DNA of 32,277 nt, taken from Bacteroidaceae bacterium (GTDB lineage: Bacteria > Bacteroidota > Bacteroidia > Bacteroidales > Bacteroidaceae). Positions 1 to 32,277 of the stretch are shown here, in pieces. Location of the stretch: positions 1 through 32,277 of the forward strand of contig JAFSVI010000060.1 in the NCBI GenBank assembly GCA_017445145.1, written 5' to 3'. The notes beneath the pieces were generated by a model. The model had not been told where the DNA came from. It did no database searches and saw only the letters and a program-made list of their open reading frames with translations. Position 1 is the stretch's first letter, and each line of letters opens with the position of its first letter. The translations under genes were made by a program, and so were the position numbers.

Positions 1-1
1 G

Positions 2-598
2 CCCGCCCCCGCCGCCCGCGAGCGCGGCGCCGCCCCCCTGCCCATCGACAGCCTGGCGGCCGCCGCCATCAGCAGCCTCAAGCCGCGCTCCTTCAAGCCC
101 AACCCCATACGCTCGCAGTGGGTGGCCATGGTGCTGCCCGGCGGCGGCCAGATCTACAACCGCAAGTACTGGAAGCTGCCCATCCTCTACGGCGGCTTCC
201 TGGGCTGTGCCTACGCCCTGACGTGGAACGGCCAGATGCTGCGCGACTACTCCCAGGCATATCTCGACATCACCGACGCCGACCCCAACACGAAGAGCTA
301 CGAGAAGATGCTGCCCTTGGGCTACGACATCAGCGGCCGCGAGGAGAGGTTCCAGGAAATCTTCAAGAACAAGAAGAACTTCTACCGCAAGTACCGCGAC
401 CTGAGCATACTGGCTTTCGCACTGGTGTATGTCATCGGCGTCATCGACGCATACGTCGATGCCGAGCTTTCAACGTTCGACATCTCGCGAGACCTCTCGC
501 TGCACATGAGCCCGGCCGTAATCAGCACCGACCCACGCGCAGGCACACACGCCACACCGCCATCGACCTTCGGGGTGGCACTGACCTTAGGCTTCTGA
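2..598 (+). CDS. DUF5683 domain membrane protein, 5'-truncated by window edge
   Basis: The frame is open from the first bases of the window, so the start codon lies upstream. The visible part opens with a Pro/Ala-rich stretch, then SLKPRSFKPNPIRSQWVAMV and the motif LPGGGQIYNRKYWKLP, which I recognise from DUF5683 proteins of Bacteroidota. A hydrophobic segment follows (ILYGGFLGCAYALTW), then a charged soluble stretch, then a second hydrophobic segment (LSILAFALVYVIGVIDAYVDA), and the protein ends FGVALTLGF. Two membrane segments around a short loop suggest a small envelope protein. No biochemical role is established. In Bacteroidota it commonly sits between parB and an mltD-type gene, and the mltD-like gene does follow here after 52 bp. 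That is a conserved neighbourhood rather than proof of a shared function. Confidence 0.8.
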   Translation, partial: PAPAARERGAAPLPIDSLAAAAISSLKPRSFKPNPIRSQWVAMVLPGGGQIYNRKYWKLPILYGGFLGCAYALTWNGQMLRDYSQAYLDITDADPNTKSYEKMLPLGYDISGREERFQEIFKNKKNFYRKYRDLSILAFALVYVIGVIDAYVDAELSTFDISRDLSLHMSPAVISTDPRAGTHATPPSTFGVALTLGF

Positions 599-650
599 CG
601 CACGCCGCCACGAGCATTCAACCACACAACATCACCCACACCCACTCAGC

Positions 651-2033
651 ATGAAGAAAACCACCATAGCACTACCCCTACTCCTGGCAGCATGCCTGGC
701 AATGCCACTCAAGGCCACAGCACAAGTCGATATCAACGACGACGATGACCAGACAGAGCTGACCGACGACGACGACACCGACACCGACGACGACGGCGAC
801 GCTGACAGCGACACACCAGCCGGCGACGACGACATCGCCTTGCCCGAGGGCATGGTGAGCGAGATGGATAGCCTCCTCCTCGACTGGAACAAGCGGCAGT
901 ACCTCACGCAGCCCGACGACGACTGCCGCGACAGCGGCCAGAACCCGGACTTCACCAAGGAGGAGTACATTCACCGCCTGCAGCGCCTACCCAACGTCAT
1001 CGAGATGCCCTACAACGAGGTGGTGCGCAAGTTCATAGACCAATACACGGGCCGCCTGCGGCGCTCTGTGAGCATCATGCTCGGCGCCGCCAACTTCTAC
1101 ACCCCCATCTTCGAGGAGGCTCTCGAGGCATACCAGCTGCCTCTGGAGCTGAAGTACCTGCCCGTCATCGAGTCGGCACTCAACCCGAAGGCCATCAGCC
1201 GCGCCGGGGCCGGCGGCCTCTGGCAGTTCATGATCACCACGGCCAAGCTCTACGGCCTGGAGGTGACAAGCCTCATCGACGAGCGCAGCGACCCCATAAG
1301 GAGCAGCTACGCCGCAGCCCACTACCTGCGCGACCTCTATGGCATCTTCGGCGACTGGACGTTGGTCATCGCCGCCTACAACTGCGGACCGGCCAACGTG
1401 CGCAAGGCCATAAGCCGTGCCGGCGGAGCCACCGACTACTGGCAGATATACCCCTACCTGCCCCGCGAGACGCGTGGCTACGTGCCGGCGTTCATCGCTG
1501 CCAACTATGCCATGACATACTACTGCGACCACGGCATCTGCCCCGTCAGGGCGGTGCTGCCCGAGGCCACCGACACGCTCCACGTCACGCGCAACCTCCA
1601 CATGGAACAGGTGGTGGCCATCTGCAACGTACCCGCCGAGCAGGTCAAAGCCCTCAACCCGCAGTACCGCACCAACCTCATCCCCGGCGACAGCCACACA
1701 TGCACACTGCGGCTGCCGGCCACCGCCACGGCGGCATTCATCGAGAGCGGCGACAGCATATACCGCTACCATGCCGACGAGCTGCTCACCAGCCGCCGCG
1801 AGATAGAGGTGGCCGAGGCCCAGTTCACCAAGAATACCAAGGGCCGCCGCGGACGCAATGCGCGCAACGGGCGTCGCGGACGCCAGGCCGCAGGGCGCAC
1901 AGCCACCGTGCGCCGCGGCGACACGCTGGGCGCCATAGCCCGCCGCAACGGCACCACCGTGGCCAAGCTGAGGAGCCTCAACGGCATACGCGGCAACAAT
2001 ATCCGCGCCGGACAGAAGATAAGGGTGAAGTGA
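651..2033 (+). CDS. mltD: Membrane-bound lytic murein transglycosylase D-like protein with C-terminal LysM
   Basis: Cleaves the MurNAc-GlcNAc bond of peptidoglycan, forming 1,6-anhydro-MurNAc, in the periplasm. The 460-residue protein has an N-terminal signal sequence. It can be read either as a lipoprotein signal (LAAC, Cys15) or as a signal peptide cleaved after AlaThrAla near residue 24; I cannot decide. Residues 27-62 are strikingly Asp-rich. The SLT domain spans about 145-290: the catalytic Glu is E174 in LPVIESALNPKAIS, followed by GAGGLWQFM and AAYNCGPANV. A basic Arg/Gly linker (about 395-417) leads to one LysM domain at 418-460 (RRGDTLGAIARRNGTTVAKL), which binds glycan strands. E. 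coli MltD has two LysM copies; here one is evident. The gene lies 111 bp before the RelA/SpoT gene, as is usual in Bacteroidales. Confidence 0.9.
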   Translation: MKKTTIALPLLLAACLAMPLKATAQVDINDDDDQTELTDDDDTDTDDDGDADSDTPAGDDDIALPEGMVSEMDSLLLDWNKRQYLTQPDDDCRDSGQNPDFTKEEYIHRLQRLPNVIEMPYNEVVRKFIDQYTGRLRRSVSIMLGAANFYTPIFEEALEAYQLPLELKYLPVIESALNPKAISRAGAGGLWQFMITTAKLYGLEVTSLIDERSDPIRSSYAAAHYLRDLYGIFGDWTLVIAAYNCGPANVRKAISRAGGATDYWQIYPYLPRETRGYVPAFIAANYAMTYYCDHGICPVRAVLPEATDTLHVTRNLHMEQVVAICNVPAEQVKALNPQYRTNLIPGDSHTCTLRLPATATAAFIESGDSIYRYHADELLTSRREIEVAEAQFTKNTKGRRGRNARNGRRGRQAAGRTATVRRGDTLGAIARRNGTTVAKLRSLNGIRGNNIRAGQKIRVK

Positions 2034-2131
2034 GGGGTGCTGAGTGGCGGGTGAGAAGTGGGAAATCCCCTCTGCCGGGCCACGACAATGAGTGTAATTC
2101 GTATTAATAAGTTGAGTTAAAACAAGTGAAG

Positions 2132-2137
2132 AAGGAG
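2132..2137 (+). promoter_or_regulatory. Shine-Dalgarno-like site AAGGAG before relA/spoT
   Basis: AAGGAG lies 7 nt before the ATG at 2145. Most genes in this window have no such site, as expected for Bacteroidota, so it is notable and supports the chosen start. The rest of the 111-bp spacer holds a purine-rich stretch (2034-2075) and no clear TAnnTTTG box, so transcription may come from the mltD promoter further upstream. Confidence 0.5.
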
Positions 2138-2144
2138 AAGAGAC

Positions 2145-4388
2145 ATGGAAGATATTCACAATGACGCCGACGAGATAATGGTGCAGGAAGCCTTCCAGCA
2201 TCTGCTCGACACCTACCTGGCTTCGCCACACCGCAAGAAGTCCGACCTCATCACCAAGGCATTCAACTTCGCCAAACAGGCACACAAGGGCGTGAGGCGC
2301 CTCTCTGGCGAACCATATATCATGCACCCCATTGCCGTGGCGCAGATTGCCTGCGGCGAAATTGGGCTGGGGTCAACGAGTGTATGTGCCGCACTGCTCC
2401 ACGATGTCGTGGAGGACACGGACTACACCGTCGATGACATCTCCAACCTCTTCGGACCCAAGATAGCGCAGATCGTGGATGGGCTGACCAAAATCTCGGG
2501 AGGCATCTTCGGCGACAAGGCGTCGGCTCAGGCCGAGTCGTTCAAGAAGCTCCTGCTCACCATGAGCGATGACATACGCGTCATACTCATCAAAATCAGC
2601 GACCGCCTCCACAACATGCGCACACTCGGCTCCCAACCCGCCGGAAAGCAGTACAAGATTGCAGGGGAGACGCTATACATCTACGCACCGCTGGCACACC
2701 GCCTCGGCCTGAACCTCATCAAGGAGGAACTCGAGGACCTCAGCTTCCGCTACGAGCACCCCGAGGCCCACGACCAGCTCTGCCGCCAGCTCGAGGAGAT
2801 AGAGCCGCAGCTGCAGGCCGCCTTCCAGGACTTCATCACCCCCATCCGCGAGCGCTTGGACAAGATGGGCGTGAGCTACACCGTGCGCGCACGCATCAAG
2901 CGACCCTACTCGTGCTGGCTGAAGATGCAGAACAAGCATGTGGCCTTCGAGGAAATCTATGACCTGCTGGCAGCACGCATCGTGTTCACGCCCAAGGACG
3001 AGGACAACGAGGAGGGCGAGTGTTTTCAGATCTACAACGTGTGTACGCGCATATACCGCCCACACCCCGACCGCTTCCGCGACTGGCTCTCGCAGCCCAA
3101 GGCCAACGGCTACCGAGCCCTACACACCACACTCATGAGCCACCAGGGCCGATGGGTGGAGGTGCAGATACGCTCGCAGCGCATGGACGAGATGGCCGAG
3201 CGTGGCTTTGCCGCCCACTGGAAGTACAAGGAAGGCGAGAAGGACTCCTCGGCCAGCGAGACGGAGCTCGAGAAATGGCTCTCGACCATCAAGGAGCTGC
3301 TCGACGACCCGCAGCCATCGGCCATGGACTTCCTCGACACCATCAAGCTCAACCTCTATGCCTCAGAGATATTCGTCGTCACACCAAAGGGTGAGTTCAA
3401 GACCATGCCCTCTGGCGCCACGGTGCTCGACTTCGCCTTCTCCATACACAGCGTCGTGGGCACACACTGCATAGGCGCCAAGGTCAACCACCAGCTTGTG
3501 CCCATGAGCCACGCTCTCAAGAGCGGCGACCAGGTGGAGGTGCTCACCTCCAACACGGCCAAGGTCGATGCCTCGTGGCTGCAATATGCCACGACGGCCA
3601 AGGCCAAGAACAAGATTGAGAGCGTGTTGCGACGACAGCGACGCGAGCTGCAGAAACGAGGCGAGGACATCATGGCCGAATGGTTTGCCGAGCAGGAGCT
3701 GGAACCCACAAGCATGCTCATCGACCGGCTGTGTGCCCTGCACGGCGTCGAGGACCGCGAGGCACTGGCCGTGGCGCTCGGAGGCGCCACGCTGAGGCTG
3801 CAGACCTCCGACGCCGATGCCATACAGCGGCCCGAGGCCACAGGCCAGAAGCGCTGGCAGCGCTTCGTGCCCTTCCTGCGCCGCAAGGACAAGACGGCCA
3901 CCGAGGAACCCGCGCCAGGGCCGCTGAAGGTGGACCGCAAGAAGCCGCTCATACTCGACGACGAGAGCATACCGCGCTACACCTTCTGCCCCGACTGCCG
4001 ACCCATTCCTGGCGACGATGTGCTGGGCTACCACGACGTGGCCATGAACCGCATCGTCATCCACAAGCGGCAGTGCCCCATCGCCAGCCGGCTGAAGACG
4101 GCCGACGGCAACCACATCCTCGCTGCCATGTGGGCTACGAACAAGTCGCTCACCTTCACGGCCGTCATACACATCGAGGGCATTGACCGCGTGGGCATTC
4201 TGCGCGGCCTCACCGACGTGCTCACCGAGCAGTACAGCATCAACGTGCATCGTCTGACCATAGACACCAACGACGGCATCTTCCAGGGCGACATAGAACT
4301 CAGCGTGTATGATGCCGACGACCTCAAGGCCGTCATCAAGAGCATAAAGCGCATCGAGGGGCTCGAAGAGGTCACGCGTGTGTCGTGA
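2145..4388 (+). CDS. Bifunctional (p)ppGpp synthetase/hydrolase, RelA/SpoT (Rsh) family
   Basis: Makes and degrades the stringent-response alarmone (p)ppGpp in the cytoplasm. The 747 residues carry the full long-Rsh layout. The HD hydrolase domain (about 35-185) keeps its metal ligands: H61 in YIMHP, H86-D87 in LLHDVVEDTDY and D153 in ISDRLHNMRTL, so hydrolysis is probably active. The synthetase domain (about 235-360) has RIKRPYSCWLKM (250-261), D273 in YDLLAARIVF, NGYRALHTTL (321-330) and E339 in VEVQIR, so synthesis also looks intact. A TGS domain (about 408-469), a conserved-cysteine region (CPDCRPIPGDD and HKRQCP) and a C-terminal ACT domain (about 670-747) follow. Both catalytic halves appear functional, which argues for a bifunctional Rsh rather than a synthetase-only RelA. 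The GT4 gene starts 12 bp downstream and is probably co-transcribed. Confidence 0.95.
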   Translation: MEDIHNDADEIMVQEAFQHLLDTYLASPHRKKSDLITKAFNFAKQAHKGVRRLSGEPYIMHPIAVAQIACGEIGLGSTSVCAALLHDVVEDTDYTVDDISNLFGPKIAQIVDGLTKISGGIFGDKASAQAESFKKLLLTMSDDIRVILIKISDRLHNMRTLGSQPAGKQYKIAGETLYIYAPLAHRLGLNLIKEELEDLSFRYEHPEAHDQLCRQLEEIEPQLQAAFQDFITPIRERLDKMGVSYTVRARIKRPYSCWLKMQNKHVAFEEIYDLLAARIVFTPKDEDNEEGECFQIYNVCTRIYRPHPDRFRDWLSQPKANGYRALHTTLMSHQGRWVEVQIRSQRMDEMAERGFAAHWKYKEGEKDSSASETELEKWLSTIKELLDDPQPSAMDFLDTIKLNLYASEIFVVTPKGEFKTMPSGATVLDFAFSIHSVVGTHCIGAKVNHQLVPMSHALKSGDQVEVLTSNTAKVDASWLQYATTAKAKNKIESVLRRQRRELQKRGEDIMAEWFAEQELEPTSMLIDRLCALHGVEDREALAVALGGATLRLQTSDADAIQRPEATGQKRWQRFVPFLRRKDKTATEEPAPGPLKVDRKKPLILDDESIPRYTFCPDCRPIPGDDVLGYHDVAMNRIVIHKRQCPIASRLKTADGNHILAAMWATNKSLTFTAVIHIEGIDRVGILRGLTDVLTEQYSINVHRLTIDTNDGIFQGDIELSVYDADDLKAVIKSIKRIEGLEEVTRVS

Positions 4389-4400
4389 CCACTCCACACC

Positions 4401-5669
4401 ATGCGGGTAGCCATCGTCAGCACATCGGATGCCAGGGGCGGAGCGGCCGTTGCCGCCCACCGGCTGGCAGATGCCTTGTGCCGTGAGGGCGTGGAGGCTA
4501 CCATGGTCGTGGCGCGTGCCGACAGTGGCGCCACGGCCAGCCCCGGCGGCAACGGCGCCGCTGTGGTGGTGGCCGGCACCCCGTGGCAGCGGCGCTGGGC
4601 TTTCCTGTGGGAGCGTCTGCGTATCTTCGTGGCCAACGGCTTGCGGCGCCGCGGCCTGTGGGATGTCGATATCGCCAATGCTGGTGTGGACATCACGCAG
4701 ACCGAGGCTTTCCGCCGTGCCGACATCGTGCATCTGCACTGGGTGAACCAGGGCTTCCTCTCGCTCGGCGGTTTGCGGCGCATCGTCGGCAGCGGCAAAC
4801 CCGTGGTGTGGACCATGCATGACATGTGGCCATGCACAGCCATCTGCCACCACGCCGGCGAGTGTGGGGCCTACGAGCGTCGTTGCCACACATGCCCACA
4901 GCTGCTGAGACCCGGCGCGGACGACCTTGCGGCACGGGTGTTTGGCCGCAAGCAGGACATATACTCCATGGCAAAGCTACACTTCGTGGCCGTGAGCGAG
5001 TGGATGGCCTGCCGGGCGCGGCGCAGCGCCCTCACGGCCGGGCATGACATCTGTGTGATCCCCAACGCACTGCCCATGGAGCTGTTTCACCCTACCGACA
5101 GGCTCGCGGCACGACGGCGCTTCGGCATAGCGGCCACCGACCGCGTGGTGGCTTTCGGGGCTGCACGCATCGACCAGCCGCTGAAGGGCTTTGGAACGCT
5201 CGTCGATGCACTGCGCATCATGGCGCAGCGCCTGGGCAACGATGCACGGCTGCATCTGCTGCTCTTCGGCTCGGTGAAGGACAGGCGCGTGCTCGACAAC
5301 CTGCCGTGTAGCGTGACTTGGGTAGGCATGGTGGGCGATGTGGCCACGCTGTGCGACGTGTATAGCGCTGCCGACGTGCTGGCCTCGGCATCGGACTACG
5401 AGACCTTCGGGCAGACCATCGTAGAAGCCATGGCATGTGGGTGCGTGGCGGTGAGCTTCGACCGTGGCGGGCAGACGGACATCATCAGCCACTGCCGCGA
5501 CGGCTACCTCGCTCGACAGGGCGACACCAACGACTTGGCCAACGGCCTGTGGTGGGCGCTACAGTCGCCACCCGCGCCGCAGGTGCTGCGCCAGAGTGTG
5601 GCGTCGCGCTTCAGTGGCGAGGCCGTGGCGCAGAGCCACATCGAGCTGTACAAGCGCTTGCTCGCATAG
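4401..5669 (+). CDS. Glycosyltransferase family 4 protein
   Basis: A predicted cytoplasmic GT-B fold glycosyltransferase that would move a sugar from a nucleotide-sugar donor to a glycan or lipid acceptor; neither substrate can be told from sequence. The 422 residues start with a Rossmann-like MRVAIVSTSDARGGAAVAAH. The acceptor half contains HLHWVNQGFLSL and TMHDMWPCTAICHH followed by a cluster of cysteines (C..Y...C..CPQL), a pattern I associate with GT4 enzymes of surface polysaccharide loci. The donor half has the EX7E motif at E334/E342 (SDYETFGQTIVEAMACG) and then DRGGQTDII. The gene stands 12 bp after the Rsh gene and ends 38 bp before a convergent ABC exporter gene. No other polysaccharide genes are nearby, so it is an orphan that may serve envelope glycan synthesis elsewhere. 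Confidence 0.85.
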   Translation: MRVAIVSTSDARGGAAVAAHRLADALCREGVEATMVVARADSGATASPGGNGAAVVVAGTPWQRRWAFLWERLRIFVANGLRRRGLWDVDIANAGVDITQTEAFRRADIVHLHWVNQGFLSLGGLRRIVGSGKPVVWTMHDMWPCTAICHHAGECGAYERRCHTCPQLLRPGADDLAARVFGRKQDIYSMAKLHFVAVSEWMACRARRSALTAGHDICVIPNALPMELFHPTDRLAARRRFGIAATDRVVAFGAARIDQPLKGFGTLVDALRIMAQRLGNDARLHLLLFGSVKDRRVLDNLPCSVTWVGMVGDVATLCDVYSAADVLASASDYETFGQTIVEAMACGCVAVSFDRGGQTDIISHCRDGYLARQGDTNDLANGLWWALQSPPAPQVLRQSVASRFSGEAVAQSHIELYKRLLA

Positions 5670-5707
5670 CGCGACAACGCGGGGTGCTACCCTCAAATGC
5701 ATAATCC

Positions 5708-7549
<1,842 letters not shown>

Positions 7550-7628
7550 GCTTGAGGTAACGAGGTTTGTGGGGGCTGTGGGGGTGTCGTATGGGAGGCC
7601 GTGAGGGTGATGCCGTCTCTTGGCGCGC

Positions 7629-7661
7629 GGGGGGACGCGGGTGTTGGTGGGCAGGTGAGGG
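7629..7661 (+). other. Potential G-quadruplex motif in spacer between RNase H and ABC exporter genes
   Basis: On the plus strand four runs of at least three G are separated by loops of 4, 7 and 7 nt (GGGGGG at 7629-7634, then GGG at 7639, 7649 and 7659). This meets the usual G3+N1-7 rule. A looser second set of G runs lies at about 7571-7609. The flanking genes run on the minus strand, so the G-rich strand is the template and the mRNA leader would be C-rich. The rest of the 182-bp spacer (7550-7731) shows no promoter box that I can identify. Confidence 0.5.
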
Positions 7662-7731
7662 TTGCGATGGTATCGCAGCCTCATGGCCCTTAGCGCTCGA
7701 TGGCGCAAGATGTGGGCAGGGGTGGCGTGGG

Positions 7732-8193
7732 CTATTTGCGGCCGAAGTCGGCGGGAATCTCGCCCCAGCGCTCCGTCTCCCATTTCAGCAGCGGACAGGG
7801 GGTGCCGTTTTGGCGCAGCCAGGCCTCGGCGCGGGCCACGAGGGCCAGCAACGGCGCGTTCTGCGGCGTGGGGGCCAGTGTGGTCTTGGCCTTGCGTTTC
7901 TGCACCCAGATGATGGCCGTGCGCGAGTCGCTATAGACGGGCATGGTGAGTCCTTTCTGCTTCATCAGCGCCATGGCATGGACGATGGCCAGGAATTCAC
8001 CGATGTTGTTGGTGCCGTGGACGGGGCCGTAGTGGAACACCACCTGCCCCGTCTTGAGGTAGATGCCGCGGTACTCCATCGGCCCGGGGTTGCCGCTGCA
8101 GGCGGCATCCACGGCCACGGCCTCGGCGGCCACCTCCATGGGCAGTGGCAGCACCGTGTCGTGGCGGTAGTCAGGGGGATTGACCAGGCTCAT
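7732..8193 (-). CDS. Ribonuclease HI family protein
   Basis: Expected to cut the RNA strand of RNA-DNA hybrids (R-loops, Okazaki primers) using two metal ions. The 153 residues carry the acidic residues in the right order: D29 in VDAACSGNPGP, E66 in NNIGEFLAI, D89 in VYSDSRTAI and D149 in EIPADFGRK. The first strand motif reads DAACSGNPGP rather than DGSCLGNPGP, and there is no N-terminal hybrid-binding (caulimovirus-type) domain. The start at 8193 leaves a short Pro-rich N-terminus; no better internal start is seen. The gene begins 36 bp after the argS stop on the same strand and is probably co-transcribed with it. Confidence 0.85.
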   Translation of the reverse strand: MSLVNPPDYRHDTVLPLPMEVAAEAVAVDAACSGNPGPMEYRGIYLKTGQVVFHYGPVHGTNNIGEFLAIVHAMALMKQKGLTMPVYSDSRTAIIWVQKRKAKTTLAPTPQNAPLLALVARAEAWLRQNGTPCPLLKWETERWGEIPADFGRK

Positions 8194-8229
8194 GTCAAAT
8201 GCATCATTCAGATGTGAAAAACCGAATGG

Positions 8230-10149
8230 CTACATCCGTTCGGGCACCTCGATGCCTAAGAGGCCCATGCCGGTGCGGATGACCTGGGCCACGGCGGCAC
8301 ACAGGCTGAGGCGCAGGGCGCGCTTGCGTCCGTCCTCTTCGCGCAGGATGGGGAAGTCGTGGTAGAAGCCGTTGAAGGCCTTGGCCAGGTCGTAGCAGTA
8401 GTTGGCGATGACGCTGACGTTGTAGTCCGTGCCGGCCTTGCGCACCGATGCTCCAAATGCCGCCAGCTGCTGGATGAGAGCTATCTCAACAGCCGACAGC
8501 ATACCAACGCTCTGCGACGCTGCACCATCGCTCTGCGCACCAGTGCTCTGCGACGCTGCATCCACAAAGGTATCTACTCCCTTCTCCTTGGGTGAGGGGT
8601 CGGTGGCGAGGCTGGGGCTGGCGTCTGCTGTGCAACCTTGCTCGCTCTTCCTCAGTATGCTCCTTATGCGCGCATACGTATATTGTATGAAAGGTCCTGT
8701 GTTGCCGTTGAAGTCTATGCTCTCTTCGGGGTTGAAGAGCATGTTCTTGCGCGCATCGACTTTGAGGATGAAGTACTTGAGCGCTCCCATGCCCACGATG
8801 CGTGCTATCTCGTCGGCTTCGGCGTCGGTGATGTCGTCGAGGCGGTTCACCTTGTCGCGGCTGAGTTCGCGCGCGTCGGCCACCATCTTGGCGATGAGGT
8901 CGTCGGCATCTACCACGGTGCCCTCGCGGCTCTTCATCTTGCCGTTGGGCAGCTCCACCATGCCGTAGGAGAAGTGTACCAGGTCCTTGCCCCAGCGGAA
9001 GCCCAGCTTGTCGAGAAGGATGGAGAGCACCTGGAAGTGGTAGTTCTGCTCGTTGCCCACGACGTATATCATCTTGTCGATGGGGTAGTCCTCGTAGCGC
9101 AGCTTGGCAGTGCCGATGTCCTGCGTCATATACACGCTGGTGCCGTCGGAGCGCAGCAGCAACTTCTCGTCGAGACCCTCGGCGGTGAGGTCGGCCCACA
9201 CGCTGCCATCCTCGCGGCGGTAGAACAGGCCCTTCTCCAACCCTTCCTCCACCTTTGCCTTGCCCTCGAGGTAGGTCTGGCTCTCGTAGTAAATCTTGTC
9301 GAAGCCCACGCCCAGAGCGCGGTATGTCTCGTCGAAACCGGCATAGACCCACGAGTTCATCGTCTGCCACAGCGAGCGCACCTCGGCGTCGCCCTGCTCC
9401 CACTTGACGAGCATCTGGCGGGCCTCCTGCATGAGGGGGCTTTCGCGCTCGGCGCGCTCCTTGGCGGCCTCTTCGGTCATGCCCTCGGCGATGTAGGTGT
9501 CCATGAGCGCCTGGCGCTCGGCGCGGTAGTGGCGGTCGAAGGCCACGTAGTAGTCGCCGATGAGGTGGTCGCCCTTCTTGCCGGTGCTTTCGGGTGTCTC
9601 GCCGTTGCCCCACTTGAGCCAGGCGAGCATGGACTTGCAGATGTGTATGCCGCGGTCGTTGACGATGTTGGTCTTGACGACGCGGTTGCCGTTGGCCTCC
9701 ATGACGCGCGCCAGCGCCCAGCCCAGCAGGTTGTTGCGCACGTGGCCCAGGTGGAGCGGCTTGTTGGTGTTGGGGCTCGAGTATTCAATCATCACCAGTG
9801 GCGAGGCATCGGTCACCGGCTTCAGGCCCCACTGCTCGTCGCTGCGTATCTCGTCAAGCAGCGCAGCCCAGCAGGTGTCGGCGATGACGATGTTCAGGAA
9901 TCCCTTGATGACGTTGTAGCGCGCCACCACCTCGGGCAGGTTCTCCACGAGATAGGTGCCAATCTGCTCGGCCGTCGCCTCCGGACGCTGGCGGCTCATC
10001 TTCAGAAAGGGGAATACAACGAGCGTCAGATGACCCTCAAATTCCTTGCGTGTGGTGTCGAGCTGGACCATCGATGCCGGGATGGCCTGGCCATACAGTT
10101 GCTCTATGGCGGCCACGACCGCCTCCGTTAGTCTTTGCTTTATCTGCAT
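8230..10149 (-). CDS. argS: Arginyl-tRNA synthetase with an in-frame low-complexity insert
   Basis: Charges tRNA-Arg with arginine in the cytoplasm; class I synthetase. The 639 residues contain the N-terminal additional domain (about 1-110), then EYSSPNTNKPLHLGHVRNN with the HIGH-class motif HLGH at 133-136. The rest of the catalytic core contains LGFRWGKDLVHFSYGMVELPNGKMKSREG, and the C-terminal helical anticodon-binding domain (ANYCYDLAKAFNGFYHDFPIL) ends in GIEVPERM. Between the catalytic and anticodon-binding parts sits a Ser/Ala/Gly/Asp-rich insert at about residues 502-552. The homologues I remember have a shorter link there. A TAnnTTTG box lies 33 bp before the ATG. The RNase H gene follows closely, so the two likely form one transcript. 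Confidence 0.95.
   Translation of the reverse strand: MQIKQRLTEAVVAAIEQLYGQAIPASMVQLDTTRKEFEGHLTLVVFPFLKMSRQRPEATAEQIGTYLVENLPEVVARYNVIKGFLNIVIADTCWAALLDEIRSDEQWGLKPVTDASPLVMIEYSSPNTNKPLHLGHVRNNLLGWALARVMEANGNRVVKTNIVNDRGIHICKSMLAWLKWGNGETPESTGKKGDHLIGDYYVAFDRHYRAERQALMDTYIAEGMTEEAAKERAERESPLMQEARQMLVKWEQGDAEVRSLWQTMNSWVYAGFDETYRALGVGFDKIYYESQTYLEGKAKVEEGLEKGLFYRREDGSVWADLTAEGLDEKLLLRSDGTSVYMTQDIGTAKLRYEDYPIDKMIYVVGNEQNYHFQVLSILLDKLGFRWGKDLVHFSYGMVELPNGKMKSREGTVVDADDLIAKMVADARELSRDKVNRLDDITDAEADEIARIVGMGALKYFILKVDARKNMLFNPEESIDFNGNTGPFIQYTYARIRSILRKSEQGCTADASPSLATDPSPKEKGVDTFVDAASQSTGAQSDGAASQSVGMLSAVEIALIQQLAAFGASVRKAGTDYNVSVIANYCYDLAKAFNGFYHDFPILREEDGRKRALRLSLCAAVAQVIRTGMGLLGIEVPERM
8494..8646 (-). 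repeat. Low-complexity insert within argS containing a 16-bp direct repeat
   Basis: The segment encoding about residues 502-552 of ArgS has a 16-bp direct repeat, GCTCTGCGACGCTGCA, at 8509-8524 and again at 8545-8560 (plus-strand reading). The offset is 36 bp, so the reading frame is kept and AASQS is encoded twice. A partial third copy (GCTCTGCGCACCAG) starts at 8530. Next to it, around 8578-8616, is a CT/GGGTGAGGGG-type sequence that looks like an intergenic dispersed repeat of this group rather than coding sequence. Confidence 0.7.
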
Positions 10150-10181
10150 ACCTTATTATATGTGTGTAGTGATTGCGGGCG

Positions 10182-10189
10182 CAAAGGTA
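10182..10189 (-). promoter_or_regulatory. Putative argS promoter (-7 box TACCTTTG)
   Basis: On the minus strand TACCTTTG matches the TAnnTTTG box of the Bacteroidota primary sigma factor and lies 33 nt before the argS ATG. I see no convincing TTTG -33 partner at 19-21 bp. Confidence 0.6.
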
Positions 10190-10263
10190 ATGAAAAAACC
10201 AGGTACACGAGGCACATCAGCGGTAAAGATTTTGGCTTTTAGCATTCTTTTTGACATATATAC

Positions 10264-10301
10264 AGCGACACCGCTCCACCAACGGGCGAAGCGGTGTCGC
10301 T
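10264..10301 (-). terminator. Hairpin downstream of the HU gene
   Basis: A perfect 12-bp inverted repeat (AGCGACACCGCT at 10264-10275, AGCGGTGTCGCT at 10290-10301) with a 14-nt loop begins 22 bp after the HU stop codon. It is the likely transcript end for HU. No U-run follows on the minus strand, so it may act as a stability element or need a factor. Confidence 0.65.
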
Positions 10302-10323
10302 ATATGTCGTATGTATGAGTGGC

Positions 10324-10596
10324 TTATTGAATAGCCTTGTCAAGTTCTGCTCCAGGCTTGAACTTGGCTATCTTCTTGGCGGGGATGGTAATCTTAGTCT
10401 GTGTGCGGGGGTTCAGCCCTTCACGGGCGGGGCGCTCAGCGGCGAAGAATGTGCCGAAACCGATCAGTGCTACCTTGTCGCCATCCTTGATGGCCTCGAT
10501 GATGGCCTCGATGCCTGCCTCTACGGCTTTCTTGGCGTCAACCTTCGTCAGGCCGGACTTGGCGGCGATGGCGTTTGTCAAATCTGTCTTGTTCAT
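10324..10596 (-). CDS. HU-family DNA-binding protein
   Basis: A small nucleoid protein of 90 residues that binds and bends DNA as a dimer. It opens MNKTDLTNAIAAKSGLTK and continues with the helical dimerisation part. Then come the GFGTF turn (46-50) and the beta-arm region RPAREGLNPRTQTKITIPA, with the Pro that intercalates into DNA, and it ends KFKPGAELDKAIQ. Length and motifs match HU closely. The frame is open upstream to 10677, but those 27 residues are unlike HU and would overlap the promoter, so I take 10596 as the start. It has its own promoter and a hairpin after the stop, so it is probably monocistronic and strongly expressed. HU versus IHF cannot be fully separated by eye, but the lack of a partner gene favours HU. 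Confidence 0.95.
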   Translation of the reverse strand: MNKTDLTNAIAAKSGLTKVDAKKAVEAGIEAIIEAIKDGDKVALIGFGTFFAAERPAREGLNPRTQTKITIPAKKIAKFKPGAELDKAIQ

Positions 10597-10646
10597 TTTG
10601 GGTGGATTGTTTGTTAATAAATTGGTTGATATGCTAAAACGTGTGG

Positions 10647-10677
10647 CAAATGTAAGCAATATTGGGCTACCGACCAA
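10647..10677 (-). promoter_or_regulatory. HU promoter (-33 TTGG, 19 bp, -7 TACATTTG)
   Basis: On the minus strand TTGG (10674-10677) and TACATTTG (10647-10654) are separated by 19 bp. This is close to the TTTG/TAnnTTTG consensus. The -7 box lies about 50 nt before the HU start codon. Confidence 0.7.
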
Positions 10678-10749
10678 GCATTTGAGAAAAAAAGATACGT
10701 TTTAACGTAAAAAAACGCCCATCTCCCTCATTTTATGGCCGAAAATGCC

Positions 10750-10757
10750 TACTTTTG
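10750..10757 (+). promoter_or_regulatory. Putative rhomboid-operon promoter (-7 box TACTTTTG)
   Basis: TACTTTTG matches TAnnTTTG and lies 51 nt before the ATG at 10809, in the divergent spacer shared with HU. The -33 position holds only a T-rich sequence (TTTT at 10731). Confidence 0.6.
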
Positions 10758-10808
10758 CGGCCTCAAACGCGGTATTTGCCGTAATCAACTAACAACAAAC
10801 TCGCCATT

Positions 10809-11789
10809 ATGCCACCCGTAACGAAAAACCTCATCATCGTCAACATACTCATGCTTCTGGCCAAGGTCGTGGCCGAGCGCTACGGCATCGACTTCGACGA
10901 CCTGCTGGGCCTGCATTTCTTCCTGGCCTCCGACTTTCGTCTCTACCAGCTCTTTACCTACATGTTTGCCCATGCCAACCTCTCGCATCTCTTCTTCAAC
11001 ATGTTTGCTGTGTGGATGTTTGGCCGCGTCATGGAGCAGGTGATGGGGTCGAAGCGCTTCCTCTTCTACTATGTTGTCTGCGGCCTGGGCGCAGGTCTGG
11101 TGCAGGAGGTGGCGCAGTATGCGGCGTATCTCTACACAGGCTTCGACGCGTATGACAGCGTGAACATCGACGGCATGATCCTCCCTATGGAGTCTTTCCT
11201 CAACCGCTGGACCACGGTGGGTGCCTCGGGAGCCGTCTATGGCATCCTATTGAGCTTCGGCATGACCTTCCCCGAGGAGCGCATGTTCATCATTCCCATC
11301 CCGTTCCCCATCAAGGCCAAGTGGTTTGTGCTGGGGTATGCCGTCATAGAGCTTATGAGCGCGCTGGGCAATTCGGGCGACGGTGTGGCCCACATGGCGC
11401 ATCTGGGCGGCATGCTTTTTGGCTGGGCGCTCATCATGCACTGGCGCCACGGCGGCGGTCTTGGCGGCGGCAGCCTCGGTGGCCGTTTCTTTGGTGGCGG
11501 CGGCAGCTATGGCGGCGGCAGCTACTTCACCCGCTATGAGGACGTGACCAACGCCACTGACCGCGGCCCGTCGGTGGGCGAGCGCATTGCCAAGTGGTGG
11601 AAGTCGCTGCGGAAACCCAAGATGCGTGTGCAGCCTGGCGGCAAACATGCCGACGACATGGCTTGGCGCCAGCAGAAACAGGAGCGCGAGCAGGAGATAG
11701 ACCGCATTCTCGACAAGGTGAAGAAGGGTGGCTACGAAAGCCTCACCGCTGAGGAGAAACGCAAGCTGTTTGATGCCAGCGGCAGATGA
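10809..11789 (+). CDS. Rhomboid family intramembrane serine protease
   Basis: An integral membrane protease expected to cut transmembrane segments of other membrane proteins. The 326 residues have six or so hydrophobic segments in the first 210. The catalytic dyad is visible: S140 in VGASGAVYGIL (GASG = GxSG) and H198 in HMAHLGGMLFG. The family-typical YMFAHANLSHLFFNMFAVWMFG (51-72) contains the conserved His and Asn of the oxyanion region. After the membrane core comes a Gly-rich stretch (about 214-239), then a basic, charged cytoplasmic tail to residue 326 ending in an ESLTAEEKRKLFDASGR helix of a type common in Bacteroidota rhomboids. Its stop overlaps the next start (ATGA), so the two proteins are probably translationally coupled. 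Substrates are unknown. Confidence 0.92.
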   Translation: MPPVTKNLIIVNILMLLAKVVAERYGIDFDDLLGLHFFLASDFRLYQLFTYMFAHANLSHLFFNMFAVWMFGRVMEQVMGSKRFLFYYVVCGLGAGLVQEVAQYAAYLYTGFDAYDSVNIDGMILPMESFLNRWTTVGASGAVYGILLSFGMTFPEERMFIIPIPFPIKAKWFVLGYAVIELMSALGNSGDGVAHMAHLGGMLFGWALIMHWRHGGGLGGGSLGGRFFGGGGSYGGGSYFTRYEDVTNATDRGPSVGERIAKWWKSLRKPKMRVQPGGKHADDMAWRQQKQEREQEIDRILDKVKKGGYESLTAEEKRKLFDASGR

Positions 11790-12865
11790 AAATCCTCAAG
11801 TCTATAGCCGTGGGGCTGTTCACGGGGGCCAATGTGGCCACGTTGGCACTGATGTGGATAGCGTGCCTGGTGACGTATGTGCCGCCGGAGGCCGCGCCGC
11901 GCCTGAGCCTCGTCACCCATGCCTTCCCTGCCTTCCTGTTGGCGAATCTGGCTTTTGTGGTCTTTTGGCTCGTCTTCAAGGTGCGGCGCGTATGGTTGCC
12001 CGCGGTGGGCATAGCCCTCGTGGGTTGCTTCGTGCGCGACTACTGCCCTGTCAACCTGCCGTCGCCGGCCCCTGCAGAGTCGTGGAAGGTCATCAGCTAC
12101 AACACCCAGAACTTGGGTGGCAAGGAGGCTGATGCCGTCGGCGACACGAATGCCATCGTGGCCTATCTGGCCAAGTCCAACGCCGACATCATCTGTCTGC
12201 AGGAGTCGTATGGCCCGGCGCGGCAGAAGCAGTTGCGCGAAACGTTCCAAGGCCTGGGCTATGAGATGGCCGAGCACAAGGGCCAGATCCTGTGTACGCG
12301 TCTGCACATCGTCAGCAGCGACACCATATCCTACCCCACGCGCTCCAATGGAGGCATGATGGCTCTGCTATGCGATGGCAACGACACCATCCTGCTCATC
12401 AACAACCATTTCGAGAGCAATCACCTCACGCCAGAGGTGAAGCGCGAGTACAGACACGCCGTGCGCGAACACCAGCGCGATTCCATGCTCGAAGAACTCT
12501 CGCCCATGCTCTCACTACTGGCGCGGGCAGCACCCATGCGCAGCCAGCAGACCGACACCATCGTTGACCTCGTGGAGCGATGGCTCCCGCGGCCCGTAAT
12601 CCTTTGCGGCGACTTCAACGACACGCCCGTGTCATACACCCACCGCCGCCTCACGTCGCGGCTGACAAGCGCCTTCACTCAGAGCTCCACGGGGCTGGGG
12701 TTCACCTACCACGACCGCGGCTTCCCGGTGCGCATCGACCACATCCTCTTCAGCGGCGACCACTTCCGCAGCTTCGACACTCATGTTGACCACTCTTTGT
12801 GCTATTCTGACCACTTTCCCATCATCACTTTCTTGACCAAGGACAAGGAAAAGGCGGGAAAATGA
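11786..12865 (+). CDS. Membrane-anchored endonuclease/exonuclease/phosphatase (EEP) family protein
   Basis: A 359-residue protein with about three N-terminal hydrophobic segments (near 5-30, 47-64 and 70-83) followed by an EEP-fold domain (about 98-355). The metal and active-site motifs are present: N106 in KVISYNTQNLGG, E140 in ADIICLQESYG, then NNHFESNHL, ILCGDFNDTP, RIDHILFSG and SDHFPIITFL with the final catalytic Asp-His. The family includes DNases, phosphodiesterases and sphingomyelinase-like phosphatases, so the substrate is open; the membrane anchor argues against a DNA-repair role. The start overlaps the rhomboid stop by 4 bp. In related genomes this gene often follows one or two rhomboid genes, so a joint membrane role is plausible but unproven. 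Confidence 0.85.
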   Translation: MKILKSIAVGLFTGANVATLALMWIACLVTYVPPEAAPRLSLVTHAFPAFLLANLAFVVFWLVFKVRRVWLPAVGIALVGCFVRDYCPVNLPSPAPAESWKVISYNTQNLGGKEADAVGDTNAIVAYLAKSNADIICLQESYGPARQKQLRETFQGLGYEMAEHKGQILCTRLHIVSSDTISYPTRSNGGMMALLCDGNDTILLINNHFESNHLTPEVKREYRHAVREHQRDSMLEELSPMLSLLARAAPMRSQQTDTIVDLVERWLPRPVILCGDFNDTPVSYTHRRLTSRLTSAFTQSSTGLGFTYHDRGFPVRIDHILFSGDHFRSFDTHVDHSLCYSDHFPIITFLTKDKEKAGK

Positions 12866-12918
12866 GGCTAAAGCACTAAATATTTGGGCAAAAGCAACCA
12901 ACGTATTGAAAAAAACGC

Positions 12919-12926
12919 TACATTTG
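12919..12926 (+). promoter_or_regulatory. Putative secDF promoter (-7 box TACATTTG)
   Basis: TACATTTG matches TAnnTTTG, 57 nt before the secDF ATG. No clear -33 box is seen at the usual distance. The leader that follows (12941-12983) is A/C-rich with almost no G. Confidence 0.6.
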
Positions 12927-12983
12927 CACGCTATTTTGCGCCTATAACGACAAAAACAATAATAACAACAACCAAAAACAACA

Positions 12984-15900
12984 ATGCAAAACAAAGGTTT
13001 CGTTAAGCTTTTTGCTGTACTGCTGGCCCTTGTCTGCTGCTTCTATCTCAGCTTTTCCTTCGTCACCCGCCACTATGAGGGCAAGGCTGACCAGATAGCA
13101 GCCGTGGAGGGCGAAGCAGCCGGACAGCACTATCTCGACTCTCTTCTCAATGAACCCGTCTATCTCGGCATCTGGTCGCTCAAGGAATGCCGCGAGATGG
13201 GTATTGGCCTCGGCCTCGACCTCAAGGGAGGCATGAATGTCATCCTGGAAGTGAGCGTACCCGATGTCGTCAAGGCGCTTGCCGACCACAAGGACGACGC
13301 CAACTTCAACAAAGCCGTGGAGCAGGCCACCAAGGAGGCCAAGGAGAGTTCCACCGACTTCATCACGCTCTTCGTCCGCGACTACAAGGAGATTGCCCCC
13401 AACAGCAACCTCGCAGAGCTCTTTGCCACACAGCAGCTGCGTGGCAAGGTGAACACCAAGAGCACCGACCGCGAGGTGGAGCGCGTGCTGCGCGAGGAGG
13501 TTAAGTCCGCCATCGACAACTCATACAACGTGCTTCGCACCCGTATCGACCGCTTCGGCGTCGTGCAGCCCAACATCCAGGCCCTCGAGGGTCAGGAGGG
13601 GCGCATCATGGTTGAGATGCCCGGCATCAAGGAGCCGGAGCGCGTGCGCAAGCTCCTGCAGGGTTCCGCCAATCTGGAGTTCTGGGAGACGTTCACCACC
13701 ACCGAGGCTTCGCCATACCTCGTGCAGCTCGACAGCAAGCTCGCCGCTGTGGCAGCATCTGCCGACCAGGCCGCTCCCGCTGAGGAGGCTGCCCCCGCCG
13801 AGGCTGCCCCTGCTGAGGAAGCCGCTCCCGCCGAGGAGACTCCCGCCGAGGAGGCCGCTGCCGACACAGCTTCGAAGGCCGACGAGGCAGGTCTGGCCGC
13901 CATCGCCAAGGGCGCTGCCGACGAGGGTTCCGCCTCCAAGGCCAACGCTGCTGCCGACGCCGCCATGCTCAAGGCCCACCCCCTGCTGGCCCGTCTGCAG
14001 GTGCTGAACCAGAACTACGGTTGCGTCGTGGGCTATGCCAACAAGCGCGACATGAATGCCATCGACTCCCTGCTTGCCACCCCCGAGGCCAAGGCCATCC
14101 TGCCCGACGAGCTCAAGCTGCTCTGGGGCGTGAAGGGCGTGGATAAGAACGACGAGGTCTATGAGCTCTATGCCATCAAGGTCACCGAGCGCAACGGCCG
14201 CGCTCCCATCGAGGGCGACGTCGTCACCGACTCCAAGGACGAGTTCGACCAGAACGCCCGTCCGTGTGTGACGATGTCCATGAATGTCGAGGGTGCCCGC
14301 CGCTGGGCCACGATGACGAAGAACAACGTTGGCCGCTGCGTGGCCATCGTGCTCGACAACTACGTCTATAGCGCCCCCAACGTGATGAACGAGATCAACG
14401 GTGGCAACACACAGATTACGGGTTCCTTCACACCCGAGGAGACACGCGACCTGGCCAACGTGCTCAAGAGCGGTAAGATGCCCGCCCCGGCCAAGATTGT
14501 CAGCGAGGAAATCGTTGGTCCCACGCTCGGTCAGGAGTCCATCAACCAGGGCATGATCTCCATGGTGCTCGCCTTCATCGCCCTCATGATATACATGATT
14601 GCCATGTACGGCTTCACACCTGGCATGGTGGCCAACTGCGCGCTGCTGTTCAACCTCTTCTTCACACTCGGCATACTCACCTCCTTCCAGGCAGCACTCA
14701 CCATGAGCGGCATCGCAGGTATGGTGCTCACGCTGGGTATGGCCGTCGATGCCAACGTGCTCATCTACGAGCGCACCAAGGAGGAGATGCGTGCCGGCAA
14801 GGCCGTGCGCGAGGCTCTCGCCGCCGGCTACAGCAACGCCTTCAGCGCCATCATCGACTCCAACGTCACCAGCATCCTGACGGGTATCATCCTCTACTAC
14901 TTCGGCACGGGTCCCATCCGCGGCTTCGCCACCACCTACATCATCGGCATTGTCATCTCGTTCTTCACCGCCGTGTTCCTCACCCGCGTGGTCTATGAGA
15001 CTGTCATGGCCAAGGACAAGTGGCTCGGCCTCACCTTCACCACCGGTCTCTCCCGCAAGTTCTTGCAGAATACCAACTTCAAGTTCATGTCGGCCTACAA
15101 GACATCGTTTGCCATCTTCGGCGCCATCGTCCTGGCAAGCATCGTGTTCTGGGCGGCACGCGGTTTCTCGCGCAGCATCGACTTCACCGGTGGCCGCAAC
15201 TTCGTGGTGCTCTTCGAGAATGAGGTGCAGCCCGAGAGCGTGCGCACGCTGCTGGCCGAGGCGTTCCCCGAGAGCAACACCAGCGCCATCGCGCTCGGCA
15301 CCGAGGGCAAGACCATACGTATCTCCACCAACTATCGCATCGACGAGGACGGCGTGGAGGTCGATAGCGAGATTGAGGAGAAGCTCTTCCAGGCTCTCAA
15401 GAGCGGCAACCTGCTCGGCGACGGCCTCACGCTCAACAGCTTCATCAACCGCGACGAGCGTGCCGGCGGCTCCATCATCAGTTCGCAGAAGGTGGGACCA
15501 TCCATTGCCGAGAACATCACTCGCGGCGCCATCATCAGCGTCATCCTCGCGCTCATCGTCATCTTCATCTACATCCTCGTGCGTTTCCGCAACGTGGCAT
15601 TCTCCGTGGGTGCCATCATCGCTCTGGCCGTGGATACCGTGTTCATCCTCGGCATCTACAGCGCCTGCTGGGGCTGGATGCCCTTCTCCTTGGAGATCGA
15701 CCAGACGTTTATCGGCGCCCTGCTGACGTGTATCGGCTACTCCATCAACGATAAGGTGGTGGTGTTCGACCGCATCCGCGAGAATCTCGGCCTCTATCCT
15801 AAGCGCGACCGCCAGCAGCTCTTCAACCAGTCGCTCAACGCCACGCTCACACGTACCATCAACACCAGCGTCTCCACGCTCATCGTGCTGCTCTTCATCT

Positions 15901-16037
15901 TCATCTTCGGTGGTGCCAGCATCCGCAGCTTCGCCTTTGCCATGATACTCGGTGTCTGCATCGGAACGCTGACATCGATGTTCGTCGCCGCCCCCATGGC
16001 ATACCTCGTCATGGGTCGCCGCATCAAGGAAGACTAA
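12984..16037 (+). CDS. secDF: Protein translocase subunit SecDF (fused SecD-SecF)
   Basis: An RND-type partner of SecYEG that uses the proton gradient to pull proteins across the inner membrane. The 1017-residue single chain carries both halves, the usual form in Bacteroidota. SecD half: first membrane helix (8-27), GIGLGLDLKGGMNVILEV (73-90), the large periplasmic domain, then VGPTLGQESINQGM (about 511-525), and membrane helices containing GMAVDANVLIYERTKEE near 583-600. SecF half: helix near 702-722, RSIDFTGGRNFVVLF (about 728-743), a smaller periplasmic loop, then helices with TCIGYSINDKVVVFDRIREN near 912-930, ending GRRIKED. The SecD periplasmic domain holds an Ala/Glu/Pro repeat region at about 259-328 that standard SecD proteins lack. 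It appears monocistronic, with a promoter box upstream and a strong hairpin downstream. Confidence 0.97.
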   Translation: MQNKGFVKLFAVLLALVCCFYLSFSFVTRHYEGKADQIAAVEGEAAGQHYLDSLLNEPVYLGIWSLKECREMGIGLGLDLKGGMNVILEVSVPDVVKALADHKDDANFNKAVEQATKEAKESSTDFITLFVRDYKEIAPNSNLAELFATQQLRGKVNTKSTDREVERVLREEVKSAIDNSYNVLRTRIDRFGVVQPNIQALEGQEGRIMVEMPGIKEPERVRKLLQGSANLEFWETFTTTEASPYLVQLDSKLAAVAASADQAAPAEEAAPAEAAPAEEAAPAEETPAEEAAADTASKADEAGLAAIAKGAADEGSASKANAAADAAMLKAHPLLARLQVLNQNYGCVVGYANKRDMNAIDSLLATPEAKAILPDELKLLWGVKGVDKNDEVYELYAIKVTERNGRAPIEGDVVTDSKDEFDQNARPCVTMSMNVEGARRWATMTKNNVGRCVAIVLDNYVYSAPNVMNEINGGNTQITGSFTPEETRDLANVLKSGKMPAPAKIVSEEIVGPTLGQESINQGMISMVLAFIALMIYMIAMYGFTPGMVANCALLFNLFFTLGILTSFQAALTMSGIAGMVLTLGMAVDANVLIYERTKEEMRAGKAVREALAAGYSNAFSAIIDSNVTSILTGIILYYFGTGPIRGFATTYIIGIVISFFTAVFLTRVVYETVMAKDKWLGLTFTTGLSRKFLQNTNFKFMSAYKTSFAIFGAIVLASIVFWAARGFSRSIDFTGGRNFVVLFENEVQPESVRTLLAEAFPESNTSAIALGTEGKTIRISTNYRIDEDGVEVDSEIEEKLFQALKSGNLLGDGLTLNSFINRDERAGGSIISSQKVGPSIAENITRGAIISVILALIVIFIYILVRFRNVAFSVGAIIALAVDTVFILGIYSACWGWMPFSLEIDQTFIGALLTCIGYSINDKVVVFDRIRENLGLYPKRDRQQLFNQSLNATLTRTINTSVSTLIVLLFIFIFGGASIRSFAFAMILGVCIGTLTSMFVAAPMAYLVMGRRIKED
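13758..13967 (+). repeat. Ala/Glu/Pro-rich repeat region inside secDF
   Basis: Codons for about residues 259-328 encode repeated AAPAEE-type units followed by an Ala/Lys/Asp/Ser-rich stretch. The underlying DNA repeats GCTCCCGCTGAGGAGGCT-like units. It falls within the predicted periplasmic part of SecD and keeps the frame. Confidence 0.8.
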
Positions 16038-16047
16038 CCCGGCATCC

Positions 16048-16099
16048 CACACACAAACAGCGCGCCTGGAGGCTCCTCAAGGCGCGCTGTTTGTGTGTG
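16048..16099. terminator. Perfect 20-bp hairpin between secDF and the convergent GH43 gene
   Basis: The arm 16048-16067 (CACACACAAACAGCGCGCCT) is the exact reverse complement of 16080-16099, with a 12-nt loop. The hairpin starts 10 bp after the secDF stop and ends 6 bp before the end of the convergent GH43 gene. It most likely terminates transcription from both sides. Confidence 0.85.
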
Positions 16100-16105
16100 T
16101 TCAGT

Positions 16106-17581
16106 TCAGCGGAAGTTCCACTTAGAGTTGTCGCTGCTGAAGTCGTATTCGGCCAGGGTGGGTGTGGAATCTCCGGCGGCGTACAGGCAAAAGCGTGTGT
16201 TCACGCCTTCGCTCCCTGGGATTGCCTTGGGCATGATGCGGAAGGTGCCGTCGGTGAGTTGCTGTATGCACCACAGCTGCTCGTCGGCGCCGGTGTATTG
16301 TGGCACCGTGGCCACTTCCATGTCGGCAGTGGCGGCCAAGGCACGTTCTGTGCCTTCGATGACGATTTTGAAATATGGTGCGCCAAGATACCCTCCCTTG
16401 TCATCGGCAGCTGTGATGGTCCACCGCTGCCATGGGCGGAACATGTAGTCGCTCGTGCGGACGTCGATATTCCCTTGTGGCCAGGTGCCGATGACGTCGT
16501 CCAGGGTCTGGTTGGCAATGGGTTCGGCGGGTTTCTGCATCTGTTCGCTGTTGAACCACGATTGGCGCTCCTGCGGCATACGCACGAAATCGACAGCCAG
16601 TTCCAGCGAATAGCCACGGCGCTCACTCTCTATCTCGAAGGAACCACCCTTGAAACGCTCGCCCGCACGGGGCCAGCCCTTGTTCCAGAGTAGCGGGCGT
16701 ATGGCCAGTACGCTGCGTCCGCCACGTTCGAGGTCTGCCTCGAAGTGGCACGACATGACCTCAACACCCTCATCGATGATGGTGCGCCCGAAATGTCCGG
16801 GTCCACACATCCTGTCGCCGGCAGCAATCACCATCCTCCCGCCACCATGCATCATGTCTCGGCCCACATTGTCCACGTATGGCCCCTCGACGCTCCTCGA
16901 ACGCCCCACGACGATGTTGTAGGTGGAGTTCACGCCATCGCAGCATGTGCCGTGGGTGCCGAGCAGGTAGTACCAGCCGTCGCGCCAGATGAGGTCGGTG
17001 GCCTCACAGTCGATGGCGATGTCACGCTCCTTGTTGCCCGCCAGGCGTGTGCCCGTGGCAGGGTCGAGTTCGATGAGGCGTATGGTGCCGAAATATGTGC
17101 CATAGCTGGCCCATAGGCGCCCTGTTGTTGGGTCAAGCAGCAATCCCGGGTCAATGGCGTCTTGGTCTTCCATGCCGTCGGACGCGCACACCTCGACAGC
17201 TGTTGTCCACTTGAATCGCGGCGACGTTGGGTCGAGGGTCTCGTTCCACATCGTGAGGATGCGCCCGTTGTGGCCGCCACCCAAGCCTCCACCTGTGGCG
17301 CCGTAGATGCAGAGGTAGCGGTTGCCAATCTTCAGCACATCGGGGGCCGCACCGCCACCGGGCCGCTCGGCGCCCCCGCTCCACCTCCATCCATCCTCGG
17401 ATATCAAGCCCCCGCCGCCAGTGCCGAAGGTATAGTACTTGCCCTCGCACTCGGCGATGGTGGATGGGTCGTGGATATACGGTGCGCCCACTTGTGCCTG
17501 CATGTTAAGCAGGGAGCATTGGCAGGCTAAGAGTGCTGCGCACAGGCGCGTGCAAGTTTCTGTCGTGTTGGTATTCATCAT
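16106..17581 (-). CDS. Secreted glycoside hydrolase family 43 protein with ricin-type C-terminal domain
   Basis: A 491-residue exported enzyme, probably an arabinan or arabinoxylan-active glycosidase (endo-1,5-alpha-L-arabinanase-like). The five-bladed propeller carries the GH43 triad: D38 in YIHDPSTI (base), D144 in DQDAIDPGLLLD (pKa modulator) and E193 in DCEATDLIWRDGWYYLLGTHG (acid). GSRDs of the arabinanase type (GTGGGG near 53-58, ASYGTYFGTIRL) are present. The C-terminal part (about 350-491) looks like a partial beta-trefoil (RICIN-like) carbohydrate-binding domain, with QLW and SKWNF motifs. The N-terminus is a signal sequence. LLAC (Cys20) could make it a lipoprotein, but cleavage after MQA near residue 29 is equally possible. 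Two ATGs in tandem start the gene; either may be used. It sits 131 bp downstream of a second GH43 gene on the same strand. Confidence 0.85.
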   Translation of the reverse strand: MMNTNTTETCTRLCAALLACQCSLLNMQAQVGAPYIHDPSTIAECEGKYYTFGTGGGGLISEDGWRWSGGAERPGGGAAPDVLKIGNRYLCIYGATGGGLGGGHNGRILTMWNETLDPTSPRFKWTTAVEVCASDGMEDQDAIDPGLLLDPTTGRLWASYGTYFGTIRLIELDPATGTRLAGNKERDIAIDCEATDLIWRDGWYYLLGTHGTCCDGVNSTYNIVVGRSRSVEGPYVDNVGRDMMHGGGRMVIAAGDRMCGPGHFGRTIIDEGVEVMSCHFEADLERGGRSVLAIRPLLWNKGWPRAGERFKGGSFEIESERRGYSLELAVDFVRMPQERQSWFNSEQMQKPAEPIANQTLDDVIGTWPQGNIDVRTSDYMFRPWQRWTITAADDKGGYLGAPYFKIVIEGTERALAATADMEVATVPQYTGADEQLWCIQQLTDGTFRIMPKAIPGSEGVNTRFCLYAAGDSTPTLAEYDFSSDNSKWNFR

Positions 17582-17637
17582 CTCTCTTTGTTGATAAGTT
17601 ACTACTCAATATTAATAGACATGACATATACATGACG

Positions 17638-17687
17638 CACAGACGCCCTGGCGCAAAGTATGCACTCTTTGCGCCAATACGTCTGTG
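17638..17687 (-). terminator. Two-part hairpin between the two GH43 genes
   Basis: TGGCGCAAAG (17649-17658) pairs perfectly with CTTTGCGCCA (17667-17676) around an 8-nt loop. An outer stem CACAGACG (17638-17645) pairs with CGTCTGTG (17680-17687), separated by a 3-by-3 internal loop. It lies 25 bp after the stop of the upstream GH43 gene on the minus strand. It has no U-run and could be a terminator, an attenuator or an mRNA-stability element between co-transcribed genes. Confidence 0.55.
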
Positions 17688-17712
17688 TGCCCTGCGTGTG
17701 AACAGATGTTGC

Positions 17713-19776
17713 TCATCTACTTGGCAGTTCGTAGTTCGTGACCGGAGTGTTGCCCTCACCCAGGAAGCGTACACAGAAGTCGCTGAGGCCGGGGCCGTTG
17801 ATGACGGCACAGCGCAGCACATTGCGGCCTTTGCGCAGCGTGAGACGCGCCGACATGCCATCGTCCTCGACCATGCGGCGGTCGCCTTCGAGCATGAGCA
17901 CCTCCTCGCCGTTGAGCCACCAGATGGAGGCTCCATTGGATCCGGCGGCCAGACGCACATCCTTCAGCTCCTCGGGGCAGTCGATGACGGTGACGCCCCA
18001 GAATAGTGAGCCATAGGTCTGGCTGCCATATTTCTCTGCGAAGCGGAAGAGCCTCATGTTGTAGTGCTCGCTGTCCAAGGCATGCCACTTCAAAGTCTGT
18101 CCGGCTGCTTTCACCTGCTGCCCGTCGTGGGGAATGGCGGTCATCTGCCCCTTGAACCACGTCTTGTGGAACACCTCGTTGAGCCAGCTGTTGGTGAAGA
18201 TTGTGTTCGAGCGAATGTCCTGGCGTATAGGTTCCAGTAGCATCCATCGGCGTATGTATCCCTGGGCGTCGGGGTGTGCTGTTGCTGTGGCAGCGGGCGT
18301 GAAGTAGGCCGGGCGGTTCTTGAACTGCACCCAGTCGATGCTCACTGGCGCTCCGTTGCAGGTGACAAACAGGTCCGTAACCCCCTTGGGGACATACTCC
18401 ACAGCAGTGGCCAGCGTCAGCCACTGATTGCTCTGGTCGCGCACACGTGGCGCCGTCATGCCTGGAAAACGCATCTCGCTCTTCACCGTCATCGTCACAC
18501 GTGCGATGACTCGTCCGTGGGGCGACTGTGCCCTGATGCATAGCTCTGTGTTGTCAGCCGCTTTGGCGCACACGGCGAGATAGGCGTCGGTCAGGCAGCT
18601 GAAATCTACGCCATCATATCTGAGCCAGCTGCCATGCCCCTGAAGGGTTGCCCCGTAGCCACGGAGTGGTGCCACGGTGTCAATCAGCTGTGTCGTCACG
18701 TCGTCACTGGCGCTGGTGTAGCGGTCGATATGTATCTTCTCGGTGGCCTGATTGATGCCAACGCCTCGCAATGTCTGTTTCACCTCCTGTATGGTGCCGT
18801 CGGCATTGAAGGCCACCCTCTCTATGCACGGTGAGCGGCGTTTGTCGTCGTTGGGCGACAGCCAATTGCGATGATAGAAGAGGTACCACTCACCCTTGTA
18901 GTGGAGCAGGCTGTGGTGGTTTGTCCAGCACCCGTTGTCGTGCTCCGCCATGATGATGCCCTTGAATGTCCATGGCCCCAGCGGGGTGTCGGCCATGGCG
19001 TAGGCCAGCGTCTCGGTGGGGTTGTTGCCATCGGCGCCTTTCTGCCCCCTCACCCAGGGGAAGGTGAGATAGTAGCGACCGTCGCGCTTGAAGGCAAAAG
19101 GCCCTTCCTTGAAACCTTCGGGCAAACCTCTCATCTCCTCGCCGCCGACACGCACACGTGCCGGCGCGGCCACACTGTCGCGGCGGGGGAGCTCCACCTC
19201 GTGCAGCTCGCCGTCGAGGCTTTTCATGTCAGCCCTCAGTCGCGCCCCGCGGATGCCCATTCCGCTCCAGTATATGTAGGCTTGGCCATCGTCGTCGATG
19301 AGCACGCAGGGGTCGATGCCCGTCACACCCTCTATAGGCTTGGCCTCGGGCGTGAAGGGTCCCGTGGGCGATGTGGCCGTGGCAACGCCGATGGCAAAGC
19401 CCCGCCCCTGGCGTGTGGCATTGGGGTAGTAGAGGTAGTAGCGTCCGTCCTTCTCCACGCAGTCCGGGGCCCACATGGAATAGCCTTCAGGGTTGCCCCA
19501 AGGCACGTCTTGCTGGCTGAGGATGACTCCGTGGTCGGTCCATTGCGTGAGGTTCTCGGACGAGAACACATGGTAGTCGGCCATGCAGAACCAGTCTGTC
19601 CGCTGCCCTTGGGGTGGGATTATGTCGTGGGATGGATAGACATATACTTTGTTGCCAAACACCCGTGCTGTGGGGTCGGCGGCATACTGCTCGCGGATGA
19701 AGGGGTTTTGGGCATGCATCAGTGCCGGCATGCCGAGCCACAACGCCAGCACAACTCGTCGTAAGTTGTTTTTCAT
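17713..19776 (-). CDS. Secreted multidomain GH43 xylosidase/arabinofuranosidase-type enzyme with CBM6-like module
   Basis: A 687-residue exported enzyme with a signal peptide cleaved after HAQ near residue 23. The GH43 propeller (about 28-345) has the triad D34 in YAADPTARVFGNKVYVYPSHD, D155 in GIDPCVLIDDDGQAYIYWSG and E224 in FKEGPFAFKRDGRYYLTF, plus NHHSLLHYKGEWYLFYHRN. A CBM6-like beta-sandwich follows (about 348-485, ending PVSIDWVQFKN). A third domain (about 500-687) contains GSNGASIWWLNGEEVLMLEGDRRMVEDDGMSARLTLRKGRN, like the accessory beta-sandwich domains found on hemicellulases. Action on xylan or arabinoxylan side chains is likely; exact specificity is not readable. I chose the ATG at 19776 because it gives a proper signal peptide; 18 extra upstream codons give none. 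No susC/susD or hybrid sensor gene is in view. Confidence 0.88.
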   Translation of the reverse strand: MKNNLRRVVLALWLGMPALMHAQNPFIREQYAADPTARVFGNKVYVYPSHDIIPPQGQRTDWFCMADYHVFSSENLTQWTDHGVILSQQDVPWGNPEGYSMWAPDCVEKDGRYYLYYPNATRQGRGFAIGVATATSPTGPFTPEAKPIEGVTGIDPCVLIDDDGQAYIYWSGMGIRGARLRADMKSLDGELHEVELPRRDSVAAPARVRVGGEEMRGLPEGFKEGPFAFKRDGRYYLTFPWVRGQKGADGNNPTETLAYAMADTPLGPWTFKGIIMAEHDNGCWTNHHSLLHYKGEWYLFYHRNWLSPNDDKRRSPCIERVAFNADGTIQEVKQTLRGVGINQATEKIHIDRYTSASDDVTTQLIDTVAPLRGYGATLQGHGSWLRYDGVDFSCLTDAYLAVCAKAADNTELCIRAQSPHGRVIARVTMTVKSEMRFPGMTAPRVRDQSNQWLTLATAVEYVPKGVTDLFVTCNGAPVSIDWVQFKNRPAYFTPAATATAHPDAQGYIRRWMLLEPIRQDIRSNTIFTNSWLNEVFHKTWFKGQMTAIPHDGQQVKAAGQTLKWHALDSEHYNMRLFRFAEKYGSQTYGSLFWGVTVIDCPEELKDVRLAAGSNGASIWWLNGEEVLMLEGDRRMVEDDGMSARLTLRKGRNVLRCAVINGPGLSDFCVRFLGEGNTPVTNYELPSR

Positions 19777-19841
19777 AGTTAGTTCTTTATAAGGTGACCA
19801 GAGGTCGAGTGTGCATTTTATACACGGCACGTAGGGGCGTT

Positions 19842-21305
19842 TTAGGCGTCAGCATTGGGCAGGGGAAGCCCCATCTCGGCCGCCTTCTCCATGACGAAGG
19901 CGAGGGCTGCATCGTGCTCGTTGGGTATGATGCCGTCGAGTATGGCGTCCTTCACGGCTGTCTTGAGCGTGCCCACTTGCCGGCAAGGTGTGAGGTGGAA
20001 CAGCTCCATGATTTCCTCGCCGCCCACGGGCGGCTGGAAGTTGCGTATGCGGTCGCGCTCCTCGAGGTCGATGAGCTTCTCCCTGACGAGGCGGAAGTTG
20101 TCGAGGAAGCGCTGCTTGCGCTGCTGGTTGCGGCTGGTGATGTCGGCCTCGCACAGGAGCATGAGGTCGTCGATGTCGTCGCCTGCCTCGAAGAGCAGGC
20201 GCCTGACGGCGGAGTCCGTCACCTCGTCGTCGGCGATGGCTATGGGTCGCATGTGCAGCCCCACGAGCTTCTGCACGTAGCGCATGCGCTCGTCCATGGG
20301 CAGCTTCATGCGCCGGAAGATGTTGGGCACCATGTGCTCGCCCACGGTGTTGTGGTTGTGGAACGTCCACCCCGCGGCCGGGTCGAAGCGCTTGGTGCGT
20401 GGCTTGCCGATGTCGTGGAGCAGCGCTGACCAGCGCAGCCACAGCGTGTCCTCGGCCGGGCGGTCGGCCGTCATCCTGACAATGTTGGTGAGCACCTCGA
20501 GCGTGTGCCAGAAGTTGTCCTTGTGGGCGCGGCCCGCCACGGTGTCGATGCCCTGCATGGCCTCCAGCTCGGGGAAGACGAGTGCCAGCAGCCCGCTCTG
20601 GAACAATAGCTCGAAGCCCAGTGCCGGCGACGCCGAGAGCATGATTTTCTGCAGCTCGTCGCTGACGCGCTCCATGGATATGATGCTGATGCGCTCGCAC
20701 ATGGTGCGCAGGCCCTCGAAGGTGTCGGGCTCGATGGTGAAGCCCAGCTGCGTGGCAAAGCGCACACAGCGCATCATGCGCAGTGGGTCGTCGCTGAATG
20801 TCTGCTCCGGGTCGAGCGGCGTGGCTATGATGCGGTCCTCCATGTCCCACAGCCCGTCGAAGGGATCCACGAGTTCGCCATAGCGTGCGGCATTGAGGCA
20901 GATGGCGAGGGCGTTGATGGTAAAGTCGCGGCGCCGCTGGTCGTCGGCGAGGGTGCCATCCTCCACAATGGGTTTGCGCGAGTCGTGGCTGTAGCTCTCG
21001 CGCCTTGCTCCCACAAACTCCACCTCCTCGCCGCCGCAGTGCACCTGTGCGGTGCCGAAGTTGCGGAACACGCTCACGTTGGCCCGCCGGCCCATGCGCC
21101 GTGCCACGGCTTTGGCCAGCTCGATGCCGCTGCCCACGGCGACGACGTCGATGTCCTTCGACTTGCGCTGGAGGAAGATGTCGCGCACGTAGCCTCCGAC
21201 GACGTAGCATTCCCCGCCCACCTCGTCGGCGGCCTGCCCTATGGTGCGGAACACGTGGTTCTTGTCCAGTATGCCTATGAGTTGCTCTTGAGTGTAGTGT
21301 TGCAT
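19842..21305 (-). CDS. CCA tRNA nucleotidyltransferase with HD domain
   Basis: Adds or repairs the 3' CCA end of tRNAs; class II nucleotidyltransferase of 487 residues. Motifs: GGYVRD (37-42), the metal-binding DID pair (D51, D53) in KSKDIDVVAVG, RRDFTINALAI (125-135), DDPLRMMRCVRFATQLGF (172-189) and the head-domain sequence that follows. The C-terminal half is an HD domain with H297-D298 in LLHDIGKPRT and FHNHNTVGEHM, which in related enzymes carries phosphatase or phosphodiesterase activity. Length and layout match the HD-containing CCA enzymes of Bacteroidota. A TAnnTTTG box lies 44 nt upstream. The GH43 genes follow after 65 bp with no promoter box that I can see, so read-through from this housekeeping gene is possible. 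Confidence 0.93.
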   Translation of the reverse strand: MQHYTQEQLIGILDKNHVFRTIGQAADEVGGECYVVGGYVRDIFLQRKSKDIDVVAVGSGIELAKAVARRMGRRANVSVFRNFGTAQVHCGGEEVEFVGARRESYSHDSRKPIVEDGTLADDQRRRDFTINALAICLNAARYGELVDPFDGLWDMEDRIIATPLDPEQTFSDDPLRMMRCVRFATQLGFTIEPDTFEGLRTMCERISIISMERVSDELQKIMLSASPALGFELLFQSGLLALVFPELEAMQGIDTVAGRAHKDNFWHTLEVLTNIVRMTADRPAEDTLWLRWSALLHDIGKPRTKRFDPAAGWTFHNHNTVGEHMVPNIFRRMKLPMDERMRYVQKLVGLHMRPIAIADDEVTDSAVRRLLFEAGDDIDDLMLLCEADITSRNQQRKQRFLDNFRLVREKLIDLEERDRIRNFQPPVGGEEIMELFHLTPCRQVGTLKTAVKDAILDGIIPNEHDAALAFVMEKAAEMGLPLPNADA

Positions 21306-21349
21306 TGCAGTGTGGGTGGTGAGGGTTGATAGGTGTTAAAAAACGCGGC

Positions 21350-21357
21350 AAAAGTAA
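21350..21357 (-). promoter_or_regulatory. Putative promoter of the CCA-adding enzyme gene (-7 box TACTTTTG)
   Basis: Minus-strand TACTTTTG fits TAnnTTTG, 44 nt before the start at 21305, in a 169-bp divergent spacer. Upstream of it is a T-rich tract with no exact TTTG at the usual distance. Confidence 0.6.
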
Positions 21358-21419
21358 TAAGAAAATCAAAAAAAAAGAAATAAAACACCATAAAATGCGC
21401 CGCGAGACGGGGAAAGACG

Positions 21420-21427
21420 TACATTTG
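21420..21427 (+). promoter_or_regulatory. Putative promoter of the small lipoprotein gene (-7 box TACATTTG)
   Basis: TACATTTG fits TAnnTTTG, 47 nt before the ATG at 21475. With the box at 21350-21357 it forms a divergent promoter pair about 65 bp apart. Confidence 0.6.
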
Positions 21428-21474
21428 CACATCCAACATAAAACAGCTAAACCCATTTTGCACACACATCACCC

Positions 21475-21948
21475 ATGTACCACCACCTCTTCAATCGCAC
21501 AGCACAGGCGCTGCTGACGGCGTTTCTCGTCAGCCTGGCTGCTTGCAAGACCACAGAGGACAACGCCGAGGCGGCTGCCGATGCCATGCTCTGTCAGGCC
21601 CGCGAGCTGCTGGCACAGAAGCGCTATGACGAAGCGCGCGACACCATCCTCACCCTGCGCCAGCGCCATCCCACGGCGTTGGAGGCGCGCCGTCGGGCCA
21701 TTCTCACCCTCGACAGCGTGGAGCTGCTGCAGACGCGCGACAGCGTGGCGCTGCTCGAGTCGTGGCTGGAGGGCGAGCGTGCTGCCTTTGCGCAGATGGC
21801 TCCCCGCGTGGATGGTGCTACCAATGACGCCTACTATCGTCAGCAGCGCCTGCTGCGCGACATGGAGTTCCATTTGGATGAGCTGTGTGCGAAGGTGAAG
21901 TTCTTTGTGCGCAAGATTGACATCGATTCGCATCCCGATGCAGACTAA
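21475..21948 (+). CDS. Small putative lipoprotein with TPR-like helices, unknown function
   Basis: A 157-residue protein with a signal ending in the lipobox LAAC (Cys24), followed by KTTED. That Lys/acidic start is compatible with the export tags of surface lipoproteins in Bacteroidota. The mature part is almost wholly helical: AMLCQARELLAQKRYDEARDTILTLRQRHPTALEARRRAILTL resembles one TPR-like helical repeat, then come more charged helices. I do not recognise a named family. The gene stands alone between the divergent CCA-enzyme gene and the trp control region, with its own promoter box. Its stop codon overlaps the first of two dyad elements described below. Function is open; a scaffold or envelope-stress role would be a guess. 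Confidence 0.75.
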   Translation: MYHHLFNRTAQALLTAFLVSLAACKTTEDNAEAAADAMLCQARELLAQKRYDEARDTILTLRQRHPTALEARRRAILTLDSVELLQTRDSVALLESWLEGERAAFAQMAPRVDGATNDAYYRQQRLLRDMEFHLDELCAKVKFFVRKIDIDSHPDAD

Positions 21949-21999
21949 ATGTTTAGCCAACGGGCCAAAATGCAAAATAATTGCCCAAATGTTTGGCAA
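21945..21999 (+). promoter_or_regulatory. Candidate operator: two dyads with the core AAATGTTT, 40 bp apart
   Basis: CTAAATGTTTAG (21945-21956) and TTGCCCAAATGTTTGGCAA (21981-21999) are both inverted repeats around a central TG. They share AAATGTTT, with centres exactly 40 bp apart. The second has one extra C in its left arm and covers the TTTG -33 box of the trp promoter. Which protein would bind is unknown. Confidence 0.4.
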
Positions 22000-22023
22000 A
22001 ATGAAAGCCAATCCATAACTTTG
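21992..22023 (+). promoter_or_regulatory. trp operon promoter (-33 TTTG, 20 bp, -7 TAACTTTG)
   Basis: TTTG (21992-21995) and TAACTTTG (22016-22023) are 20 bp apart, a full match to the Bacteroidota primary-sigma promoter. The transcript should start near 22030 and carry an untranslated leader of about 190 nt before trpB, which holds the leader peptide and the attenuator. Confidence 0.8.
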
Positions 22024-22055
22024 CCGCCGAAAATCAACCCATAAAGCACATATAC

Positions 22056-22112
22056 ATGATTCGTAACGCATTCTATTGGTGGTGGCGCAACTCAAGATTC
22101 CAACAATCGTGA
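22056..22112 (+). CDS. trpL: trp operon leader peptide (Phe-Tyr-Trp-Trp-Trp)
   Basis: An ATG at 22056 opens an 18-codon frame, MIRNAFYWWWRNSRFQQS, ending in TGA at 22110-22112. Codons 8-10 are three consecutive TGG tryptophan codons, directly preceded by Phe and Tyr codons. It lies 33 nt after the trp promoter and 108 bp before trpB. A run of codons for the pathway product just before a terminator hairpin is the signature of ribosome-mediated attenuation: with little charged tRNA-Trp the ribosome would stall here and alter leader RNA folding. The Trp codons lie in the left arm of a possible pairing, CTATTGGT (22073-22080) with ACCAATAG (22127-22134). No Shine-Dalgarno is seen. Translation is inferred, not shown. 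Confidence 0.85.
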   Translation: MIRNAFYWWWRNSRFQQS

Positions 22113-22158
22113 GAAGATAGCCCCGTACCAATAGCATGCACAATTGGAGAAATACCTG

Positions 22159-22196
22159 GAGAGGCCTGTCGTTCTTGCGACGGGCCTCTCTCTTTC
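22159..22196 (+). terminator. trp attenuator (intrinsic terminator before trpB)
   Basis: GAGAGGCCTGTCG (22159-22171) pairs with CGACGGGCCTCTC (22178-22190) over 13 positions, one of them a G-U pair, with a 6-nt loop and a T-rich tail TCTTTC. It ends 24 bp before trpB and after the leader peptide, so it would stop transcription before the structural genes. A competing pairing of AGCCCCGT (22119-22126) with ACGGGCCT (22180-22187), 7 of 8 positions, could disrupt it. Confidence 0.85.
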
Positions 22197-22220
22197 AATA
22201 GTAACAAAACACAACACGAC

Positions 22221-23426
22221 ATGAACAGCTACCAAGTTGACAACAACGGCTTCTATGGCGAATTCGGGGGTGCCTACGTGCCCGAGATTCTCTACAAGTG
22301 TGTCCACGACCTGCAAGAAGCCTATCTGCCCATCATCGAGTCCGACGAGTTCCGGCGCGAGTACCACTCGCTGCTGCGCGACTACGTGGGGCGCCCCTCG
22401 CCGCTCTACCTGGCGCGCCGCATGAGCGAGCGCTATGGTTGCCAGCTCTACCTCAAGCGCGAGGACCTGAACCACACCGGCGCCCACAAGATCAACAACA
22501 CCATAGGCCAGATACTCCTGGCGCGCAAGATGGGCAAACGGCGCATCATCGCCGAGACGGGAGCCGGGCAGCACGGCGTGGCCACGGCCACGGTGTGTGC
22601 GCTCATGGGCATGAAGTGCGAGGTGTTCATGGGTGCCACGGACGTCGAGCGCCAGCACACCAACGTCGAGCGCATGCGCATGCTCGGCGCCGAGGTGCAT
22701 CCGGTGCGCACGGGCAACATGACGCTCTCCGACGCCTGCTCGGCAGCCATACGCGACTGGTGCTGCCACCCCTCGGACACGTTCTACATCGTGGGCTCCA
22801 CCATGGGGCCGCACCCCTATCCCGACCTGGTGGCGCGCATGCAGAGCGTCATCTCCGAGGAGCTCAAGTGGCAGCTCGAGGAGAAGGTGGGGCGCGACCA
22901 CCCCGACTGTCTCGTGGCATGCATCGGCGGCGGTTCCAACGCCGCCGGCACCATCTACCACTACATGAACGACGAGCGCGTGCGCATCGTCCTGGCCGAG
23001 GCCGGTGGCCAGGGTTGGCAAACCGACCACACCGCCGCCACCATCCACCGTGGCAGCGTGGGCATACTCCACGGCTCGAAGATGCTCGTCATGCAGGACG
23101 CCGACGGCCAGATCCAGGAGGCGTTCACCATCTCCGCCGGCCTCGACTACCCCGGCGTGGGACCCATGCACTGCAACATGGCCCGTCGGGGGCGCACACA
23201 GGTGCTGGCCATCAACGACGACGAGGCCATCCGCGCCGGCTACGAGCTGACGCGCCTGGAGGGCATCATCCCGGCCATCGAGAGCGCCCATGCCGTGGCG
23301 GCGCTCGCTAAACTCACCTTCAAGCCCACCGACGTCGTTGTGCTCACCGTGAGCGGCCGCGGCGACAAGGATGTGGCAACATATCTCAACAACAAACACC
23401 TTGCAGGCGAATATGGCAACTTTTAA
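22221..23426 (+). CDS. trpB: Tryptophan synthase beta chain
   Basis: Joins indole with L-serine to give L-tryptophan, using pyridoxal phosphate, in the alpha2-beta2 complex. The 401 residues have the PLP lysine K90 in NHTGAHKINNTIGQ, the carboxylate loop AETGAGQHG, the phosphate-binding GGGSNA, the family sequence EAGGQGW and the C-terminal SGRGDKD. The start at 22221 (MNSYQVDNNGFYGEFGGAYVPE) matches the family N-terminus. It is the first structural gene of the operon, which is typical of Bacteroides-type trp operons, whereas in E. coli trpB lies next to trpA near the end. Here its partner trpA is the last gene. trpE starts inside its final codons. Confidence 0.97.
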   Translation: MNSYQVDNNGFYGEFGGAYVPEILYKCVHDLQEAYLPIIESDEFRREYHSLLRDYVGRPSPLYLARRMSERYGCQLYLKREDLNHTGAHKINNTIGQILLARKMGKRRIIAETGAGQHGVATATVCALMGMKCEVFMGATDVERQHTNVERMRMLGAEVHPVRTGNMTLSDACSAAIRDWCCHPSDTFYIVGSTMGPHPYPDLVARMQSVISEELKWQLEEKVGRDHPDCLVACIGGGSNAAGTIYHYMNDERVRIVLAEAGGQGWQTDHTAATIHRGSVGILHGSKMLVMQDADGQIQEAFTISAGLDYPGVGPMHCNMARRGRTQVLAINDDEAIRAGYELTRLEGIIPAIESAHAVAALAKLTFKPTDVVVLTVSGRGDKDVATYLNNKHLAGEYGNF

Positions 23427-24831
23427 CTTCGCGACCAACAGCCGCACCATCCTTGCAGACCTCTACACACCCGTGGGAGTGTATATGCGTCTGCGCGACC
23501 TATATCCGCAGAGCACACTCATGGAGTGTGCCGACTACCACGACGCCGCCAGCTCGCGCTCGTTCATCGGCATTGACCCCATTGCCAGCGTGGCCGTGGG
23601 CCACGGCGTGGCCACAGTGGCCTTCCCCGACGGCAGCTGCGAGAAGCATGAGGTCGGAGCAGCATACACCGTGGCCGATGCCATACATGCCCTCACCGAC
23701 AGCCTACATGTCGAGGGCGACCACGCTGCCGCCATGGGCCTCTTCGGCTACACCAGCTTCAACGCCGTGCGCTATTTCGAGGACATCGCCGTGAAGGACG
23801 AGACGCAGAGCGAGAATGATGCCCCCGACGTGCTATATACATTATATAAGGTGGTCATCGTGTTCGACCACCACAACAGCCAGCTCACCGTCGTGGAGAT
23901 GGTGCCGACCGACGCCGCACACGGCCAACAAAACCCCGCGGTGTTGAATGATGTTGTCCGCGCCATCAATCGAAACTCGGCGCGGGAATATGGCTTCCAC
24001 GCCGTGGGCGATGTGACGAGCACCCTCACCGATGATGAGCACCGAGCCAACATACGTCGTGGCATCGGCCACTGCTTGCGCGGCGACGTCTTCCAGATTG
24101 TGCTCTCCAGGCGCTTCGTCCAGCGCTACGAGGGCGACGACTTCCGCCTCTACCGCGCACTGCGCAGCATCAACCCCAGCCCATACCTCTTCTATTTCGA
24201 CTTCGGCGGATTCCGCATCTTCGGCTCGTCGCCCGAGACCCACTGCCGCATCGAGGGCCGACGCGCATACATCGACCCCATCGCCGGCACGACGCGCCGC
24301 ACCGGCGACGCCGAGGCCGACCGCCGTGCCGCCGAGTTCCTGCGCAGCGACGCCAAGGAGAATGCCGAACACGTCATGCTCGTGGATCTGGCGCGCAACG
24401 ACCTCAGCCGCAACTGCCACGACGTGCGCGTGGATTACTACAAGGACATCCAGTACTATAGCCACGTCATACACCTCGTATCGCGCGTCAGCGGCGAACT
24501 CGATGCCGGCAGGGACCCCATACAGGCCTTCATCGACACCTTCCCCGCCGGCACACTCTCCGGCGCACCCAAGGTGCGCGCCATGCAGCTCATCTCCGAG
24601 TACGAACCCCACAACCGCGGTGCCTACGGCGGGTGCATAGGCGTTATCGGCCTCGACGGCTCGCTCAACCAGGCCATCACCATCCGCACCTTCGTGGCCC
24701 GTGGCGGCGAGCTGTGGTTCCAGGCCGGCGGCGGCATCGTTGCCAAGAGCGACGTGGAGTATGAGCTTCAGGAGGTCAACAACAAGCTCGGCGCGCTGCG
24801 TCGTGCCATCGTTGCCGCCGAGTCGCTTTAG
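23413..24831 (+). CDS. trpE: Anthranilate synthase component I
   Basis: Converts chorismate to anthranilate with ammonia supplied by TrpG; the committed, feedback-controlled step. I chose the ATG at 23413, which overlaps the trpB stop by 14 nt. An upstream ATG in the same frame (23371) would add 14 residues unlike the family. The 472 residues contain the catalytic motifs PIAGTTRRTGD (289-299), LVDLARND (323-330) and TFPAGTLSGAPK (376-387). The second effector motif INPSPYLFYF is at 253-262. The first effector motif, LLES in classical enzymes, reads TLMECADYH (35-43), so the serine that contacts tryptophan is C39. That may change feedback strength. The C-terminal catalytic core is full length. 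Confidence 0.95.
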   Translation: MATFNFATNSRTILADLYTPVGVYMRLRDLYPQSTLMECADYHDAASSRSFIGIDPIASVAVGHGVATVAFPDGSCEKHEVGAAYTVADAIHALTDSLHVEGDHAAAMGLFGYTSFNAVRYFEDIAVKDETQSENDAPDVLYTLYKVVIVFDHHNSQLTVVEMVPTDAAHGQQNPAVLNDVVRAINRNSAREYGFHAVGDVTSTLTDDEHRANIRRGIGHCLRGDVFQIVLSRRFVQRYEGDDFRLYRALRSINPSPYLFYFDFGGFRIFGSSPETHCRIEGRRAYIDPIAGTTRRTGDAEADRRAAEFLRSDAKENAEHVMLVDLARNDLSRNCHDVRVDYYKDIQYYSHVIHLVSRVSGELDAGRDPIQAFIDTFPAGTLSGAPKVRAMQLISEYEPHNRGAYGGCIGVIGLDGSLNQAITIRTFVARGGELWFQAGGGIVAKSDVEYELQEVNNKLGALRRAIVAAESL

Positions 24832-24897
24832 GCCCGCACCCGCGCCTCGCGCCGATGGACAATAACCAACGATCATCAACCCATAGCATTGAGTAAT

Positions 24898-25485
24898 ATG
24901 AAGATAGCCATCATCGACAACTACGACTCCTTCACCTACAACCTCGCACACCTCGTGCGCGAGCTGGGTGCCGAGGCGGACGTGGTGCGCAACGACCAGT
25001 TCCGCCTGCCCGACCTCGAACCCTACGACAAGCTACTGCTCTCGCCCGGGCCGGGCATACCCTCCGAGGCAGGGCTGCTCTGCGACGTCATACGCACCTA
25101 CGCCCCGGCGAAGCCCATCCTCGGCGTGTGTCTCGGCCACCAGGCCATAGGCGAAGTGTTTGGCGCAAGCCTCACGAACCTCGCCGACGTGTTCCACGGC
25201 GTGGCCACGCCATGCCACATCGTGGCCAGCAAGGCCCACCCCGGCGAACCTCTCGACCCCCTCTTTGCGGGGCTTCCGTCCACCATCACCGTGGGGCGCT
25301 ACCACTCGTGGGTCATCGATGCCGCCTCCCTCCCCGAGTGCCTTGAGCCTACGGCCACCAGCCCCGAGGGCCAGGTCATGGCGCTGCGCCACCGCTGCCA
25401 CGACGTGCGTGGCATACAGTTCCACCCCGAGAGCGTGCTGACACCCGACGGCCGCCAGCTCATTGCCAACTGGCTGCGCTCATAA
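24898..25485 (+). CDS. trpG: Anthranilate synthase component II (glutamine amidotransferase)
   Basis: Hydrolyses glutamine and passes ammonia to TrpE. The 195-residue class I amidotransferase has the catalytic triad C78 in GVCLGHQAIGE and H176/E178 in QFHPESVLT, plus the oxyanion strand LLLSPGPGIPSEAG. The start is the ATG at 24898, giving MKIAIIDNYDSFTYNLAHL, the family N-terminus; an in-frame TTG 9 nt upstream is unlikely to be used. A separate TrpG, not fused to TrpD, is usual in Bacteroidota. The 66-bp gap to trpE is longer than most junctions in this operon, and I see no promoter box in it. Confidence 0.96.
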   Translation: MKIAIIDNYDSFTYNLAHLVRELGAEADVVRNDQFRLPDLEPYDKLLLSPGPGIPSEAGLLCDVIRTYAPAKPILGVCLGHQAIGEVFGASLTNLADVFHGVATPCHIVASKAHPGEPLDPLFAGLPSTITVGRYHSWVIDAASLPECLEPTATSPEGQVMALRHRCHDVRGIQFHPESVLTPDGRQLIANWLRS

Positions 25486-25532
25486 CCCCGACATCACAAC
25501 ACACACACATCCATATACACTCACACACCACC

Positions 25533-26597
25533 ATGCAACACACACTCAAAACCTACCTCTTCCGCCTCCTCAACCATGAGGAACTCACACGCGAGGAGAT
25601 GAAGACCATCCTTGTGGGCATCACACACTCCGAGTACCCCAACGAGCAAATCACGGCACTGCTCACAGCACTGCAGATGCGCGGCGTCACCGTGGATGAG
25701 CTGCTCGGCTTCCGCGACGGCATCCTCGAGACGGGCGTGCCTGCCATACTCGACTCGGACCGCTACATCGACGTCGTGGGCACGGGCGGCGACCGCAAGA
25801 ACACCTTCAACATCTCCACCACGGCGTGCTTCGTCATCGCCGGTGCCGGCTACAAGGTGGCCAAACACGGCAACTACGCCGCCACGTCGGTCAGCGGTGC
25901 CAGCAACGTCATCCAGCACCACGGCATACGCTTCACCGACGACATCGACCGCCTCAACCGCAGTCTCAACGAGGCCGGCATCGTCTATCTCCACGCACAG
26001 CTCTTCGCACGCGCCATGAAGTTCGTGGGACCCATACGCAAGGCGCTGCAGTTCCCCACCATCTTCAACCTCCTGGGACCCATCGTCAACCCCAGCCAGC
26101 CGCAGTGCCAGCTCCTCGGGGTGGCCAACCTCGACCAGATGCGCCTTTATCATCAGGTGTATCAGCGCATGGGCATGGACTTCGGCATCGTCAACTCCAT
26201 CGACGGCTACGACGAGATCTCGCTCACAGGACCCTTCAAGGTCACCATGGGCTTTGCACCGGCGCCAGCCACCACCGACACACCTGCCGCCACCGACGCG
26301 CCCGCCGGCTACGAGCGCGTCTTCGCACCCGCCGACCTGGGCTTTGACGTGGCCAGCCCCGAGGAGCTCGTGGGAGGCGCCACCGAGGAGGAGGCCGCCG
26401 CCATCTTCGACGCCGTGCTCGAGAACCGCGCCCTACCCGCGCAGAAGAACATCGTCCTGGCCAACGCGGCTTTCGGCATACAGGTGCTGGAGCGCGGGCA
26501 GAAATCGGTCGAAGAGTGCATTGCCATCGCACGCGAGAGCATCGACAGCGGTGCCGCGCTGCGCACATTCCGCAAGTTCGTAACCCTCAACAGCTAA
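25533..26597 (+). CDS. trpD: Anthranilate phosphoribosyltransferase
   Basis: Transfers phosphoribose from PRPP to anthranilate. The 354 residues show the PRPP-binding GTGGD (83-87), NISTTACFVIAGAG, KHGNYAATSVSGASN (111-125) and the later LGPIVNPSQPQCQLLGV. Residues of about 241-258 form an Ala/Thr/Pro/Asp-rich linker (PAPATTDTPAATDAPAG) between KVTMGF and YERVFAPADLGF, longer than in the homologues I remember. The start is the ATG at 25533, preceded by a 47-nt leader made almost only of C, A and T. trpC starts 5 bp after its stop, so the junction is tight. Confidence 0.95.
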   Translation: MQHTLKTYLFRLLNHEELTREEMKTILVGITHSEYPNEQITALLTALQMRGVTVDELLGFRDGILETGVPAILDSDRYIDVVGTGGDRKNTFNISTTACFVIAGAGYKVAKHGNYAATSVSGASNVIQHHGIRFTDDIDRLNRSLNEAGIVYLHAQLFARAMKFVGPIRKALQFPTIFNLLGPIVNPSQPQCQLLGVANLDQMRLYHQVYQRMGMDFGIVNSIDGYDEISLTGPFKVTMGFAPAPATTDTPAATDAPAGYERVFAPADLGFDVASPEELVGGATEEEAAAIFDAVLENRALPAQKNIVLANAAFGIQVLERGQKSVEECIAIARESIDSGAALRTFRKFVTLNS

Positions 26598-26602
26598 CAG
26601 CC

Positions 26603-27400
26603 ATGACAGACATACTCCAACAGATCATCGCCACCAAACGCCAGGAGGTGGCAGACCTCAGCGCCAGATTCGTGCGCGACGACCTCGTTGCCGACAACGA
26701 CATCCTCGTGGCATCGGCACCGCGGCCGTCGCTGCGCCAGGCACTGCTCGACAGCCCCACGGGCATCATTGCCGAGTTCAAGCGCCGCTCGCCATCCAAG
26801 GGGTGGATCAACGAGCGTGCCCGGCCCGAGGTGGTGCCGCTCGCCTATCAGCGCGGCGGCGCGGCGGCACTCTCCATCCTCACCGACGGCCACTACTTCG
26901 GCGGCCACGACGACTACATATGCGCCGCGCAGCACAGCGGCGTCACACTGCCCATACTCTACAAGAACTTCGTCATCGACGAGCTGCAGCTCCATGCCGC
27001 ACAGGTCTGCGGCGCATCGGCCGTGCTGCTCATAGCGGCGTGCCTCACCAAGCCGCGATGCAAAGCCCTCATCGCTCACGCACATGCCTTGGGGCTGGAG
27101 GTGCTGCTCGAGATGCACAGCGAGGCCGAGATGGAATATGCCGAGCTGGAGCCGGACCTGTGTGGCATCAACAACCGCAACCTCGGTTCCTTCGTCACCG
27201 ACGTCGATAACAGCTTCCGCATGGCCGCGCTGCTGCCGCCCGAGGCCGTGAAGGTCAGCGAGAGCGGCATTGGCGACGCCGCCACGGTGCGTGCGCTGCG
27301 CCAGGCGGGCTTCAGCGGCTTCCTCATGGGCGAGCACTTCATGCGCGCTGCCGACCCGGGCCTGGCGCTGCGCGAGTTCATCAAATCGCTGGAAGCATGA
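26603..27400 (+). CDS. trpC: Indole-3-glycerol phosphate synthase
   Basis: Closes the indole ring, turning carboxyphenylamino-deoxyribulose phosphate into indole-3-glycerol phosphate. The 265-residue TIM barrel shows IIAEFKRRSPSKG (E58, K60 and the SPSKG loop at 63-67), SILTDGHYFGG, the catalytic lysine strand LYKNFVID, LLEMHSEAE, GINNRNLGSF, VSESGI and the phosphate loop FLMGEHFM. I start at the ATG at 26603, 5 bp after trpD, giving MTDILQQIIATKRQEV as in the family; upstream in-frame codons lie within trpD. The trpF ATG overlaps its stop (ATGA). TrpC and TrpF are separate here, unlike the fused E. coli enzyme. Confidence 0.96.
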   Translation: MTDILQQIIATKRQEVADLSARFVRDDLVADNDILVASAPRPSLRQALLDSPTGIIAEFKRRSPSKGWINERARPEVVPLAYQRGGAAALSILTDGHYFGGHDDYICAAQHSGVTLPILYKNFVIDELQLHAAQVCGASAVLLIAACLTKPRCKALIAHAHALGLEVLLEMHSEAEMEYAELEPDLCGINNRNLGSFVTDVDNSFRMAALLPPEAVKVSESGIGDAATVRALRQAGFSGFLMGEHFMRAADPGLALREFIKSLEA

Positions 27401-28023
27401 CGACCCACAAACGCCTCATCAAAGTGTGCGGCATGCGCCACGAGGCCAACATACGCGCCGTGGAGGCCCTGGGCATCGACATGATGGGCTTCATCTTCTG
27501 GCCGGGGTCGAGCCGATGCGTCAGCTCTCCTCCCGCCTATCTCCCGGAGCGCTGCCGGCGGGTGGGCGTGTTCGTCGATGAGGATGCCGACCGCGTGAGG
27601 CGGATTGCCGATGCCTGCGCCCTCGACTGCGTGCAGCTCCACGGCCGCGAGACGCCCGACTACTGCGCGCGCCTCAGCGCATACACCGTCATCAAAGCCT
27701 TCAGCATAGCCACCGCCGCCGACCTGCCACAGACAGATGCCTACGCCGACGTGGCAAGCTATTTCCTCTTCGACACCAAGGGGCGCAGCGCCGGAGGCAA
27801 CGGCACGAAGTTCGACTGGGAGGTGCTGCAGGCCTACACAGGCTCCACGCCCTTCCTCCTGAGCGGCGGCATAGGCCCCGATGATGCTGCCGCCGTGAGC
27901 GCCTTCAGCCATCCGCGCTGCGTGGGCATCGACATCAACTCGCGCTTCGAGCTAAGGCCGGGACTCAAGGACACCGCCGCCATAGCCGCCTTCATCGACC
28001 GTCTGGCACACGCCTCCCGCTGA
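27397..28023 (+). CDS. trpF: Phosphoribosylanthranilate isomerase
   Basis: Amadori isomerisation of phosphoribosylanthranilate. The 208-residue TIM barrel carries the general base C11 in [12 protein letters not shown] and the general acid D126 in [19 protein letters not shown], with [21 protein letters not shown] and the phosphate-binding GIDINSRFE. Its start overlaps the trpC stop by 4 bp, so translation is probably coupled. In the pathway it acts before TrpC although the gene follows it. A 47-nt spacer with no G separates it from trpA. Confidence 0.96.
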
Positions 28024-28070
28024 CACCCATACACACCATCCCTCATCACCCACATACCCACACCATCACC

Positions 28071-28847
28071 ATGAACAAAATCAACCAGCTCTTCGCCGCT
28101 CGAGGCGAACGCAAGCTCTTCTCGCTATATTTCTGTGCCGGATGCCCCACGCTGGGCGCCACGGCCGACGTCATCCTCACCCTCCAGCGCCGCGGCATCG
28201 ACATGGTGGAGGTGGGCATACCGTTCAGCGACCCGCTGGCCGACGGACCCGTCATCCAGGGTGCCGCCACACAGGCACTGCGCAACGGCATGAACCTCGC
28301 CACCCTCTTCAGCCAGCTCGCCGCCGTGAGCCAGCAGGTCACCATACCCCTTGTGCTCATGGGCTACCTCAACCCCATCATGCACTATGGCTTCGAGCGC
28401 TTCTGCCAAAGCTGCGTCGAGGCCGGCGTCAGCGGCATGATTATCCCCGACCTGCCTTTCGACGACTACGTGCGCGACCTCAAGCCCATTGCCGACCGCC
28501 ACGACCTGCGCGTCATCATGCTTATCACGCCGGAGACATCCGACGAGCGCATACGCCTCATCGACAGCCACACCGACGGCTTCATCTACATGGTGAGCTC
28601 GGCGGCCATCACGGGCACACAGCAGAGCTTCGACGATGCCAAGCAGGCCTATTTCCGGCGCGTCGATGCCATGGGGCTCCGCAACCCGCGCATGATAGGC
28701 TTTGGCATCTCCAACCGCCAGACTCTCGAGGCCGCACAGGCCCATGCTGCCGGCACCATCATCGGTTCGAAGTTCGTGCAGCTGCTCAACGATGCCGGCG
28801 GCGACGCCGATGCGGCGCTGGATGCGCTGTTTGCTAACCTCTTTTAA
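28071..28847 (+). CDS. trpA: Tryptophan synthase alpha chain
   Basis: Splits indole-3-glycerol phosphate into glyceraldehyde-3-phosphate and indole, which is channelled to TrpB. The 258 residues show E47 and D58, the two catalytic acids, in [20 protein letters not shown], followed by [44 protein letters not shown] and [10 protein letters not shown]. It is the last gene of the operon, 47 bp after trpF. No clear intrinsic terminator follows. The next 80 bp contain a promoter-like box for the downstream gene, and read-through is possible. Confidence 0.96.
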
Positions 28848-28881
28848 CACACGCCATGGCGGCCGTTAGCGATAAAAGGCG

Positions 28882-28889
28882 TAACTTTG
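28882..28889 (+). promoter_or_regulatory. Putative promoter of the WbqC-like gene (-7 box TAACTTTG)
   Basis: TAACTTTG fits TAnnTTTG, 40 nt before the ATG at 28930 and 34 bp after trpA. It suggests the genes after trpA have their own transcript. No -33 box is evident. Confidence 0.55.
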
Positions 28890-28929
28890 CGGCGCAAACA
28901 CCCCATCACGCCCCACCACCACCGCAACG

Positions 28930-29565
28930 ATGATTCCATACCTCCCCTCTGTCGATTGGTATGCAGCATATTGGGCTGCCGAAGGGCGCGTACCGCCCAT
29001 GCCGCAGCGCTACCACCGCTCGATGGGCATCAACAGGTGCCGCATCCTCATGCCCGACGGCCCCCAGCAGCTCACCATACCCCTTGTGGCAGAATCCACG
29101 CGCGGCGCGCTCGACGACATTCTCATCAGCGAGCATGGACGATGGCGCTCCCACCACTGGAATGCGCTGCAGACGGCCTATGGCAAGACACCGTTCTTCG
29201 AGTTCTATGCCGACGACTTCCGACCGCTCTTCACCGAGGTGAGGCCGCCGCGACTCGCCGACTTCAATGCCGCACTCCACGCCATAGCGTGCCGACTCAT
29301 CGACATACCATGCCGCCTGACCGGCGACGGGGGCGAGGACGGCGGCGGCGCTGGGAGTGCCGACAGCGGCACAGGCGCCGCCACAGGCGGCTACGTGGCC
29401 GCCGAGGTGCGCTATTATCAGGTGTTTGCCCAGCGCCTGGGCTTCCAGCCCCACATGAGTGTCATCGACCTCCTCTGCAATATGGGTCCCGAGTCCGTGC
29501 TCGTGCTTCAGGCCATGGCGCAGGGGTGCGGGCCAACAGCCACTCCAGCCCATCACCAACCATAA
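28930..29565 (+). CDS. WbqC-like family protein
   Basis: A 211-residue protein of the WbqC type, a family linked by gene context to O-antigen and other surface-sugar loci but without a firmly known reaction. Typical sequence is visible: LPSVDWYAAYWAA near the N-terminus, RYHRSMGINRCRILMPDGPQQLTIPL, the central SEHGRWRSHHWNALQTAYGKTPFFEFYADDF (68-97), and the late YYQVFAQRLGF with SVIDLLCNMGPES. Residues of about 132-155 are a Gly/Asp/Ser/Ala-rich stretch breaking the domain. The C-terminal tail (GPTATPAHHQP) is also low in complexity. The flavoprotein gene begins 11 bp downstream, so the two are likely co-transcribed. Confidence 0.8.
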   Translation: MIPYLPSVDWYAAYWAAEGRVPPMPQRYHRSMGINRCRILMPDGPQQLTIPLVAESTRGALDDILISEHGRWRSHHWNALQTAYGKTPFFEFYADDFRPLFTEVRPPRLADFNAALHAIACRLIDIPCRLTGDGGEDGGGAGSADSGTGAATGGYVAAEVRYYQVFAQRLGFQPHMSVIDLLCNMGPESVLVLQAMAQGCGPTATPAHHQP

Positions 29566-29576
29566 GCATAACAACC

Positions 29577-30185
29577 ATGAAAGTATTGCTCATCAACGGA
29601 AGCCCACGCGAGCGCGGCAACACATTCACCGCTCTCAACGAGGTGGCAACGACCCTCAATGCAGAGGGCATACAAACGGAAATCATCAGCATAGGCAAGA
29701 AAGCCGTGCAGGGATGCATAGCATGCGGCATGTGCGGCCGCACCGGCAAATGCACGTTCAACGACGACCTCTACTACCAGGTCTTGCGCACGGTGAGCGA
29801 GGGCATCGACGGCCTCGTCGTGGGCTCGCCAGTATATTACGGCGGCCCCAACGGCTCGCTATGTGCACTGCTGGACCGCGTGTTCTACTCCATCGGCCCA
29901 CAGCTGCAGTACAAGCCCGGCGCCAGCGTCGTGGTGTGCCGGCGAGGCGGCGCCTCGTCGGCCTTCGACCGCCTGAACAAGTATTTCCAGATGATGAACA
30001 TGCCGCTCGTCACCTCCCAGTACTGGAACATCGTCTATGGTCAGACACCGGGACAGGCCGCGGCCGACGAGGAGGGCATGCAGACCATGCGCACCCTGGC
30101 ACGCAACATGGCCTGGATGGTCAAGAGCCTCGGCGGGCGGCCCCAGACGGCCGAGCAGCGCGTGTGGACCAACTTCATCCGCTGA
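29577..30185 (+). CDS. Flavodoxin-fold oxidoreductase with iron-sulfur flavoprotein-type cysteine motif
   Basis: A 202-residue NADPH-dependent FMN reductase-type protein. The FMN phosphate loop is NGSPRERGNTFTAL (7-20), and VVGSPVYYGGPNGSLCALLDRVFY follows, typical of the fold. Cysteines C47, C50, C53 and C59 (GCIACGMCGRTGKC) form CX2CX2CX5C, the compact motif that binds a 4Fe-4S cluster in archaeal iron-sulfur flavoproteins. A cluster is therefore possible but not shown. The start at 29577 gives MKVLLINGSP; the frame is open far upstream but those codons overlap the WbqC-like gene. Electron donor and acceptor are unknown. A large hairpin follows before the convergent alaS. Confidence 0.85.
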   Translation: MKVLLINGSPRERGNTFTALNEVATTLNAEGIQTEIISIGKKAVQGCIACGMCGRTGKCTFNDDLYYQVLRTVSEGIDGLVVGSPVYYGGPNGSLCALLDRVFYSIGPQLQYKPGASVVVCRRGGASSAFDRLNKYFQMMNMPLVTSQYWNIVYGQTPGQAAADEEGMQTMRTLARNMAWMVKSLGGRPQTAEQRVWTNFIR

Positions 30186-30208
30186 CGTCCGCCACACACA
30201 CGAAAACG

Positions 30209-30277
30209 ATTCCCCCTGACATCGCGCCCGGCGCCCGCTGCAAAGCGAGGATGCGCCTGGCGCGGTGCCAGGGGAAT
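30209..30277. terminator. Long imperfect hairpin between the flavoprotein gene and convergent alaS
   Basis: The arm 30209-30234 (ATTCCCCCTG then ACATCGCGCCCGGCGC) pairs with 30253-30277 with one bulge and about three mismatches; the loop is 18 nt. It starts 23 bp after the flavoprotein stop and is the likely bidirectional terminator. Confidence 0.7.
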
Positions 30278-30282
30278 GTTGT

Positions 30283-30316
30283 GGCGTGGCGGCGTGGTGG
30301 ACGCCGCGCCACGCGC
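30283..30316. terminator. Second GC-rich hairpin abutting the alaS stop codon
   Basis: GGCGTGGCGGCG (30283-30294) can pair with CGCCGCGCCACGC (30302-30314) with small bulges around a 7-nt loop. It directly follows the alaS stop (TAG, 30319-30317 on the minus strand). It may assist the larger hairpin next to it. Confidence 0.45.
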
Positions 30317-32277
30317 CTATTGAGCGGCGGCGGCGAGTTCCATGAAGCGGTCTATGGCAGCGCTGAGGCCGTCGGCGTTCTTGCCACCGGCGGTGGCGAA
30401 GTGGGGCTGGCCGCCGCCGCCACCCTGCATGAGCTTAGCTGCCTCGCGGATGGCCTTGCCAACATTCACGCCGTGCTCCTTGACGAGGAGGTCAGAGGCG
30501 GCGCAGGTCAGCATGGGTTTGCCATCGGCCACGGAGCCTATGCATACCAGGGCGTTGGCCACCTCGGCGCGCAGCTGGAAGGCGATGTCCTTCACGGCGT
30601 CGGGAGGCAGCACACAGCGCCCCGTGATGAAGGTGATGCCATCGCGCTCCACGGCGACCCGCAGGAGCTGCTGCTTCAGCTGTTGTGCTTTCTCGTGGAC
30701 AAACTCCTCGGCCTGGCGGCGCATGTCGGCGTTCTCGCTGATGAGGCGCTGGATGGCGCCCTCCACGTCGGGGGCGCCGTTGAAGAGCTGGCGCAGCTGC
30801 TCCATGCCGTCCTGAAGCTGGTAGAGGGCTTCCTCCACGGCTTGGCCCGTGATGGCCTCGATGCGGCGTATGCCGGCAGCCACGCTGCTCTCGCCCACAA
30901 TCTTGAACATGCCGATCTGGCCAGTGGCCTTCACGTGGCAGCCGCCGCAGAACTCCACGCTCTGGCCGAACTGCACCACGCGCACGCGGTCGCCGTACTT
31001 CTCGCCGAAGAGGGCCATGGCGCCGAGCTTCTTGGCCTCCTCGATGGGCACATCGCGGTGGTCCTGGAGGGGTATGTTCTGGCGGATGCGCTCGTTGACG
31101 AGGCGTTCCACCTGGCGCAGCTCCTCGGCCGTCACCTTCTGGAAGTGGCTGAAGTCGAAGCGCAGCCCGCCGGGCTGCACGAGCGAGCCCTTCTGCTCCA
31201 CATGCGTGCCGAGCACCTCGCGCAGGGCTTGGTCGAGCAGGTGGGTGGCGCTGTGGTTGGCCTCGGAGGCGCGGCGGCGCTCGGTATCGACACACGCCAT
31301 GAACTCGGCCTCGGGGTGCTGGGGCAGGCGCTTGGCGATGTGCACGGTGAGGCCGTTCTCGCTCTTGGTGTCGATGATGTCGATGGTCTCCGCCTCGCTC
31401 ACGAGCACGCCCTGGTCGCCCACCTGTCCGCCCATCTCGGCGTAGAAGGGCGTCTGGTCGAGCACGAGTTGGTAGTAGGTCTGCTTCTTCTGCGTCACGC
31501 GGCGATAGCGTAGGATGTGGCAGTTGGCCTCGGTGGTGTCCCAGCCCACGAAGCGGCTTTCCACGGCGGCATCGCCGGGCGCGCTCACATCGACCCAGTC
31601 GTCGGTCTCCACCTTGGCGGCGCCACGGGCACGTTCCTTCTGCTTCTGCATCTCCACCTGGAAGCCGGCCTCATCCACGGTGAGGCCGTTCTCGCGGCAG
31701 ATGAGCTCGGTGAGGTCGAGGGGAAAGCCGTAGGTGTCGAAGAGCGTGAAGGCCTCGGGGCCGCTGATCTCGGTGCGGTTGGCGGCCTTGGTGTCGGCCA
31801 TGACCTTGTCCAGAAGGCGGATGCCCGTTTCCAGCGTGCGCAGGAAGCTCTCCTCCTCCTCAGTCATCACCTTGTCGATGAGCTCCTTCTGCGCCACCAG
31901 CTCGGGGTATGCCTCGCCCATCTGCTCGGCCAGCGTGGGCAGCAGCAGGTGCATGAAGGGGCGCTTCTGCCCGAGGAAGGTGTAGGCATAGCGCACGGCG
32001 CGGCGCAGGATGCGGCGGATGACGTAGCCCGCCTTGGCGTTGCCCGGCAGCTGGCCGTCGGCAATGGCAAAGGCCACGGCGCGGATGTGGTCGGCGATGA
32101 CGCGCATGGCCACATCGACGTCCTCCGTCTCGCCATAGCGCTTGCCCGAGAGCTGCTCGATGGCACGGATGGTGGGCTGGAACACGTCGGTGTCGTAGTT
32201 CGAGTGCTTGCCCTGCAGGGCGCGCACGAGGCGCTCGAAACCCATGCCCGTGTCGATGACGTTCATCGAGAGAGGCA
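30317..32277 (-). CDS. alaS: Alanyl-tRNA synthetase, N-terminal part outside window
   Basis: Charges tRNA-Ala and edits mischarged Ser/Gly. The gene runs off the right edge of the window; about 650 C-terminal codons are visible and the N-terminal catalytic motifs are missing. What is seen begins with [16 protein letters not shown], from the end of the aminoacylation domain. The helical tRNA-recognition region follows, with a linker holding [17 protein letters not shown]. The editing domain has [11 protein letters not shown] (the HxxxH zinc motif) and [17 protein letters not shown] (the matching Cys/His pair). The C-terminal coiled coil and DHHA1 domain end [20 protein letters not shown]. Sequence looks intact, with no frameshift. 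It converges on the flavoprotein gene across two hairpins. Confidence 0.96.

Follow-up and report, generated by a model that had tools for sequence, protein, structure and literature searches.

A diverged Bacteroid-trp leader ahead of a Bacteroidaceae trp operon, with a predicted antiterminator that engages the terminator loop

Leader-peptide attenuation is textbook knowledge from the enterobacteria; in the Bacteroidota, a phylum with few Shine-Dalgarno sites, it rests on predictions. The locus described here, from a Bacteroidaceae bacterium, raises the question of whether a short frame with a run of Trp codons and a hairpin ahead of trpB form such a switch and, if so, which RNA strands carry it. 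Throughout, ‘the window’ denotes the whole stretch of DNA analysed, the 32,277 nucleotides of contig JAFSVI010000060.1 (assembly GCA_017445145.1).

The leader and the operon behind it

Reading from the promoter towards trpB, we find the elements listed in Table 1 much as the first-pass annotation had described them: a TTTG, a 20-nt spacer and TAACTTTG (which we take to be the −33 and −7 types of the Bacteroidota promoter consensus), an 18-codon frame with three consecutive TGG codons, and a hairpin of 13 positions with a T-rich tail; the annotation's distance of 24 bp to trpB is true for the tail, the stem itself ending 30 nt away. The T tract is weak, and the window hairpin is absent from a consensus terminator scan whose threshold is 5 T in 8. 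First-order Markov resampling yielded no short ATG frame with an in-frame TGGTGGTGG, either in 100 resamples of the window or in 2000 of the intergenic stretch, and the predicted fold of the leader RNA (−59.9 kcal/mol) is more stable than that of each of 200 dinucleotide shuffles (z −5.4). The leader arrangement before trpB is real, and beyond chance.

Table 1. Positions of the leader elements and trp genes in the window
Feature	Position	Strand	Detail
Promoter	21992..22023	+	TTTG 21992-21995, 20-nt spacer, TAACTTTG 22016-22023; read directly
Leader peptide frame	22056..22112	+	MIRNAFYWWWRNSRFQQS, 18 codons, ATG...TGA; Trp run conserved in relatives
TGG x3 (Trp codons)	22077..22085	+	putative stall site; codons read from the sequence
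Outer helix 1:2	22073..22134	+	CUAUUGGU 22073-22080 with ACCAAUAG 22127-22134; fold
Outer helix 1:2, inner pairs	22084-22086 with 22120-22122	+	GGC with GCC; fold
Strand 1	22091..22099	+	CUCA-a-GAUU, pairs with AAUC-UGAG 22105-22113 (helix 1:2); fold and co-variation
Strand 2	22107..22115	+	UCGUGAGAA, spans the stop codon; partner is strand 1 or the terminator apex
Terminator hairpin (predicted)	22159..22190	+	13-bp arms 22159-22171 / 22178-22190
Terminator loop	22172-22177	+	TTCTTG; tail after the stem TCTTTC
Terminator apex	22172..22180	+	UUCUUGCGA, loop and first 3 nt of descending arm; putative antiterminator partner of strand 2
trpB	22221..23426	+	first gene of the operon; TIGR00263, 558 bits against cut-off 392
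Operon remainder, trpE-trpG-trpD-trpC-trpF-trpA	23371..28847	+	NCBIfam matches
trpE	23371 (ORF start) to 24831	+	best match, below the model's curated cut-off
trpG	24889-25485	+	NCBIfam match
trpD	25533-26597	+	NCBIfam match
trpC	26516-27400	+	best match, below the model's curated cut-off
trpF	27397-28023	+	best match, below the model's curated cut-off
trpA	28071-28847	+	NCBIfam match

The operon downstream of the leader reads trpBEGDCFA, its ORF starts being mechanical calls, with some ORFs overlapping; the trpE ORF, for example, begins 56 nt inside the end of trpB (23371–23426), and its real start may be later. On the other side, directly upstream of the promoter, ORF 21475–21948 has a weak OM_YfiO/BamD match (22.4 bits against a cut-off of 81.4).

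Searching the same assembly at the DNA level reveals a second leader on another contig (L002), 73% identical to that of the window. It encodes the peptide MTAKANFWWWQNSRL, has the same strands and a hairpin of similar type, and precedes trpB2 (NF009057, 700 bits; TIGR01415, 590 bits). Within a sample of 37 genomes of the genus, trpB2 is found in 34, and by comparison of coordinates a leader lies ahead of it in 5 of these. A Trp leader on a lone trpB2 argues for a role of the trpB2 enzyme in Trp metabolism. In two genomes, G019 and G021, trpB2 bears a leader and a search for trpB1 at E 1e-60 gives no match; as each assembly is rated 85% complete, the gene may have been missed.

Relation to Bacteroid-trp and distribution

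No Rfam family matches the window at the default cut-off. Below it, RF01692 (Bacteroid-trp; ‘Bacteroidete tryptophan peptide leader RNA’ in the family description) aligns over its whole model (1–131) with 36.3 bits against a gathering cut-off of 49, an E value of 0.0094 for 329 bases searched against all 4227 families. The two share the phylum, a tandem-Trp short frame directly upstream of trp genes, and the same 1:2 hairpin, in which the cmscan alignment (1–131) runs from the Trp-codon region to the UCGU(A/G)AG strand and then into AAGGC(C/U)UGUC; their terminators also begin alike (AAAGGCUUGUC / GAGAGGCCUGUC). They differ in that the window scores under the cut-off, and the RF01692 model ends inside the ascending arm, containing neither the terminator loop nor the pairing of strand 2 with the terminator apex (2:apex) described below.

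Relatives bridge this gap. Out of ten scanned with RF01692, seven pass its cut-off (L002, L044 and L049 fail), and R1, a model built mostly from the window's genus (relatives of the window plus L028 and L029 from other families), finds L034, L036, L040, L063, L068, L077 and L082, all of which pass RF01692, L036 being the same place as L029, one of R1's building sequences. On this chain of homology the window leader is a diverged relative of Bacteroid-trp that falls under the family cut-off. The first-pass annotation had allowed for predicted candidates in a few Bacteroidota, which is correct as far as it goes and falls short of the mark, the leader type being already known as RF01692. At L036, positions 769–807 also match the DUF805b cis-regulatory RNA (RF02914; 38 bits against a cut-off of 35.6).

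Flavobacterium psychrophilum, which we assume belongs to the same class of bacteria as the window's host, also appears in the literature on such leaders. Bacteroid-trp appears as a table row in Weinberg et al. 2010 (PMC2864571) and is named upstream of the F. psychrophilum trp operon (PMC6414381); clues to leader-peptide attenuation are given upstream of amino-acid operons of that species (PMC9723704), and leader-like short frames are mentioned in B. thetaiotaomicron (PMC7366714). The portions dealing with F. psychrophilum (PMC9723704, PMC6414381) give neither an antiterminator nor a test of the Trp response. Within the literature covered we met neither an experiment that tests a trp attenuator from the Bacteroidota nor an account of its antiterminator.

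A whole-genome search with RF01692 under strict filters places none of the 37 same-genus genomes, and 2 of 61 relatives, over the cut-off. R1 at E 0.001 matches 21 of the 37 and 33 of the 61; at least one of the 21 matches (G024) adjoins no trpB that we could find. Leader DNA is matched in 26 of 100 relatives (27 of 101 with the window's own genome), and at the 31 loci examined (30 of 37 listed match places plus two loci of the window's own assembly, less one repeat) the next gene is trpB in 21, trpB2 in nine and trpE in one. The best-scoring 57 loci of the first R1 searches, three of them repeats, all have trpB, trpE or trpD downstream. A further 60 loci, hand-picked from the R1 lists for the best E values together with some weaker ones, have a trp gene directly downstream in 52; among the other eight, L113 has trpB 827 nt on, L128 a cysteine synthase gene and L142 hisG, and L137, L139, L147, L148 and L149 have no trp gene downstream.

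The short frame and its Trp codons are kept in close relatives, where a lack of conservation would have refuted the first-pass annotation: over 141 leaders, gathered with a script that required at least two W, three W occur in 120, two in 18 and four in 3. At least 118 stretches of a named collection carry the genus-type leader pattern (which itself requires WWW), and among the 118 matches listed 104 lie before trpB, 12 before trpB2 and one ends at a contig end. By name, the near relatives belong to Prevotella or Xylanibacter or are gut MAGs of that group; 80 titles among the matches listed read Prevotella, Prevotellaceae, Bacteroidaceae or Bacteroidales, largely from ruminant MAGs, and include Prevotella sp. 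ne3005 and the cultured type strain Xylanibacter brevis ATCC 19188 (L164), which carries the same leader type. The promoter element is kept too: among the matches listed, 117 named relatives have upstream DNA of sufficient length, and 105 of them carry TAnnTTTG 40–90 nt ahead of the Trp run, against a frequency of 0.017 in shuffles. One of the 118 listed, L200, lies on the reverse strand some 2.4 kb from the end. Its genus-type frame, MLHTSNYWWWRDSGFKKS, is accompanied by strands 1 and 2; the hairpin that comes next is of another kind, and the 2.4 kb examined contain no trp gene. L200 may be an orphan or decayed copy.

The leader type is found before trpB, trpE, trpD, trpC or trpB2 across many genomes of the class; its presence within the genus is uneven. 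Of the 29 genomes of the genus sample (37) that have trpB1, 18 carry an R1 leader directly ahead of it; the upstream DNA of the remaining 11 holds two diverged leaders (L268, MMQNGTYKWWWRYLRT; L273, MNRAYWWQRSEYYIFVSGCVIAK), and nine (L269–L272, L274–L278) show no Trp frame and no convincing R1 match, so that, judged from these upstream regions, the leader has been lost from, or was never present in, part of the genus. At E 0.01 R1 matches 204 of 393 genomes of the order and 120 of 395 of the phylum, counts that are too generous since they include reverse-strand terminator matches and false matches; the sole two loci examined outside the class, L147 and L148, are false matches, and the leader is not confirmed there. 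One contig of G386, with a split trp set, bears three separate leaders, before trpE (L049), trpC (L105) and trpB (L106), and tandem pairs of leaders, each with its own hairpin, precede trpE in G066 (L028), G258 (L133) and G244 (L134); the leader seems to have been copied onto the pieces of split operons, and sometimes doubled.

Two of the R1 matches point to other amino acids. L128 (G189, reverse strand) combines a Cys run in the frame MKISAYISINCCWCCENTSKCKQFVNM with a terminator-like hairpin ahead of a cysteine synthase gene (a 150-residue piece; TIGR01139, E 1.5e-57), a candidate Cys-sensing leader by its sequence; a strand 29 nt past the start of the codon run pairs with the hairpin apex, 34 of 2000 shuffles doing as well. 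A search of its family (six genomes, five besides its own) gave shorter matches and no second Cys leader. L142 (G501, reverse strand), with five His codons in the frame MNNALIINNHHHHHVSNTIRGRFMF and a terminator-like hairpin before hisG (TIGR00070), is likewise a candidate His leader; its strand-to-apex pairing does not exceed chance, 1522 of 2000 shuffles doing as well.

Alternative pairings of the leader RNA

Pair counting in 32 leaders gives 97.4% of cells paired for helix 1:2, GGU/ACC of the outer helix kept in 89.1% and GGC/GCC in 93.8% of cells, and 96.6% for the terminator stem, which has six pairs with both sides changed. For 2:apex the figure is 94.1%, and sliding the strands gives no more than 62.4%; no pair is changed on both sides, and there is no excess over shuffles in these leaders, mostly of one genus. 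The count was undecided because strand 2 hardly varies within one genus, and for that reason a wider set of leaders was gathered. A consensus fold of 31 leaders shows 1:2 and the terminator only; being nested, it cannot also hold 2:apex.

The wider set comprises 141 leaders from 39 families (the tool's numbered families), thinned to 93 by shared 6-mers, after removal of duplicates (L003, L033, L036, L042) and of loci lacking a usable Trp frame or hairpin (L128, L137, L139, L142, L147–L149). For a few of the 93 (e.g. L022, L052, L057; also L103, L117, L130, L145) the script picked a poor hairpin or some other best partner, and these are kept in the counts; its T-tract rule was relaxed, the stricter rule losing 15 loci. 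Co-variation was scored as the duplex energy of segments within one leader against segments re-paired between leaders, a permutation test and not a phylogenetic model, and guarded against relatedness by drawing one leader per family (39 families, 60 random draws).

Strand 2 and the apex pair at −10.29 kcal/mol natively and at −8.50 kcal/mol (sd 0.20) when permuted, none of 20000 permutations being as low; with the loop alone z is −5.0. Strand 1 with strand 2 reaches z −7.1 (again 0 of 20000 as low), the two terminator arms, as a positive control, z −28, and a control stretch (W+42 to W+60) with the apex z −0.8, all over the 93 leaders. Drawing one leader per family gives a median z of −6.9 for 2:apex (range −8.7 to −5.8), −4.6 for 1:2 and 0.0 for the control. 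Matching changes in strand 2 and apex include UCGUGAG/CUCACGA (L029), UCGGGAG/CUCCCGA (L058), GGGAAA/UUUCCC (L144), GGGAUG/CAUCCC (L146), UCGUAAG/CUUACGA (L050) and GAUCGUAAG/UUUACGAUC (L100); in 18 of the 93 the pairing is no better than expected from its own row and column. The diverged leaders L268 and L273, of the same genus and outside the test set, keep 2:apex at −16.3 and −15.2 kcal/mol with a hand-chosen apex (6 and 1 of 2000 shuffles as good), one of them with wholly changed letters. The best partner of the apex begins between W+22 and W+31 in 85 of 93 leaders, and the leader stop, though ranging from W+18 to W+51, lies within strand 2 in 68. Comparison of sequences thus supports the leader, its conservation and both the 1:2 and the 2:apex pairings; an antiterminator of the 2:apex type is newly proposed here, with good comparative support. 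The leader accordingly shows the hallmarks of the attenuator class, a leader peptide with regulatory Trp codons and mutually exclusive structures, one of them a predicted terminator.

In the textbook arrangement strand 2 pairs with the terminator's ascending (5′) arm, and the rest of the layout agrees with it: like the enterobacterial trp leader, the window type has a tandem-Trp short peptide, mutually exclusive RNA strands and an intrinsic terminator before the operon. The comparative data, however, point elsewhere: over the 93 leaders strand 2 does not co-vary with the ascending arm, whether the arm is taken in full (z +2.6, with 19898 of 20000 permutations equalling or beating the native pairing) or cut to its top 8 nt (z +0.9); the RNA between W+40 and the terminator likewise shows no co-variation with the arm (z +1.5), and one leader per family gives strand 2 a median z of +1.5. 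RF00513, which we take to be the Trp_leader of the enterobacterial scheme, is not among the window's Rfam matches at E values up to 10, and its ascending-arm antiterminator is not what we find here. Whereas the enterobacterial leader builds its antiterminator with the ascending arm, strand 2 of the window type, as far as co-variation reports, changes together with strand 1 and with the loop and descending arm; a classical 2:3 antiterminator is disfavoured and, to our minds, improbable.

The identity of the signal can be weighed in the same manner. The Phe and Tyr codons beside the Trp run might also stall the ribosome and induce the operon, the general aromatic sensor suggested in the first-pass annotation; F or Y stands directly before the run in 22 of 29 same-genus leaders, and before it in 99 of 117 peptides read from named loci among the matches listed. 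Outside the genus, however, F or Y occupies −1 in 42 of 112 leaders, with T (28) and N (23) as common, only 3 of 141 leaders share the window's F at −2, and a single Phe or Tyr codon is not a run; these counts do not support the suggestion, and such a sensor seems unlikely. TrpR controls trp operons in enterobacteria, and under a TrpR the leader would be secondary or dead; PF01371 (TrpR), the sole regulator covered, matches none of 61 genomes, with an E. coli positive control that does match, which speaks against TrpR control and makes it scarcely credible. The hairpin could instead be a constitutive terminator or processing signal, with the short frame a translated or re-initiation leader without Trp sensing: the weak T tract at the window hairpin counts for this, and a role of leader genes near start codons in raising translation via re-initiation, mentioned as a possibility in PMC4833913, would fit. 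Against it, Trp codons are kept throughout the gathered leaders, the RNA strands co-vary in a mutually exclusive manner and a trp gene comes next at nearly all loci examined, and we hold this reading to be very improbable. The ribosome-mediated trp attenuator of the first-pass annotation is upheld, both by Trp runs before trp genes and by the co-variation of 1:2 and 2:apex.

Nascent-RNA folding and the proposed switch

We folded the nascent RNA of each of the 93 leaders with 4 or 6 nt of the descending arm exposed, setting the edge of a stalled ribosome at W+15. With 4 nt exposed, the mean probability of 2:apex is 0.72 in the stalled state (above 0.5 in 83 of 93 leaders), 0.03 with the ribosome at the stop codon (2 of 93) and 0.32 with no ribosome (32 of 93), the last of which drops to 0.17 (16 of 93) once 6 nt are exposed. 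For the window leader the three states come to 0.86, 0.00 and 0.45 at 4 nt, and 0.80, 0.00 and 0.00 at 6 nt. The stalled result holds for edges from W+12 to W+27 (above 0.5 in 66 to 88 of 93, 4 or 6 nt exposed), is weaker at W+9 (65 of 93 at 4 nt, 44 at 6 nt) and is down to 9 and 5 of 93 at W+33, a point that a ribosome at the stop would reach or pass in 91 of 93 leaders, assuming stop plus 12 nt. In the complete transcript 2:apex exceeds 0.5 in none of the 93 leaders in any of the three states; the terminator wins in each, so the switch would have to be kinetic. Once 2:apex has formed, the lower half of the terminator stem stays unengaged and might still terminate, a point against the model.

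The locus is very probably a ribosome-mediated transcription attenuator that senses charged tRNA-Trp, with strand 2 pairing to the terminator apex when Trp is scarce. Under such scarcity we infer that the ribosome would stall at the TGG run and cover strand 1, leaving strand 2, just downstream, free to ‘catch’ the terminator loop and the start of the descending arm as they leave RNA polymerase; the top of the terminator could then not close, and the operon would be read. With Trp plentiful, a ribosome at the stop codon, inside strand 2, would hide that strand and the terminator would form, as it would if the leader were untranslated, strand 1 then tying up strand 2. Stalling, termination, read-through and the kinetic action of 2:apex all belong to this model, by which the leader most likely switches the trp operon on at tryptophan shortage.

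What emerges from the comparison is a concrete antiterminator unlike the textbook E. coli version, in a leader type that the known Rfam model misses throughout our sample of 37 genomes of the genus. We think it rather likely that the whole Bacteroid-trp class uses such a non-E. coli antiterminator, in which the freed strand takes the terminator loop as a foothold and then the descending arm, blocking closure from the top; a kinetic switch kept across the Bacteroidia, copied onto split trp operons and maybe common to other amino-acid leaders, e.g. for cysteine. If true, this foothold would be closed to the ascending arm of the terminator itself. The nine same-genus trpB loci without a leader (L269–L272, L274–L278) offer natural controls. 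The conserved layout also implies the transcription-translation coupling that an attenuator needs: the switch would work only if the ribosome closely trails RNA polymerase, which makes coupling in the Bacteroidota directly testable.
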